A stretch of DNA of 64,000 nucleotides, from NCBI GenBank assembly GCA_015057615.1, contig SVEA01000102.1:1-64000 (forward strand), given 5' to 3'. Source of the DNA: Lachnospiraceae bacterium. GTDB taxonomy: Bacteria; Bacillota; Clostridia; Lachnospirales; Lachnospiraceae. Shown piece after piece: positions 1 through 64,000 of the stretch (position 1 is the stretch's first letter; each line of letters starts with the position of its first letter). A model generated the notes under the pieces. That model ran no database searches. It was not told the DNA's origin and saw only the letters and a program-made list of their open reading frames with translations. The position numbers were made by a program, and so were the translations under genes.

Positions 1-158
1 GATATCCGATAAGGAGTATTTGCATTCGTTGGTACTTTGGCTCCGTATTTTGGAGCCTTATGTACCGCTACGTAATGAATCTTAAGCGAAAGCGTCTCCG
101 ATTCGGATACATTTGACGAAATCATAACATGGTATACATGGTAGGTGAGAACAGTAAC
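1..158. repeat. MITE-like foldback repeat, copy 1 (left part cut by window start)
   Basis: Positions 1-158 align without gaps to 58631-58788 with 3 mismatches (at 52, 143, 148); ends with GTGAGAACAGTAAC, a variant of the terminal inverted repeat of copy 2. Confidence 0.9.
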
Positions 159-188
159 TGAAAATTATAATTATTGTATTAAGACATA

Positions 189-217
189 TTGACTTATTAA
201 ATTACGTAAGGTAAGAT
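189..217 (+). promoter_or_regulatory. Putative sigma-A promoter TTGACT-17-TAAGAT
   Basis: -35 TTGACT 189-194, 17-bp spacer, -10 TAAGAT 212-217; followed directly by phased TGA repeats. Confidence 0.55.
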
Positions 218-225
218 ATAGTACA

Positions 226-269
226 ATGAAAAAAAGTGAAAAATAATGAAATTATATGATATACTATGA
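226..269 (+). promoter_or_regulatory. Putative DeoR-family operator, five TGA at 10-bp period
   Basis: TGA at 227, 237, 247, 257, 267; 33-nt core matches 14214-14246 with one mismatch. Confidence 0.65.
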
Positions 270-432
270 TTTTTTATAATAACATCAGCTTAGACCGTAT
301 GCATCCAAGAATTCCATGATGCGCAAGAACTGCCAGGCTAAATTCCATGTTACGTAAAAGGGCGCGCAGAAACGAGGTTAAGGTTGAAAGAATTTTATCC
401 TTTCAACCTTTGAAAGGAGTATGGTTATAAAT

Positions 433-3261
433 ATGAATACAATACATAGTTTACCAATAATTCATACTACCGATTATATTGTATTAGGGGGAGGATTAAA
501 AGAACTGGCAGCGTGTATTCACCTAGCCAGATGCCATAAGAAGGTTCTGCTGTTAACGAAAGAAACATTTTTACTGGAAGATATCTGCGATAGGGCATGG
601 AGCGTTCCGATTCATCCGGACCGTATTAAGAAAAAAGCGGAGGAAGTCTGTTACCGCTATGGTATAGAAATTCTATATCAAGTGACACCTTTGGATATAG
701 TCAGATATGAAAATTATTCTTATTTACGAATTGGTAGCAAAGCGGGAATTTGTGGTATTAAATGCAGTGACATTATCGATGGCTATTCCAATCGAACAAG
801 CATAAACAACAATTGCTTCTACATGCATATCCTAGATGGTGCAAAGATCTGTCAAAAGAAATTAATTCAGGATCCGAAGTTAAGAACCGAATACGAGATT
901 TCTCTTGTTCCCGGAGCTTATGAGGAGCATCACAGCTTATTAGAAATCAGAATAAACGGCAATAGGAATGATAAATCACTGGTATTATGGAAAGAACATT
1001 GCTTAGAAATTTTTCGTTGGCTAAAACAAAATAGAGCCGGATTTGAAAATGCAAAACCGGGTCGCTTTGCCGGAACGATGTATTCGTCTGATTATAATTA
1101 CAAAAGAGAATATAAAAAAGGAATTGAAATGGCAAAATTACCGGAAGGTAATCATAGTAAACCGATAGCCTATTATCCGAGCAAAAAAGAGGTAATCTCT
1201 ATCGAAGAAGAGCCGGTTGCCTATAATGCAGAGCTAAATCTGCGCGGGTATGATTTGATTGCTGCGCCCGATCTATCCATTCGTTCCCTAAAGCATTATG
1301 ATGTTGTGGTTGTGGGCGGCGGAACAGCAGGAGCTATGGCTGCATTGCATGCGGCAAGGAATGGTTTGAAAACGATACTGCTGGAAATGAACCATGAATT
1401 GGGCGGTACGTCTACGGTAGGCGGAGTGAGTACCTATTGGTTTGGGAATCGATACCGGGATGTTGAGGAGATTGATCAAAGGCTGGATGAAATCTATCAA
1501 TACTATTCCATAGAAAGGAAAACCGGTATCTGGAGTAAATATGATGATTGGAATCCCGGCATGAAAAGTATGCTTTTGGAAAAACTATGTTTGAATGCAG
1601 GGGTTACGATCGAATACGATGCAATATCCTGTGCAGTTTTACGTAAGAAAAAGTACGGCAGGGTAACGGGAGTCATAGCTGCCACAGAGGAGGGGCTTTG
1701 CTGCTATAAAGGTAGTTATATCGTAGATGCTACAGGAGATGGGGATATCGCTTCCTTTGCCGGAGCAAAATCTTTCTATGGTTCCGAACGGGATTATGCG
1801 ACTTATTGGGCTTCCTTAGCACAGTATCCTTCACCAGCAAATTATAAGAATAATTTTTCGTCAAGCTTAATTGTTTCGGATCCTTTCGATTATACCAGGT
1901 TTATTCGTATAGCTAGGTTAAGAGGTAATACGATGTATGATCATGGAACCTATGTTAGTCCAAGGGAGTCAAGGCATATCCAAGGGAAACAAGTAATTAA
2001 TCTTAAAGATATCGTTACCTATCGTACGTATGAAGATGGAATTTATACCTGCTTTAGTAATTATGATCCCAAAGGGAAAGTAAATGCTGATCTAGTCTAT
2101 GCAGGCGTACTACCGCCGCAGATAGGGATACAAATTCCTCTTAGAGCATTACTGCCTGTTGGGGAAAACGGTGAAATTATGGGCGGAATAGTAATAGCAG
2201 GAAAAGCAATTTCCTGTACGCATAATGCATTTCCCAGTATTCGAATGCAACCGGATCTTATGCATCAGGGAACGGTTATCGGGATACTATTATCAGAAGC
2301 AATTAAGAATAGGAAAGACCCCCTTGCACTTAATATGGGAAATCTTCGTAGGTTAATAATTGAAACTACCGGGGATCTGCTTACTTTACCAAACCACTCT
2401 ATGAGCCTAAAAGAAGCCGTTTGGTGCGCTTCCTATCATGACAGAACGCAATGGGTTGACCTAGAGTTTACAAAAAAGGTAACGACACCGGAAAGGTCCT
2501 TGCAGATTATGACTGCGGATTCGGAAAAAATTGTACCTTTACTGAGAAAGAGATTTGCAGATTGCCTTAATAAAGAGGAGACGCTTAACGTAAGAAGGCT
2601 TGCAAAATATTTGCTATGGCATGGGGATGCTTTGGGTGTTAAAATAATGATACAATCTATTCTTCATGAACTGAAAAGTACAAAAGGGCTTCCGGAACGA
2701 AAAGGATGTACAACCTGTACCCAATTATTGCCGGACCACGGAGTAATGCCAGAAATGGTTTATGAGTTAAATTTGCTTGCATGGTCTTCGAATCAGGAAA
2801 TAATGGAACCGTTTGCTTTGATCTTGGATAGATTGAAAAATGGGGCGCGGGACTACGTGGATATTAGAAAAGGAATTTACCATTACATAGAAGCTTTTCC
2901 TTATGTCGCTGAACGAACCGGTAATAAAGAATTTATTTCCATGTTGATTACACTGAGCAAATTTGAAGAATTTGAGGAAGTATTACAGAATTATACTTGT
3001 CATTCTTTACTAACAGAAAGGTTACAATATCTTTTATTGTCAATTTATCGAGCAATGGCCAGGTGCGCAGCAGCAGAAGGATACCAAGGTCTGATACAAA
3101 TGTTATCCATCGATTCCCTGCCGGTTTCTGCATCTGCCTGTAAAGAACTGATCACCTTAACAGGAGAAAATTATGGTTTATGTACACAGCATTGGATGCA
3201 GTGGTTGAAGAACAATAGTTGCTGCCTGCTCCCTAAATTAATAAAGGAAAAGATTTGGTAG
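433..3261 (+). CDS. Large FAD-dependent oxidoreductase (FAD_oxidored-like) with two dinucleotide-binding-like motifs
   Basis: ORF 421..3261; GAAAGGAG at 412-419 fits the ATG at 433 better. N-terminal YIVLGGGLKELAACIHLARCHKKVLLLT and internal YDVVVVGGGTAGAMAALHAARNGLKTILLE. Confidence 0.8.
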   Translation: MNTIHSLPIIHTTDYIVLGGGLKELAACIHLARCHKKVLLLTKETFLLEDICDRAWSVPIHPDRIKKKAEEVCYRYGIEILYQVTPLDIVRYENYSYLRIGSKAGICGIKCSDIIDGYSNRTSINNNCFYMHILDGAKICQKKLIQDPKLRTEYEISLVPGAYEEHHSLLEIRINGNRNDKSLVLWKEHCLEIFRWLKQNRAGFENAKPGRFAGTMYSSDYNYKREYKKGIEMAKLPEGNHSKPIAYYPSKKEVISIEEEPVAYNAELNLRGYDLIAAPDLSIRSLKHYDVVVVGGGTAGAMAALHAARNGLKTILLEMNHELGGTSTVGGVSTYWFGNRYRDVEEIDQRLDEIYQYYSIERKTGIWSKYDDWNPGMKSMLLEKLCLNAGVTIEYDAISCAVLRKKKYGRVTGVIAATEEGLCCYKGSYIVDATGDGDIASFAGAKSFYGSERDYATYWASLAQYPSPANYKNNFSSSLIVSDPFDYTRFIRIARLRGNTMYDHGTYVSPRESRHIQGKQVINLKDIVTYRTYEDGIYTCFSNYDPKGKVNADLVYAGVLPPQIGIQIPLRALLPVGENGEIMGGIVIAGKAISCTHNAFPSIRMQPDLMHQGTVIGILLSEAIKNRKDPLALNMGNLRRLIIETTGDLLTLPNHSMSLKEAVWCASYHDRTQWVDLEFTKKVTTPERSLQIMTADSEKIVPLLRKRFADCLNKEETLNVRRLAKYLLWHGDALGVKIMIQSILHELKSTKGLPERKGCTTCTQLLPDHGVMPEMVYELNLLAWSSNQEIMEPFALILDRLKNGARDYVDIRKGIYHYIEAFPYVAERTGNKEFISMLITLSKFEEFEEVLQNYTCHSLLTERLQYLLLSIYRAMARCAAAEGYQGLIQMLSIDSLPVSASACKELITLTGENYGLCTQHWMQWLKNNSCCLLPKLIKEKIW

Positions 3262-3297
3262 CATTTATCATAATAATTATTAAAGGAGGAATCAGAT

Positions 3298-4419
3298 TTG
3301 ATTTTCAAGAACGCAGATGTATTCTACAATAAGGGTTTTCAAAGGTTGGATGTAAAAGTAAAAGGAGATGTTATTACAGAGATAGGTGATAATCTTGAAG
3401 GGGATGAAACCGTTGATTTAAACGGAAAGATGCTTTTACCGGGATTTATTGATTTGCATTCCCACGGACGGGAAGGCATTGATTTTTCAACAGCGGCTCC
3501 GGATGAAATGGCAAAACTGCGTTTGTCTTATGCAGAAATCGGAGTTACTTCCATTTTGGCAACCTCAATGACAATGGAATATGAGACAACCGGAAATATC
3601 ATGAGAAATATTCGTCAGGCAATTGAGGCAAATCATCCGGGAAGTCGTATTCTTGGAATAAACATGGAAGGTCCTTTCTTGGGAGCGGATCGAAAAGGCT
3701 GTCATGACGAGCATTATTTACTACCTCCGGATCAAAAAACCTTTGCGAATTGGGATGCCTTATCGGGTGGTCATGTAAGAATGGTAGATATTGATCCTAA
3801 TTTACCCGGTTCCATGGAATTTATCAAAGAAAATAGTAAGTCAAAGGTGGTATCCATCGCTCATACCAGCGCCACCTATGAGACTGCAAGTGAGGCAGTA
3901 AAAGCAGGAGCTACGCATATTACTCATATATTTAATGCTATGAATGGCCTCCACCATAGGGATCCGGGAATTATTGGTATAGCATGTGATTATCCAGTAA
4001 ATGCGGAAATGATATGTGATGGAATTCATATTCATCCCACAGTGATCCGAATGATGTTTAAATTGATAGGAGACCGTCTTATTATTGTGTCGGATTCCAT
4101 GAGTGCGGCAGGTTTAGGAAACGGGGAATATGAATTGGGCGGTCTGAAAGTGTTTGTAAAGGATAGAAAAGCCACCCTATCCAATGGTACAATTGCCGGT
4201 TCAACAACAAATGTATTTGAAGAAGTTAAGAATGTAATTCGATTTGGTGTTACGAAGGAGAAAGCCATCCTAAGTGCAACATTAATTCCTGCCAAGGCTA
4301 TTCATGCAGAGAAGGAAGTGGGAGATATTGCCGTTGGTAAAAAGGCCGATTTACTAATTGTAACACCGGATTTTACGCTGGAACAAGTATATATCGGCGG
4401 TAAAGTGTTCAGCAGATAA
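3298..4419 (+). CDS. nagA: N-acetylglucosamine-6-phosphate deacetylase (copy 1)
   Basis: TTG start after AAAGGAGG; LPGFIDLHSHG, NMEGPFLG, AHTSATYE, THIFNAMNGLHHRDPG, VSDSMSAAGL motifs. Confidence 0.92.
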   Translation: MIFKNADVFYNKGFQRLDVKVKGDVITEIGDNLEGDETVDLNGKMLLPGFIDLHSHGREGIDFSTAAPDEMAKLRLSYAEIGVTSILATSMTMEYETTGNIMRNIRQAIEANHPGSRILGINMEGPFLGADRKGCHDEHYLLPPDQKTFANWDALSGGHVRMVDIDPNLPGSMEFIKENSKSKVVSIAHTSATYETASEAVKAGATHITHIFNAMNGLHHRDPGIIGIACDYPVNAEMICDGIHIHPTVIRMMFKLIGDRLIIVSDSMSAAGLGNGEYELGGLKVFVKDRKATLSNGTIAGSTTNVFEEVKNVIRFGVTKEKAILSATLIPAKAIHAEKEVGDIAVGKKADLLIVTPDFTLEQVYIGGKVFSR

Positions 4420-4526
4420 ACAGAGCTATAACAGAGCTATCCCTCATAAAATCAGCTTCCTATACGCTTTGGGAATGCGGATGTCGTAGGGTTAATAAAA
4501 AACCATGAATTTATGGGAGGTTACAT

Positions 4527-7061
4527 ATGAATAGAATCTACTTAGACGGAAATGACTGGATGTTTAAAGAGTTTGTCGGATTGGATTGGGTATGGCGTAA
4601 CTCAGAAAAACCGAATACAAAAGATGTTCGTTGGTGGTATAAGGCGACGGTACCGGGATCTGTTTTACATGATCTATGGCAGGCAGGAAAGGTACCGGAT
4701 CCCCATTATGAGCTAAATTCTAAATTGGTGGAGTGGGTACCGGAAAGAACTTGGGTATACAAAAAAAGCTTTTCAGTTCCTGAGAAACTATCCGGCAAAA
4801 AAATAACCCTTTGCTTTGAGGGAATCGATTATTCTGCATCAATTTTCCTGAACGGCAAACCTATGGGAAAGCAGGAAGGAGAGTTTATACCCTGGGAAGT
4901 GGATGTAACGGATATGCTGTTGTATCATGAAGACAATCTTTTGTCCGTGGTAATTGATCCGGCTCCTTTTGAACAGCCCCAGGTTGGTAAGACCTCCTTA
5001 GTTAGAACGCATAAAACACGAATGAACTATTGGTGGGATTTTTGCCCGCGCATGATCCACCAAGGTATCTGGGATTCGGTTTACTTAAAGATAACAGGAC
5101 AGGCAGTACTGCAGGAGGTATATTTAAGTGCCAAGTTAAATACGGATTATACCAATGCTGCTTTGACAGCTGAGGTGGAGGCAGAGGCGGAAGATGGCTG
5201 TGAAATAGTCATGAAGGTACAGGAGCAAACGGTTACAGGTAAAATCCATAGAAGGAAAGCAAAACTAATACTGGCTATGAATCATCCAAAGCTTTGGCAG
5301 CCAAATGGTTATGGAGAGCCTTACCAATATCATGTTACGTTTGTTTTAAAAGATAGAGCAGGAGAGCCTTCGGATAAAAAAGAATTGAAATACGGTATTC
5401 GAGAAATTACGTTTGAGAAAAATGAACGTTGCAATCCGAATGCTACACCATTTGTCCTTAAAGTAAATGGAAGAAAAATATACATCAATGGCTACAATTG
5501 GGTTCCCATCGATGCCATGTATGGCGTTGAACGCCCTGAAAAATTGAATCGACTCATAAAACTAGCCAAAAATGCGCATACCATAATGTTTCGTGTCTGG
5601 GGCGGCGGTCTGATTGAAAAGGATGCATTCTATGAAGCTTGTGCAGAGAATGGTATTTTAATCTGGCAAGAATTTATTCAGTCAAGTTCCGGAATTGATA
5701 ATAAGCCTCCGGAAGATCCGAGTTTTATTCATAGGTTAGCAGCACAGGCGGAAATTATCGTTAAGCGGAAACGAAACCATACTGCATTAGCGATATGGTG
5801 TGGAGGGAATGAACTCTCGGACTGGGAAGGTAACCCGGTGGATAATTCGGACCTATTGATTCGTAAATTAAAGGAAGTAGTGGAACGCCTTGACCCGCAA
5901 CGAAGATGGCTTCCGTCCTCTCCTTCCGGTGGAGTATTTAACAATTCGGTCAAAAATATTATGGAGCAACCGGATATGCTGTGGGATGTTCATGGTCCAT
6001 GGGAACACCAAGGGCTGCAAAAACATTGTGAACTATATAATATGGGGACCTCTTTATTGCATAGTGAATTTGGTGTTGAAGGCATGACCAACAAAAATAC
6101 GCTGGAGAAGACAATAGCAAAAGAACACTTGCTGCCGGCGAGCAAGGAGAATGAAATCTACTTTCACCGAGGTGCATGGTGGACGAATGAGCCATTAGTG
6201 CAAGAGATGTTCGGAGGACTAGATGCTATAGATCAAATCCGAACTGCCAGTCAGTATATGCAATATGAGGGATTAAAATATGCAATTGAAAGTAACCGCC
6301 GAAGAGCATATCAAAATAGCGGATCCTTCCCGTGGCAGTTTAATGAACCTTATCCAAATGCTTATTGCACCTCCAGTCTGGATTATTATGCAAATCCCAA
6401 ACCGGTATATTATGGCGTTTTAAGCTGCTATAGCCCGGTACATGTATCTGCTTCGTTTGCTTCCCCTTCGGTTGCAGAAAAACAAAGATTTACCTCCGAG
6501 GTATTTCTTACAACTTCTCTTTTAACCGATGAAATTAATAAAATTGGTGAATTGAGTCTGCAATGTGAAATAGCCGGAATGGATGGAAAAATCCTCTTTT
6601 TAGATAGGCGAACCTGTACTTTGCCTGAAAATAGCACAAAATTAGTTGTAACAATCGATCAGGATCTTAAGGATATTACATCGGATTTATTTTTATTGCG
6701 TTTGAAGCTGTATCACCCAAATGGCGATACAAATGAATGTATTGCAGAAAATGAATATTTATTTACAAAAGAAAAAGATCTTGGTTCGGTATTTCATATG
6801 GCGGCTCCTGTACTTACTATTCGGCAGCAGAGCAATGGAGTAACGCTATGCAATGCGGGGAATAATGCAGCACTATTCCTGTTCTTGACAGACAAGGGTT
6901 CCCTGCCGCAAAATGATTTTCTTTATTTTGGTCATAATTATTTTTGTTTGCTTCCGGGAGAAGAACGGAACATTCCTATTACCGCAGACAGTGGAAGCAT
7001 TACCGGTAAGACAATATCGATTGAGAATTTTGTTTCAAATAATGATATAACGCTTCGTTAG
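4527..7061 (+). CDS. GH2 beta-mannosidase
   Basis: FRVWGGGLIEKDAFYEACAENGILIWQEF, acid/base region GGNELSDWEG, nucleophile region HSEFGVEGM; GGGAGG RBS. Confidence 0.9.
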   Translation: MNRIYLDGNDWMFKEFVGLDWVWRNSEKPNTKDVRWWYKATVPGSVLHDLWQAGKVPDPHYELNSKLVEWVPERTWVYKKSFSVPEKLSGKKITLCFEGIDYSASIFLNGKPMGKQEGEFIPWEVDVTDMLLYHEDNLLSVVIDPAPFEQPQVGKTSLVRTHKTRMNYWWDFCPRMIHQGIWDSVYLKITGQAVLQEVYLSAKLNTDYTNAALTAEVEAEAEDGCEIVMKVQEQTVTGKIHRRKAKLILAMNHPKLWQPNGYGEPYQYHVTFVLKDRAGEPSDKKELKYGIREITFEKNERCNPNATPFVLKVNGRKIYINGYNWVPIDAMYGVERPEKLNRLIKLAKNAHTIMFRVWGGGLIEKDAFYEACAENGILIWQEFIQSSSGIDNKPPEDPSFIHRLAAQAEIIVKRKRNHTALAIWCGGNELSDWEGNPVDNSDLLIRKLKEVVERLDPQRRWLPSSPSGGVFNNSVKNIMEQPDMLWDVHGPWEHQGLQKHCELYNMGTSLLHSEFGVEGMTNKNTLEKTIAKEHLLPASKENEIYFHRGAWWTNEPLVQEMFGGLDAIDQIRTASQYMQYEGLKYAIESNRRRAYQNSGSFPWQFNEPYPNAYCTSSLDYYANPKPVYYGVLSCYSPVHVSASFASPSVAEKQRFTSEVFLTTSLLTDEINKIGELSLQCEIAGMDGKILFLDRRTCTLPENSTKLVVTIDQDLKDITSDLFLLRLKLYHPNGDTNECIAENEYLFTKEKDLGSVFHMAAPVLTIRQQSNGVTLCNAGNNAALFLFLTDKGSLPQNDFLYFGHNYFCLLPGEERNIPITADSGSITGKTISIENFVSNNDITLR

Positions 7062-7102
7062 TTACCAAAGGCACAGAGAATTTTACAAGATATGGGGGTT
7101 CT

Positions 7103-10100
7103 ATGGAGGAATATAGAAAGAATAATAATCTAATATGGAAAATTGAAGATATGGATCAACTAATGGATACTTTTCGTAATCCAATGCCGTCAAAAGATTT
7201 TAGGGTAAAGGAAAAAATAGTTGAGGGATGGCCTTCCTTTCATGCTTCGGAAGCAGATCCGGATGGAAAATACATGGGATATAATTATTCGATCTATTTT
7301 GAAATGGAGGATATAACGGATTCCTATCTGCATATTGCCTGTATTGCATCCACTCCCCGTATACCGGATCTGAAAATTATGGTGAATGGAGTTTGCGGAA
7401 ATTATTATCCATACCCCGCCCCATCAAAGGATAAGGAAATCAAACCAAGTCATGCTCTGCATGCGGCGATCTATAATCGGGAGGATTCTTATATCTATCT
7501 TCCGGCTTCTTTTTTTCATAAAGGGATGAACAGTATGTCATTTATCGCAGTGGATAAAAAGCCGGTGAAGAAAATAAGGAATGAACAGGCCGTCCTTCGA
7601 TTGGACCGAATGGCAGATGCCTGTGGCTTTCATTACGGAGCATTGGAGTTATATAAGGCAGACGGTAGTCATAAGCAGAACCAATGTGAGATATTTCCTA
7701 GTGTAATCTATGTCAAAGACAATAAGGATAGGCTTGTGGAAAAATGTTTTGCTCGATTTGATAATTTGAATATCAAAAGAGAAAGGGCGGAAGGCTTTAT
7801 CGAGCTGACCTGGAATAATACCGCATTAACCATACCCTATTCTTTTGAAGTTCCTGCTTTTGGCCAGGTGAAATTACCATTTTTACTACCCGATGGGGAA
7901 GGCGCCGTTCACTATAAACTGGAGGGCGATCTTATGGGAAGCGGTGAATTGAAGCGTAAGCGAAAATGGAACGTCTATACAACGCCGCATGCACATACGG
8001 ATATAGGCTATACGCACAGGCAATGGGAAGTGGCGGAAAGAATGTGCCGTAATATTGATACAGCACTTGATTTGTTCCATGGAGATTATGCGGATTCATT
8101 TTCTTACATAATTGATTCCACTTGGCACCTGGAGGAATATTTAAATTCACGAAGCAAGGAACAGAAAGAAAAATTAATTGCAGCGGTTCGGAAAGGAAGC
8201 CTTGGCATACCTTTTAACTATGCGGATTTATTAACTTGGCTGCCCTCCTTGGAAGCACTGATTCATAATGGAGATTATACGGCAAGTGTATTAGAACCCT
8301 ATGGACTTATAGCAGACCGTGCAGATATTGTGGATGTTGCATCCGCAACCGGTTCCTATCCTGCGGTGCTTAAGGGGAGCGGGGTCAAATATTTACTCCA
8401 TGCAGACAACCAGGATCGTGGTCCGTTCCGTTTTAACGGAGGATTGCATAGGCATAGTCCTTTCTGGTGGAAAGCACCGGATGGAAGTAAAATTTTAACC
8501 TGGCTTGCAAGAATGTATTGTGAGTTGAAAAAAGTTTGTGGATCGCCTGCTTCTAAGGAAGCAGCGGAAACCGGGCTTGAGATGTGGCTCATGGATTATG
8601 AAAGAGAAGATTATATTCCGGATGCGGTAATCTTATATGGGCAGGAAGCGGATAATACCGACATGGATACTCGTACAGCTGCTTTTTTGGCAGAATGGGG
8701 CAAAGATGTTGTCTATCCGAAGCTAATACCATCGAACGGAAGTTCTTTTTTTGAATATGTCGAACAGTTTTCCGACCGCTTTAAAGAGTATTCCGGTGAT
8801 GAAGGTGCATACTGGGAAGACGGAGCAGCCTCCAGTGTTCTGGAAACATTTGCTGTAAGGCAAGCAGATGCGGGAATCCGTTGTGCTGAGATATTAGATT
8901 CCCTTGCTATGTTTTACGAGCCTCAGCTACGTTTCCCGTTTGAAAATTACCAGGAAGCATGGAAGCAGGTGCTGTTATATGAGGAGCATACTTGGGGTGC
9001 ATTCCTATCCGGCAGTGATCCAGATTCCTTACTGCAAATGGATCAATGGGCAGTAAAGAGTCATATGGCTTCACAGGCGATTCAGTGGAAAAATCGTTTG
9101 CTAACGCAGGCGGCAACTCGAATTAGCTTAATGTGGAATAATGAATCGAGAGAAATCGTTGTTTATAATCCTTATAGTTTTCCTGTACAGGGGTATGTAA
9201 CGGTCGAATTTGCCAAGGGAGAAACCATATATGATACCAAGGGAATAGAAGCAGGATGGGAAGAAATCAGTAGAACGAAGACACAGGTTGTAGCAAAACT
9301 ATGGGTAGAGCCGATACAATCCTTTTCCTATCGTAGATATTTACTGCGAAAGGAAGCCTTTCATGACCTTAGCGGAAAGTATCAGGAATCCGCAGTACAA
9401 GGTACTGCTTCGATCGAAAATAGGTGGTATACGGTTTCCATTGATACGGAATCCGGAAGCATCACTTCCTTCTATGATAAAGAATTAAATCGTGAATTAT
9501 GTTCCGGCACTTCCTTTGGCAAGGTTCTATATGCTCGCGGCGGGGAGGGAACTACCCTATTAGGAAACCGCCCGGGCTTAAGCCGTGAAGGAGCGGAAAT
9601 GATCCCTTGCTTTTCACCGGTCAAGGCGGTAAGAAAAATATCCGCGGTAGGCAGCAGCATTATCCTCTCGGGTACTGCGGTATTGGGAAATATGGAAGTG
9701 GTTTATACGCTTCCGAATAACGAAAAAAATCTATGCCTGGAGTACCGCTATGAGAAAGACGAAACGGAGGAACTGGAAGCGGTATATGTTGATTTGCCAT
9801 TTCATCTGTCAGAGTGTGCGGATGTACTTTCGGATAGTCAGATCGGATGGGTTGATTGGCAGAAAGATGTATTACCGGGAGCGTGCAGAGAATGGCTTCC
9901 GCTGCAAACATCCATATTAATACGGGATGACCAATGTGATGTTCAAATAGCTTCCCCGGATGCCTTTCTATTTACGGTAGGAACACCGGTGAAGGGCCAA
10001 TGGATTAGTGACCTTGAGACGAGAGGAAATCATATCTATTCCTACGTACTAAATAATTATTGGCGCGTAAATTATAAAGGGAAACAAGGCGGTAAAATAC

Positions 10101-10528
10101 GATTTCGATATTATATAACTTCGGATCGTTCTATTCCGTTTGAGCAGGCATATCGTTTCGGCTGGATCAGAAGGCAGGGCCTTATCGCTCAAAGGATGAG
10201 TTATCAGGAATTTCGAAAAGATGTTCCAAAAGTTTATCAGGATCCCAGGGGAGGCAGTTTATTAAAGGTTCATTCGAACCATATTGTAGTTTCCACAATC
10301 CGAGGATCAAAGGACGGAGAGGGGTTTATCATACGTCTTCAGGAAACCGGTGGATATTCCGGAGATATTGAGATATCTTTTGGCGAAAGAAAACTAGCGC
10401 AGTTATTGAAAACGGATCATCAAGAACGTCCAATTGAGAAAATTCACTTCATTCAGAATCATCTTGCTTCTTTCCATCTAAACCCCTGGGAAGTGGCAAC
10501 CTATAAGATAATACTTAGGAAAGCTTAA
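7103..10528 (+). CDS. Divergent GH38 alpha-mannosidase-like protein (1141 aa)
   Basis: HAHTDIGYTHRQWEVAERMCRNIDTA metal-site motif; VDVASATGSYPAVLKGSGVKYLLHADN aligns with the GH38 VDSFGHTSNLPSIL region. Confidence 0.75.
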   Translation: MEEYRKNNNLIWKIEDMDQLMDTFRNPMPSKDFRVKEKIVEGWPSFHASEADPDGKYMGYNYSIYFEMEDITDSYLHIACIASTPRIPDLKIMVNGVCGNYYPYPAPSKDKEIKPSHALHAAIYNREDSYIYLPASFFHKGMNSMSFIAVDKKPVKKIRNEQAVLRLDRMADACGFHYGALELYKADGSHKQNQCEIFPSVIYVKDNKDRLVEKCFARFDNLNIKRERAEGFIELTWNNTALTIPYSFEVPAFGQVKLPFLLPDGEGAVHYKLEGDLMGSGELKRKRKWNVYTTPHAHTDIGYTHRQWEVAERMCRNIDTALDLFHGDYADSFSYIIDSTWHLEEYLNSRSKEQKEKLIAAVRKGSLGIPFNYADLLTWLPSLEALIHNGDYTASVLEPYGLIADRADIVDVASATGSYPAVLKGSGVKYLLHADNQDRGPFRFNGGLHRHSPFWWKAPDGSKILTWLARMYCELKKVCGSPASKEAAETGLEMWLMDYEREDYIPDAVILYGQEADNTDMDTRTAAFLAEWGKDVVYPKLIPSNGSSFFEYVEQFSDRFKEYSGDEGAYWEDGAASSVLETFAVRQADAGIRCAEILDSLAMFYEPQLRFPFENYQEAWKQVLLYEEHTWGAFLSGSDPDSLLQMDQWAVKSHMASQAIQWKNRLLTQAATRISLMWNNESREIVVYNPYSFPVQGYVTVEFAKGETIYDTKGIEAGWEEISRTKTQVVAKLWVEPIQSFSYRRYLLRKEAFHDLSGKYQESAVQGTASIENRWYTVSIDTESGSITSFYDKELNRELCSGTSFGKVLYARGGEGTTLLGNRPGLSREGAEMIPCFSPVKAVRKISAVGSSIILSGTAVLGNMEVVYTLPNNEKNLCLEYRYEKDETEELEAVYVDLPFHLSECADVLSDSQIGWVDWQKDVLPGACREWLPLQTSILIRDDQCDVQIASPDAFLFTVGTPVKGQWISDLETRGNHIYSYVLNNYWRVNYKGKQGGKIRFRYYITSDRSIPFEQAYRFGWIRRQGLIAQRMSYQEFRKDVPKVYQDPRGGSLLKVHSNHIVVSTIRGSKDGEGFIIRLQETGGYSGDIEISFGERKLAQLLKTDHQERPIEKIHFIQNHLASFHLNPWEVATYKIILRKA

Positions 10529-10549
10529 TCGTCAGCAGCAAAGATTGGA

Positions 10550-11284
10550 TTATGCAAGAATGATATTTGTATATCCCTCCAAGTCCGGGATCGATTTATC
10601 CATAATAATCGTTGTATCTGTCAAAGAGGCAACTTTTATCATGGTTACAACATTATACTTTGATGAATCAATAAGAAAATAAGATTCAGAGGATTTATCC
10701 ATAGCAATACGTTTTATGGTATATTCATTAATATCATGGTTGGTGATTCCGGACTTCTTACTGAATCCATTTGCTCCAAGAAAACATTTATTAAAAAATA
10801 AACCATTCAGTGCTGTTTCCGCTAAAGGTCCAATACAAGAATTCGTTGCTTGTTTTATATTACCTCCGATCATAATACATGGAATTTGGTGTGTAGCTAG
10901 CTGGTTAATATGATAAATTCCATTGGTTATCACAGTTACATTACGGTTAACTAGATAAGGAATCATCTGCAGAGTGGTACTGGATGGATCTAAAAAGATG
11001 ACATCGTTATCTTGAATAAAGGAGCAAGCTTTTAATGCAATTTTGTTTTTTGCTTCCCTATTTAAATTAAGCTTTGCCGAGATACTTAGTTCAATTGATT
11101 TTTTGTTCAGCTGAACACCACCGCCATGTAATAATGTTATTTTACCATACTTTTCCAATTCTCTCAAATCTCTTCTTAAGGTTGAGAAAGATACTTCTAA
11201 ATGTTCTGCTAAAAAGTCCATATAAAGGATATCATTTTCTGTTAATAAATTTATAATCGTTTGTTGCCGAACGGCTGGAATCAT
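10550..11284 (-). CDS. DeoR/GlpR-family transcriptional regulator
   Basis: N-terminal HTH RQQTIINLLTENDILYMDFLAEHLEVSFSTLRRDLRELEKYGKITLLHGGGV and DeoR sensor domain (LDPSSTTLQMIPYL, NGIYHINQLA). Confidence 0.92.
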   Translation of the reverse strand: MIPAVRQQTIINLLTENDILYMDFLAEHLEVSFSTLRRDLRELEKYGKITLLHGGGVQLNKKSIELSISAKLNLNREAKNKIALKACSFIQDNDVIFLDPSSTTLQMIPYLVNRNVTVITNGIYHINQLATHQIPCIMIGGNIKQATNSCIGPLAETALNGLFFNKCFLGANGFSKKSGITNHDINEYTIKRIAMDKSSESYFLIDSSKYNVVTMIKVASLTDTTIIMDKSIPDLEGYTNIILA

Positions 11285-11356
11285 GTTAAAACCCCCTTGT
11301 ATATTTCATTTACACATTTTAGTATATAATAATTTTTCATAATTGTAAACAAAAAA

Positions 11357-11379
11357 TGATTATATGTGAACTTTAATGA
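11357..11379 (+). promoter_or_regulatory. Short phased-TGA site next to the regulator gene
   Basis: TGA at 11357, 11367, 11377, about 70-95 bp upstream of the DeoR start codon. Confidence 0.4.
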
Positions 11380-11598
11380 TAAAATGCGCCATTTTTTAGT
11401 AATACTTGTAGTTTTTTGTTAGATGCAGTATCGTCCAATCCGGTATATCACTGTAACATAAAATGTTATGGAGTATAAGAAATAGTTAGTATTGATTCAA
11501 TTTGATAACTTACTTGGATGAACCGATTTATGCATTTGGTGTTTTTCACAAGGAACGAAAAAAAGCATATGGAAATGTATTAATAGATTATAAAACTA

Positions 11599-11627
11599 TT
11601 GACTTGCCATCTGAAATATTGTATTAT
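11599..11627 (+). promoter_or_regulatory. Putative sigma-A promoter TTGACT-17-TATTAT
   Basis: -35 11599-11604, 17-bp spacer, -10 11622-11627, ahead of the ABC importer. Confidence 0.6.
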
Positions 11628-11636
11628 ATAGCTATA

Positions 11637-11681
11637 TGTGAAAAAAAGTGATACAAAGTGAATTAATATGAATATTTATGA
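11637..11681 (+). promoter_or_regulatory. Putative DeoR-family operator, five TGA at 10-bp period
   Basis: TGA at 11639, 11649, 11659, 11669, 11679; core TGAAAAAAAGTGA shared with 227 and 14215 sites. Confidence 0.65.
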
Positions 11682-11786
11682 TGCATAGATGCAGAAGGGG
11701 GATGGAGCAGACAACAAATCATAGCACAAATTGCATCAGATAGGAGAAGAAAATTTAAAACTCATAGGGTTTAAAGGAGTGTTAAG

Positions 11787-13256
11787 ATGAAAGAAAAAAA
11801 TGACCAAAAAAGCAGTTTGATTTTAATGCCTAAGATAATAACTTTATTATCAATAATTACATTCGCCGTATTGATTATCCCTTATTTTAATCCGGTAAGA
11901 TTTTTACCACAGCTTGGTGACTGGTCCTACCTATATTTCCTTGGTAACTCCATGCAGGTTGATAAACAATTTATAGCGGCTTTCCCGGGTATTCGAGAAT
12001 TTTTTGCAAATAATGCAATTGCTGTTTTTTGCGGGTATTTCATAGGGATATTTACTGTAGCCCAGTTTATTTCGGGATTGTTCATAAGTTCTAAGAAAGC
12101 GAATAAAAGCGCTCGTGGTTTGATGCTGCTGATGATTTTTTCCGCTTTGAACTTTGCTGCTAACCTGATTCTTATTGCAGATATCTGTAGTGCCAATATA
12201 AATGTGGAAAAACTGGGTTATTCGCAATTAGGGATTCGGTATGAGATACCCATAGGCACCGTTGTTTTTATGATGCTGGCACTTACCCAATTCATACTAG
12301 GCAAGATTTACCGCAAAAAATTATTGATTGAAAAAGGTTTATACATAAAGATGACGCATTCGCAAAGAGTGGAAAATGCAAAGGGCTATGCATTTATCGC
12401 CCCCTATATTATTGGTTTTACCTGTTTTACCGCACTTCCGTTGATTTTTTCGTTTTTTAGTTCTTTTACCTATTATAATATTACAGCGGTTCAAAAATGG
12501 TATGGTATAAGAAACTTCACTAATCTTTTCACGAAAGATGAGTATTTCTGGAAGAGCTTATATAACACAGGCTGGTATGTGCTTATCAGTGTTCCTTTGG
12601 CTATCCTATTTGCAATGGCTCTGGCGCTTTTAATGAATATGAAGAGTATAAAGGGACTTCGCTACTTCCGTACGGTGTATTATCTTCCTTCGGTTCTGTC
12701 CGGTGTTGCAGTCTTTCTCTTGTGGCAATGGATTCTTGATCCGACGGCGGGGTTATTAAACAACGGACTTAGCATGCTGGGGATTCAAGGGCCGGCTTGG
12801 CTGTTTGATGCAAAATGGACGAAGCCTTCCTTAGTATTAATGAAATTATGGGGAGTTGGCGGTAATACAATCATTCTTCTTTCGGCACTGCAGTCAGTCC
12901 CTCAGGAATTGTATGATGCCGGCGCTGTCGACGGAGCAACAGGAATGAAAAAGTTTTTACATATTACGTTACCCATGATTTCTCCTACACTTTTCTTTGT
13001 TATAGTAACCGGCGTCAGCGGAGCTTTCCAAGTATTTGATTCTGCTTATATTATGGCAAACGGAACCGGCGGTCCGAATAATTCAATGCTATTTTATAAT
13101 TTGTATCTGTTTAATACGGCAATGAAAGATCAGCAGATGGGATTGGCGAGCGCTATGGCCTGGATATTATTTGCTATCATTATGGTGATTACCGTTATTC
13201 AAATGATTGGCTCCAAAAAATGGGTTTATTATGAAGGAGGCAAGGATAAAAAATGA
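11787..13256 (+). CDS. ABC sugar transporter permease (MalF/UgpA type) with long N-terminal membrane extension
   Basis: AGAVDGATGMKKFLHITLPMISPTLFF (EAA loop); about 190 aa of extra hydrophobic N-terminus before the canonical ENAKGYAFIAPYIIGF. Confidence 0.9.
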   Translation: MKEKNDQKSSLILMPKIITLLSIITFAVLIIPYFNPVRFLPQLGDWSYLYFLGNSMQVDKQFIAAFPGIREFFANNAIAVFCGYFIGIFTVAQFISGLFISSKKANKSARGLMLLMIFSALNFAANLILIADICSANINVEKLGYSQLGIRYEIPIGTVVFMMLALTQFILGKIYRKKLLIEKGLYIKMTHSQRVENAKGYAFIAPYIIGFTCFTALPLIFSFFSSFTYYNITAVQKWYGIRNFTNLFTKDEYFWKSLYNTGWYVLISVPLAILFAMALALLMNMKSIKGLRYFRTVYYLPSVLSGVAVFLLWQWILDPTAGLLNNGLSMLGIQGPAWLFDAKWTKPSLVLMKLWGVGGNTIILLSALQSVPQELYDAGAVDGATGMKKFLHITLPMISPTLFFVIVTGVSGAFQVFDSAYIMANGTGGPNNSMLFYNLYLFNTAMKDQQMGLASAMAWILFAIIMVITVIQMIGSKKWVYYEGGKDKK

Positions 13257-14167
13257 TGGAAGAATCGAAAGTTAAGGTTGAGAATAAAATGAAAAAGAAT
13301 GAGACAAAGAAGAGTAGAAATATAAAATTATCCGAATCAATTCATTTTCGACAAACAGTTACTGGGACAATAGGAACCATCGTCTTACTATTAGGATCCA
13401 TCATAGTACTTTATCCTTTGGCTTGGATGCTCGCAACTGCACTGAAATCAGATGCTGAGGTAATGATTAATCCGTCATTAATACCTTGGAAATTCCATTG
13501 GGAAAACTTTGCGAAGGCATGGAATTCGGCACCTTTTGATATTTATCTAAGGAACACCTTGTTTCTTACGGTATGTAATTTGGTAGGGGTATTGTTATCA
13601 AATACTTTGGTTGCTTATGGATTCGCAAAGATGGAGTTTAAAGGGAAAGATGCGATTTTTATATGTGTACTCGGGACGATGATGATACCAGGAATGGTAA
13701 CGATGATTCCCTCCTATGTATTGTTTTCAAAGATTGGATGGGTAGGCACCTATTTACCTTTAATCGTGCCGGCCTTTACCGGTAGTGCCTATAATATTTT
13801 CCTTTTAAGACAAGCCTTTATGGGTATTAATCAGGCTTATTCCGATGCTGCTAAGATTGAAGGAGCAGGGGAACTAAAGATATTATCCAAAATATATGTA
13901 CCATTGGCACGCCCGGTATTAACAACAATTGCTGTATTCTCCTTTAATGGAACATGGAATGATTATTTTGGACCTATGCTCTATTTAAACGATGAAAAAC
14001 TATATACCTTGCAGTTGGGGCTTCGGACGTTCCGAGGAACAGCGGGTGTGGAATGGCAAAAATTTATGGCAGCTTCGCTTATCGTGTTAATTCCTACGGT
14101 TATTCTTTACTTCTTTATGCAAAAGTATATTATTCAAAGCGTTGCAATCGGTGGGATAAAAGGGTAA
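13253..14167 (+). CDS. ABC sugar transporter permease (MalG/UgpE type)
   Basis: AAKIEGAGELKILSKIYVPLARPVLTTIAVFSFNGTWNDYF; ATGA overlap with the preceding permease. Confidence 0.92.
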   Translation: MMEESKVKVENKMKKNETKKSRNIKLSESIHFRQTVTGTIGTIVLLLGSIIVLYPLAWMLATALKSDAEVMINPSLIPWKFHWENFAKAWNSAPFDIYLRNTLFLTVCNLVGVLLSNTLVAYGFAKMEFKGKDAIFICVLGTMMIPGMVTMIPSYVLFSKIGWVGTYLPLIVPAFTGSAYNIFLLRQAFMGINQAYSDAAKIEGAGELKILSKIYVPLARPVLTTIAVFSFNGTWNDYFGPMLYLNDEKLYTLQLGLRTFRGTAGVEWQKFMAASLIVLIPTVILYFFMQKYIIQSVAIGGIKG

Positions 14168-14204
14168 TAACGAACTTCTTTAAAGGACATTTTTACCATA
14201 CAAG

Positions 14205-14247
14205 TGAAAAATGATGAAAAAAAGTGAAAAATAATGAAAATATATGT
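14205..14247 (+). promoter_or_regulatory. Putative DeoR-family operator upstream of the binding-protein gene
   Basis: TGA at 14205, 14215, 14225, 14235 and TGT at 14245, all 10-bp spaced. Confidence 0.65.
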
Positions 14248-14275
14248 TGACAATATGACACATGAAGTATAAAAT
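14247..14275 (+). promoter_or_regulatory. Strong putative sigma-A promoter TTGACA-17-TAAAAT
   Basis: -35 14247-14252, 17-bp spacer, -10 14270-14275. Confidence 0.7.
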
Positions 14276-14373
14276 ACACTTATAAAGATGAAAGAAAAGG
14301 TAAAGGAATTATACATATTTAACAACTTATGATTCCGCTATCATTTTCGAATTTTAAAAGGAGGATGTATTTC

Positions 14374-15783
14374 ATGAAGAAAATTAAGAGTTTTATCATG
14401 TTCGGCCTTTGCATGGCGCTATTAAGCTTTGCATTGGTTGGATGCAGCAAAGGTAAGAAAGAAACCGATTCGGATAAGGCAGGAATCGATGCTGAACCGA
14501 CACAGGCAGTTAAGGATGAGAAGGAAGAAAGCAAAGAGGAAACCGGAGATAAGAAACCAGTAACATTACGTTTGTGGGCTCATTGGGGATCCGAACAACG
14601 TCGTCCGACGATTGACAAGATTATTCAAAAATTTAATGAAAAATATGCGGATCAGAAGATTACTGCAGAATATGTATATGTACCTTTTGGCGATATTGAG
14701 ACAAAAATGATTGCTTCCGTAACCGCTGGTAACCCAGCCAATGTAGTTATTTCAGCAATCGAAGATACCAATGTTAAAGCAATGCGTAACCAGGCTATGG
14801 ATATTACTGATTATCTATCCGATGGTGTTGCAGAGAAATTCTATGAAAAATATTGGGATATGGTAACCTATGAGGATAGAGTTTATGCAGTTCCGTTTAA
14901 CACAGATACCCGTTTGGTATTCTACAATAAGACCATGTTTAAGGAAGCCGGGATTAATGTAGAGGATATTAAGACCTGGGACGACATGATCAATGTATGT
15001 AAGAAATTGGATGAGAAGTTTATGGGCAAAGGTGACTATATGCTTGCATTCAATCCGGTACTTGGAAACTTTGGATTTGATACCTTAGCAATTAACAATG
15101 GCGGCGGCAACTTTGATGACCCTATGAATCCAAATCTACCTACAGCAAACAGCAAACAAAACATTGAGACACTGGAGCATATGAAGGTTTATGCGGATAT
15201 GTACGGTCAGGATTTAGTACAGCAGGCTATGGCAGCAAATGCCGGCGGAGCACAGGATCTTTTCCTTTCCGGTAAAGTGGCTATGATTGGACAGGTATGT
15301 AACTATATCGCAACGATTGAAAAATATAATGCTGAAGCTAAGGTTGATTATGGCGTATTTGCTTATCCTGCAGGACCTTCCAATCCTACAGGTGAACCGG
15401 CAGCTTGGGGCGGCGGTTTTGTATGTACCGTACCTTATGGAGCTGAAAATCCACAGGAATCTACGTTGTTAGCTGAATTTATGGCAACGGAGGGTGCAGC
15501 TATCTGGGCACAGGAGCAGAAAGACGTTATGTGCAGTACAGAAGCAAATGAAAATCCGGCAATGGCATCTTCTGTAGGCTGGAAAGAAACAATTGCTCTG
15601 ATGGAGAATACGAATGGAACACGCAGACACCCATATGCACCGAATGCAGGACAATTTATGGCGGAAGCAGTTGACTCCATTGTTAAAAACTATACTGCAA
15701 CCGATGTGGAAGCAGCATTGAATACTGCTCAGGAGCAAATTGAAGCTAAGATAGAAGAAGAAAAATTCATCTTTGGTGAATAA
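14374..15783 (+). CDS. ABC sugar-binding lipoprotein (extracellular solute-binding protein family 1)
   Basis: ORF 14329..15783; ATG 14374 follows AAAAGGAGG; signal with lipobox ALVGCSK; SBP features LRLWAHWG, VPFNTDTRLVFYNKTMFKEAG. Confidence 0.92.
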   Translation: MKKIKSFIMFGLCMALLSFALVGCSKGKKETDSDKAGIDAEPTQAVKDEKEESKEETGDKKPVTLRLWAHWGSEQRRPTIDKIIQKFNEKYADQKITAEYVYVPFGDIETKMIASVTAGNPANVVISAIEDTNVKAMRNQAMDITDYLSDGVAEKFYEKYWDMVTYEDRVYAVPFNTDTRLVFYNKTMFKEAGINVEDIKTWDDMINVCKKLDEKFMGKGDYMLAFNPVLGNFGFDTLAINNGGGNFDDPMNPNLPTANSKQNIETLEHMKVYADMYGQDLVQQAMAANAGGAQDLFLSGKVAMIGQVCNYIATIEKYNAEAKVDYGVFAYPAGPSNPTGEPAAWGGGFVCTVPYGAENPQESTLLAEFMATEGAAIWAQEQKDVMCSTEANENPAMASSVGWKETIALMENTNGTRRHPYAPNAGQFMAEAVDSIVKNYTATDVEAALNTAQEQIEAKIEEEKFIFGE

Positions 15784-15899
15784 TTGAAGTTATCTATGCA
15801 GGCACTTTGCGAAGGCAGAATTTCATATCGGTCGGTATTTGTTATTATGAAATAGCATAGCATAAGCTTGTATCAGTAACTTAGCTTCATTGTCTTTGT

Positions 15900-15975
15900 A
15901 AGGCAGTCTGTTTCTTCAACAAGTGATTTGGTTTTACATCTTCACTTGTATGAAAAATAAACAGGCTGCCTTTTT
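15900..15975 (+). terminator. Intrinsic terminator with nested stem-loop after the SBP gene
   Basis: AAGGCAGTCTGTTT...AAACAGGCTGCCTTTTT outer stem (one G-U) with inner ACAAGTGA/TCACTTGT helix, then T5. Confidence 0.8.
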
Positions 15976-16037
15976 ATGTAGGAACCCGCTAAAAAAGATG
16001 TGCAACGATTAAATACAAAATGAGGAGGAAGATTCCC

Positions 16038-18503
16038 ATGTGTAAACGTAAGATCCACATGATAGGTAATACCCATATAGACCCAGTATGGTTATGGAAA
16101 AAAGCGGAAGGAATGCAGGAGGTGAAATCATCTTTTTCCTCTGCTTTAGACAGAATGAACGAATTTCCTGATTTTAAATTTACAATGAGCAGCATTTCCT
16201 ATTTGGCATGGGTAAAGGAAAACTGCCCTGATTTATTTGAAAGAATTCGGGAGAAAGTAAAGGAAGGAAGATGGGAGATTGCCGGGGCGATGTGGGTAGA
16301 ACCGGATTGTATTCTGCCTGCGGGGGAAAGCTTTGTACGACATTTTCTTTACAGTAAAAGGTTTGTAGAAGAGAACTTTGAGATTGATCCGGTGGTCGGT
16401 TATAATGTCGACAGCTTTGGGCATACATCCAATTTACCCAGTATTCTTGCCGGTTGTGGTATGAAGTATTATCTCTTTAACCGCCCGGATAAGACAAAGC
16501 TTGCAGTTCCTCCTGTTTTTGTATGGAAATCGCCGGATGGAAGTAGTGTAACTGCGGAACGTATCGGTGGCGAATACCTTGCTTGGACAAAGCCGGGGAT
16601 TGCGTATAATTTAAAGGAAAGTAAGGAAGCACTGCATTCCTATGGTTATGACCGCATGGCTGTGTTCTATGGTGTCGGAAATCATGGAGGTGGACCTACC
16701 ATTGATAATATTCGTTCGATCTACGAACTTCGGGAGGAAGACAAAGAGGATGCAATTGATTTTTCGACCATGCGGGAATTCTTTGGTACGGTTGAAAAAG
16801 AACATTTAACAGAATTTCAGGGAGAACTGGGAAGAATATTCATGGGCTGCTATAGCTCGGATAATGAAATTAAGAGGCTAAACCGCCAAGCAGAGTGGAG
16901 TTTGCTTAAAGCAGAGGCAATCGGCGCGATTGCGGTGAAACTAAGCGGCGGAACGTACCGGTATCCGAAGGAAGATATGGAAAGAGCCTGGAAGATGGCT
17001 TTATTCAATCAATTTCATGACATTTTATCCGGAACCAGTATAGAACCAGCACGAAACGAAGCCTGCCAGGAATTTCAGTATGCAATTGCAACTGCAAGGA
17101 ATACGATTGCCAATGGAATCCAAGGAATTGCCAATCATATTGATACCAGAGGAGATGGCTTCCCATTGGTTTTGGTAAATCCGACCGGTAAGGCTTATCA
17201 TGGTGTTCTTTGTACGGATGTCTATGTTTCCTCCGCAGGCCGCAAACAAGTAAGAATGCGGGATACCACAGGAGAAGAAATCCCTTATGCGGAATCTGGA
17301 TATCGTCATAATGAACGGGATGAGGCAAGAAAAAGTATTCTATTTGAAGCTGAGGTTCCTCCTATGGGGTATGCGGTTTACCGGGTTCTTCAGGAAGGAC
17401 CGAGTTTTAAACCAGTAAAAAACCGGATGATGATTGAAAAAAATTTTATATCGAATGGAATTCTTACTGTAACAATCGATGAAAAAACCGGGTGTCCCTC
17501 CTCCATAATAAAAAATGGAATTGAGCTGTTGGCAGACAAAGCCGCTTTCAAAGTATTCTATGATGATCGTGGCGCCTGGGGAGGAGAACTTTTAGAGGAA
17601 AAGTCGGAAGGTATCTTTGAAGCCAGCAATATAAAATTAATCGAAACAAATTTTCTTCGAACGGTTCTGCGCAGTACATTGCTCTATCAAAAATCAGAGC
17701 TGGTAGTGGACTATATCCTAGAAAAAGACAGTGATATTGTTAAAATGAATTGCTCCATACATAATCATGAACGTCATACGGAAATTGCTTTTTGCCTGCC
17801 CGTAGCCGGTAAGAAGCACCAGGTAATAACGGAAACAGCTTTTCTTGCAGAACAGAAAGTGGTAAAGGATGGCACCGAATATTATCAGCATCGCTTTGCC
17901 GACATTACAAATGATAAGGGATTTGGCATTTCTGTTATTAATAATAATGCCTATGGAATGAATCAAAAGGATAACGAATATCGATTAATCATCTCAAGAA
18001 GTGCGATGTTTGCAAGAGGAGAAAGCGGTCCGGTTGATATTACTCCGGACAAAAGGTTTATGGATCAGGGCAGCTGGGATTTTTGCCTGGAGCTATTACC
18101 ACATGAAGAACCGATTCAGAAGCAAAGGTTATTTACGGAAGCGGATTTCCTTCATATGCCAATTGAGCACCTGGGGGATAGTAATCATACGGGGGAGCAC
18201 TGGCTGCGAAAGGAGTCCATGGCTACCGTTACCGGAGCCGGAGTCCAGATATCCTCTTATAAGCTTGCGGAGTGTGAAAAAGGAACGCAAGTATTAAGAC
18301 TTTTTGAATGTGAAGGGATGGAAACGGTCGCTCAGGTGAAGGTGCAAAATACAGCATTTACGGTCCATTTATCTCCTTATCAGGTGAAAACATATCTTAT
18401 TAAGGATGCGATTGTAACAGAAACCAATATGATAGAGAAGAAGGTAGAATTAGCGGAACAGGAAAACGCTGCTTCTACGACCGGAACAGGAATAAAATCT
18501 TAA
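16038..18503 (+). CDS. GH38 alpha-mannosidase
   Basis: ORF 16020..18503; ATG 16038 after AGGAGGA. HMIGNTHIDPVWLW, GYNVDSFGHTSNLPSIL, FNQFHDILSGTSI. Confidence 0.93.
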   Translation: MCKRKIHMIGNTHIDPVWLWKKAEGMQEVKSSFSSALDRMNEFPDFKFTMSSISYLAWVKENCPDLFERIREKVKEGRWEIAGAMWVEPDCILPAGESFVRHFLYSKRFVEENFEIDPVVGYNVDSFGHTSNLPSILAGCGMKYYLFNRPDKTKLAVPPVFVWKSPDGSSVTAERIGGEYLAWTKPGIAYNLKESKEALHSYGYDRMAVFYGVGNHGGGPTIDNIRSIYELREEDKEDAIDFSTMREFFGTVEKEHLTEFQGELGRIFMGCYSSDNEIKRLNRQAEWSLLKAEAIGAIAVKLSGGTYRYPKEDMERAWKMALFNQFHDILSGTSIEPARNEACQEFQYAIATARNTIANGIQGIANHIDTRGDGFPLVLVNPTGKAYHGVLCTDVYVSSAGRKQVRMRDTTGEEIPYAESGYRHNERDEARKSILFEAEVPPMGYAVYRVLQEGPSFKPVKNRMMIEKNFISNGILTVTIDEKTGCPSSIIKNGIELLADKAAFKVFYDDRGAWGGELLEEKSEGIFEASNIKLIETNFLRTVLRSTLLYQKSELVVDYILEKDSDIVKMNCSIHNHERHTEIAFCLPVAGKKHQVITETAFLAEQKVVKDGTEYYQHRFADITNDKGFGISVINNNAYGMNQKDNEYRLIISRSAMFARGESGPVDITPDKRFMDQGSWDFCLELLPHEEPIQKQRLFTEADFLHMPIEHLGDSNHTGEHWLRKESMATVTGAGVQISSYKLAECEKGTQVLRLFECEGMETVAQVKVQNTAFTVHLSPYQVKTYLIKDAIVTETNMIEKKVELAEQENAASTTGTGIKS

Positions 18504-18577
18504 AAAAGAACGTTAATAAGTTTGTTTATATACCAAAGATAAAGTGCTAACACATTGAACAGGAGGATAATATCAAC

Positions 18578-20671
18578 ATGGAAAATACGAAGGATAGCAA
18601 TCAAAAAAATTCGAATAAGCTGGCCAGCCTAAGAGGTTACCTGCATAAGTTGAATGGAATATGGTTCAAATTATTGCTTTCCATATTAATTCCGGTAATC
18701 TTTATGGCTGCTTTTGGAGTGGTATCTTATGAAAAATCATCCCATGCGATTATTGCAAATTATGAGAAAAGTACCATGGATACTCTCAATGCAATCAGTG
18801 ATTACCTGAAGCTGGGACTCGAATCCGTAGCGGGTAAATCCCTGGAATTCATGAATAGTAATAGTGTTACAGCTTATTATAATCGAGGCAAGGCAGGACT
18901 TTCTACTTCAACCGAGGAGGTTAAGCTGCTGCAGCCTCTGGGAGAGGACATTATTATTGCCCAGGGAGCAAATACTTTTATTCAGGATATCCATGTCTTT
19001 GGCAAAACAGGAATCGGTGTTTCAACGGAATCAGCACCTTCGGAAGATATCTATACAAGATATCTGCAATCCGAGGAAGGCAAAGCAATTACAGAGGCAC
19101 AAGAACGCTATCAATGGGTAGGAGAGCATAAATTTATCGATGAAATGTTTCAAGTAAAGTCAGAGGAATATGCTCTGTCAATGATACGTAAGATGGCATA
19201 TGATAACGGCTTTATCATTATGGATGTATCAAAAGCGGAAATTGTGAATATGCTTTCCCAGTTTAATTATGGAAAGGGTAGTGTGATTGGCTTTGTTACA
19301 GCAGATGGTAGAGAAACTCTAACTAATGCCAAAGAGGACAGTGTATTTACAAAACTACCTTACTTTCAAAAATCGGTTGCCGGAGATACCTTGAGCGGTT
19401 ATTCCTATGAGACCTATCTCGGTAAGGATTACCTCTATCTCTATAAAAAGATAGGAGATACCGGTGCTGTTATCTGCGCCTTGATTCCGGAGGGTACTAT
19501 TATCCGGCAGGCAAAAGAAATAAAAAGCCTAAATATAGTTTTTGTAACTCTGGCCGGTATTTTTGCAATTGGCATAGGTACGACAATTGCTGGTGGAATC
19601 GCTGCTGCCATTAAGAAACTAATGAAAAACATGTCCTTAGCGGCACAGGGGGATTTAACGATTACGTTTGATACAAAACGTAAGGATGAATTCCGGTTAT
19701 TAACCACTAGTCTTTCCGATATGGTTGGCGGTATGCGTAATCTGGTTGGACAGGCGGTAGAGGTAGGGGGTAAAGTAAGCGGCTCTGCAGAAATGCTTTC
19801 TTCAACCTCGGAGAGTATATTGGGGGATACCAAGGGCATCTCTGCAACGATTGATGAGATTGAAAAGGGGGTTGTTCAACAGGCCTCCGATACCGAACAC
19901 GGTTTAAACCAAATGATGAATCTTTCGAATAAAATAAATCAGGTTTATGACAGCACCTATAAGATAGAGCAAATTGCAACCGATGCCAAAACAGTGATTG
20001 ATAAAGGTATCGTTACGGTGGATGAATTAAATAATAAATCCAGAGCGACTACGGAAATCACGAATATTGTCATATCGGAAATTGAGGCACTTAAAGAGCA
20101 AACCCATACGATTGGAAGTTTTGTAAAGATTATTAATGAAATTGCGGCACAGACGAATCTACTGTCCTTAAATGCATCCATAGAAGCCGCAAGAGCTGGG
20201 GAAGCAGGACGGGGATTCGCTGTGGTGGCGGAAGAAATCCGAAAATTAGCGGATGGGGTTTTAAATGCAGCTAAGGAAATCCAAAGTATTGTAACCAAAA
20301 TACAGGATAAAACCAAAACAACCGTAGACGCTGCAAAGCAAGCGGAAAATATTGTGGAGTCGCAGGCCGAGTCTCTAAGTAAAACGGTAAACTCCTATAA
20401 AGATATTAATCAATATGTAGGTAATCTTGTAGGCAATCTAAATAACATTTCCGTTGGCGTTAAGGAAATCGAAGCGGCGAAAGAGGATACGTTGGAAGTA
20501 ATTCGAAGCATTTCCGCTGTAGCGCAGCAGACAGCTGCTTCCTCGGAGGAAGTCAGTGCTACGGCAAACAATCAGATCGGTTCGGTGGAACATTTAAGCC
20601 AATCTGCGGAAGAGCTTGCGGAAAATGCCAAGAAGCTTGAGAAAGCGATTCAATTGTTTCGGATTGATTAA
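18578..20671 (+). CDS. Methyl-accepting chemotaxis protein
   Basis: N-terminal TM plus periplasmic sensor and HAMP-like region; conserved tip [34 protein letters not shown]. Confidence 0.93.
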
Positions 20672-20691
20672 TTCAGAGAAAGGATAACAAA

Positions 20692-22401
20692 ATGGATTTT
20701 CTTCTTGAAAAAAGGTATCTTTGCTTTCCAATAAAATGTGGAGCAAAACCTGTGAAAACCAGATTAATGCTGCCGGATTATACGATTGTGGTTAGCTTAG
20801 AACTTACCAGGGAGGAGCCGGATTTCTGGGTATACTATGATGCTCTTTTTACTATGGGGCAAACCATACGGATCCTCCATGAAGGAGAAAAAGATGATTT
20901 AAGAGCGGAAAATACTTGTGTGTTTCGTGATAGACCGATTGAAAAAACGCCGATCTATCGGGAAGAGCATAGACCAAGGTATCATTTCACGAATGCAAGA
21001 GGCTGGATTAATGATCCCAACGGTTTGCTTTATAAGGATGGAACCTACCATATGTTTTACCAGCTTAATAATTATGGAAGTCGCTGGTATGACAAAGGGT
21101 GGGGACATGCAAAAAGTATGAATCTATTCGATTGGGAAATCCTGCCTCCAGCCTTATATGCAGATGATAGCGGATATGCGATTTCCGGTAGTGCGTTGTT
21201 TGATCCGGACAATAAAGCAGGCTTTGGTAAGGATACATGGATATTAATGTACTCCTCGAGATATGGCGGCGAACCAGAGAAAGGACAGTTTCAAAATATC
21301 GCATATAGTGCTGATGGCAGAATTTTTCGCAAATATTCGGGGAATCCGATTATAAAAGATACGGCAACGATCAATTTCCGCGATCCGAAAGTTTTCTGGC
21401 ATGAGCCCTTCGGCCATTTTGTAATGGTTTTAGCATGCGGGGAAGAAATCCGTTTTTATCGATCACTGGATCTAAAGAATTGGGATTTGTCCAGTGTTTT
21501 GGAGGATACGCTGATCAATCCCCAGCATAAGGTGTATGAGTGCCCGGAACTTATGGAATATCAAATTGAGGGGGAAAACAATACCCGTTGGGTATTATCG
21601 GTAAGTATCGATGGGTTTCGGCGGGTATTACATATCATCGGCGATTTTGACGGTAGAAGCTTTGTCTACGATCCATCTCAAAAATTACAATGGGCGGACT
21701 ATGGAAAAGATTTTTATGCGGCGGTAGCGTGGAATCCGCAATATGAAATGGCAGGAAGAAAGCTGTGGATTGGATGGATGTGCTTTTGGCCTTATGCAAG
21801 AGAATGTCCGAAATTGGAAGGTTGGATGGGAGCATTTACCGTTCCCAGGGAGCTTCGTCTCGTGAGGCATGAGAATGGAAAACTATACATTCACCAAAAT
21901 CCGGCAAAGGAAATAGAAGAACTAAAGCAGGAAGCGATAAACACGAAAAACCAGGTTGCATTACCTAGTAATACAGCATATCGGCTGCCTGGCGGTGAAG
22001 CATTTTCCCTTAACTTGGAGCTGAATAAGCAGGACGGAGAAACGGGTAATGCAGATATCCTTCTGCATTATGAAAGTGGTGAAACGGTAACCATTCATCT
22101 GGACTTCTTACAGAACCTTCTTCAAATGGATCGTTCCGATTGTAATCGGATTAAGCTTGGGTCATGGTTTACAGAACCACTGACAGCACCCCTAAGCAAT
22201 CGTAATACCATACAAATTCAGCTTCTTATCGATAAAGGATCCATTGAGCTATTTTTGTATGATGGGCGAACCTGCTTAACTGCGTTGTGTTTTCCGGAAA
22301 AACATTCCTGCAGCTTAGAATTCTATAATTATTGTGAGAATGAAATAATACTAAATAATATAACCCTAAATCCAATTCGTCGGGCAAAATGGACGTATTG
22401 A
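20692..22401 (+). CDS. GH32 glycosidase (beta-fructofuranosidase/levanase-like)
   Basis: GWINDPNGLLYKDGTYHMFYQ, NFRDPKVFW, YECPELMEY: the WINDPNG/RDP/EC triad motifs. Confidence 0.9.
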   Translation: MDFLLEKRYLCFPIKCGAKPVKTRLMLPDYTIVVSLELTREEPDFWVYYDALFTMGQTIRILHEGEKDDLRAENTCVFRDRPIEKTPIYREEHRPRYHFTNARGWINDPNGLLYKDGTYHMFYQLNNYGSRWYDKGWGHAKSMNLFDWEILPPALYADDSGYAISGSALFDPDNKAGFGKDTWILMYSSRYGGEPEKGQFQNIAYSADGRIFRKYSGNPIIKDTATINFRDPKVFWHEPFGHFVMVLACGEEIRFYRSLDLKNWDLSSVLEDTLINPQHKVYECPELMEYQIEGENNTRWVLSVSIDGFRRVLHIIGDFDGRSFVYDPSQKLQWADYGKDFYAAVAWNPQYEMAGRKLWIGWMCFWPYARECPKLEGWMGAFTVPRELRLVRHENGKLYIHQNPAKEIEELKQEAINTKNQVALPSNTAYRLPGGEAFSLNLELNKQDGETGNADILLHYESGETVTIHLDFLQNLLQMDRSDCNRIKLGSWFTEPLTAPLSNRNTIQIQLLIDKGSIELFLYDGRTCLTALCFPEKHSCSLEFYNYCENEIILNNITLNPIRRAKWTY

Positions 22402-22423
22402 TACTTGTTTAAGGAGAAAACTT

Positions 22424-23041
22424 ATGCTTGAAGATTTCTACAAATCTTATTGTGAAAGCCTATATGAAACGCTGCAGAAGATTAACAGCAGCCAGATGAA
22501 GATACTTATACAGAAAATAGACGATGCATATCAGAATTATAAGCAGGTCTTTGTTCTCGGCAATGGAGGAAGTGCGGCTTGTGCTTCCCATTGGGTTTGT
22601 GATTTCGGTAAGGGGATTAACACAGAAAAAGGGAAACGGATGAAGATATTCTCCCTCTCGGATAATGCTTCTATTCTGACAGCTCTTGGTAATGATATAT
22701 CCTATGATGATGTCTTTTGCTATCAGCTGAAGAACTTAGCGGTGCAGAAAGACCTTGTAATCTTCTTGTCCGTATCCGGTAATTCGAAGAATTTACTTAA
22801 GGCAGCGGATTATTGTAACGGTATCGGGTGTGATACCGTCTCCATAATCGGAAATTATCATGGAGAGCTAGGCAAACGCACAAAATTAAATATAACCTTA
22901 CAATCCCAGAATTATGGAATTGTGGAGGACATTCATCTGATCATAAACCACATTCTTTCTCAATATATGAAGCAGCGGAATCTGCAGCTCGATGAGATAC
23001 TGAATAGGAAAGATGGAAAGGAAGCTAATGTATGCTGCTAG
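22424..23041 (+). CDS. SIS-domain phosphosugar isomerase (GmhA-like)
   Basis: VFVLGNGGSAACASHWVCDFGKG, FLSVSGNSKNLLKAADYC. Confidence 0.85.
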   Translation: MLEDFYKSYCESLYETLQKINSSQMKILIQKIDDAYQNYKQVFVLGNGGSAACASHWVCDFGKGINTEKGKRMKIFSLSDNASILTALGNDISYDDVFCYQLKNLAVQKDLVIFLSVSGNSKNLLKAADYCNGIGCDTVSIIGNYHGELGKRTKLNITLQSQNYGIVEDIHLIINHILSQYMKQRNLQLDEILNRKDGKEANVCC

Positions 23042-24000
23042 GTGCAATTGATATCGGAGGAACCAAAACCTTAGTCGGTATTGTACATACCACGGGTAGG
23101 ATTCTCACGAAGCGACAGGTTTCCACCGATACCACTAGTCTATCCTCTTGGCTAAAGGTATGTTCCGATATGCTAAGGGAATGTACAATGGAGATTAGCT
23201 GTACGATGCAGGATTTACTGGGGATCGGGATAAATCTTCCGGGTATGGTGGATATCAAACAGGGGCATTTGCTGCGATGCTCCTACCCGGGATGGGAGAA
23301 GTTCCCGGTTAAGAAGAGAATGGTAGGCTTAACCGGCATAGATAATATATATGTTGATAATGATGTTAACTCCTGTGCCATAGGGGAAATGCATTTTGGT
23401 TTTCAAAATACCTATCGAAATTTCCTATGGATAACCGTAAGCACTGGGATTGGAGGAGCGATTGTAAGTGACGGCTGTTTAATCCGAGGAGCTTTAGGAT
23501 GTGCCGGTGAGATAGGCCATACCAAGGTAGAATATGACAAGCCTGCCCTCTGTGCTTGCGGCCAGGTGGGATGCCTGGAAGCACATGCATCCGGAACAGC
23601 AATTACAAGAGAAGTTCAAAGAAATGCCTTGATAGATCCGGCCTTTCATAAACATTTTATCGATATGGGAGAACCTTTGGATGCGAAAGGATGTGCTGTG
23701 CTTGCCCGCAATGGGGATGAAACCGCCTTGTCGATTTATCAGGCGGCAGCCAGAGCTTTAGGGCGGGGAATTGGAAATGCGGTTAACCTTTTTAATCCGG
23801 AAGCTGTCATTTTTGGCGGCGGAGTAGGAAATTCATTGGATATTATTAAGCCAAAGTTTCTGCATGTCTTAAACCAAACCGTGAATCCAGCCTTGCTTCC
23901 GGTTGAAATTGTGCAATCAAAACTTGGATACCAAGCTGCGCTTATCGGGGCGGCTGCTTTGGTAGTAGATTATAATGGGAATAGAACATTGGATTGTTAA
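23032..24000 (+). CDS. ROK-family sugar kinase
   Basis: GAIDIGGTKTLVGIV; zinc motif CACGQVGCLEAHASG; GHTKVE. Confidence 0.9.
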   Translation: MLLGAIDIGGTKTLVGIVHTTGRILTKRQVSTDTTSLSSWLKVCSDMLRECTMEISCTMQDLLGIGINLPGMVDIKQGHLLRCSYPGWEKFPVKKRMVGLTGIDNIYVDNDVNSCAIGEMHFGFQNTYRNFLWITVSTGIGGAIVSDGCLIRGALGCAGEIGHTKVEYDKPALCACGQVGCLEAHASGTAITREVQRNALIDPAFHKHFIDMGEPLDAKGCAVLARNGDETALSIYQAAARALGRGIGNAVNLFNPEAVIFGGGVGNSLDIIKPKFLHVLNQTVNPALLPVEIVQSKLGYQAALIGAAALVVDYNGNRTLDC

Positions 24001-24075
24001 ACTTGGGCATCAGGAGTGAAGGTTGAAAAAACAAGTTTTTTAACCATAAGATTTTGCCTTAGTTAGCAAGGTTGT

Positions 24076-26349
24076 ATGAAACATTTGGCACAAAAACTTA
24101 ATAATGTGCAAAATACAAACGCAGGAATGGATATAAAAATGGTGAAATATAAATTTGAAAAATTATTTACGAAAACCTTTCAAGAACATCAAAAGGATCC
24201 AGTTCCGATCAGGGAAGCTGCCTGCTTAAGAGTACAGTTTCCTGCGATTTTGGAACCGATTCCGGAAGATCTCTATATTGTAGGAGGTGCAAAATACCAT
24301 CCGATCGGCTTCTCTCCGAAGGATGCGGAGGATTTTGGATACTACTGCAGAACCAAAGAGCTGGAACAGCTTAGGAAGGAGGAAACCGATCCAGAGGAAA
24401 GAAAAGAGCTGGAACTGCTTCTGGAATTTTGGAGGGAGAATCAAAGCCGGTATAAGACGAGAAAGGCATATCCAAAGGAAGTTAAAAAAAGGCTTGCCAG
24501 TGATGATTTAAACGATATTTATCCGGCCTATCCCCTCTATCGTATGACCGGCTGCATCATTGACTATGATAAACTGTTACAACTTGGGATACCCGGAATT
24601 AAGAAAGAAATATCCGAATATGCCAAACAGGAAAACAATCCCCTCTACGGCGCAATGCTGGAAGCCTTAGAAATCTTAAAGGATAGCTTGCAATTCTATG
24701 CAGATCAATGTGAGGAGAAGAAAGCATACGTTTCAAAGGAAAGAGCATCCCAGCTGCAGGAAATGAGGGAAAATCTTATCTTTCTTAAAAATAATGCTCC
24801 TGAAACATTTCATCAGGCAGCACAGCTTGCATGGCTTTATTCCATCCTTGCGCATACCCTGGATTATGGCCGGATGGATGTATATTTAGGAGATTTTCTG
24901 GAGAGGGATCAAAAGAAAGGAATTCTTAGCGAGGAGAAAGCCTTCCAAATTATTCAATCGATTTGGAGGCTCATCGCAGATAAAAAAACGGTGGTACATG
25001 GAAGAGTTATGCTTGGAGGAAGGGATAGAAGAAACCCGAAGGCTGCCGATCATTTTGCAATCCTTGCTATGGAAGCTTCGAAGGCTCAGCGCCGTATGGA
25101 ACCGCAGCTGTCCTTGCGCTGCTATAGGGGAATGAGCGAGGAGGTATTGAAAAAGGCAATGGAAACTATCGCTGACGGAACTACCTTCCCAATTCTATAC
25201 AACGATGATTGCAATATACCCAATGTTCAAAAGGCATTTTCTGTATCTGAGGAAGAAGCACAGGAGTATTATCCCTATGGTTGCGGAGAGTATGTTCTTG
25301 GACATCGTAGTTTTGGGTCTGCAAATGGCGTTATTAATCTGGCACGGATACTGGAACTGACATTGTATAATGGCTGTACTGCTTCTGGAAAACGGATCGG
25401 TCTACCAACCGGTGAACCGGAAAAATTTCATTCCTTTGATGAGCTTTATGCAGCTTATCTTAAGCAGCTGGAATACTATATACAGCCGCTGGCAATCCAG
25501 GAGAAGATCGAATATGAAATTGCCGGGAGTACCGGCAGCTTCCTATACTTAAGTATGCTATATGATGACTGCATCAAACGGGGAAAATCTATTTTTGACG
25601 GAGGAATCCGCTATCTGGGAGGTACGCTTGAGACGTATGGAAATATTACAACCTCAGATAGTTTAACCGCAATCAATGAAATGGTATATCAGAAAAAACA
25701 GCTATCCATGAAGCAGCTAAAAGAAATTTTAAAGCAAAATTATCAAGGGAATGAAGCGGTTAGACGTACCCTAATACAGGTAGTAAAATATGGAAACGAT
25801 AATAAAAAGGCAGATAACATGGCAGTAAGGCTGCATCAGGATCTAGGTAGGCTGGTATCCGAGCAAGCGGACAAGGTGGGACTAACAAGCTATCTTCCGG
25901 TGCTTATTAATAATGATCATAATGTCATCTTAGGACGAACTACCGGAGCTACACCGGATGGAAGAGTCGCGGGCAGTCCACTAACCAATGCGAATAGTCC
26001 AAGTGGAGGCAGTGATAAAAATGGTATCACAGCATTACTTAATTCCATGACCAGATTAAATGGAGATAATAATGCTGGAATGGTACAGAATATTCGGCTG
26101 GGAAAAGGAATGTTCCTTGAGTACCTGGATAAAACGGAGATTCTGATTAAAACCTATTTTCAGAAGGGCGGTACTCAGCTGATGATTACCGTTGCAAGTA
26201 CGAAAGACCTAAAGGATGCTATGGTTCATCCGGAGCTTTATTCCAATCTGTTTGTACGTGTTGGTGGGTATAGCGGTCGTTTCATTAGTCTCCCAAGGGA
26301 TGTTCAATTGGATATTCTTCGTCGAACCACGTATGAAGGGGAGGAATGA
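24076..26349 (+). CDS. Glycyl radical enzyme (PFL/diol-dehydratase superfamily), function unassigned
   Basis: Active-site Cys in YPYGCGEYVLG (Cys codon 25282-25284); C-terminal glycyl loop VRVGGYSGRFISLPRDVQLDILRRT (Gly codon 26266-26268). Start uncertain (24076 or 24130). Confidence 0.88.
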   Translation: MKHLAQKLNNVQNTNAGMDIKMVKYKFEKLFTKTFQEHQKDPVPIREAACLRVQFPAILEPIPEDLYIVGGAKYHPIGFSPKDAEDFGYYCRTKELEQLRKEETDPEERKELELLLEFWRENQSRYKTRKAYPKEVKKRLASDDLNDIYPAYPLYRMTGCIIDYDKLLQLGIPGIKKEISEYAKQENNPLYGAMLEALEILKDSLQFYADQCEEKKAYVSKERASQLQEMRENLIFLKNNAPETFHQAAQLAWLYSILAHTLDYGRMDVYLGDFLERDQKKGILSEEKAFQIIQSIWRLIADKKTVVHGRVMLGGRDRRNPKAADHFAILAMEASKAQRRMEPQLSLRCYRGMSEEVLKKAMETIADGTTFPILYNDDCNIPNVQKAFSVSEEEAQEYYPYGCGEYVLGHRSFGSANGVINLARILELTLYNGCTASGKRIGLPTGEPEKFHSFDELYAAYLKQLEYYIQPLAIQEKIEYEIAGSTGSFLYLSMLYDDCIKRGKSIFDGGIRYLGGTLETYGNITTSDSLTAINEMVYQKKQLSMKQLKEILKQNYQGNEAVRRTLIQVVKYGNDNKKADNMAVRLHQDLGRLVSEQADKVGLTSYLPVLINNDHNVILGRTTGATPDGRVAGSPLTNANSPSGGSDKNGITALLNSMTRLNGDNNAGMVQNIRLGKGMFLEYLDKTEILIKTYFQKGGTQLMITVASTKDLKDAMVHPELYSNLFVRVGGYSGRFISLPRDVQLDILRRTTYEGEE

Positions 26350-26370
26350 ATAGAAATCGATAGGCTTCTG

Positions 26371-26430
26371 TCATATGAAAAACAGATGGGTCATATGAAA
26401 AACAAACGTGTCATATGAAAAACAGATGGA
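26371..26430. repeat. Three tandem 20-bp repeats TCATATGAAAAACARAYGKG
   Basis: Units start at 26371, 26391, 26411 with exact 20-bp period; each holds the palindrome TCATATGA. Confidence 0.9.
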
Positions 26431-26490
26431 GCGAGATACCAAAAATAATCAAATTATGTCACATATTATTCAAAAAGTGTCATTTAAAGC

Positions 26491-26519
26491 TTGAATTAGT
26501 GAAAATGTTATGGTAAAAT
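26491..26519 (+). promoter_or_regulatory. Putative sigma-A promoter TTGAAT-17-TAAAAT
   Basis: -35 26491-26496, 17-bp spacer, -10 26514-26519; 47 bp before the next start codon. Confidence 0.55.
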
Positions 26520-26565
26520 TTAATCAGAATAATCAAATACGATTGAATCATAGACTAAGGGGGTA

Positions 26566-27231
26566 ATGAAAATAAAAAAACTGGTCGTCATTCATACTTC
26601 ACCTGCAACCGTAGAGAGTTTAACTTCCTTAATTAAGCAGGAAATCGGTAAGGTGGAAGTAGTTAATATTTTAGATGATTCCATATTAAAGGATTTGATT
26701 CAAAAGAATCATGTGGAATTTGTAGAAGAACGTTGGCTGCAATATGCAACCATAGCAGCTTCGATGGGGGCAGATGCCGTATTGAGCGCATGCTCTTCCG
26801 TAGGAGAAATTGCAGAAAAAGCGAATGCGAAACTGGACATTCCAGTGTATCGAATCGATGAAGCCATGGCAGAAAAAGCAGTACAGATGGGGAATACAAT
26901 CAGTGTCTTTGCAACCCTATCTTCTACTTTAGACCCTACTGTCAATCTAATAAAAAGAAAAGCAGAGAGTTTAGGGAAGGACTGTACACTTCATACCGTT
27001 TTAGTGCCGGATGCATATGAAGAGCTTATGCGGGGAAATCGTTCTCTGCATAATAAAAAAATCCAAGAAACGGTTCTCAAATATGCAGCGGATTCCGATG
27101 TCCTGGTTCTGGCGCAGGCTTCTATGGCTTTAGCAGTAGATGAGTTAAAGGGAATCGATATGGATAAGGTGCTGACAAGTCCCCGCCTTGGAGTCGCAAA
27201 ATTGAAAAAAGAGTTTTTCCATATTTCATGA
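26566..27231 (+). CDS. Aspartate/glutamate racemase superfamily protein
   Basis: VLSACSSVGEIAEKA (N-terminal Cys) and VLVLAQASMALAVDEL in place of the second-Cys region. Confidence 0.8.
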   Translation: MKIKKLVVIHTSPATVESLTSLIKQEIGKVEVVNILDDSILKDLIQKNHVEFVEERWLQYATIAASMGADAVLSACSSVGEIAEKANAKLDIPVYRIDEAMAEKAVQMGNTISVFATLSSTLDPTVNLIKRKAESLGKDCTLHTVLVPDAYEELMRGNRSLHNKKIQETVLKYAADSDVLVLAQASMALAVDELKGIDMDKVLTSPRLGVAKLKKEFFHIS

Positions 27232-27250
27232 TTTGGAAAGGGGTTTCACA

Positions 27251-28747
27251 GTGGATACGTCTATAAAAACCGAAAAGGAATCCTACTATATTGGAGTGGA
27301 TTTAGGTACGACCCATATAAAAGCAGCTGTTTTTGATCCCGATGGGTCTTTACTAGAACTAAGGAAGACATCGACACCGATTGAAACAGATGGATACGGG
27401 CAGATTTATGATCCTTTCATCTTCTATGGCATCGTCATTGATCAGTTATCCCTGCTTCTTAACCGGTATCCGAATACGAAGGGAATTTCCATTACAGGAA
27501 TGTCGGAAGCAGGCTTAATTATAAACCGTACTACCGGGAAAGAGGAAACTCCAATTCTACCGTGGTTTGACAGAAGGACAGTCTCTTTAGCCGATCGGGT
27601 AAAAGAGGAGAGAGAGGCGGATAATTTCTATAAAACTGGGTTACATAACAGCTTTAAATATGGGATTTATAAATATCTCTGGCTTCTTAATTCAAAGAAT
27701 ATCCGAACAGAAGATACGATATGGCTTTCCGTCTGCGACTATATTGGGTGGAAACTCACCGGGGTTTTTGCCAGTGATCCCAGCTTTGCAGCCAGAACCT
27801 ATGTATACGATATTGGTAACCGGGAATGGGATACGAAAAGACTTGGGGAATATAATCTTACGGAAAATAATTTCCCCAAGGTCTATCCTTCTGGGAAGAG
27901 GATCGGATCCTTATCTGATCCGGTACTTAATTCAAAGCTGCACAAGGGATCTGTTATGGTATGCATTGGAGGCCATGACCATGCATGTGCAGCATATGCT
28001 GTACTTAATGAGGATAAGAATCGAATCTGCAATAGTGTAGGAACCGCCGAGACCTATCTGGGAATGGACGAGCATTTTTCTATGTCGGAAGCCCGGTACC
28101 ATTCCGGAATGGTCTATGGTCCTTTTTTAAATGGAAAAGACTATTTTTGGATGGCGAATATTTCATCCTCAGGACAATCGATGGAATGGTTTTATAAAAA
28201 GGTATTAAATACGGAAGCGGATTACCAAAGGATGAATGCCGCTATTACCTCCATGCCGAAGGAACCGACTGGTATCCTGTATTATCCTTATCTATCCGGC
28301 ATTGGAACTCCTTTTTATCGGTCGGATGTCGGAGGCGGGTTCTTCGGTTTACGGGAAACACATGGTACAAAGGAGATCCTAAAAGCAATTTTGGAAGGGG
28401 TCAATTACCAAGGAAAATGGATTCTGTCCCTGGTACCGGATATTGAACCGGCAAGACTTAAGGATGTCATCTGTGTTGGCGGTGCCGCTAACAGTGCTCC
28501 CTGGATGCAAATAAAAGCAAATATCTTAGGAATACCGGTTACTGTTCCCAAGGTATCTGAGGCTACCCTTCTGGGGGCGGTAGCCGTTATGCTAGAGAAA
28601 AATTATGGAATGGAGGAGAAACAAAAGTTTTTATCCGGCAGCCATAAATGTATTCAGACATATGAAGTAGAGCATGCAATAAGTAAAAAATATAAGGATA
28701 TCTATGCAAATAAATATACATTCCTAATAGACAGGATATTAAAATAG
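27251..28747 (+). CDS. FGGY-family carbohydrate kinase
   Basis: ORF 27233..28747; GTG 27251 follows GGAAAGGGG. YYIGVDLGTTHIKAAVFDPDG, GGHDHACAAYAV, VGGAANSAPWMQIKANILGIPV. Confidence 0.9.
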   Translation: MDTSIKTEKESYYIGVDLGTTHIKAAVFDPDGSLLELRKTSTPIETDGYGQIYDPFIFYGIVIDQLSLLLNRYPNTKGISITGMSEAGLIINRTTGKEETPILPWFDRRTVSLADRVKEEREADNFYKTGLHNSFKYGIYKYLWLLNSKNIRTEDTIWLSVCDYIGWKLTGVFASDPSFAARTYVYDIGNREWDTKRLGEYNLTENNFPKVYPSGKRIGSLSDPVLNSKLHKGSVMVCIGGHDHACAAYAVLNEDKNRICNSVGTAETYLGMDEHFSMSEARYHSGMVYGPFLNGKDYFWMANISSSGQSMEWFYKKVLNTEADYQRMNAAITSMPKEPTGILYYPYLSGIGTPFYRSDVGGGFFGLRETHGTKEILKAILEGVNYQGKWILSLVPDIEPARLKDVICVGGAANSAPWMQIKANILGIPVTVPKVSEATLLGAVAVMLEKNYGMEEKQKFLSGSHKCIQTYEVEHAISKKYKDIYANKYTFLIDRILK

Positions 28748-28776
28748 GAACTGAGTAAGAAAGTATGAGGTAATAT

Positions 28777-29667
28777 ATGAGAAAAATAGAAAATTTAACA
28801 GAAGTATTAAGAAAAGGACATGAAGGCAGATATGCAGTAGGCTCCTTTTCACCGCGGTATACAAAACTTATATTGCCTATCGTGGAGGCTGCGATAGAAA
28901 CAAAATCACCGGTGATCATTCAGATATCGGAAAAAGAAATTTATCGGCATAAGGTGGATATAAATGATTTTGCGGAGAAGTTTTTTGGTGTCATTGATGA
29001 GCTGAAGCCGACGATACCAATTGTTCTCCATTTGGATCATACCAAAGACTTTGCAATTATTAAGCAGGCAATTGCAGCCAAATTTACTTCTGTTATGATT
29101 GATGCATCCGAATATGAATTTGACAAAAATGTAGAACTGACAAAGCAAATCGTAGCCTATTCCCATCCGTATGGCGTAACGGTCGAAGCGGAACTGGGTA
29201 AAATTGGAACAACCGATTTTGTGGAAACCGAACATGATGAAGAGCTTTTCACTGTGCCAAAGGAAGCAAAGAGCTTTGTTGAATTAACGAAGGTAGATGC
29301 ACTGGCAGTATCGGTCGGAACCGCCCATGGGGTCTATACGGTAAGGAAGCCTCGAGTTGATTATGACCGACTGCTATCCATTAATCAATTGACGAAAACC
29401 CCCTTAGTATTGCATGGTGGGTCCGGTGTACCAAGTGATATGGTAATTAAAGCAGTACAGATGCCATCGGGTGGAGTCAGCAAGGTAAATATTGCTACTG
29501 ACGTTGAGCAGGCAATGCTGAAAGTAATCGGAAGGGAAACGCATATAACGGAGGAAGAACTAAACAGGTATCCACAGGAGATACTAAAGAAAGCAAGAAC
29601 AGCCGTTAAGGAGTTAGTGAAGGATAAAATAAACCATTATTTATTAAGTGCAGGGAAGGCAGAATAA
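28777..29667 (+). CDS. Class II fructose-bisphosphate (ketose-bisphosphate) aldolase family protein
   Basis: IVLHLDHTKDF, EAELGKIGTTD, LHGGSGVPSDM, KVNIATD. Confidence 0.9.
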   Translation: MRKIENLTEVLRKGHEGRYAVGSFSPRYTKLILPIVEAAIETKSPVIIQISEKEIYRHKVDINDFAEKFFGVIDELKPTIPIVLHLDHTKDFAIIKQAIAAKFTSVMIDASEYEFDKNVELTKQIVAYSHPYGVTVEAELGKIGTTDFVETEHDEELFTVPKEAKSFVELTKVDALAVSVGTAHGVYTVRKPRVDYDRLLSINQLTKTPLVLHGGSGVPSDMVIKAVQMPSGGVSKVNIATDVEQAMLKVIGRETHITEEELNRYPQEILKKARTAVKELVKDKINHYLLSAGKAE

Positions 29668-29700
29668 AGAAGTTTGCAGGCTTTGAAGAAAGGCATGGTA

Positions 29701-32130
29701 ATGAATATGAAAGATAAGAAATTACATATGATTGGTAATGCTCATTTGGATCCGGTCTGGCTTTGGAATTGGCAGGAAGGCTTTCAGGAGGTGAAAGCAA
29801 CTTTTCAATCCGCACTGGATCGTATGATGGAAAATGAAGATTTTATTTTTTCTTGTAGCTCAGCAGTGTTTTATGAATGGGTAGAAAAAAATAACCCCAA
29901 GATGTTTGAAGAGATTGTAGAACGAGTGAAAGAAGGAAGATGGGAGATTGTCGGCGGATGGTATGTTCAGCCGGATTGTAATATTCCGAATGGAGAATCT
30001 TTCGTGCGCCACGGCTTATATTCGCAGCGCTATTTTCTTAAAAAGTTTGGCCGGATAGCCAAAACCGGCTATAATGTAGATAGCTTTGGTCATAATGGAA
30101 TGCTTCCGCAAATACTGGCCAAGAGTGGAATGGAGAACTATGTATTTATGCGTCCGATGCCGTTAGAGAAAGGACTTCCCGGAAGAATTTTCTGGTGGAG
30201 ATCTGAGGATGGTTCCAAAGTATTAACCTATCGGATACCCTATGAATACTGCAGTAGTGGAAAAGATCTGGAATACCATGCAAACCGGTTGCTCTATGAA
30301 CTAAAAGACGGGGAAGATGAGATGATGATGTTCTACGGCGTTGGTAATCATGGCGGTGGTCCAACGAAGGAGAATATTAAAAGTATTCATGAACTGAATG
30401 AGAGAGAAGATATGCCGACCCTTAAGATGAGCAGTACCATATCTTTCTTTGACAGTATTCGTAAGAGCGGGAAAGAATATCCGGTGGTACAGGGTGATTT
30501 GCAGCATCATGCCAGTGGTTGCTATAGCGTACTTTCCAATATTAAGAAAGAAAACCGGAAAGCAGAAACTCTGTTAGTTAATGCGGAAAAATGGAGTACG
30601 ATTTCCAAGGTTGTAAAAGGGCAGCCTTACCCGGAAGATTTTGAGCAGGCATGGAAGGGAGTTATGTTTAACCAGTTCCACGATATCCTGGCAGGCACCA
30701 GCATACCTTCGGCTTATGAGGATGCTTCCTATCTTTACGGGGAAGCTATGGCAATCGGGCAAAGGAATTTAAATTATGCGATTCAGGCTTTATCCTGGGA
30801 TATTCATATTGAAGAGGATGTAACGATGAAACCAATCGTTGTATTTAATTCCCACAGTTGGTCTGGTAAGATGGCAGTCGATCTTGAGATTCGCGGATTA
30901 AGTAATGATAATTTTAAACTGACGGATGAGCAGGGAAATGTCGTTCCTGCACAGAGAATTCGTTCCGAGGCAACCGTTAACGGACAATCCCGTCTCCTAT
31001 TTGTGGCAGATCTGCCAAGTATGGGGTACCGGGTATTTAAGCTATATCTTAAGACAGAAGCGCCAATCGACCTGCCTCATGTTCCTATTACAGAAAACTC
31101 GGTGGAAAATGACCGATACCGGTTAGAATTAAACCCGGAAACCGGCTGCCTAAAAAGCTTCTATGATAAGAAAAATGACCTGGAAATATTAAGGCGGGAA
31201 GGGGCAAGGCTGGCCGTTATCGAAGATAAATCCGATACCTGGAGTCATAATGTCTTTAAGTTTGACAAAGAAATTGCTAACATGGAAGTGGTATCCATTC
31301 GCATCCTGGAGGATGGACCGGTAAGATCAACCCTTCGTGTAAAGAGTAAGTATAAGGCTTCCTTTGTGCTACAGGATTTTAGGGTTTATAAAGAGCTTGA
31401 TTCGATCGAAGTTAAGGTGAAGGTGGACTGGAGAGAGCCCCAGACGATACTAAAGGTGAAATTCCCTGTTAACTTTAATTTTAGAAAGCCAACCTATGAG
31501 ATACCTTATGGATATATTGAAAAGAGTGCGAATGGTGAGGAGGAACCCGGGCAGACCTGGATTGATTTTTCGGGAGAACATTTTAACAACGGAAAGCTCT
31601 ATGGCTTGGGCATTGCAAATGACAGCAAATACAGCTATAGCTTTGACATTGATGAAATGGCAATCACCATCCTTAAGAACTCGGTTTATGCACATCATGA
31701 CCCGAAAAAGCTGGATCCACAGGAAGAATACGATTATGTTGATTATGGTGTTCAGGAGATGACCTATGCTTTAATTCCTCATGAAGGGGGATGGAAGGAC
31801 TCGGATATTATTCAAAGAGCGATGGAGCTTAATCAAAGGCCAATCTGTGTGATTGAAACCTTCCATGAAGGAAAGCTCCCTCAGGTTCAATCTTTTGCCG
31901 ATGTAGATAGTAAAGAAATCGTAATTACTGTGATGAAGGAAGCAGAGGATAAGGATGGTGTTATCCTTCGTGCCTATGAAACGATGAAGCACAAGGTTCA
32001 TGCGACCTTTCACCTTCCGTTTATGGAGCGTACCATAACCATGGACTTTGCTCCCTGTGAAATCAAGACAATTAAGATTCCCTATGATAAGGAAGCAGAT
32101 GCTGTTGAAGTCAATATGTTAGAAATGTAA
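29701..32130 (+). CDS. GH38 alpha-mannosidase
   Basis: ORF 29674..32130; HMIGNAHLDPVWLWNWQEGFQEVKATF, TGYNVDSFGHNGMLPQIL, FNQFHDILAGTSI. Confidence 0.93.
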   Translation: MNMKDKKLHMIGNAHLDPVWLWNWQEGFQEVKATFQSALDRMMENEDFIFSCSSAVFYEWVEKNNPKMFEEIVERVKEGRWEIVGGWYVQPDCNIPNGESFVRHGLYSQRYFLKKFGRIAKTGYNVDSFGHNGMLPQILAKSGMENYVFMRPMPLEKGLPGRIFWWRSEDGSKVLTYRIPYEYCSSGKDLEYHANRLLYELKDGEDEMMMFYGVGNHGGGPTKENIKSIHELNEREDMPTLKMSSTISFFDSIRKSGKEYPVVQGDLQHHASGCYSVLSNIKKENRKAETLLVNAEKWSTISKVVKGQPYPEDFEQAWKGVMFNQFHDILAGTSIPSAYEDASYLYGEAMAIGQRNLNYAIQALSWDIHIEEDVTMKPIVVFNSHSWSGKMAVDLEIRGLSNDNFKLTDEQGNVVPAQRIRSEATVNGQSRLLFVADLPSMGYRVFKLYLKTEAPIDLPHVPITENSVENDRYRLELNPETGCLKSFYDKKNDLEILRREGARLAVIEDKSDTWSHNVFKFDKEIANMEVVSIRILEDGPVRSTLRVKSKYKASFVLQDFRVYKELDSIEVKVKVDWREPQTILKVKFPVNFNFRKPTYEIPYGYIEKSANGEEEPGQTWIDFSGEHFNNGKLYGLGIANDSKYSYSFDIDEMAITILKNSVYAHHDPKKLDPQEEYDYVDYGVQEMTYALIPHEGGWKDSDIIQRAMELNQRPICVIETFHEGKLPQVQSFADVDSKEIVITVMKEAEDKDGVILRAYETMKHKVHATFHLPFMERTITMDFAPCEIKTIKIPYDKEADAVEVNMLEM

Positions 32131-32139
32131 CCATTCTTG

Positions 32140-32170
32140 TTCGGGTGTCAAAGCATTGCCGGCACCCGAA
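32140..32170 (+). other. Intercistronic 10-bp stem hairpin
   Basis: TTCGGGTGTC-N11-GGCACCCGAA; no T-tract. Confidence 0.7.
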
Positions 32171-32209
32171 TAAGTTCTTAACCGGAAGATCGAAATAGGA
32201 GTATGGGAT

Positions 32210-34036
32210 ATGAAAAAATTAGGGGAACATTTATATGTCTATCAAGATACCTGTCAGGTATATATTATTAAGAATAATGACCGTGCAGTTCTGGTTGATT
32301 TTGGAAGCGGAGATGTCCTAGATGCTTTAGAGGGGATTGGCGTAGCAAAGGTTACCGATGTCCTGGTTACCCATCATCACCGGGATCAGATACAGGGACT
32401 AAAGAAAGCAACGGACTTAGGAATTGCTGTCTGGGTTCCCCATCAGGAACAGGAACTTATCAGCAATGCGGATGAATTATGGCAAAGAAGAGAAATCTAT
32501 AATAATTATAATAATCGTCAGGATCGTTTCTCCCTCCTACATTCGGTCAGTATTACCGGAACTCTTAAGGATTATGATACGGTGAAGCGAAATGGAATAG
32601 AATTTACCATTCTGCCAACGCCGGGACATACGACCGGTTCGATTTCGATTGCGGCTACGATCGATAGCCAAAAGATCTGTTTTACCGGTGACCTAATCTA
32701 TCCTGGCGGAAAGCTCTGGTCCCTGGCAGCAACGCAGTGGACCTATAATGGCGGAGAAGGCCTACCGCATCATGTCCTATCCCTCTTAGCTTTGAAGGAA
32801 CAAAACTTTGATAAGCTTCTACCTTCTCATGGGGATATCCTTGATTCGAAGGAAACTGTTTTAGAGTCCATTGATTTATTGGTGGAACGATTAAGCCGCT
32901 TGATGAAGCTTAGGCGCCAGAATCCCAGACTGTTTCTTTTGCGGGATAATCCGTATGAGCACATTACGGAGCATGTCTTATTTAATCGAACCAGTATGGC
33001 GAACTCCTATGTCCTTATCTCAAAAAGCGGAAAGGCACTTTTTTTTGACTTTGGTTACGACTTTATGGCAGGACCCGCCGCCGGATCCGATCGGAGTTCC
33101 CGAAGGCCTTGGCTCTATACAATCCCAAAGCTTTTTACGGATTATGGGGTTACGAAAATCGATGCCTGCATTCCGACGCACTATCACGATGACCATGTTG
33201 CCGGCTTCAACCTTTTAAAGAAAGTGTATCATACCAGGATACTCTGCCCTGAAAACTTCGCCGATCTTTTGAATTCTCCCGAAAATTATGATCTTCCTTG
33301 CCTCTGGTATGATCCAATTCCGGTAGATGAAGCTCTGGGGTTAGGTCAAAAGATTACGTGGGAAGAATATGAACTTATTTTGCACCCTCTTTCCGGGCAT
33401 ACCAGGTATGCGGTGGCAATAGAGTTTATGGCAGATGGAAAAAAGATTCTCTGTACCGGGGATCAATATGCGGATGGAGACGGTTTGTTTTGTAACTATG
33501 TTTATAAGAATAAATTCGAAGCGGATGATTTCTTTAACAGTGCTCAGCTATACCAAAGAATTCAACCGGATATCCTGCTCTCTGGTCATTGGCAGAGTTT
33601 AAATTATAAGGATACGTATGCCAGGGAGTTAGAAGCATTGGGTAAAGAAGTCAGCGAGCTGCATAAGTCCTTACTCCCTCTTGGAGAAGATACCGTTCTT
33701 ACGGATGATTTCTTTGCTACTTTTCATCCATATCAGCTGCAGGTGAAAGAGAAGGAAACATTCTCCGTGAAAATCGAGATAACCAATCCCTTCCGGCACA
33801 GGGTACCGGTTCAAGTGCAGTTGGTTTTACCGGAAGGCTTTCATAGCAAACATGACAAAACTTCCTTTGAAAAAGAGATGGGAGCTCAGGAGAATGCGTC
33901 CTTTACAATTGAAATAACCGCACCGAAGGAATCGGTTCACAGAGCCCGTATCGGCTGTGATTTAACCTTAGGTGATATACGATTTGGGCAGCAGGCAGAG
34001 ATGCTGGTAACGGTGTGCAAGCAGAAATCGAAATAG
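32210..34036 (+). CDS. Tandem metallo-beta-lactamase-fold protein with C-terminal NEW3/Ig-like domain
   Basis: MBL motifs VTHHHRDQIQG/PTPGHTTGSIS and PTHYHDDHVAGFN/HPLSGHTRYAV; C-terminus KETFSVKIEITNPFRHRVPVQVQLVLPEGF. Confidence 0.8.
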   Translation: MKKLGEHLYVYQDTCQVYIIKNNDRAVLVDFGSGDVLDALEGIGVAKVTDVLVTHHHRDQIQGLKKATDLGIAVWVPHQEQELISNADELWQRREIYNNYNNRQDRFSLLHSVSITGTLKDYDTVKRNGIEFTILPTPGHTTGSISIAATIDSQKICFTGDLIYPGGKLWSLAATQWTYNGGEGLPHHVLSLLALKEQNFDKLLPSHGDILDSKETVLESIDLLVERLSRLMKLRRQNPRLFLLRDNPYEHITEHVLFNRTSMANSYVLISKSGKALFFDFGYDFMAGPAAGSDRSSRRPWLYTIPKLFTDYGVTKIDACIPTHYHDDHVAGFNLLKKVYHTRILCPENFADLLNSPENYDLPCLWYDPIPVDEALGLGQKITWEEYELILHPLSGHTRYAVAIEFMADGKKILCTGDQYADGDGLFCNYVYKNKFEADDFFNSAQLYQRIQPDILLSGHWQSLNYKDTYARELEALGKEVSELHKSLLPLGEDTVLTDDFFATFHPYQLQVKEKETFSVKIEITNPFRHRVPVQVQLVLPEGFHSKHDKTSFEKEMGAQENASFTIEITAPKESVHRARIGCDLTLGDIRFGQQAEMLVTVCKQKSK

Positions 34037-34079
34037 GATATAAATATAGAGGATAGGTAGTAAAAAGATGGAGGTTATT

Positions 34080-35360
34080 ATGCCACATACAGTAGTAATT
34101 GCAGATGATATCACTGGAGCAAACGATATTGGAATTATGTATAGCAAGGCGGGTCTTGATAGTGTCGTATACAGCTACGATAAGCTGGAGCAGGGTATGG
34201 AATTTTCGGATGATGTAACAATTATTGATACCAACTCCAGATTTTGCTCCTATGAGGATGCCTACCAAAGGGTATATGAAGCAACAAAAAGATTTGATAA
34301 AAACAAGGTACAGCAATTCTATGATAAGCAATGTTCTGTTTTTCGTGGGAATATCGGTGCGGAATTTGATGCGATGCTGGATGCCCTCAACGAGGAGTTT
34401 GCGATTGTTGTTCTTGGTTTTCCGGACAACGGGAGAACGACGCTTCATAGCATTCATTATGTGTATGGGACTAGGCTGGAGGAGTCTCAATTTCGGAATG
34501 ATCCGGTACATCCCATGCGGCAGTCGAATCTGGTTGACATCCTTCAAGCCCAGACAAAACGTAAGGTTTCTGCAATTCCTTATGAAGTCCTGGAGCAAGG
34601 GGTAGAAGCGTTACAAAAGCTTCTAAAGCAGATGCAAAAGGAAACAAATTATGCTATCCTTGATGTAAGAAATAATGATGATCTTTCCCTTATTGCAAAG
34701 GCAGTAAAAGACTACAAGGTAATCTGCGGAAGCTCTGCTCTAGGCTATTATCTTGGCTTACTTCAAACGCGGAATAAGAAAGAAGATCACATACAGATAA
34801 CTCAAAACAGAAACTCCAAAATGCTTTGTATCGCAGGAAGTCTGACCCCGCAGACGAAAGCGCAGCTGAACTATATGGAGAAGAAAAAATATCCGGTTCT
34901 AATGCTGGATACGACGAAGCTGTTCTCTGAAGAAGAGAGAAGGTTGGAGGAAGAACGTATACTTAAGGAGTATGAAGCAGCTTATCAGAAAAGTGATATT
35001 ATAGTCATCCACTCCATGAACAAAGAGGAGGATGTTCAGAATACGAAGAGGCTGGCTGCTTCTCATCATATCGATAATACGGCGGTTTCCGAAATGGTAT
35101 CTTATACCCTTGCGAAACTCGCAAAGCAAATCAGCAAGCAATATCATATTCAAAAATATATTATCTGCGGAGGGGATACCTCGGCATCCTTCTGCAGTAG
35201 GATGGATATCAAAGGTATGAGGGTAATCAAGGAAATCGAAGCCGGTTTGCCAATCTGTCAAAGTATAACCATGCCATACGATCAGTTGATATTAAAATCG
35301 GGAAGTTTTGGCTCTGTAGAGTTCATAGAAAAAGCAAAAAATATTTTAACAAAGGAATAA
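34080..35360 (+). CDS. Four-carbon acid sugar kinase family (DUF1537, OtnK/DtnK-like)
   Basis: VVIADDITGANDIGIMYSKAGLDSVVY N-terminus; IAGSLTPQTKAQL; IICGGDTSASFC. Confidence 0.88.
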   Translation: MPHTVVIADDITGANDIGIMYSKAGLDSVVYSYDKLEQGMEFSDDVTIIDTNSRFCSYEDAYQRVYEATKRFDKNKVQQFYDKQCSVFRGNIGAEFDAMLDALNEEFAIVVLGFPDNGRTTLHSIHYVYGTRLEESQFRNDPVHPMRQSNLVDILQAQTKRKVSAIPYEVLEQGVEALQKLLKQMQKETNYAILDVRNNDDLSLIAKAVKDYKVICGSSALGYYLGLLQTRNKKEDHIQITQNRNSKMLCIAGSLTPQTKAQLNYMEKKKYPVLMLDTTKLFSEEERRLEEERILKEYEAAYQKSDIIVIHSMNKEEDVQNTKRLAASHHIDNTAVSEMVSYTLAKLAKQISKQYHIQKYIICGGDTSASFCSRMDIKGMRVIKEIEAGLPICQSITMPYDQLILKSGSFGSVEFIEKAKNILTKE

Positions 35361-35452
35361 TCAAGCAAAGGGAAGCTCAAATATTCAATGTTTATTGAAA
35401 AAAGCAAAAGAACTCTAGATGAGCAAGAAGCTGTGTAGAAATGAGGAAAAAC

Positions 35453-36097
35453 ATGAAGGAAAAATTATATCTGAATCAGTTAATGCAGGAATATCCTGTA
35501 TTGTTCTCATGCAGAGAGGATATTGAAAAAGCTTTTGAAATAATCCGTGACTCCTATGCGCGTGCAGGTAAACTTCTGGTTTGTGGAAATGGTGGCAGCG
35601 GCGCCGACGCAGAGCATATCGTGGGTGAATTAATGAAGGAATTCTACATCAAACGTCCTATTAATCGGCAGATGCAGGAAACACTAAGTACCTTTGGCCA
35701 GGAGGGAGAAGTCCTTGGAAAACATCTGCAAGGGGCTCTTAGCGCAATAACATTAACCAGTAATATTGCATTATCTACCGCGTATGCCAATGATGCAAAG
35801 CCGGAATTGGTTTTTGCACAGCAGGTATTCGGCTATGGAAAAAAAGAAGATGTTCTTATCGGTATCAGCACCTCCGGAAATTCAAAAAACGTTATCTATG
35901 CCATGATTACAGCCAAGGCAATGGGTCTTAAGACCATTGGTCTGACCGGAAAAACCGGTGGTGCCTTAAAAGAGTTATGTGATGTGTGTATCTGTACTCC
36001 GAGTGAGATTACCTACCAGATACAAGAGCTTCATCTTCCGATTTACCATACCCTTTGCAGAATGATAGAGGAGGTATTTTTCGGATGCAATGCATAG
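35453..36097 (+). CDS. SIS-domain phosphosugar isomerase (GmhA-like)
   Basis: ORF 35441..36097; LLVCGNGGSGADAEHIVGELMKEF, GISTSGNSKNVIYAM. Confidence 0.87.
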   Translation: MKEKLYLNQLMQEYPVLFSCREDIEKAFEIIRDSYARAGKLLVCGNGGSGADAEHIVGELMKEFYIKRPINRQMQETLSTFGQEGEVLGKHLQGALSAITLTSNIALSTAYANDAKPELVFAQQVFGYGKKEDVLIGISTSGNSKNVIYAMITAKAMGLKTIGLTGKTGGALKELCDVCICTPSEITYQIQELHLPIYHTLCRMIEEVFFGCNA

Positions 36098-37053
36098 CAG
36101 GAATCGATATTGGAGGAACCAAATGTGCGGTAAGCCTTGGGAAGGTATCGGAGAATACCGTAGAAATTATTGATAAGATAAAAATAAAGACTCCTACCAG
36201 CCCGGAGGATGCCATACACGCTATGGTTGATCGATTAAAAGAATTAATTACGAAACATTCGGAATGCAAACTGGAATCTATCGGAATTAGTTGTGGCAGC
36301 CCGTTAGATTCTAAGAAAGGGCTTATCCTGTCTCCGCCGAACTTAAGCAATTGGGATAGTGTGGATATCCTCACTCCCTTTCGGCAGGAATTTCATGTAC
36401 CAGCTGCGGTCCAAAATGATGCGAATGCCTGTGCTTTGGCGGAATGGCTGTGGGGGGCGGGAAAAGGCTGTGAAAATATGATATTTCTAACCTTTGGCAC
36501 CGGTATGGGGGCAGGGTTAATTCTTAACAACAAGCTCTATGTCGGAACGAATGATATGGCCGGCGAGGTAGGTCATATTCGTTTAGAGAAGGAGGGGCCG
36601 GTTGGTTATCATAAGGCCGGATCCTTTGAAGGCTTCTGCAGCGGCGGTGGTATCGCTAAGTTTTCAAGAGCAGCGGTTGAGGAATATAAAACCCGGGAAA
36701 AGCATACGAAAATTTTAGAAATTCAACCGGATATTGATAAGATAACCACGGCGGATGTGGGGAAGGCTGCCGAGGAAGGAGACGATCTGGCACTGCAAAT
36801 TTTCCGGAAAGTAGGAAAGCAGTTGGGAAAGGGTCTTTCTATTCTGATTGATACATTAAATCCGCAAAGAATTGTAATCGGAAGTATATTCCTTAGACAG
36901 GAAAAATTGCTGAGAGAGCCTATGGAGGCAGTGATTGCACAGGAAGCCTTAAGCTATAACCGTGAAGTCTGTGAGATTGTAGCAGCAGGGCTCGGGGAAC
37001 AAATTGGTGATTATGCTGCATTATCCGTAGCATTCAATTCCATAAGGAGGTAA
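36085..37053 (+). CDS. ROK-family protein/sugar kinase
   Basis: ORF 36055..37053; ATG 36085 after GAGGAGG. AGIDIGGTKCAVSLG, LTFGTGMGAGLI; lacks the CxCGxxGCxE motif. Confidence 0.88.
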   Translation: MQCIAGIDIGGTKCAVSLGKVSENTVEIIDKIKIKTPTSPEDAIHAMVDRLKELITKHSECKLESIGISCGSPLDSKKGLILSPPNLSNWDSVDILTPFRQEFHVPAAVQNDANACALAEWLWGAGKGCENMIFLTFGTGMGAGLILNNKLYVGTNDMAGEVGHIRLEKEGPVGYHKAGSFEGFCSGGGIAKFSRAAVEEYKTREKHTKILEIQPDIDKITTADVGKAAEEGDDLALQIFRKVGKQLGKGLSILIDTLNPQRIVIGSIFLRQEKLLREPMEAVIAQEALSYNREVCEIVAAGLGEQIGDYAALSVAFNSIRR

Positions 37054-37058
37054 CGAGA

Positions 37059-40000
37059 GTGAAAGTACGCGATCCATATTTTAAATTAGAAAAAATCAGA
37101 AAGTATATTGATGAAGATATCTATAACACTAGGGTTCGTGATTCTATTAAGTTAGAACAATGGAAGTACTTTGAGACATCCATGGAGGATAAGATAGGTC
37201 ATGCTTATGACCCGAATTATGATGATTCCGACTGGTCTGATTTTAAGCTTTGGGATTCCTGGGGAGGCTACGATAAAGTCGCATGGTTTCGGTGCAATGT
37301 TACGATTCCGGAAAGCTTCCTAAAAAAGACCGTGGCCTTTAAGGGAATCGTAGGTCCCAGGGACGGCGGAGGTTCTACGGCAGAAACCTTGCTGTACATC
37401 AATGGAAAACCGGTACAGGCAATAGATGTCTGGCATGAGGAAGCATTCCTTGATCCTGCCATCTATGAGAAAAACCGAAAGCTTCGGATCGCCTTAAAGA
37501 GCTGGAGCGGAGTACTGGATATACCGAAAGTACGGGTGTTTAAAGATGCGGAGCTTGTAGCAATTGATCCCTATGTGGATAAATTCTATTATACGATCGA
37601 TACTTTATTAAAGTGTACTGAATTATTGAATGAGAATGACTTAAGAAGAATTAAGCTTACCAAGCTTTTAACAGATACCTTCCGAAAGATTGATTTCTTA
37701 AATTATAAGAAAGAACCCTATTATACTTCCATTCAGGAAGCATTAAAATTCGTTCAGGCCGGTTTGGAAGATTATGCAAAGATCGAAGAAATCAAGCCTA
37801 CAGTAACCGGTGTCGGGCATTCCCATATCGATATGGGATGGTTATGGAGATATTCGGCAACCCGTGAGAAAGCGTCCAGAACCTTCTCTACGGTATTAAA
37901 TCTGATGCGACTCTTTCCAGAATATCGTTATATGCATTCCTCCCCGCAGCTGTATCGGTGGGTTAAGGAGGATTACCCGGAGATTTTTGCCCAGGTGAAA
38001 GACAAGATTAAGGAAGGCCAATGGGAAATTACCGGAGGAATGTGGGTAGAATCCGATACGAATCTTCCGAGTGGAGAGTCCTTGGTACGCCAGTTCCTTT
38101 TTGGAAAACGCTATATAAAAGAGGAGTTTGGCAAGGATTCAAAGCTATTGTGGCTTCCGGATGTCTTTGGATATAGCGGGGCTTTACCGCAGATAATGAA
38201 AAAATCCGATATGGATTACTTTATGACAACAAAGATCAGCTGGAATCAATATAACCATTTTCCATATGATACGTTCCGCTGGAGAGGAATTGACGGCAGT
38301 GAAATCTTTACCCATTTTATAACAACACCGGAAAATGGTTCCTGGTTTTATACCTATAATGGGCGAATGGAGCCTTCTGAAGTAACCGGAATATGGGAAA
38401 ATTATAAGGATAAGGATAAGAACGAGGAGCTGTTGCTAGCCTTCGGATGGGGGGATGGTGGCGGCGGTCCAACCAAGGAGATGCTGGAGCGTGCCCGTGT
38501 GATGAAGAACATACCGGGAATTCCAAAGGTACAGATCGATACAACGGAAAGCTATTTTAAACGGATCCATGACAGAATCCCAGAGGATTGCTTGAATGTC
38601 TGGGAAGGGGAATTATACTTTGAAATGCATCGCGGTACCTATACCTCCCAAGGCTTTATTAAGCGAGCTAACCGTAAATCAGAGCTTCTTATGCATGATG
38701 TGGAGTTCCTAAGCGTTTTAGCGGATTCCCTAAATCAGGAGGATCAATATCCGAAGAAGAAGATTAACCGTATCTGGGAGAATATCCTGCTAAATCAGTT
38801 TCATGATGTCCTTCCTGGTTCTTCCATCCGACAGGTATATGAGGATTGCAGAGTCCTATACCAGAATATAAAAGAGGAAGGAAATCAGTTACTTAATCAG
38901 GCTTTTGCAAGAATCTGCGCGGCCTCTTCTCAGGATCCAGACAGTATCCTTGTATTTAATACAATCGGATGGGTAAGAAGTGATATTCTTACGATGCCAT
39001 ACAGTAATACGATAACCAGCGAAACCACTTTTACCGATACGTTGGGTAACGCAATTAAGAGCCAGGCAGCAAAGGAGGGTATGGTTCTTTACATAGAAAA
39101 TATACCGGCCTATGGGTTTAAGAAAATCGTCATATCGAATCAGGATTATGAGGTTAAGTCCAGCCTGAGGATCGAAGAAGACCACCTGGAAAATTCTTAT
39201 TTCTCCATTGACCTAAATGATAGAGGAGAAATCATTTCCCTCATAGATAAGCGGAACAAGAAGCAGGTATGCTGCGGCAAGCCGATGAATGTGCTTTGTG
39301 CCTTTGAAGATAAGCCGTTGCGTTTTGATGCCTGGGATATTGATGTCTTCTACCGGGAAAAACCGTATGGACCGATGCAGCTAATAAGCCGAAAGGTTGT
39401 TGAAAATGGTCCGGTCAGAGGAATCTTAAGGTTAACCTGGCAGTTTAATAATTCAATCATTCGCCAGGATATGACGATTTATCAGGATAAGGATCGGATT
39501 GATTTTGCAACACAGGTTTCCTGGAAGGAGGAGCAGGTTCTATTAAAAGCTTTCTTCCCGGTCGATATTCATTCCTCCGAAGCAACCTACGAAATTCAAT
39601 TTGGTAATATCAATCGCCCAACCCATACGAATACGGAATGGGATTTTGCAAAGTTTGAAGTTTCCGCTCATAAATGGGTTGATTTATCGGAAGGCAGCTA
39701 TGGGGTGTCCTTATTAAATGATTGTAAGTATGGATATGACATTCATGAGAATGTGATTGGTATCACCCTTATTAAATCAGCGGTTCGCCCGGATGAAACG
39801 GCAGATCGCGGGGAGCATACGTTTACCTATTCCCTTTATCCGCATAAGGGAGGTTGGCAGGAAAGTAACGTACAACAGTCTGCGATGGAGCTAAACGTAT
39901 CCCTCGTTGGAAAGGAAACCGGCGGGGATGCCAAGCTAAATGATTCCTTTGGACTACTATCCGTAGATTCTGACCATGTCGTTATCGATACCGTAAAAAG

Positions 40001-40211
40001 AGCGGAAGAGGAAAGGGCATATATCATAAGACTCTATGAATTTAAGAATGAGAAAGAGCAAGGCATTACGATGTCCTTTGGGCTTCCTGTTAAAAAGGTG
40101 GTAGAGACAAACCTGATTGAGAGAGAATTGGGTGACGTAGACGTAACCGACGGACAAATTCATTTTGACATCACCGGATACGAAGTAAAGACATATAAAG
40201 TATACTTTTAA
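37059..40211 (+). CDS. GH38 alpha-mannosidase (long form, 1050 aa)
   Basis: GHSHIDMGWLWRYSATREKASRTFSTVL, LWLPDVFGYSGALPQIM, LNQFHDVLPGSSI; GTG start after AAGGAGG. Confidence 0.94.
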   Translation: MKVRDPYFKLEKIRKYIDEDIYNTRVRDSIKLEQWKYFETSMEDKIGHAYDPNYDDSDWSDFKLWDSWGGYDKVAWFRCNVTIPESFLKKTVAFKGIVGPRDGGGSTAETLLYINGKPVQAIDVWHEEAFLDPAIYEKNRKLRIALKSWSGVLDIPKVRVFKDAELVAIDPYVDKFYYTIDTLLKCTELLNENDLRRIKLTKLLTDTFRKIDFLNYKKEPYYTSIQEALKFVQAGLEDYAKIEEIKPTVTGVGHSHIDMGWLWRYSATREKASRTFSTVLNLMRLFPEYRYMHSSPQLYRWVKEDYPEIFAQVKDKIKEGQWEITGGMWVESDTNLPSGESLVRQFLFGKRYIKEEFGKDSKLLWLPDVFGYSGALPQIMKKSDMDYFMTTKISWNQYNHFPYDTFRWRGIDGSEIFTHFITTPENGSWFYTYNGRMEPSEVTGIWENYKDKDKNEELLLAFGWGDGGGGPTKEMLERARVMKNIPGIPKVQIDTTESYFKRIHDRIPEDCLNVWEGELYFEMHRGTYTSQGFIKRANRKSELLMHDVEFLSVLADSLNQEDQYPKKKINRIWENILLNQFHDVLPGSSIRQVYEDCRVLYQNIKEEGNQLLNQAFARICAASSQDPDSILVFNTIGWVRSDILTMPYSNTITSETTFTDTLGNAIKSQAAKEGMVLYIENIPAYGFKKIVISNQDYEVKSSLRIEEDHLENSYFSIDLNDRGEIISLIDKRNKKQVCCGKPMNVLCAFEDKPLRFDAWDIDVFYREKPYGPMQLISRKVVENGPVRGILRLTWQFNNSIIRQDMTIYQDKDRIDFATQVSWKEEQVLLKAFFPVDIHSSEATYEIQFGNINRPTHTNTEWDFAKFEVSAHKWVDLSEGSYGVSLLNDCKYGYDIHENVIGITLIKSAVRPDETADRGEHTFTYSLYPHKGGWQESNVQQSAMELNVSLVGKETGGDAKLNDSFGLLSVDSDHVVIDTVKRAEEERAYIIRLYEFKNEKEQGITMSFGLPVKKVVETNLIERELGDVDVTDGQIHFDITGYEVKTYKVYF

Positions 40212-40223
40212 GTAAGGGTACCT

Positions 40224-40270
40224 AGGGAGTGCATTCAATATTTAGTTTATACGGAATCACTCCCTTTTTT
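40224..40270 (+). terminator. Intrinsic terminator between GH38 and GH36 genes
   Basis: AGGGAGTGCATTC...GGAATCACTCCCTTTTTT. Confidence 0.75.
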
Positions 40271-40314
40271 GAAGGAATGAAGGAGCCTTGGTGTGGCGGA
40301 TAGGAGGCAGCAAA

Positions 40315-42369
40315 TTGTTACAAGTGAAAGGAATGTCATTCATGCTTGCATTAGAAGATGGAAATTTTCCTTTAAATTATCAGGGTAAATCGGAACTGTC
40401 GGGTCAGGAAGTTTATTCCTTTACCTTGGAGGAAAAAGAGATCGATGCTTCGGTAATTCTTCGGAAGGAGAATGGTGTACAGATTGGTACGGTAGCGGTT
40501 CATCTTAAGAATCAGCCATTTCGAGAAAATTATAATCTCGTAGAGCAGGCACCGATACAACTAACGATCGCTTTTGACGATCTTCCAAAACAGATGTGTG
40601 CAGTATATCAGCATAGGGACTGGTGGAGCCGACCTGCATTTATATCTTCCTACGAGGAGATCCCGGAAAGGACGCAATCCCTATATCTTCAGGGAGAGAA
40701 AAGCTATGGATATATTCTTCCTATGGTTGGAGAAAAAACAAAGACCTATCTGGCTAAAGGCACAAGGTCTGAGCTTACCTTTACGATGACAGCTTATACC
40801 GGAGGACTTCATCAGGTAGAGGATCTATGCTTTTTATTAAGTGAAGGGGAAGATCTGTATGAGATTATCGAACGGGTATTTAAAAAGGCATGCCAGTTAA
40901 AAAGGATACCCACGAAGGCGGATCGAAGATTTCCCGAGATGTTTGAGTATTTTGGCTGGTGCAGCTGGGATGCATTCTATACCGATATTTCCGAGAAAAA
41001 GGTGCTCAAAAAGGTACAGGAATTGAAGGAAAAGAAGATTCCGGTACGTTGGATTTTGCTGGATGACGGCTGGCTAAGTGTTAAAAACCAGTGTTTAACC
41101 GATTTCCGGCCGGATCCGATTAAGTTCCCAAAGGAATTTAAGAATATGACCAAAACGATTAAGGAAGAAACCGATATCCGTTGGATTGGTGTATGGCATG
41201 CTCTTGGCGGCTATTGGGGTGGAATAGCCCCGGAATCAGCTTTCGCGCAAGAATTAAAGGAGAATCTTTACGAAACAAAGAACGGTAAGCTGATTCCCCA
41301 CTATGAGCCGGAAAAGGGCTTTGGCTTCTGGAGAAGATGGTATTCTTATCTAAGAGACCAAGGGATTGATTTTGTTAAGGTAGATGGTCAAAGTGCGTTA
41401 AAGAATTATTATAAAAACAATGAAGAGATTGCTAAGGTTGCTGCCGGTACACATACCGCACTAGAAGGGGCAGTATCCATGCTGATGAACGGAAATATCA
41501 TCAATTGTATGGGAATGGCGATGGAAAATATACTCAATCGGCCGAACTCCTGTATTTCAAGAAACAGTGATGATTTCGTTCCAAATGAGGAAAAAGGCTT
41601 CCGTGAGCATATGCTGCAGAATACCTACAATGCGTTATATCATGACCAAGTCTATGTATGCGATTGGGACATGTATTGGACAAAGCATCCGGATGCCACA
41701 AAGCATGCTCTTGTTCGGGCAATCAGCGGCGGGCCGGTCTATGTTAGTGATCGAATTGGAGAATCGGTCTATGAGGAAATTCTTCCTCTGGTATATCACG
41801 ACGGTAGAATTCTTCGGATGGATCGCTGTGCAAAACCAACGCTTGATTGCATCTTTCATTCGCCGCTGCAAGACCAGGTTCTAAAATTAACGAATACGGT
41901 GAATGGAACCGGGGCTATGGCAGCTTTTCCTATCAGTGAAACTAAGAAAGTCCTTAAAACAAAGCTGTCACCTTCCGAAATATATGATTTAAAGGGGGAG
42001 ACCTTTGGTGCCTATCATTATTTTGACCGTTCCTTTACCATAATAAAACGGGAGGATTCTATTCCTGTGACACTAACGGAGAAGGATTATGCACTAATCT
42101 TGTTTCTTCCTATGAAGAAAGGAGTTACGCCGATTGGTTTAATTAATAAATACATGAGTGCCCATGCCATAAAATCCATTGCCTCCGGCGACACGCAGAC
42201 GGTTATTACGTTGGTGGAGGGCGGTATCTTTGCTTTCTATAAACCGGAAACTCCCCACAGGGTCATAGCAAATGGCAATGACAGGACATATATGGTGCAA
42301 AAGAAAAATGGCTTTTACAGTATCGACCTCTCGGATTATATGGAAGAAGTCGTTGTAACCATTGAATAA
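40315..42369 (+). CDS. GH36-type Sip1/raffinose-synthase-like alpha-galactosidase
   Basis: ORF 40288..42369; TTG 40315 after AGGAGG. FGWCSWDAFYTDI, WILLDDGW, FVKVDGQS, ISRNSDDF. Confidence 0.87.
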   Translation: MLQVKGMSFMLALEDGNFPLNYQGKSELSGQEVYSFTLEEKEIDASVILRKENGVQIGTVAVHLKNQPFRENYNLVEQAPIQLTIAFDDLPKQMCAVYQHRDWWSRPAFISSYEEIPERTQSLYLQGEKSYGYILPMVGEKTKTYLAKGTRSELTFTMTAYTGGLHQVEDLCFLLSEGEDLYEIIERVFKKACQLKRIPTKADRRFPEMFEYFGWCSWDAFYTDISEKKVLKKVQELKEKKIPVRWILLDDGWLSVKNQCLTDFRPDPIKFPKEFKNMTKTIKEETDIRWIGVWHALGGYWGGIAPESAFAQELKENLYETKNGKLIPHYEPEKGFGFWRRWYSYLRDQGIDFVKVDGQSALKNYYKNNEEIAKVAAGTHTALEGAVSMLMNGNIINCMGMAMENILNRPNSCISRNSDDFVPNEEKGFREHMLQNTYNALYHDQVYVCDWDMYWTKHPDATKHALVRAISGGPVYVSDRIGESVYEEILPLVYHDGRILRMDRCAKPTLDCIFHSPLQDQVLKLTNTVNGTGAMAAFPISETKKVLKTKLSPSEIYDLKGETFGAYHYFDRSFTIIKREDSIPVTLTEKDYALILFLPMKKGVTPIGLINKYMSAHAIKSIASGDTQTVITLVEGGIFAFYKPETPHRVIANGNDRTYMVQKKNGFYSIDLSDYMEEVVVTIE

Positions 42370-42402
42370 AAGAAATAGCAGAAGAAAGGCGTGGTTTCTA
42401 TT

Positions 42403-43023
42403 ATGTACGAGCAGGAAAGAAAGCAGCTGCAAGAAATATGCAGATTATTATATGACCGTAATCTGGTATCTGCCAGCGATGGAAATATCAGTATGCGGGT
42501 GGGAGAGGGGCATATCCTGATTACACCCTCAAGAATGAATAAGGGTCTGCTGAATCCGGAAGATATGATTGTTTTGGATGGGAACGGGGTAGTTATTGAA
42601 GGAACGGGGAAGGCTTCCTCGGAATTTCCGATGCATCAGGCAATCTACCGAAAGGGGGGGGAGATCCGGGCAATTGTCCATACCCATCCGGTTTATGCTA
42701 CCGCTTTTGCTCTGGCGGGAAAAACGATACCGGATAATTACCTGATTGAATCCAAGGTAATCCTTGGTTCAACTGCACTGGCGGAGTATGCAACTCCTGG
42801 TACCACCGAGATGGTTGATGTAATTTCACCCTATATCGATACGGTAAACAGCATCCTGCTTAAAAATCATGGCGCAATTACCTATGGTGTGGATCTTATC
42901 GATGCATACAATAGAATGGATGTATTAGAGGAAGTTGCAAAGACAATTATTATGTCAAAAATGATCGGGGAGCCGATTCTCATCAGCGAGGAAAATTTAG
43001 AAAAGTTAACCAAAAAGAAATGA
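42403..43023 (+). CDS. Class II aldolase/adducin family (L-fuculose-phosphate aldolase-like)
   Basis: ORF 42391..43023; SDGNISMRVGEGHILITPSRMNKG, VHTHPVYATAFAL, LKNHGAITYG. Confidence 0.88.
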   Translation: MYEQERKQLQEICRLLYDRNLVSASDGNISMRVGEGHILITPSRMNKGLLNPEDMIVLDGNGVVIEGTGKASSEFPMHQAIYRKGGEIRAIVHTHPVYATAFALAGKTIPDNYLIESKVILGSTALAEYATPGTTEMVDVISPYIDTVNSILLKNHGAITYGVDLIDAYNRMDVLEEVAKTIIMSKMIGEPILISEENLEKLTKKK

Positions 43024-43056
43024 TAGAAAGAATTAGATGAAGGAGAGGAAGTATCG

Positions 43057-44958
43057 ATGAAAAAGGTTTTGTCATTTACCAATTTAGACCCAGAGCTTAT
43101 CGTTCCATTCGAGGAATTACAATCCGAACTTGGCTTTACGATGGCGAAAGAACAGGAAGCAGGAATTGAAGTAGCCGTTAGCAATACATCGAAAGGACTT
43201 ATGGTTACCTTTAAAGATGGAAAAGCCGAGCTTAAATATCAGAATAAGGCTGCGCTATTCCGTGGACTGGGATTATTAATAGAGGCCATTAAGGAAGACC
43301 GCGAGGTGGAGTTGAAGGAACAGCCGTCATTTAAGCATCTGACCTACATGCAGGATAATTCCAGAAACGCTGTAAGTAATATTGATTCGGTAAAAAAACT
43401 CATTCGGCAGCTTGCCCTGATGGGATACGATTCCCTGATGCTTTATACCGAGGATACCTATGAAATCGAAGGTTATCCTTTCTTTGGCTATCAAAGAGGA
43501 AGGTTTCTTAAGCAGGAGCTAAGGCTTCTTGATACCTATGGGAAGCAATTTGGGATAGAACTGGTTCCCTGCATTCAAACCCTGGCTCATCTAAATGCGA
43601 TATTTAAATGGAACTGCTTTGACGATATTCGGGATCTGGGGGATATCCTCCTATGTGGTAATGAAAAAACCTACAAGCTTATCGAAGCAATGGTTAAGAC
43701 CTGCGCTGAAGTTTTTACTTCCCGAAGAATTAACATAGGTATGGATGAAGCGGAAATGCTTGGATTAGGAAAATACTTAAAGCTTCATGGGTATACAAAA
43801 CCGGCAGCCATTATGGCAGAGCATCTGCATAAGGTACTGGAAATCTGTGAAAAGTACGGTTTGCAGGCAATGATGTGGAGTGATATGTTTTTTAAGATGC
43901 TGCCGGATAATGCGGATTACTACAACGTATCTGCGGATATAACAAACGAGATTAAGGAAAAGATACCGGAGAATGTGGAGCTCATCTATTGGGATTACTA
44001 CTCCAGGGATAAATCAAAATATGACAAAATGATATCCCGTCATAAGCAACTATCCGATCGGATCGGTTTTGCAGGAGGAGCTTGGAAGTGGCAGGGATTC
44101 GCACCGCTTCTGCATCATAGCATGCTGGTATCCAGATTAGCACTGCAAAGCTGTATTGAATATGGAATAAAGGATGTTATTGTTACCGGGTGGGGTGACA
44201 ATGGTTCCGAAACAGCAAACTTTGCAGTTGGGCCGGTTTTACAGCTATATGCCGAGGTGTGCTATAACGGTAATGATAGAGAGGAAGCGATTGCAAAACG
44301 GCTCTATACCTGCACCCATATGGATTTAGCAGACTATATGGAATTAGATTCCGTGAATCTTACACCGGATAATCCTTCCCCGGGAAGAGTATCCGTAGGG
44401 CCAGCAAAATATTTGTTTTACCAGGATGTTTTACAGGGACTTTATGATACCCATGTGGATCCAGACACCTATCCGGCGCATTACCATACATGTTATGAGA
44501 CATTATCCGGTATTGCAGAGAAAGAGAATGAATATAACTATATTTTCAATACCCTGGCGAAGCTTGCCCATGTACTGGAACTAAAATGTGATATGGGAAT
44601 CCGACTAAAGGCTGCCTATGACAGGAAGGATACCAAGGCGCTTGCTCAGATTACCAATGTAGATTGTCCGGAGTTGCTTCGTCGGATTGAGGAATTTCAT
44701 GAGGCGTTTCGTTACCAATGGTACAAGGAGAATAAGCCGTTTGGATTTGATGTACAGGATATAAGGATTGGGGGGTTAAAGGAACGGATAAAGGCAGTGA
44801 CCTGGAGAATTCAAAGCTACCTTGATGGGAAAACAGATCGGATAGAAGAACTGGAGGAGGAAAGGCTCGTGCTGGATCGAAGGGATAACCCGGGATACTC
44901 TACCTTACCTTTATGGCATAACGATTGGCAGAGAGCCGTTACCGCTTCGGTTTTATAA
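43057..44958 (+). CDS. GH20 beta-N-acetylhexosaminidase
   Basis: LMGYDSLMLYTEDTYEIEGYPFFGYQRGRF, ELVPCIQTLAHL, INIGMDEAEMLG. Confidence 0.9.
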   Translation: MKKVLSFTNLDPELIVPFEELQSELGFTMAKEQEAGIEVAVSNTSKGLMVTFKDGKAELKYQNKAALFRGLGLLIEAIKEDREVELKEQPSFKHLTYMQDNSRNAVSNIDSVKKLIRQLALMGYDSLMLYTEDTYEIEGYPFFGYQRGRFLKQELRLLDTYGKQFGIELVPCIQTLAHLNAIFKWNCFDDIRDLGDILLCGNEKTYKLIEAMVKTCAEVFTSRRINIGMDEAEMLGLGKYLKLHGYTKPAAIMAEHLHKVLEICEKYGLQAMMWSDMFFKMLPDNADYYNVSADITNEIKEKIPENVELIYWDYYSRDKSKYDKMISRHKQLSDRIGFAGGAWKWQGFAPLLHHSMLVSRLALQSCIEYGIKDVIVTGWGDNGSETANFAVGPVLQLYAEVCYNGNDREEAIAKRLYTCTHMDLADYMELDSVNLTPDNPSPGRVSVGPAKYLFYQDVLQGLYDTHVDPDTYPAHYHTCYETLSGIAEKENEYNYIFNTLAKLAHVLELKCDMGIRLKAAYDRKDTKALAQITNVDCPELLRRIEEFHEAFRYQWYKENKPFGFDVQDIRIGGLKERIKAVTWRIQSYLDGKTDRIEELEEERLVLDRRDNPGYSTLPLWHNDWQRAVTASVL

Positions 44959-45002
44959 CAGAGAAACCCCATGGATAATACTTAAATTTCGGGAGGAACA
45001 AC

Positions 45003-46436
45003 ATGGATAATAAAATAATGCTGATTACCTATGCGGATAGCTTTGGTAAGAATTTAAAAGAATTAAGGTTAATGCTCGATACTTATTTTAAAAAGGAAAT
45101 TGGTGCGATTCATATCTTACCCTTTTTCCCGTCCTCAGGAGATCGTGGCTTTGCACCACTAACCTATGAAACCGTGGATCCGGAATTTGGAACATGGGAG
45201 GATATTGATGCATTGGCAAAGGATTATGAACTGATGTTTGATTTTATGGTGAATCATCTATCCAGGCGTTCGGAATATTTTTTAGACTTTATAGAGAACC
45301 ACGATAATTCCCAATACAAGGATATGTTCCTAAGGTTTAAAAATTTTTGGCCGCAGGGGGAACCTACGGAGGAAGAAGTCACCATGCTGAATAAGAGAAA
45401 GCCTCATGCGCCCTGTGTTGATATTGAATTGGCGGATGGCACAACCGAGAAGATCTGGTGTACCTTCAGTGAGGAGCAAATGGATCTTGATTTAAACGCT
45501 GAGGTTACCTGGGATTTTGTTGAACGCTCCTTGGAATGCTTAATGAACCACGGCGCTTCTATAATTCGTCTGGATGCTTTTGCCTTTGCAACAAAGAAGC
45601 TGGGGACTTCCTGCTTCTTTGTTGAACCAGAGATGTGGGATCTAATGAAGCGCGTACAGGATATCTTAGACTGTAGAAATGTACCGATGCTGCCGGAGAT
45701 TCATGACCATTATCATATCCAGGAAAAAATTGCGAACCACGGCTATTATGTCTATGATTTTGCCTTACCGGTACTGGTACTTCATACGATTTATACCGGA
45801 AGTGGTGAAAGGTTAAAGCACTGGTTAAAAATCTGTCCCAGAAAGCAATATACCACCCTGGATACCCATGACGGAATCGGAACGGTTGATGTTAAGGATC
45901 TTCTGACAGATGAAGAAATTGATGCGGTATGTAGTAAGACCTTGGAGCAGGGGGCAAACTTTAAGATGGATTACAGCGCCAAGGCAAAAGATAAGCCGGT
46001 AGTTTATCAAATTAATTGTACCTATTATTCAGCAGTAGGCAGTGACGAGGCATATTTACTTTCCAGGGCAATTCAATTCTTCGCTCCCGGAATTCCGCAG
46101 GTTTACTATGTGGGATTATTGGCTGGGGAGAATGATTATGAGTTAATGAAGCGAACCGACTTCCCAAGAAATATTAGTAGACACAATTATACGATAGAAG
46201 AGATTGCGGAAGAGGTTAAGAAACCAGTTGTAAAAAAATTAAATAAATTAATGCGTTTTCGCAATGCATATCCCGCCTTTGATGATGCCTGTATCGTAGA
46301 GGATACCGAAGACCATATCCTTAAGATTCATAGAGTAAACGGCCAGTATGAAGCAATATTAGAGGCGAACCTAAAAGATTATCAATATACGATCACTTAC
46401 CGAGATACGAAAACCGACAAGTGGTGCAAATTGTAA
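45003..46436 (+). CDS. GH13_18 sucrose-phosphorylase-like enzyme
   Basis: LITYADSFGKNLKELRLML, HILPFFPSSGDRGFAPLTY, DFMVNHLS, IIRLDAFAFATKK, MLPEIHDHY, TLDTHDGIG. Confidence 0.88.
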   Translation: MDNKIMLITYADSFGKNLKELRLMLDTYFKKEIGAIHILPFFPSSGDRGFAPLTYETVDPEFGTWEDIDALAKDYELMFDFMVNHLSRRSEYFLDFIENHDNSQYKDMFLRFKNFWPQGEPTEEEVTMLNKRKPHAPCVDIELADGTTEKIWCTFSEEQMDLDLNAEVTWDFVERSLECLMNHGASIIRLDAFAFATKKLGTSCFFVEPEMWDLMKRVQDILDCRNVPMLPEIHDHYHIQEKIANHGYYVYDFALPVLVLHTIYTGSGERLKHWLKICPRKQYTTLDTHDGIGTVDVKDLLTDEEIDAVCSKTLEQGANFKMDYSAKAKDKPVVYQINCTYYSAVGSDEAYLLSRAIQFFAPGIPQVYYVGLLAGENDYELMKRTDFPRNISRHNYTIEEIAEEVKKPVVKKLNKLMRFRNAYPAFDDACIVEDTEDHILKIHRVNGQYEAILEANLKDYQYTITYRDTKTDKWCKL

Positions 46437-46526
46437 AATATTGTTATGCGTATAATAAGTCATTATAAGACTTTGACAGGAATATAGATGCCATCCTATG
46501 TATGCACATGGTTTTTCTATTACTAC

Positions 46527-46557
46527 TTGTCAATACATAAATTGTGCAAATTGACAA
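46527..46557. promoter_or_regulatory. Inverted repeat TTGTCAAT-N15-ATTGACAA upstream of GH2
   Basis: Two 8-bp perfect arms (46527-46534 and 46550-46557) in the 195-bp gap before 46632. Confidence 0.5.
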
Positions 46558-46631
46558 AGTCAATTTTATGAATCGGCTTTTGACACTCAAATCATAAAAT
46601 ACATATCAGATATTGAGAGGTATGATAGACA

Positions 46632-48395
46632 ATGGAATGTTATATCAAGGATTATCCAAGACCACAGTTTGTTCGAAATCATTGGGTAAATTTAAATGGT
46701 GTATGGGAATTTGCTTTTGATGATACCAATGTAGGAGAAAAGGATCGATGGTACCAGAAGTTTAAAAAAACGCATGAAATTATGGTACCCTTCCCCTATG
46801 AAACAAAGGCTAGTAAAATTGAACAGCAAGAAGTCCATGATCATGTTTGGTATCATAGGCAAGTTGAGATTGAGAAAGCGTTTCAAAAGGTAATCCTTCA
46901 CTTTGAAGGCAGCGATTATGAAACGAAGCTTTGGGTCAATGGAAGCTATATCGGCAATCATGTGGGTGGTTACAGCCGTTTCTCCATGGATATTACCAAT
47001 GCCCTGGTGCCGGGTACCAATGATATTGTGGTAAAAGTATCCGATTCTTTAGAACGAACTATACCAAGAGGGAAGCAGCGCTGGAAAGAAGAAAGCTTTG
47101 AGTGCTGGTATGTACAAACGACAGGTATCTGGAAAACCGTATGGCTGGAGTATCTTCCGGAAGCATCCATTCAATCCGTTAAGATGACGCCAAATAGAGA
47201 GAAAAAGATATTAGATCTGGAATGGAATATGGATTCGCCTGTATATGGTGAGGAACTACTCTTGAAAACAGAGGTAAGCTACCAGGGGCAATTTGTTAAT
47301 AGTATTATCATACCGGTACTTAATAAACAGGTACACTCCCAAATTGATATCTTTTCAACAAAGGTTGGAAATTGGGGTTTAAGAGCTTGGACCCCATGGG
47401 ATCCGGCACTTTATGATATTAAGTTTACCTTGTGGCAGGAGGGGCGATGCATCGATACCATCGGTTCTTATTTTGGCATGAGAGACATCCGTATCGAGGG
47501 AGAGCATGTCCTACTTAACGGTGATCCAATCTATCAGAGGCTAATTCTGGATCAGGGATATTGGAAGGATTCGCATCTGACTCCACCGAGTGAAGAGGCT
47601 CTGGCTGAAGATATTGATAAAATTCTTCAGATGGGTTACAACGGGGTACGTAAACATCAAAAGGTTGAGGACGAGAGATTCTTATATTGGTGTGACGTAA
47701 AAGGATTGCTGGTATGGAGTGAAGCTCCTGCCACTTATTATTATAATGATGAGATGGTACAGGAGTTTATGAAGCAATGGATGGATATCGTAAGGCAAAA
47801 TTATAATCATCCAAGTATTATCACTTGGGTGCCGATCAATGAATCCTGGGGTGTCCCTGCCATTAAGAATAATAAACTTCAGCAAAAGTTTACAGAGGCA
47901 ATCTATTCGATTACAAAAGCACTGGATCCTTATCGTCCGGTAATTGTGAATGATGGGTGGGAACATACCGTATCTGATATTATCACCCTTCATGATTATC
48001 AAGCATCCGGGGAAAAATTTTTAAAGAAATACCTAGATCGAAAGGAGCAGCTGCTTGGGAATGAAGAAAGCTTCAACGGCGGACGCTATGCCTTTGCCAA
48101 GGGATATGCATATAAGGGGCAGCCGGTAATCATCAGTGAATATGGTGGTATTGCATTTCAAAATGACGATGCCGGATGGGGCTACGGGGATAAAGTCAGA
48201 ACGGAAGAGGAATATATTGAGAGATTTGCTTCCATTACAACGGCAATCAAAAAGGTTCCTTATATTACCGGTTATTGCTATACACAGGTAACGGATGTGC
48301 AGCAGGAGATTAACGGTTTAATGAGCAGTGATCGAGAATTCAAAGTGGACTGTCAAAAAATTAAAGAAATAAATCAGAAAAAGTTCGGATACTAA
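46632..48395 (+). CDS. GH2-family glycosidase (beta-galactosidase/beta-glucuronidase-like)
   Basis: Sugar-binding and Ig-like GH2 layout; acid/base TWVPINESWG, nucleophile VIISEYGG. Confidence 0.9.
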   Translation: MECYIKDYPRPQFVRNHWVNLNGVWEFAFDDTNVGEKDRWYQKFKKTHEIMVPFPYETKASKIEQQEVHDHVWYHRQVEIEKAFQKVILHFEGSDYETKLWVNGSYIGNHVGGYSRFSMDITNALVPGTNDIVVKVSDSLERTIPRGKQRWKEESFECWYVQTTGIWKTVWLEYLPEASIQSVKMTPNREKKILDLEWNMDSPVYGEELLLKTEVSYQGQFVNSIIIPVLNKQVHSQIDIFSTKVGNWGLRAWTPWDPALYDIKFTLWQEGRCIDTIGSYFGMRDIRIEGEHVLLNGDPIYQRLILDQGYWKDSHLTPPSEEALAEDIDKILQMGYNGVRKHQKVEDERFLYWCDVKGLLVWSEAPATYYYNDEMVQEFMKQWMDIVRQNYNHPSIITWVPINESWGVPAIKNNKLQQKFTEAIYSITKALDPYRPVIVNDGWEHTVSDIITLHDYQASGEKFLKKYLDRKEQLLGNEESFNGGRYAFAKGYAYKGQPVIISEYGGIAFQNDDAGWGYGDKVRTEEEYIERFASITTAIKKVPYITGYCYTQVTDVQQEINGLMSSDREFKVDCQKIKEINQKKFGY

Positions 48396-48439
48396 ACTTA
48401 AATTTACTGAAAGTCGATGCAAAGAAGGATGGAGGTATC

Positions 48440-51001
48440 ATGGAAATCTTATTATCAAATTTAGATTGGCAGTTAAAAGGCTATTGGCCGTTTGTTCCAA
48501 TTAAGGAGAAAAGCATGGAAACCGGTCAGCAGCTTCACGGGGTAACATCCTGGATACCGGCTACGGTTCCCGGCGGAGTCCATTATGATTTGTATCGAGC
48601 TGGATTAATTGAAAATCCCTATATTGGTATGGATAGCTTAAAATGTGAATGGGTAGAAAATCGCTGGTGGATGTACCGTACAACATTTACTATTCCGTCC
48701 TTGGAGCCGGGACGGAAAGTAGAATTGATCTTTGAAGGCTTGGACTATGAAGCCATGATCTATGTGAATGATTGCCTTTTAGCAGAACATAAGGGAATGT
48801 ATGAGGCATGCAAAGTGGATATCACAGAAGTTGGTAAGAAAGAGAATAAATTGGTTGTCTTATTTAAGGGTGTACCGCAGGAAATGGGCCAAATCGGATT
48901 TACGTCTAGAACTTCAACGCAGAAAAGTCGATTTAACTACAAATGGGATTTTTCTACAAGGCTTGTAAATATCGGTTTTTGGAAAGATGTAAAGTTAAAA
49001 ATTAAAGAAGACATCGAAATCGCAGATATCTACATTCATTCCGATATAGCAGATAATCAGGGTATTATTTGCATCAATGGTGCCATAGAAAGGCGATGCG
49101 AAGAGTTTTCCACCCTTAAGGTAAAGGTTTTCGAACCAGAAGAGGGAGCTTGTATCTATGATAATACAGTACAAATTGGAGAGAAACAGCAATTTAGCGA
49201 AGACATCCGAATAAATCAACCGGAGCTTTGGTACCCAAATGGCAGTGGAATGCAGCCTTTGTATACGATAAAACTTATGGCAGAAGTAAATGGCAAAGAA
49301 ACCCCTCTTTGTTCCAAAAAAATTGGAATTCGTAGTCTATCCTATGCGTTAAATGAACGAGGACAGAAAGATGCATTGCCTTATACCTTTGTAATTAATG
49401 GAAGGAAAACCTATATTAAAGGCGTAAATATTACACCGATTGATCATATCTACGGCAATGTTACTAGAGAGCAGTATACATATTTAATTGATTGTGCAGT
49501 GAATGCGAATGTGAATATGATTCGGGTCTGGGGTGGAGGACTAATTGAAAAAGAATGGTTGTATGAGCTTTGTGATGAAAAAGGAATTTTAATCTGGCAG
49601 GAATTTATTCAGTCCAGCTCTGGCATTGATAATAATCCTTCGACGGATCCCCAGTTCCTACAGCTATTGAAAGTAAATTCCATTGCAGCAATCAAAGAGA
49701 AACGAAACCATGTATCGCTGACGGTATGGAGCGGAGGTAATGAATTAATGGAGGCTCCCGATACACCTTGCGGATATGATAATCCGAATATTGCTATGCT
49801 AAAGGAGCTTGTAGAACGATATGATCCAGTAAGAATGTTTCTTCCAACCTCTGCTTCCGGTCCAAGACAGTTTCTCTCCTTTGATAAAGGGGTAAGCCAT
49901 GATGTCCATGGAAGCTGGAGATATGAAGGGAATCCAAAACATTACCGGATGTATAAGGCTTCTGATAACCTATTTCACAGCGAGTTTGGCATGGATGGTA
50001 CTTCAAATATAAAAAGCCTTCGAAAAATTCTCCCAGAATCTGCACTTTACCCGACACCAATGTCAGGAAATCCATATTGGCAACATCACGGAGAATGGTG
50101 GGGCACCTATGGACGGGACACGCAGATGTTTGGTCCTATTTCGGATTTAAGTTTATTTACGCAATGTAGCCAGTATATGCAAGCGGAGGGGCTTCGTTTT
50201 ATTATTGAGTCGGATCGCCGAAGAAAGTATCAAAATAGCGGATGTATCGTTTGGCAGCTAAATGAGCCTTGGCCGAATGCTTCCTGTACCAATCTTGTCG
50301 ACTATTTTGGCGATGCTAAGCCAGCCTACTATGAGGTGAAAAGAACCTATGCTGAGATACATGTTTCCATGGAGTACCAAAAGTTAGATTACTCCTTAGG
50401 GGAATTGTTTTCCGAGAATATCTTCCTCCATAATTCTACGGAAGCATTTGAAGGAAGTATCCTGGCTAGAGTGCGGAACTTGGATGGCTCTACGGTATTG
50501 GTAAAGTCTTATGAGGGCTGCTTTAATGAGAATTCTTGCACCAATGCTGGAAAACTCGAATTTAGTATTGAAAATGTAAGCAATGTCTTCTTTGTTGAAT
50601 TGAAAGCAGTTAAAGAAGATACGTTGGTAAGTGAAACGGTATACCTATTTGCCTTGCAAAAGGAACATCTATTTGAAGACTTAAAGCATAGTAGAGCAAA
50701 TGTCGAGCTGCGGGAACTGCATTCTAGTATCAATGATCGAGGGGATATTGAAAAAACCTTCTGTATTAGAAATACGGGGAAAGAAACGGCAGTTCAAGCC
50801 GGTATTGAAATGATGGAGGATGGTACCTGGATGCTGGCTGACGATAACTATGTATTTCTGTTCCCGGAGGAGGAAAAGAGGATTAAGGTTCAAGTAAGAA
50901 GAAAAAGAGCAGGCACATTTTTAAGTACTGAAAATTTACCTGAGGGATATCCATTCGATATAAACTTTCAGGCGGTTTGGCTGGGATCCGTAAAACCTTA
51001 A
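48440..51001 (+). CDS. GH2 beta-mannosidase
   Basis: MIRVWGGGLIEKEWLYELCDEKGILIWQEFIQSSSGIDN, SGGNELMEAP, HSEFGMDG; paralogous to 4527..7061. Confidence 0.91.
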   Translation: MEILLSNLDWQLKGYWPFVPIKEKSMETGQQLHGVTSWIPATVPGGVHYDLYRAGLIENPYIGMDSLKCEWVENRWWMYRTTFTIPSLEPGRKVELIFEGLDYEAMIYVNDCLLAEHKGMYEACKVDITEVGKKENKLVVLFKGVPQEMGQIGFTSRTSTQKSRFNYKWDFSTRLVNIGFWKDVKLKIKEDIEIADIYIHSDIADNQGIICINGAIERRCEEFSTLKVKVFEPEEGACIYDNTVQIGEKQQFSEDIRINQPELWYPNGSGMQPLYTIKLMAEVNGKETPLCSKKIGIRSLSYALNERGQKDALPYTFVINGRKTYIKGVNITPIDHIYGNVTREQYTYLIDCAVNANVNMIRVWGGGLIEKEWLYELCDEKGILIWQEFIQSSSGIDNNPSTDPQFLQLLKVNSIAAIKEKRNHVSLTVWSGGNELMEAPDTPCGYDNPNIAMLKELVERYDPVRMFLPTSASGPRQFLSFDKGVSHDVHGSWRYEGNPKHYRMYKASDNLFHSEFGMDGTSNIKSLRKILPESALYPTPMSGNPYWQHHGEWWGTYGRDTQMFGPISDLSLFTQCSQYMQAEGLRFIIESDRRRKYQNSGCIVWQLNEPWPNASCTNLVDYFGDAKPAYYEVKRTYAEIHVSMEYQKLDYSLGELFSENIFLHNSTEAFEGSILARVRNLDGSTVLVKSYEGCFNENSCTNAGKLEFSIENVSNVFFVELKAVKEDTLVSETVYLFALQKEHLFEDLKHSRANVELRELHSSINDRGDIEKTFCIRNTGKETAVQAGIEMMEDGTWMLADDNYVFLFPEEEKRIKVQVRRKRAGTFLSTENLPEGYPFDINFQAVWLGSVKP

Positions 51002-51060
51002 ATGCAGTAGGATAAGTAGAAAAATTCAGTTAAATTACCATAAGTATGGGAGGCACAGGA

Positions 51061-53475
51061 ATGAAAAAGAAAAAATTATATATGATTGGAAATTCACATA
51101 TTGATCCGGTATGGTTTTGGAACTGGGATGAAGGGATGCAGGAGGTCAAGGCAACCTTTGCATCGGTTTTAGATCGAATGAAGGAATATGAGGAATTTAA
51201 ATTTACCTCTACCTCCACCGCATTTTTTGAATGGATAGAGAAGACGGTCCCAACCATGTTTGAAGAGATTAAACAGAGAGTGGCAGAAGGCAGATGGGAA
51301 TTAACCGGAGGCTGGTTTATTGAGCCGGACTGCAACCTGCCCTCGGGAGAGGCATTCGTCCGCCAAGGACTGTATGGGCAGCGTTATCTAAAGGAAACGT
51401 TTGGTAAGATTAGTAAAACAGGCTCCAATGTTGATAGCTTTGGCCATGGATCCAATCTGCCGCAGTTTTTAAAGAAAAGTGGAATGGATAACTATGTGTT
51501 TATGAGACCAAGACTGGATAACCCTGTGTTCGTATGGGAAAGTGCTGACAAAAGCAGTGTCAATGCCATCACTTTGCCCGGCGAATATACCACCTGGTTC
51601 TATGATGCAACGAAGAAGAATATTGAGGACACCCTTGCTGCAATGAAGGATTATGATAAGATGCCCTGCTGCTACGGTGTTGGAAATCATGGCGGCGGAC
51701 CAACGAAAGAAAACATCGAAAGCATCAGAAAGCTAAGAGAAGAGTATCCGGATACGGAGCTTTCCTTTTCCTCCTACGAAGAATTTTTTAAAGACATAAA
51801 GGGACTTCCTCTTCAGAAGAAAAAGCAGCCCTTTGAGAAAATTAATCCAGGCTGCTATGCAATGGATTCAGAATTAAAAAAAGCAAACCGCCTTAGTGAG
51901 ACAAGATTACAGCAGGCAGATATGCTGCTTTCCATTGGAGCAGCTGTCACCGGTAATTGGCTTAAGGAAGCAGGTAAAATGAAGGAGTTATGGAAGCTTC
52001 TTCTATTCAATCAGTTCCACGATACCTTAGGAGGAACCGCGATTAAGGAAGCGCGAGATGAAGCAATCATGCAGTTTGGAACGGTGAGTGCTAATTGCGG
52101 TGCATTAAAAGCAGTTGCGATGCAATCGATTGTTAACGAAGTGGATACCACCGGCAGCGGTTTCCCTCTTTTTCTCTTTAACTCCGACGGTAAAGAATTC
52201 TGTGGATTTGTCACGATTGAATTAAACTGGTTCTGTAAGCATCCATTGAAGCTTCTGGATCCGCAGGGAAAGGAGGTCCCTTATCAAAGGGTGCATACGA
52301 AAGCAAAGGTGCGTAACTATAATCTGGGTGGAAGAAGAAATATCGTATTCCATGCGGACATTCCTCCCTGTGGTTACAGCATATATCGGCTGCTTATTGA
52401 AGAACCATTCCTATGCTACAACAATGAAATGGAACTGGATCATACGGATTCCTATCTCATGGAAAATGAATATATCAAAGTTACCTTTGATAAAGAGACC
52501 GGCTTCTTAAACTCTCTATTCGAGAAAAAAACCGGGTATGAAAGTATCAAAAGACCGGTTTCCTTGCAGGTTTGGAAGGATGAAAGGGACACTTGGGGTA
52601 ATATTCAGGAAAGGCATTATAAAGATACTGGAGAAACCTTTCGTTTGCTTTCCATTGAAAAAGTGGAAAGCGGTAAAATAAGGGAATGCATTCGTGCTAT
52701 CTATGAGCATGAAGGCAGCCGATTGGAGCAGCGTTATTATCTTTATGCAGGAGAAAAGGAAATCGTTGTGGAAAATGTACTCTATTGGGATAAGGATTGG
52801 CATACGTTAAAATTTGAATATCCGCTCGAAATAGCAAAACCCCTGACAAGAGCAGAGGGTTCTTATGAGATCATCGAAAGAGAAATCCAGGACGAGGATG
52901 AATATTATATGCACCGTTTCTTAGATGTTACAGAAAAGGGCAGGGAAGGGCTGGCGATCGCCAATGATAGTAAGTATTCTTTCAGTTTTAGCAAGAGGTC
53001 TCTTCTTATAACCGTAGCCAGAAGCGCAATGTATGCCCAAGGGTATGGTAAGAATTGGTACAACCCACTGGAAAGTTATGAATTCGCTGATATTGGTAAG
53101 CAGTCGTTTACTTTCGTCCTTAGACCCCATAAAGAGACGCTGCCGGCTGCAGAGCTTTACCGAATGGCCCGCAGGGGGAATGGCTCCTTTGACTATCTTG
53201 CAGATAATTGCCATAGTGGAAAGGAACGAAGAACCGCCTTTTCCATGGCTTCCACCGATCAACCGGAGGTAGCAATTATGGCAGTTAAGAAAGCGGAGGA
53301 TGATGAGGATTATATTGTGCGAATCTTAGAGCAGAGCGGAAAAGATCAATCTTATTGCCTGAACTTTCTGGGAGTAAACTATAACCTTTCCATTGGCCGT
53401 AATGAGATTCAAACCTTAAAAATTAATCCAATGTCTAAAGTGATAAAGCAGGTTAATTTACTGGAATTTGAGTAA
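51061..53475 (+). CDS. GH38 alpha-mannosidase
   Basis: ORF 51046..53475; YMIGNSHIDPVWFWNWDEGMQEVKATF, TGSNVDSFGHGSNLPQFL, FNQFHDTLGGTAI. Confidence 0.93.
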   Translation: MKKKKLYMIGNSHIDPVWFWNWDEGMQEVKATFASVLDRMKEYEEFKFTSTSTAFFEWIEKTVPTMFEEIKQRVAEGRWELTGGWFIEPDCNLPSGEAFVRQGLYGQRYLKETFGKISKTGSNVDSFGHGSNLPQFLKKSGMDNYVFMRPRLDNPVFVWESADKSSVNAITLPGEYTTWFYDATKKNIEDTLAAMKDYDKMPCCYGVGNHGGGPTKENIESIRKLREEYPDTELSFSSYEEFFKDIKGLPLQKKKQPFEKINPGCYAMDSELKKANRLSETRLQQADMLLSIGAAVTGNWLKEAGKMKELWKLLLFNQFHDTLGGTAIKEARDEAIMQFGTVSANCGALKAVAMQSIVNEVDTTGSGFPLFLFNSDGKEFCGFVTIELNWFCKHPLKLLDPQGKEVPYQRVHTKAKVRNYNLGGRRNIVFHADIPPCGYSIYRLLIEEPFLCYNNEMELDHTDSYLMENEYIKVTFDKETGFLNSLFEKKTGYESIKRPVSLQVWKDERDTWGNIQERHYKDTGETFRLLSIEKVESGKIRECIRAIYEHEGSRLEQRYYLYAGEKEIVVENVLYWDKDWHTLKFEYPLEIAKPLTRAEGSYEIIEREIQDEDEYYMHRFLDVTEKGREGLAIANDSKYSFSFSKRSLLITVARSAMYAQGYGKNWYNPLESYEFADIGKQSFTFVLRPHKETLPAAELYRMARRGNGSFDYLADNCHSGKERRTAFSMASTDQPEVAIMAVKKAEDDEDYIVRILEQSGKDQSYCLNFLGVNYNLSIGRNEIQTLKINPMSKVIKQVNLLEFE

Positions 53476-53528
53476 ATTTATGTATGAATTAATAAAAACG
53501 TATGTGAGCAATGCGATCGGAGCTAAAG

Positions 53529-53555
53529 ATCATGAACTTGTTTTTTGTTCATGAT
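53529..53555. promoter_or_regulatory. 9-bp palindrome ATCATGAAC-N9-GTTCATGAT
   Basis: Perfect arms upstream of GH3; no following T-tract. Confidence 0.5.
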
Positions 53556-53690
53556 ATAACATGGTTACCATCAGTAAAGGAATAATCCGATTATTTAAGG
53601 TGAGAAGGTTACAATTACTATCATAGAAGTCGGAATAATTATGACCGCGTTGAATTGATTCATGAAAAGTAAGAAAGTGAGGTAAGCAGA

Positions 53691-55817
53691 TTGGAGAAAA
53701 AGTATAAGTATCAGGACGAAAGCTTAAGTTTTAAAGAACGTGCAGAGGATATGGTTGCCTATATGACGGTAGAAGAGTGTGCCGGTCAGATGCTATTTAA
53801 CAGTGCCAAGATAGAACGCTTGGGAGTTGAGTTCTATAATTGGTGGAATGAGGCGCTGCACGGTGTGGCAAGAGCAGGTATGGCCACAGTGTTTCCACAG
53901 GCAATCGGCTTGGCGGCAACCTTTGATGATGAATTACTTGAGAAGGTTGCGGATGTAATCGCTGCGGAGGGGCGTGCAAAATATAATGCATACCAGAAGC
54001 AGAAAGATTACGGCATCTATAAAGGCATCACCTTCTGGTCTCCGAATGTCAATATATTCCGTGATCCTAGATGGGGCAGAGGTCAGGAAACCTATGGCGA
54101 GGATCCGTATTTAACCTCGAAACTAGGGGTGGCCTTTGTGAAAGGCTTACAAGGAAAGGACGAGAAGTATTTAAAGACGGCAGCCTGTGCTAAGCATTAT
54201 GCAGTACATAGCGGTCCGGAGAAATCACGTCATGAATTTAATGCGGTTGCCACGCAGCAGGATATGGAAGAAACCTATCTGCCTGCCTTTAAGGCATTGG
54301 TGGATTGCGGTGTGGAAGGTGTTATGGGTGCATATAACCGGACCAATGGAGAGCCTTGCTGTGGAAGTAAGACACTGCTAAAGGAGTTATTAAGAGAAAA
54401 GTGGGGCTTTGACGGTTATGTTACCTCCGACTGCTGGGCGATTTCCGATTTTCATCTACATCATAAAGAAACCAGTACGCCTACGGAATCCGTAGCCCTG
54501 GCTTTGGAAAATGGCTGCGACTTAAATTGCGGGAATATGTATGCCTATCTGTTGCAGGCATTACAGGAGGGTAAAATAACCGAGGAACAAATTCGGACAT
54601 CCGCAAAACGTCTGATTACCACCCGAATGAAGCTAGGTATGTTTGATGAAAAGACACCTTTCGATGATATTCCTTACGATATCGTTGATTGTGAGGAGCA
54701 TCGTGCCCTGAATCTGGATGTGGCAAGAAAATCCTTAGTTCTGCTAAAGAACAACGGAATACTTCCGCTGGACAAGGCAAAGATACAAAATATTGCGGTC
54801 ATGGGTCCGAATGCGAATTCTATCATTGCTCTGGAGGGTAATTATCATGGCACAGCGAATCAGTATCACACCGTACTGGAGGCAATTCGGAAGGAGCTTC
54901 CGAATGCAAGAGTTAACTACTCCGAGGGATGCCATTTGTTTGAGTATAAATTAGAAGATCCGGGCTATGCAGGGGATCGTCTTGGTGAGGTTAAGACTCA
55001 GGTTGATCTGGCGGATGTCGTGGTCGTTGTAACCGGTCTTGACGAAACCCTCGAGGGTGAGGAAATGGTCGGAAAAGATATCTCCGGAGATAAGGATACG
55101 TTACTGCTGCCGCAATGTCAGAGAGACTTGATTCGTACCGCCTGTGAAAGGAATAAGCCGGTAATCCTTGTGAATATGACCGGAAGTGCGATTGATTTTG
55201 AGTATGGCAATGAGCATGCCGATGCTATCCTACAAGCATGGTATCCGGGTGCTATGGGAGGTAAAGCGATTGCCGACTTAATCTTTGGTAACTACAGTCC
55301 ATCTGGACGGCTTCCGGTAACCTTCTATCGGGAGGATAATCCGCTTCCTGATTTTGAGGATTACTCCATGGAGGGTAGAACCTACAAATTTATCAAAGAG
55401 GAGCCATTGTTCCCGTTCGGTTATGGGTTAAGTTATACAAAATTCTCCTACGTTGATCTTACGCTGGATAACACTAAGCTACAGCCCGGGCAGGAGGTAA
55501 CCGGAACGGTAACGGTTAAGAATATCGGGAATCGTCAGGGAGATGAAATCGTTCAAATTTATCTTAAGGATGAGGAAGCAAGTGTAAGGGTACCAAATCA
55601 TAAACTATGCTTCATTAAACGTGTTTCTTTAAACCCGGGAGAAGAGGTTAAGGTAGATTTTACCATTGCTGCGGAGCAATTTATGATCATAAAAGAAGAC
55701 GGTGTTAAGGAATATGAACCTGGCACCTTTACCATATCTGCAGGAGGATGCCAGCCGGATAATTATAGTGAAGCTTTAAGCGGTTCCGAAACGATTTGCT
55801 GCAAGGTAGTGCTATAA
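53691..55817 (+). CDS. GH3 beta-glycosidase with C-terminal Fn3-like domain
   Basis: TTG start; FWSPNVNIFRDPRWGRGQETYGEDPYL, KHYAVHSGPE, GYVTSDCWAI (nucleophile SD), FPFGYGLSYTKF. Confidence 0.93.
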   Translation: MEKKYKYQDESLSFKERAEDMVAYMTVEECAGQMLFNSAKIERLGVEFYNWWNEALHGVARAGMATVFPQAIGLAATFDDELLEKVADVIAAEGRAKYNAYQKQKDYGIYKGITFWSPNVNIFRDPRWGRGQETYGEDPYLTSKLGVAFVKGLQGKDEKYLKTAACAKHYAVHSGPEKSRHEFNAVATQQDMEETYLPAFKALVDCGVEGVMGAYNRTNGEPCCGSKTLLKELLREKWGFDGYVTSDCWAISDFHLHHKETSTPTESVALALENGCDLNCGNMYAYLLQALQEGKITEEQIRTSAKRLITTRMKLGMFDEKTPFDDIPYDIVDCEEHRALNLDVARKSLVLLKNNGILPLDKAKIQNIAVMGPNANSIIALEGNYHGTANQYHTVLEAIRKELPNARVNYSEGCHLFEYKLEDPGYAGDRLGEVKTQVDLADVVVVVTGLDETLEGEEMVGKDISGDKDTLLLPQCQRDLIRTACERNKPVILVNMTGSAIDFEYGNEHADAILQAWYPGAMGGKAIADLIFGNYSPSGRLPVTFYREDNPLPDFEDYSMEGRTYKFIKEEPLFPFGYGLSYTKFSYVDLTLDNTKLQPGQEVTGTVTVKNIGNRQGDEIVQIYLKDEEASVRVPNHKLCFIKRVSLNPGEEVKVDFTIAAEQFMIIKEDGVKEYEPGTFTISAGGCQPDNYSEALSGSETICCKVVL

Positions 55818-55837
55818 TATATAATCTATAATAAACG

Positions 55838-55876
55838 AAAGCTGCTGTAAATATATTGCGTATATACAGCAGCTTT
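55838..55876 (+). terminator. Intrinsic terminator after GH3
   Basis: AAAGCTGCTGTA...TACAGCAGCTTTTT: 12-bp stem and T-run. Confidence 0.85.
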
Positions 55877-55879
55877 TTA

Positions 55880-56040
55880 CGTACGCCCAGCATGGGCGCA
55901 ATCTAACGAGTGCAAGTCGTGATAATCTTGGCTTTGAATGTGAAGGCGCAGAATCCCTTGGTGAGGGGTTAAGGCAAAATATGGAGGCGTCACAGGCGTT
56001 CTTTCGTCGGCGCAAAGCCAGACATGGGCAGTTCTTCATA
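55880..56040 (+). mobile_element. Possible group II intron 5'-end remnant
   Basis: GTACGCCCAGCATGGGCGCAATCTAACGAGTGCAAGTC resembles the GTGCGCCCAG... start of group II intron domain I; no RT ORF or domain V recognised. Confidence 0.35.
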
Positions 56041-56625
56041 AAACAGATAATGAGAAGAGACTATACTATTCCATGGAGAATACACTTCTTGGAAGAATGC
56101 GCCTATCTGGACATCTATGATTTATCGGAAAAACAATGGGCAATTATTAAGAAAGGGAACCGCTTTTATAGGAGGTTTATTGCAGAACAACCTCTCTCTG
56201 TATTCGTGCAGATAGAAAAAGCTAAACTTTGTGATAACTTGGCTTTCCTTGTACAATCGTGATTTTACGGTTGACGAAACAAAGAATTGTTTGTAATGTA
56301 GTACTTGAAAGAGCTATAATAAGGATGGTATTAACATATATAATGAAATAGCTTATAAAATACTTTTATAAGTGCATATTATTTAAGGTTTCTTTACACT
56401 TATTTGTATTTCAATTTTTATATGTATTTTAATTTATATTTCGTTATTCTTTGAAATTTTTGAATATCATAGAGTGCATTTTATTTTGCAGCAATACTTA
56501 ACCAGGTGTTTATTTTAATTTAGCACCGTTGCCATGCTTATACTTATAGAAAGGCTGCAAAATTCTTTCTTATAATAGTTTATGTACACATCCGGAAACG
56601 GTGGTTCACGAGAGGAGGAATTATT

Positions 56626-57747
56626 TTGATTTTTAAGAATGCAGAGGTGTTTTACAACAAAGGTTTTCATAAGGCAGATATTAAAATTAAAGGTGATAGG
56701 ATCACGGAGATCGGTGAAAATCTGCAAGGGGATGAAACGATCGATTTAGACGGGAAGATGCTCTTACCGGGATTTATCGATTTGCATTCCCACGGACGGG
56801 AAGGTCTTGATTTTTCAACGGCAACGTCGGAGGAAATGGCAAAATTGCGTTTATCCTATGCGGAAATCGGAGTTACTTCCATATTAGCAACCTCCATGAC
56901 AATGGGATTTGAGATAACCGAAAATATCATGAAAAATATTCGTCAGGCGATCAAAGCAAATACTCCGGGAAGCCGCATCCTTGGCATCAATATGGAAGGG
57001 CCTTTTTTAGGAGCAGACCGGAAGGGGTGCCACGACGGGCATTACTTATTGCCTCCGGATCAAAAGGCGTTTGAGAATTGGGATGCTCTATCGGGCGGAA
57101 ATGTAAAAATGGTAGATATCGATCCTAATTTACCGGGATCCATGGAATTTATCAAGAAAAACAGTAAATCAAAGGTGATCTCACTGGCGCATACCAGTGC
57201 GGATTATGAGACTGCATGTGAGGCGGTAAAAGCAGGGGCTACGCATGTGACGCATATGTTTAATGCGATGAATGGCCTCCACCACAGAGATCCCGGAATC
57301 ATTGGCATGGCTTACGATTATCCGGTAAATGCGGAACTGATCTGTGATGGAATCCATATACATCCTACGGTAATCCGAATGATGTTTGATTTGATGGGAG
57401 ATCGGCTTGTTATTGTATCCGATTCCATGAGTGCTGCCGGTTTAGGAAATGGAGAATATGAACTTGGCGGACTTAAAGTATTCGTAAAGGATAGAAAGGC
57501 TACGTTGGCTGGTGGTACAATTGCAGGTTCAACAACGAATGTATTTGAGGAAGTAGCAAATGTAATTCGGTTTGGAGTACCGAAAGAGAAAGCCATCCTT
57601 AGTGCAACCCTAATTCCGGCCAAGGCGATTCATGCGGATCATGAGGTGGGAGAGATCGCAGTCGGCAAAAAAGCGGATCTATTAATTGTATCACCGGATT
57701 TCAAGCTGGAGCAGGTATATATCAGCGGTGAAGTGTTCCAAAGATAA
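56626..57747 (+). CDS. nagA: N-acetylglucosamine-6-phosphate deacetylase (copy 2)
   Basis: 373 aa, same length and gapless, highly similar to 3298..4419; TTG start. Confidence 0.92.
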   Translation: MIFKNAEVFYNKGFHKADIKIKGDRITEIGENLQGDETIDLDGKMLLPGFIDLHSHGREGLDFSTATSEEMAKLRLSYAEIGVTSILATSMTMGFEITENIMKNIRQAIKANTPGSRILGINMEGPFLGADRKGCHDGHYLLPPDQKAFENWDALSGGNVKMVDIDPNLPGSMEFIKKNSKSKVISLAHTSADYETACEAVKAGATHVTHMFNAMNGLHHRDPGIIGMAYDYPVNAELICDGIHIHPTVIRMMFDLMGDRLVIVSDSMSAAGLGNGEYELGGLKVFVKDRKATLAGGTIAGSTTNVFEEVANVIRFGVPKEKAILSATLIPAKAIHADHEVGEIAVGKKADLLIVSPDFKLEQVYISGEVFQR

Positions 57748-57753
57748 TCAACG

Positions 57754-57898
57754 CTTCTGTCCTAATCAAGGTATTGATTTCGAAAACTTCTGTCCTACAC
57801 AATAAGCTTATTTTGAGAGCTTTGCTGCATACAATGAATTGATTTTGAGAGCTTCGCACTTCATGATTACTCTGTACAATAATTAGATTTTGGGATTC
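57754..57898. repeat. Degenerate tandem repeat (~33-bp units starting CTTC/CTTT)
   Basis: Units at 57754, 57787, 57820, 57852 with shared ...GATTTYGARAR ends. Confidence 0.5.
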
Positions 57899-57932
57899 TT
57901 CGTAATTATCGTAATACGCGATGCGATCCGGA

Positions 57933-57960
57933 GGTTACTTTACTTTTTGGTAAAGTAATC
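57933..57960. promoter_or_regulatory. Inverted repeat upstream of darA
   Basis: GGTTACTTTACTTTTTGGTAAAGTAATC, about 10-bp arms. Confidence 0.55.
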
Positions 57961-58080
57961 ATATAATAGTATTGTAATGAAATTATATGGAAACCTTTTG
58001 AGTAAGCATAAAACCATAGAGGTATGTTGAAACACGGAGTGGGGCAGCATAAAAATATGGTTAAAAAGGAGGATGCTGCG

Positions 58081-58398
58081 ATGAAATTAATTTATGCGAT
58101 TGTACGAAATAATGATAGCAGCAAGGTGACGGACAGCCTAAATAGAAAGGGCTTTTATGTTACGAAGGTGGCATCATCAGGCGGCTTTCTGCGGCAGGGA
58201 AATACTACATTAATGGTTGGGACAGAGGATGATAAGGTAGAAGAAGTCATGGAAATATTAAAGAGAGAATGCGGCCCGAAACAGGAGGTTTTTACGAATC
58301 CGGTCGGCTCCTTTAATTCGGTTGCAACGAATGTTATGACAACCGTAAGCGGCGCTACGGTTTTTGTGACTGATGTGAAGTATTTTGAAAAGATTTAA
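58081..58398 (+). CDS. darA: Cyclic-di-AMP receptor, DarA/PstA-like
   Basis: ORF 58024..58398; ATG 58081 after AGGAGG. MKLIYAIVRNNDSSKVTDSLNRKGFYVTKVASSGGFLRQGNTTLMVGTEDDKVEEVM. Confidence 0.87.
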   Translation: MKLIYAIVRNNDSSKVTDSLNRKGFYVTKVASSGGFLRQGNTTLMVGTEDDKVEEVMEILKRECGPKQEVFTNPVGSFNSVATNVMTTVSGATVFVTDVKYFEKI

Positions 58399-58575
58399 TG
58401 GCACTTATACGAATAACTTAATATCACGGAATATTCCGCTACTAAAATAGTAAGAAAACAATGTAACAGAAAGAAAAGAAGGTATCCTTTTCTGAGGTTA
58501 TATTGTTTTCTTTTTTGCTGTATAAACAAAATGTTAGTGTAAATTAGACCAGATAAAGGTTCTTCATTTCCGGTG

Positions 58576-58796
58576 CTTTTTCTGTTACTGTTCACACATG
58601 GGCAAAGTCTATAATATGATTTCGACAAATGATATCCGATAAGGAGTATTTGCATTCGTTGGTACTTTGGCTCCGTATTTTAGAGCCTTATGTACCGCTA
58701 CGTAATGAATCTTAAGCGAAAGCGTCTCCGATTCGGATACATTTGACGAAATCATAACATGGTATACATGGTGGGTGTGAACAGTAACCTTTTTCT
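58576..58796. mobile_element. Complete MITE-like foldback element (205 bp, 58584-58788) with 8-bp target-site duplication
   Basis: TIR GTTACTGTTCACAC (58584-58597)/GTGTGAACAGTAAC (58775-58788); CTTTTTCT at 58576-58583 and 58789-58796; arms keep imperfect pairing (TATGATTTCGWCAAATG) about 60 bp inward. Confidence 0.85.
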
Positions 58797-58828
58797 TTAA
58801 TTCGTACCGGTAGTATTCGAAAGTTGTC

Positions 58829-58857
58829 TTGACGGGTACTCCTGCCTAAGGTAAAAT
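58829..58857 (+). promoter_or_regulatory. Putative sigma-A promoter TTGACG-17-TAAAAT
   Basis: -35 58829-58834, 17-bp spacer, -10 58852-58857 ahead of the ABC exporter. Confidence 0.55.
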
Positions 58858-58914
58858 TATATTTGTCTGGGAATTTCATATGTTTCGTGACATAATGATA
58901 TCGGAGGTAACGCT

Positions 58915-60615
58915 TTGAAAAAAGTATTTACATATATAAAGCCTTATACCATGCGTATGCTATTCGGATTGGCGATTAAGATTTTGGGATCCCTAATGGA
59001 TCTTGGGCTTCCATGGGTGTTGGCATATATTCTGGATGATATTATTCCTTATAAGAAGATTTCTCTTATTCTTTGGTGGGGAGTGGCTATGATTCTGCTT
59101 TCCGTCGGTGCCAGAGTCTTTAATGTAAGCGCAAATCGTATGGCATCCAAGGTAGCAAGGGATGTGGTCGAAAATTTACGGCATGATTTATTTAACAAAA
59201 TTCAAAGCCTATCCGGTGCACAGCTCGATTATTTTACAGTACCTTCCCTGGAGGCGCGTATGACCACGGATACCTATAACATTCATCAGATGATCGGAAT
59301 GATGCAGCGGATCGGTGTGCGGGCGCCCATTCTCCTAGTAGGAGGAACGATTATTACCAGTACATTGGAGCCGGTGCTTACCTTGGTATTGGCAGGAATA
59401 CTTCCACTTCTCGGGATCGTGGTATTTCTTGTATCAAGGAAGGGAATCCCGCTCTATACGGATCTACAGCTGTCTATTGACCGGATGGTAAGAGTTGTCC
59501 GGGAAAATATAAGCGGTGTACGTGTTATCAAAGCGCTGTCAAAGACACCGTATGAAAAGGATCGTTTCTCCAAGGTGAATAGAGAAGTATCGGATAAGGA
59601 ACAAAAGGCAGGATTAACCATGGCAATTACCAATCCGGTCATGAACTTTCTGTTGAATTTCGGTCTGACTTTAGTGGTCGTTGTCGGAGCCTTTCGTGTA
59701 AATCTCGGTATCTCGGAGCCGGGGAAGATTGTAGCATTTCTATCCTATTTTACGATTATGCTCCATGCTGTTATGGCGATCAATCGTATCTTTGTTGTTT
59801 ATTCGAAGGCAATTGCTTCTGCCATTCGTATTGAAGAGGTACTAGAGGCACCGGAGGATCTCAAGGAAGTTCCGATTGCCGCAGTAGAAACCAAAAATCA
59901 TATTGAATTTGATCATGTCAGCTTTTCCTATACCGAAGAACCCTGTATTACGGATATCAACTTCTCCCTGAAGAAGGGCGAAAGTCTGGGCATTATTGGG
60001 TCTACCGGTTCCGGCAAGACAACGCTGATTAATCTATTGATGCGTTTCTATGATGTGAAGGAAGGAAGTATACGAATCGACGGGCGGGATGTAAGGAGCT
60101 TTCCGAAGGAGGAGCTGCACCGGAAATTTGGTGTCGTTTTTCAGAATGACGTCTTATTTGCAGATACCGTTGCCGAAAATATCCGCCTTGGCAGAGAGAT
60201 CCCCGAGGATACTCTGTGGGAAGCGGCAGAACATGCGCAGGCAGCTTCCTTTCTGGAGCAATTGGATGGTAAGCTGGGTTATAAATTGGCGATAAAGGGC
60301 AGCAATTTAAGCGGCGGGCAGAAGCAGAGGCTGCTCATAACAAGAGCGCTTGCCGGGAAGCCGGATATACTAATTTTAGATGATTCCTCCAGTGCTCTGG
60401 ATTATAAGACAGATGCCAATCTTCGAAAGGCGATCCGCGGTAATTATGAAGGAACCACAGCAATCATGATCGCGCAGCGGATTAGCTCCGTTCGGAAGCT
60501 GGACCACATTCTTGTGATTGAGGACGGGCAGATGGCAGGGTATGGCACGCATGAGGAGCTTTTAGAAAAATGTGATGTGTATCAGGAAATTTATCAATCG
60601 CAGACCATGGCGTGA
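58915..60615 (+). CDS. ABC exporter half-transporter (TMD-NBD), degenerate-Walker-B partner
   Basis: Walker A GSTGSGKTT, signature LSGGQKQR, Walker B ILILDDSSSALD (Asp at the catalytic Glu position). TTG start. Confidence 0.93.
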   Translation: MKKVFTYIKPYTMRMLFGLAIKILGSLMDLGLPWVLAYILDDIIPYKKISLILWWGVAMILLSVGARVFNVSANRMASKVARDVVENLRHDLFNKIQSLSGAQLDYFTVPSLEARMTTDTYNIHQMIGMMQRIGVRAPILLVGGTIITSTLEPVLTLVLAGILPLLGIVVFLVSRKGIPLYTDLQLSIDRMVRVVRENISGVRVIKALSKTPYEKDRFSKVNREVSDKEQKAGLTMAITNPVMNFLLNFGLTLVVVVGAFRVNLGISEPGKIVAFLSYFTIMLHAVMAINRIFVVYSKAIASAIRIEEVLEAPEDLKEVPIAAVETKNHIEFDHVSFSYTEEPCITDINFSLKKGESLGIIGSTGSGKTTLINLLMRFYDVKEGSIRIDGRDVRSFPKEELHRKFGVVFQNDVLFADTVAENIRLGREIPEDTLWEAAEHAQAASFLEQLDGKLGYKLAIKGSNLSGGQKQRLLITRALAGKPDILILDDSSSALDYKTDANLRKAIRGNYEGTTAIMIAQRISSVRKLDHILVIEDGQMAGYGTHEELLEKCDVYQEIYQSQTMA

Positions 60616-60926
60616 TTGTTATAGAAGGAAACGTCGCAGTTGATTTGTGTACTAATTGCTATATGAAATCAGCTTTCAATGAGCTTATATACCGCGGATA
60701 TTATATTATTATAGTGGTGAATTTTTATGAGTTACTCTTATATACTTTATGAATTTTTCTTTTGGCTCTGTTGTACCAGAAAGGAAGATTCATTAGTATA
60801 TTGTAACGAGTAAATCTGAGCCAGGATAACAATATAATATGGTATTCAATCGGCTGCTGATTTCATCAAGCAAAGGTTGTTTTTACTGTGAAGTTTTTAG
60901 TTACCGATTTGAAAAGAGGTGCTAGC

Positions 60927-62720
60927 ATGCCGGCAAACATGAATACCGGAAAAAGAAAAATGAGTGATAAAACAGAGAAGCCGAAGGACAGAAAATATGT
61001 CTATCACTGCATTGGGCATTACCTTATGCAATACAAATATCTTTTACTGTTGGCGATCGTATTGACAATAACCAGTAACCTCCTTGCCCTCATCGGGCCG
61101 ATGCTGTCTGGGCGGGCAATCGATGCGATTGAACCGGGAAAGGGCAGTGTAAACTTTACCGTTGTATTCTATTATGCCGGCTGGATGCTTCTGTTTTACG
61201 TGGTTTCTTCCGCCCTATCTTTTTTATTAGCGAATATAATGATTCGCCTGAGTCAAAAGATAATCCGAAAAATGCGGGAAGATGTTTTTCATAAATTAGC
61301 GGATCTGCCGGTAAGTTTTTTTGACCGGAATCAGGCGGGAGATATTATCAGCCGGATTTCCTATGATATCGATACGGTCAATACCTCCCTGTCAAATGAT
61401 TTGGTTCAGATTTGTGCCAGTGTAATTACGGTAGTCGGTTCCTTTTTCATGATGGTGATCATTTCACCGCAGCTGGTACTGGTGATGCTCATTACAATCC
61501 CGCTTGCCCTTTTATATACCCGCTATATGTCAAAAAAGGTAAGGCCGCTCTTTCGGAAGCGGTCAGCAATGCTGGGAGAAATGAATAGTTTTGTAGAGGA
61601 AATGGTGTCAGGGCAGAAGACGATCAAAGCTTATGCGGCGGAAGAGACGGTTATGGATCGCTTCGATAAGGTGAATAAGGAAACGGTGGATGCATATTAT
61701 ACAGCAGAATATTATGGAAGCATGACCGGACCCACGGTGAACTTCATCAATAACTTATCCCTGTCATTGATTACGGTATTCGGTGCCATTCTGTATTTGT
61801 TCGGAAATTTATCCCTTGGAAATATTTCCTCCTTCGTACAGTACAGCCGGAAGTTTTCCGGTCCGATCAATGAGACCGCCAATATTATAAGTGAATTACA
61901 ATCGGCAGCAGCAGCGGCTGAGCGGGTCTTTAAGCTGATCGATGAGCAGCCCGAACCGGAGGACAGTCCGGAGGCAGAAGCGCTGACTGAGGTGGAAGGA
62001 GAGGTATCGATTGAAAATGTATCCTTTGGCTATCTGCCGGATAAAATCGTTATAAAAAATCTATTTCTTAAGGCGCAGCCGGGCAGCCTTACGGCAATTG
62101 TCGGCCAGACCGGAGCAGGCAAAACAACGATTATTAATCTTCTGATGCGTTTTTATGATGTCTGGGACGGGAAGATCTTCGTGGATCAAAAGGAAATAAG
62201 GGATTTGACCAGGAGCAGCCTTCGAAAGTCCTATGCAATGGTGCTCCAGGATACCTGGCTTTTTGCAGGTACCATTTTTGATAATATCGCCTACGGAAAA
62301 GAGAATGCCACGATGGAGGAAGTGATTGCTACAGCAAAGCTGGCAGGGATCCATTCCTTTATTAAAAGACTTCCGCAGGGGTATCAAACCATAGTAAATG
62401 AGGACGGTATCAATATTTCTAAAGGGCAGAAACAGCTCATAACCATTGCGCGTGCCATGCTTCTGGATGCTAAAATGCTGATTCTTGATGAGGCTACCTC
62501 TAACGTTGATACCCGAACGGAGATCAAGATTCAAAAGGCGATGCATAAGCTGATGGAGCAGAAAACCTGCTTTGTTATCGCCCATCGTCTGTCGACCATA
62601 CAGGGAGCCGATAATATCCTGGTGGTTGATCAGGGAAATGTAGTGGAGCAAGGCACCCATAAGGAACTGATCGAGAAAAAGGGATACTATTATCGGTTGT
62701 ATATGTCCCAGTTTGAGTAA
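60927..62720 (+). CDS. ABC exporter half-transporter (TMD-NBD), canonical-Walker-B partner
   Basis: ORF 60888..62720; ATG 60927 after AAAAGAGGTG. Walker A GQTGAGKTT, signature ISKGQKQ, Walker B MLILDEATSNVD. Confidence 0.93.
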   Translation: MPANMNTGKRKMSDKTEKPKDRKYVYHCIGHYLMQYKYLLLLAIVLTITSNLLALIGPMLSGRAIDAIEPGKGSVNFTVVFYYAGWMLLFYVVSSALSFLLANIMIRLSQKIIRKMREDVFHKLADLPVSFFDRNQAGDIISRISYDIDTVNTSLSNDLVQICASVITVVGSFFMMVIISPQLVLVMLITIPLALLYTRYMSKKVRPLFRKRSAMLGEMNSFVEEMVSGQKTIKAYAAEETVMDRFDKVNKETVDAYYTAEYYGSMTGPTVNFINNLSLSLITVFGAILYLFGNLSLGNISSFVQYSRKFSGPINETANIISELQSAAAAAERVFKLIDEQPEPEDSPEAEALTEVEGEVSIENVSFGYLPDKIVIKNLFLKAQPGSLTAIVGQTGAGKTTIINLLMRFYDVWDGKIFVDQKEIRDLTRSSLRKSYAMVLQDTWLFAGTIFDNIAYGKENATMEEVIATAKLAGIHSFIKRLPQGYQTIVNEDGINISKGQKQLITIARAMLLDAKMLILDEATSNVDTRTEIKIQKAMHKLMEQKTCFVIAHRLSTIQGADNILVVDQGNVVEQGTHKELIEKKGYYYRLYMSQFE

Positions 62721-62861
62721 GGACGGACAAATTTTCCATTTACATGTACTTATAGCTATAAATTAATTATAATATTGCATATCTCCCAATCTGAGTAAGA
62801 ATGTGAAAATTTTCCATTTACGACATGTACTTATAGCTATGAATTAAATATAATGTATATG
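62702..62861. repeat. Imperfect tandem duplication of about 80 bp covering the ABC gene 3' end
   Basis: TATGTCCCAGTTTGAGTAA...TTTTCCATTTACATGTACTTATAGCTATAAATTAA repeated as CATATCTCCCAATCTGAGTAA...TTTTCCATTTACGACATGTACTTATAGCTATGAATTAA. Confidence 0.85.
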
Positions 62862-62899
62862 ATTGTTACTCTTAGATGGTTAATAAGAAAGGAGATTTT

Positions 62900-63613
62900 A
62901 TGCAAAAACGAAAAACTGTTGTCTCAATTATATTAGCATTATCATTACTTATGAGTAATAATTATGCATTTGCTGCAACAAATGAAGTGAATAGTGATAT
63001 AATAATTAATACTCATTATTTTTTACTTGGAGAGGGCACTACTGTAAATAGTCAAAATTCAGGATCTTCAACTAGGGGTGTTTTATATCCTGTTGGTACG
63101 ATAAAGATTGATGACGTTTTAGGCGCTACCAGCGGAAAGTATCAAGCAGATACTAAAAGTGCAGTCTTGAGTAAATTATTATCTAAATCATTTGATTTGA
63201 TTAAAGGAATACCAGTTATCGGGAATATATATACGACTGGTAAGGATATTCTCGACTGGACATTAGCAATCAACAGCGATATATCAAGTGTCGATTACAC
63301 AAAGAATGCTACATTAACTACTTATTATTCATTCAGAAATTTCACCCATAGAATTTATGCATATAATGAAAATAATCAATGGCAAGATGTGGGTTATAGT
63401 TTGAGTAGATATTATTACAAACATACCTACTCGATGGTTTATGATAAATCAAAAGAAGATTTTGTATCTGCGACCGCTGATTACACTTATACAAATGGTT
63501 ATGACCCTGAATATATTGCTGAAGCGGCAAATTATATGAACTATAGTACTTTATCATCGTATGGAAATGAATGTTGGTTAACAGGGAAATACTATAGAGA
63601 GGATTATTATTGA
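62900..63613 (+). CDS. Hypothetical secreted protein
   Basis: ORF 62876..63613; ATG 62900 after AAAGGAG; signal peptide MQKRKTVVSIILALSLLMSNNYAFAA. Confidence 0.75.
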   Translation: MQKRKTVVSIILALSLLMSNNYAFAATNEVNSDIIINTHYFLLGEGTTVNSQNSGSSTRGVLYPVGTIKIDDVLGATSGKYQADTKSAVLSKLLSKSFDLIKGIPVIGNIYTTGKDILDWTLAINSDISSVDYTKNATLTTYYSFRNFTHRIYAYNENNQWQDVGYSLSRYYYKHTYSMVYDKSKEDFVSATADYTYTNGYDPEYIAEAANYMNYSTLSSYGNECWLTGKYYREDYY

Positions 63614-63618
63614 TAATC

Positions 63619-64000
63619 ATGAAAAAAAAAGTAGCATTAATCTCACTTATAAGCGTTACCCTAATTATTATTTCACTTTTGATTATTCATAATATGAGTA
63701 AAAAAGAAACCTTTACTTCATCATACGATGAGATGATTGAAAAAATAAATAAAACTTCTAGCACTTGTTCTTTTGAAGATTACTTTAAAATTGTTCGTGC
63801 AGAATACATTGTTTTACCTGAGGATCATTTAATTAAGCATTCATTTGTATTTCAAAATATAACAGGTGAAAATATCTCATTTAATTATCAAATATATAAA
63901 GAAAAAGAATTAATTGATAAATATATATCTTCATTAGAACCAGCTTTGCCACCGAATAATATACCAATTGAATTACTTGCAGGAAAACGAGCAGTAGCAT
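63619..64000 (+). CDS. Hypothetical membrane-anchored/exported protein (runs off window end)
   Basis: ATG 63619, open to 64000; MKKKVALISLISVTLIIISLLIIHNMSKKETF...; 5 nt after the preceding stop. Confidence 0.65.
   Translation, partial: MKKKVALISLISVTLIIISLLIIHNMSKKETFTSSYDEMIEKINKTSSTCSFEDYFKIVRAEYIVLPEDHLIKHSFVFQNITGENISFNYQIYKEKELIDKYISSLEPALPPNNIPIELLAGKRAVA

Follow-up and report, generated by a model that had tools for sequence, protein, structure and literature searches.

The window analysed in this study is a stretch of 64,000 nt from the genome of a Lachnospiraceae bacterium (contig SVEA01000102.1, here C83) and begins with a glycan locus. The first predicted target operon (421..10528, plus strand) encodes an FAD oxidoreductase, a NagA-type deacetylase, a GH2 and a GH38-like enzyme. 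It is followed by the regulatory gene deoR1 (10550..11284, minus strand), a second target operon encoding two ABC sugar permeases (11787..14167, plus strand) and a third target, the gene of an extracellular solute-binding protein (SBP; 14329..15783, plus strand). The presence of NagA, GH2 and several GH38 enzymes in the locus suggests that the imported glycan may contain mannose or GlcNAc. The first ABC permease (11787-13256) is extended at its N-terminus by about 195 aa; the extension aligns in Herbinix and in Clostridiales AS05 but not in most gut relatives, whose match begins at residue 174-206. Further downstream, a pyruvate-formate-lyase-like glycyl radical enzyme (24076-26349) is encoded within a cluster of glycosidase and sugar kinase genes.

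The product of deoR1 (244 aa) belongs to the DeoR family and consists of an HTH_DeoR domain (PF08220, 45.5 bits at a cut-off of 21) and a DeoRC sensor domain (PF00455, 156.1 bits at a cut-off of 31.8). Its subfamily reaches no NCBIfam cut-off, and a PDB sequence search with the subfamily found a single entry, 7l6l, which covers the sensor part only. The original prediction took this gene to be the only regulator of the locus, which has to be corrected. A paralogue with 77% identity, deoR2, is located just outside the window on contig C2 of the same genome (about 11749-12492, minus strand; the protein match spans 11761-12492), divergent to the first operon. The end of C2 and the start of C83 have 13 bases in common, and in the near-identical genome UBA10550 (G007; also locus L050) deoR2 lies directly upstream of the first repeat array (site A, see below) in divergent orientation. 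From this, the distance between deoR2 and site A is about 0.47 kb, with deoR2 on the upstream side, by a join of two draft contigs that rests on the 13-base overlap and the gene order in one relative. The window begins at the contig edge (positions 1-140), and the matching place in UBA10550 is filled by a stretch of N; the intergenic region between deoR2 and site A thus appears to hold an element that is hard to assemble. In UBA10550 this region is flanked by the inverted sequences GTTACTGTTCACA/TGTGAACAGTAAC. A genome search for the DeoR HTH gave high scores for deoR1 and deoR2 only (48 and 46 bits), with four other genes at 22-35 bits.

Tandem arrays of TGA units in 10-bp steps lie at the promoters of these genes. 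Site A (226..269, plus strand), in front of the first operon, contains five RTGA units and starts 8 bp past the -10 box of promoter A (189..217, TTGACT-17-TAAGAT, boxes at 189 and 212). Site B (11638..11681, plus strand), in front of the permease operon, also has five units and starts 10 bp past the -10 box of promoter B (11599..11627, TTGACT-17-TATTAT, boxes at 11599 and 11622), which is kept together with the array in two relatives. Site C (14204..14247, plus strand) consists of four RTGA units and one ATGT and is located immediately 5' of the -35 box of promoter C (14247..14275, TTGACA at 14247, 17-bp spacer, TAAAAT at 14270), the predicted promoter of the SBP gene at 14329. All promoters named here were called by a -35/-10 consensus scan. 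The sequence agrees with what had been described before: five TGA in exact 10-bp steps at 227-269 and 11639-11681, four TGA and a TGT at 14205-14247, a single base difference between the 33-nt cores starting at 226 and 14214, and two -10 boxes with the first TGA beginning 10 bp (A) and 12 bp (B) past their last base. A fourth array of three RTGA units, which had escaped the earlier description, abuts the deoR1 promoter (site D, 11356..11379, plus strand). Upstream of this divergent promoter (11321..11349, minus strand, TTTACA-17-TATACT), it is separated from the -35 box by 6 bp and has the reverse orientation. Each of the arrays A and B is paired with a divergent deoR gene of its own, and array C is located one operon further on. 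In all 15 units of sites A-C the base before the TGA or TGT is a purine, and the consensus of the unit is RTGAAAAWWW with TGA as its core.

A further candidate, site E (26449..26483, minus strand), has four TGA in steps of 10, 11 and 10 bp and lies 7 bp upstream of a TTGAAT-17-TAAAAT promoter (26491). Its conservation was sought in two relatives and was not found; the gene order differs in both of them, and site E therefore remains a candidate only. Beside it, at 26369-26429, the intergenic sequence that precedes the operon at 26566 contains a unit (TGTCATATGAAAAACAGATGG) repeated three times in tandem with 20-bp spacing. With its two-turn spacing, this repeat looks like the operator of another regulator. 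A separate element was seen in the leader of the first operon, where a 14-bp stem with a 3-nt loop (AAGGTTGAAAGAAT/ATCCTTTCAACCTT, 380-410) ends just 5' of the ribosome-binding site of the gene at 421. It is possibly a leader hairpin that acts on translation or mRNA stability.

The arrays are exceptional in the window and in the genome. The pattern (TGAN7)x4 with at most one mismatch has 7 matches in the window vs 0.66 expected (100 shuffles, largest 3). A pattern search of the whole draft genome (4.07 Mb, 215 contigs) returned 5 exact matches, all of them inside arrays A-C and all on one strand; the opposite strand and a reversed control pattern gave 0. Matches with one mismatch outside the arrays are dispersed across many contigs. 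Genome-wide, the exact four-unit pattern is confined to these three arrays.

For the comparative analysis, a scan of genome contigs yielded 18 loci of the subfamily with 49-100% identity in Herbinix, Eisenbergiella, Robinsoniella and uncultured relatives. The genes around the subfamily deoR usually encode the same ABC importer. Within 450 bp upstream of deoR, in the 16 loci used for counting, at least three TGA at 10-bp steps were found in 13 of 16 regions and at least four in 7 of 16, while shuffled upstream regions had a run in 0.15 loci on average (maximum 3 of the 16 loci). No strict TGA run was found in 3 of the 16 loci, some of which mix 10- and 11-bp spacing. Among the spacings from 4 to 23, 10 bp stands alone with 17 runs; none of the others has more than 4. 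Runs at spacing 15 were set aside; they mostly reflect coding sequence inside deoR. Like the units of the window, those of the subfamily are preceded by a purine (60 of 70 units) and followed by A/T-rich bases. In several gut species another array, whose steps are a mixture of 10 and 11 bp, is located on the opposite strand and nearer to the SBP gene. Orthologues of site B were found in G030 and Herbinix, and site C is conserved in Herbinix and AS05; in the alignments of both sites the array and the promoter are retained while the bases between them have changed. Herbinix also has an array similar to site D. In G030, a genome that is 81% complete, site B is present but a close DeoR was sought and not found.

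According to the promoter scan, most arrays fall into two placement classes. In the first, the array begins 8-11 bp past the -10 box; its members are site A, site B and the site B orthologues of G030 and Herbinix, together with the deoR promoter of AS05. In the second, the array ends 3-8 bp before the -35 box, when units are counted up to one that overlaps this box (site C with its Herbinix and AS05 orthologues, and loci L068, L076 and L078). Since site C precedes the promoter that it belongs to, the placement downstream of a -10 box, ideal for repression in the original description, holds for sites A and B only. Site D and its Herbinix counterpart are reversed and lie on the outer side of the deoR -35 box, at a distance of 5-6 bp. 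In more distant relatives, part of the arrays have no clear promoter call.

Independent evidence was obtained from a pattern scan that is blind to genes. The search for (RTGAN6)x4 in 397 genomes of the family gave 30 readable loci. A DeoR-family gene adjoins the array in 8 of them, which we judge to be far above chance if a 3-Mb genome is assumed to hold a handful of DeoR genes. At 3 further loci the array is located directly before fruK (1-phosphofructokinase), and fruK also follows four of the DeoR genes checked among the 8. These loci represent the FruR branch, which is separate from the DeoR branch of the window; a member from the same genus (L061) has 30% identity to the DeoR of the window. 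The FruR arrays contain up to eight TGA, often with a further TGA offset by half a turn (ATGATTGA). At L086, L087, L088, L094, L109 and other FruR loci, TGA arrays of 4-8 units overlap the -35 region. Minisatellites with 10-bp units and no deoR gene (G031:C16, G006:C111, L089, L111 and L112) were set aside as unrelated simple repeats. They are perfect or near-perfect in L053 (G031:C16, about 7851) and L054 (G006:C111, about 7428-7530), with units in RTGA phase (GTGATACAAG x13 and RTGATATAGA). A close DeoR homologue was sought in these two minisatellite genomes, G031 and G006, and was not found.

Taken together, the arrays are very probably the docking sites of the deoR1 and deoR2 products, as predicted from sequence comparison. 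The link to DeoR that had been proposed is strongly supported by this comparative evidence, i.e., by the arrays at 13 of 16 subfamily loci, by the two high-scoring HTH genes of the genome, both of which are array neighbours, and by the FruR arrays. We assign a probability of about 0.83 to the reading that the arrays are multi-unit operators bound by a DeoR oligomer, which would repress until a sugar or sugar phosphate releases it. Repression is the usual role of DeoR-family regulators. Each 10-bp unit may be read by one winged-helix domain. Since the units lie one helical turn apart, several domains of one oligomer, or side-by-side dimers, could align head-to-tail on one face of the DNA. When the sugar signal is absent, the bound DeoR would occlude the promoter. 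At sites A and B the array is located at about the transcription start, where initiation or escape could be blocked; at sites C and D it would lie against the -35 box. The DeoRC domain would bind a sugar or sugar phosphate, as is expected from this type of sensor, and DeoR would leave the DNA. This inducer probably derives from the imported glycan. Both paralogues may use the same sites. DeoR1 and DeoR2 have 17 differences in their first 60 residues, and common sites are therefore not certain.

The two placement classes could also be explained by a DeoR protein with two modes, which represses at sites A and B but acts as an activator where the array directly precedes the -35 box (site C, L078, L076 and AS05) and where it could contact RNA polymerase. 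The classes are discrete and conserved, and the upstream class is found repeatedly at the SBP promoter. Nevertheless we regard such a dual role as unlikely. Another DeoR-family protein, FruR of S. aureus, is described as a repressor and has a footprint from -85 to -40 (PMC10765703), just upstream of the -35 box like site C, so that repression from this position has a precedent. The -35 and -10 boxes of the site C promoters are near consensus, and there is no obvious need for an activator. The stricter version, in which DeoR polymerises head-to-tail on the TGA arrays with one winged helix per helical turn, as a repressor where the array starts at the transcription start (A, B) and as an activator or RNA polymerase partner where it ends 3-8 bp before the -35 box (C), seems to us more doubtful still. 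If true, it would describe a position-switching DeoR, and the number of units and their position would decide whether one type of array has opposite or graded effects.

Proteins of the OmpR/PhoB type bind direct repeats of 10-11 bp, and AraC-type activators use direct repeats as well. The arrays might accordingly be read by an unlinked factor, e.g., a response regulator of the OmpR type or an activator of the AraC type. We consider this very improbable, as neither a response regulator nor an AraC gene was found when the main ORFs of the window were scanned with Pfam, and the arrays track the deoR gene across genomes, including the second DeoR branch. Phased A-tracts that bend the DNA, with no recognition sequence for a protein, have even less in their favour. 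Some units do contain tracts of A5-A7, and AAA shows a mild excess at a phasing of 10 bp (z 4.9). Among all trinucleotides, however, TGA/TCA is at the top at this phasing (17 observed vs 0.22 expected, z 22; next independent trinucleotide z 7), site B has a single A-tract of at least 4, and the five-unit Herbinix array L068 has none on that strand. It is scarcely credible that the arrays are elements of the 5' leader RNA whose UGA repeats are counted by an RNA-binding protein; sites A and B are indeed located within the predicted leader, but site C and its orthologues precede the promoter, and site D and other arrays are reversed, so that these arrays cannot work through that RNA. Random occurrence, or the noise of simple tandem repeats in AT-rich DNA, for which the unrelated RTGA minisatellites of G031 and G006 might be quoted, is contradicted by the shuffle, spacing, reversed-pattern and word controls and by the conservation, and can practically be dismissed.

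Operators of this type have precedents in the DeoR family. In B. subtilis, the DeoR-family protein IolR uses tandem direct repeats of 11-mers. The operator type is similar to ours, whereas the repeat length and the consensus differ: a strict 11-bp repeat was not found in the window, where the step is 10 bp, and mixtures of 10 and 11 bp occur only in some relatives. RhaR of Chloroflexus aurantiacus bound four tandem TCGAAA within 38 bp in EMSA and was released by L-rhamnulose, and DeoR-family RhaR motifs are imperfect direct repeats with a periodicity of 10-11 bp (PMC3870299). Four short direct repeats, a core [T/C]GAAA that resembles RTGAAA and a local sugar regulon are shared with our arrays, in contrast to the other core sequence, the other sugar and the distant phylum. 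FruR of L. lactis recognizes four adjacent 10-bp repeats which overlap the -35 box (Barriere et al. 2005, as cited in PMC10765703). According to the citing paper, S. aureus lacks the two FruR motifs that had been described earlier (PMC10765703). As far as the L. lactis system is described in that paper, it shares with the window a DeoR-family regulator beside its target and 10-bp tandem direct repeats at the promoter, and the TGA arrays of the Lachnospiraceae FruR loci have the same 10-bp period. It differs, on the same account, from the window, where glycan import and glycosidases take the place of PTS and fruK and where one locus has three arrays of 4-5 units, two placement classes and two paralogous regulators. 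Linkage to fruK or fruA was not found in the window or at most subfamily loci, which adjoin ABC importer genes. With at least three short direct repeats of 10-11-bp period, located at the promoter of an operon beside deoR and conserved among orthologues, the arrays resemble FruR/RhaR-type operators. The comparison with the FruR branch suggests that phased TGA/TCGAAA direct repeats, and not palindromes, are a recurrent mode in which DeoR proteins read DNA, and arrays of such regularity should be good substrates for a structure of DNA-bound DeoR. A probable operator and a small regulon, tied to a glycan importer and glycosidases, can now be assigned to a DeoR subfamily of the Lachnospiraceae. 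Published DeoR-family operators are tandem repeats of 10-11 bp, and the arrangement itself is therefore not new; to this established operator class our analysis adds a new subfamily with its regulon, the RTGA consensus, arrays of up to five units and two conserved placements.
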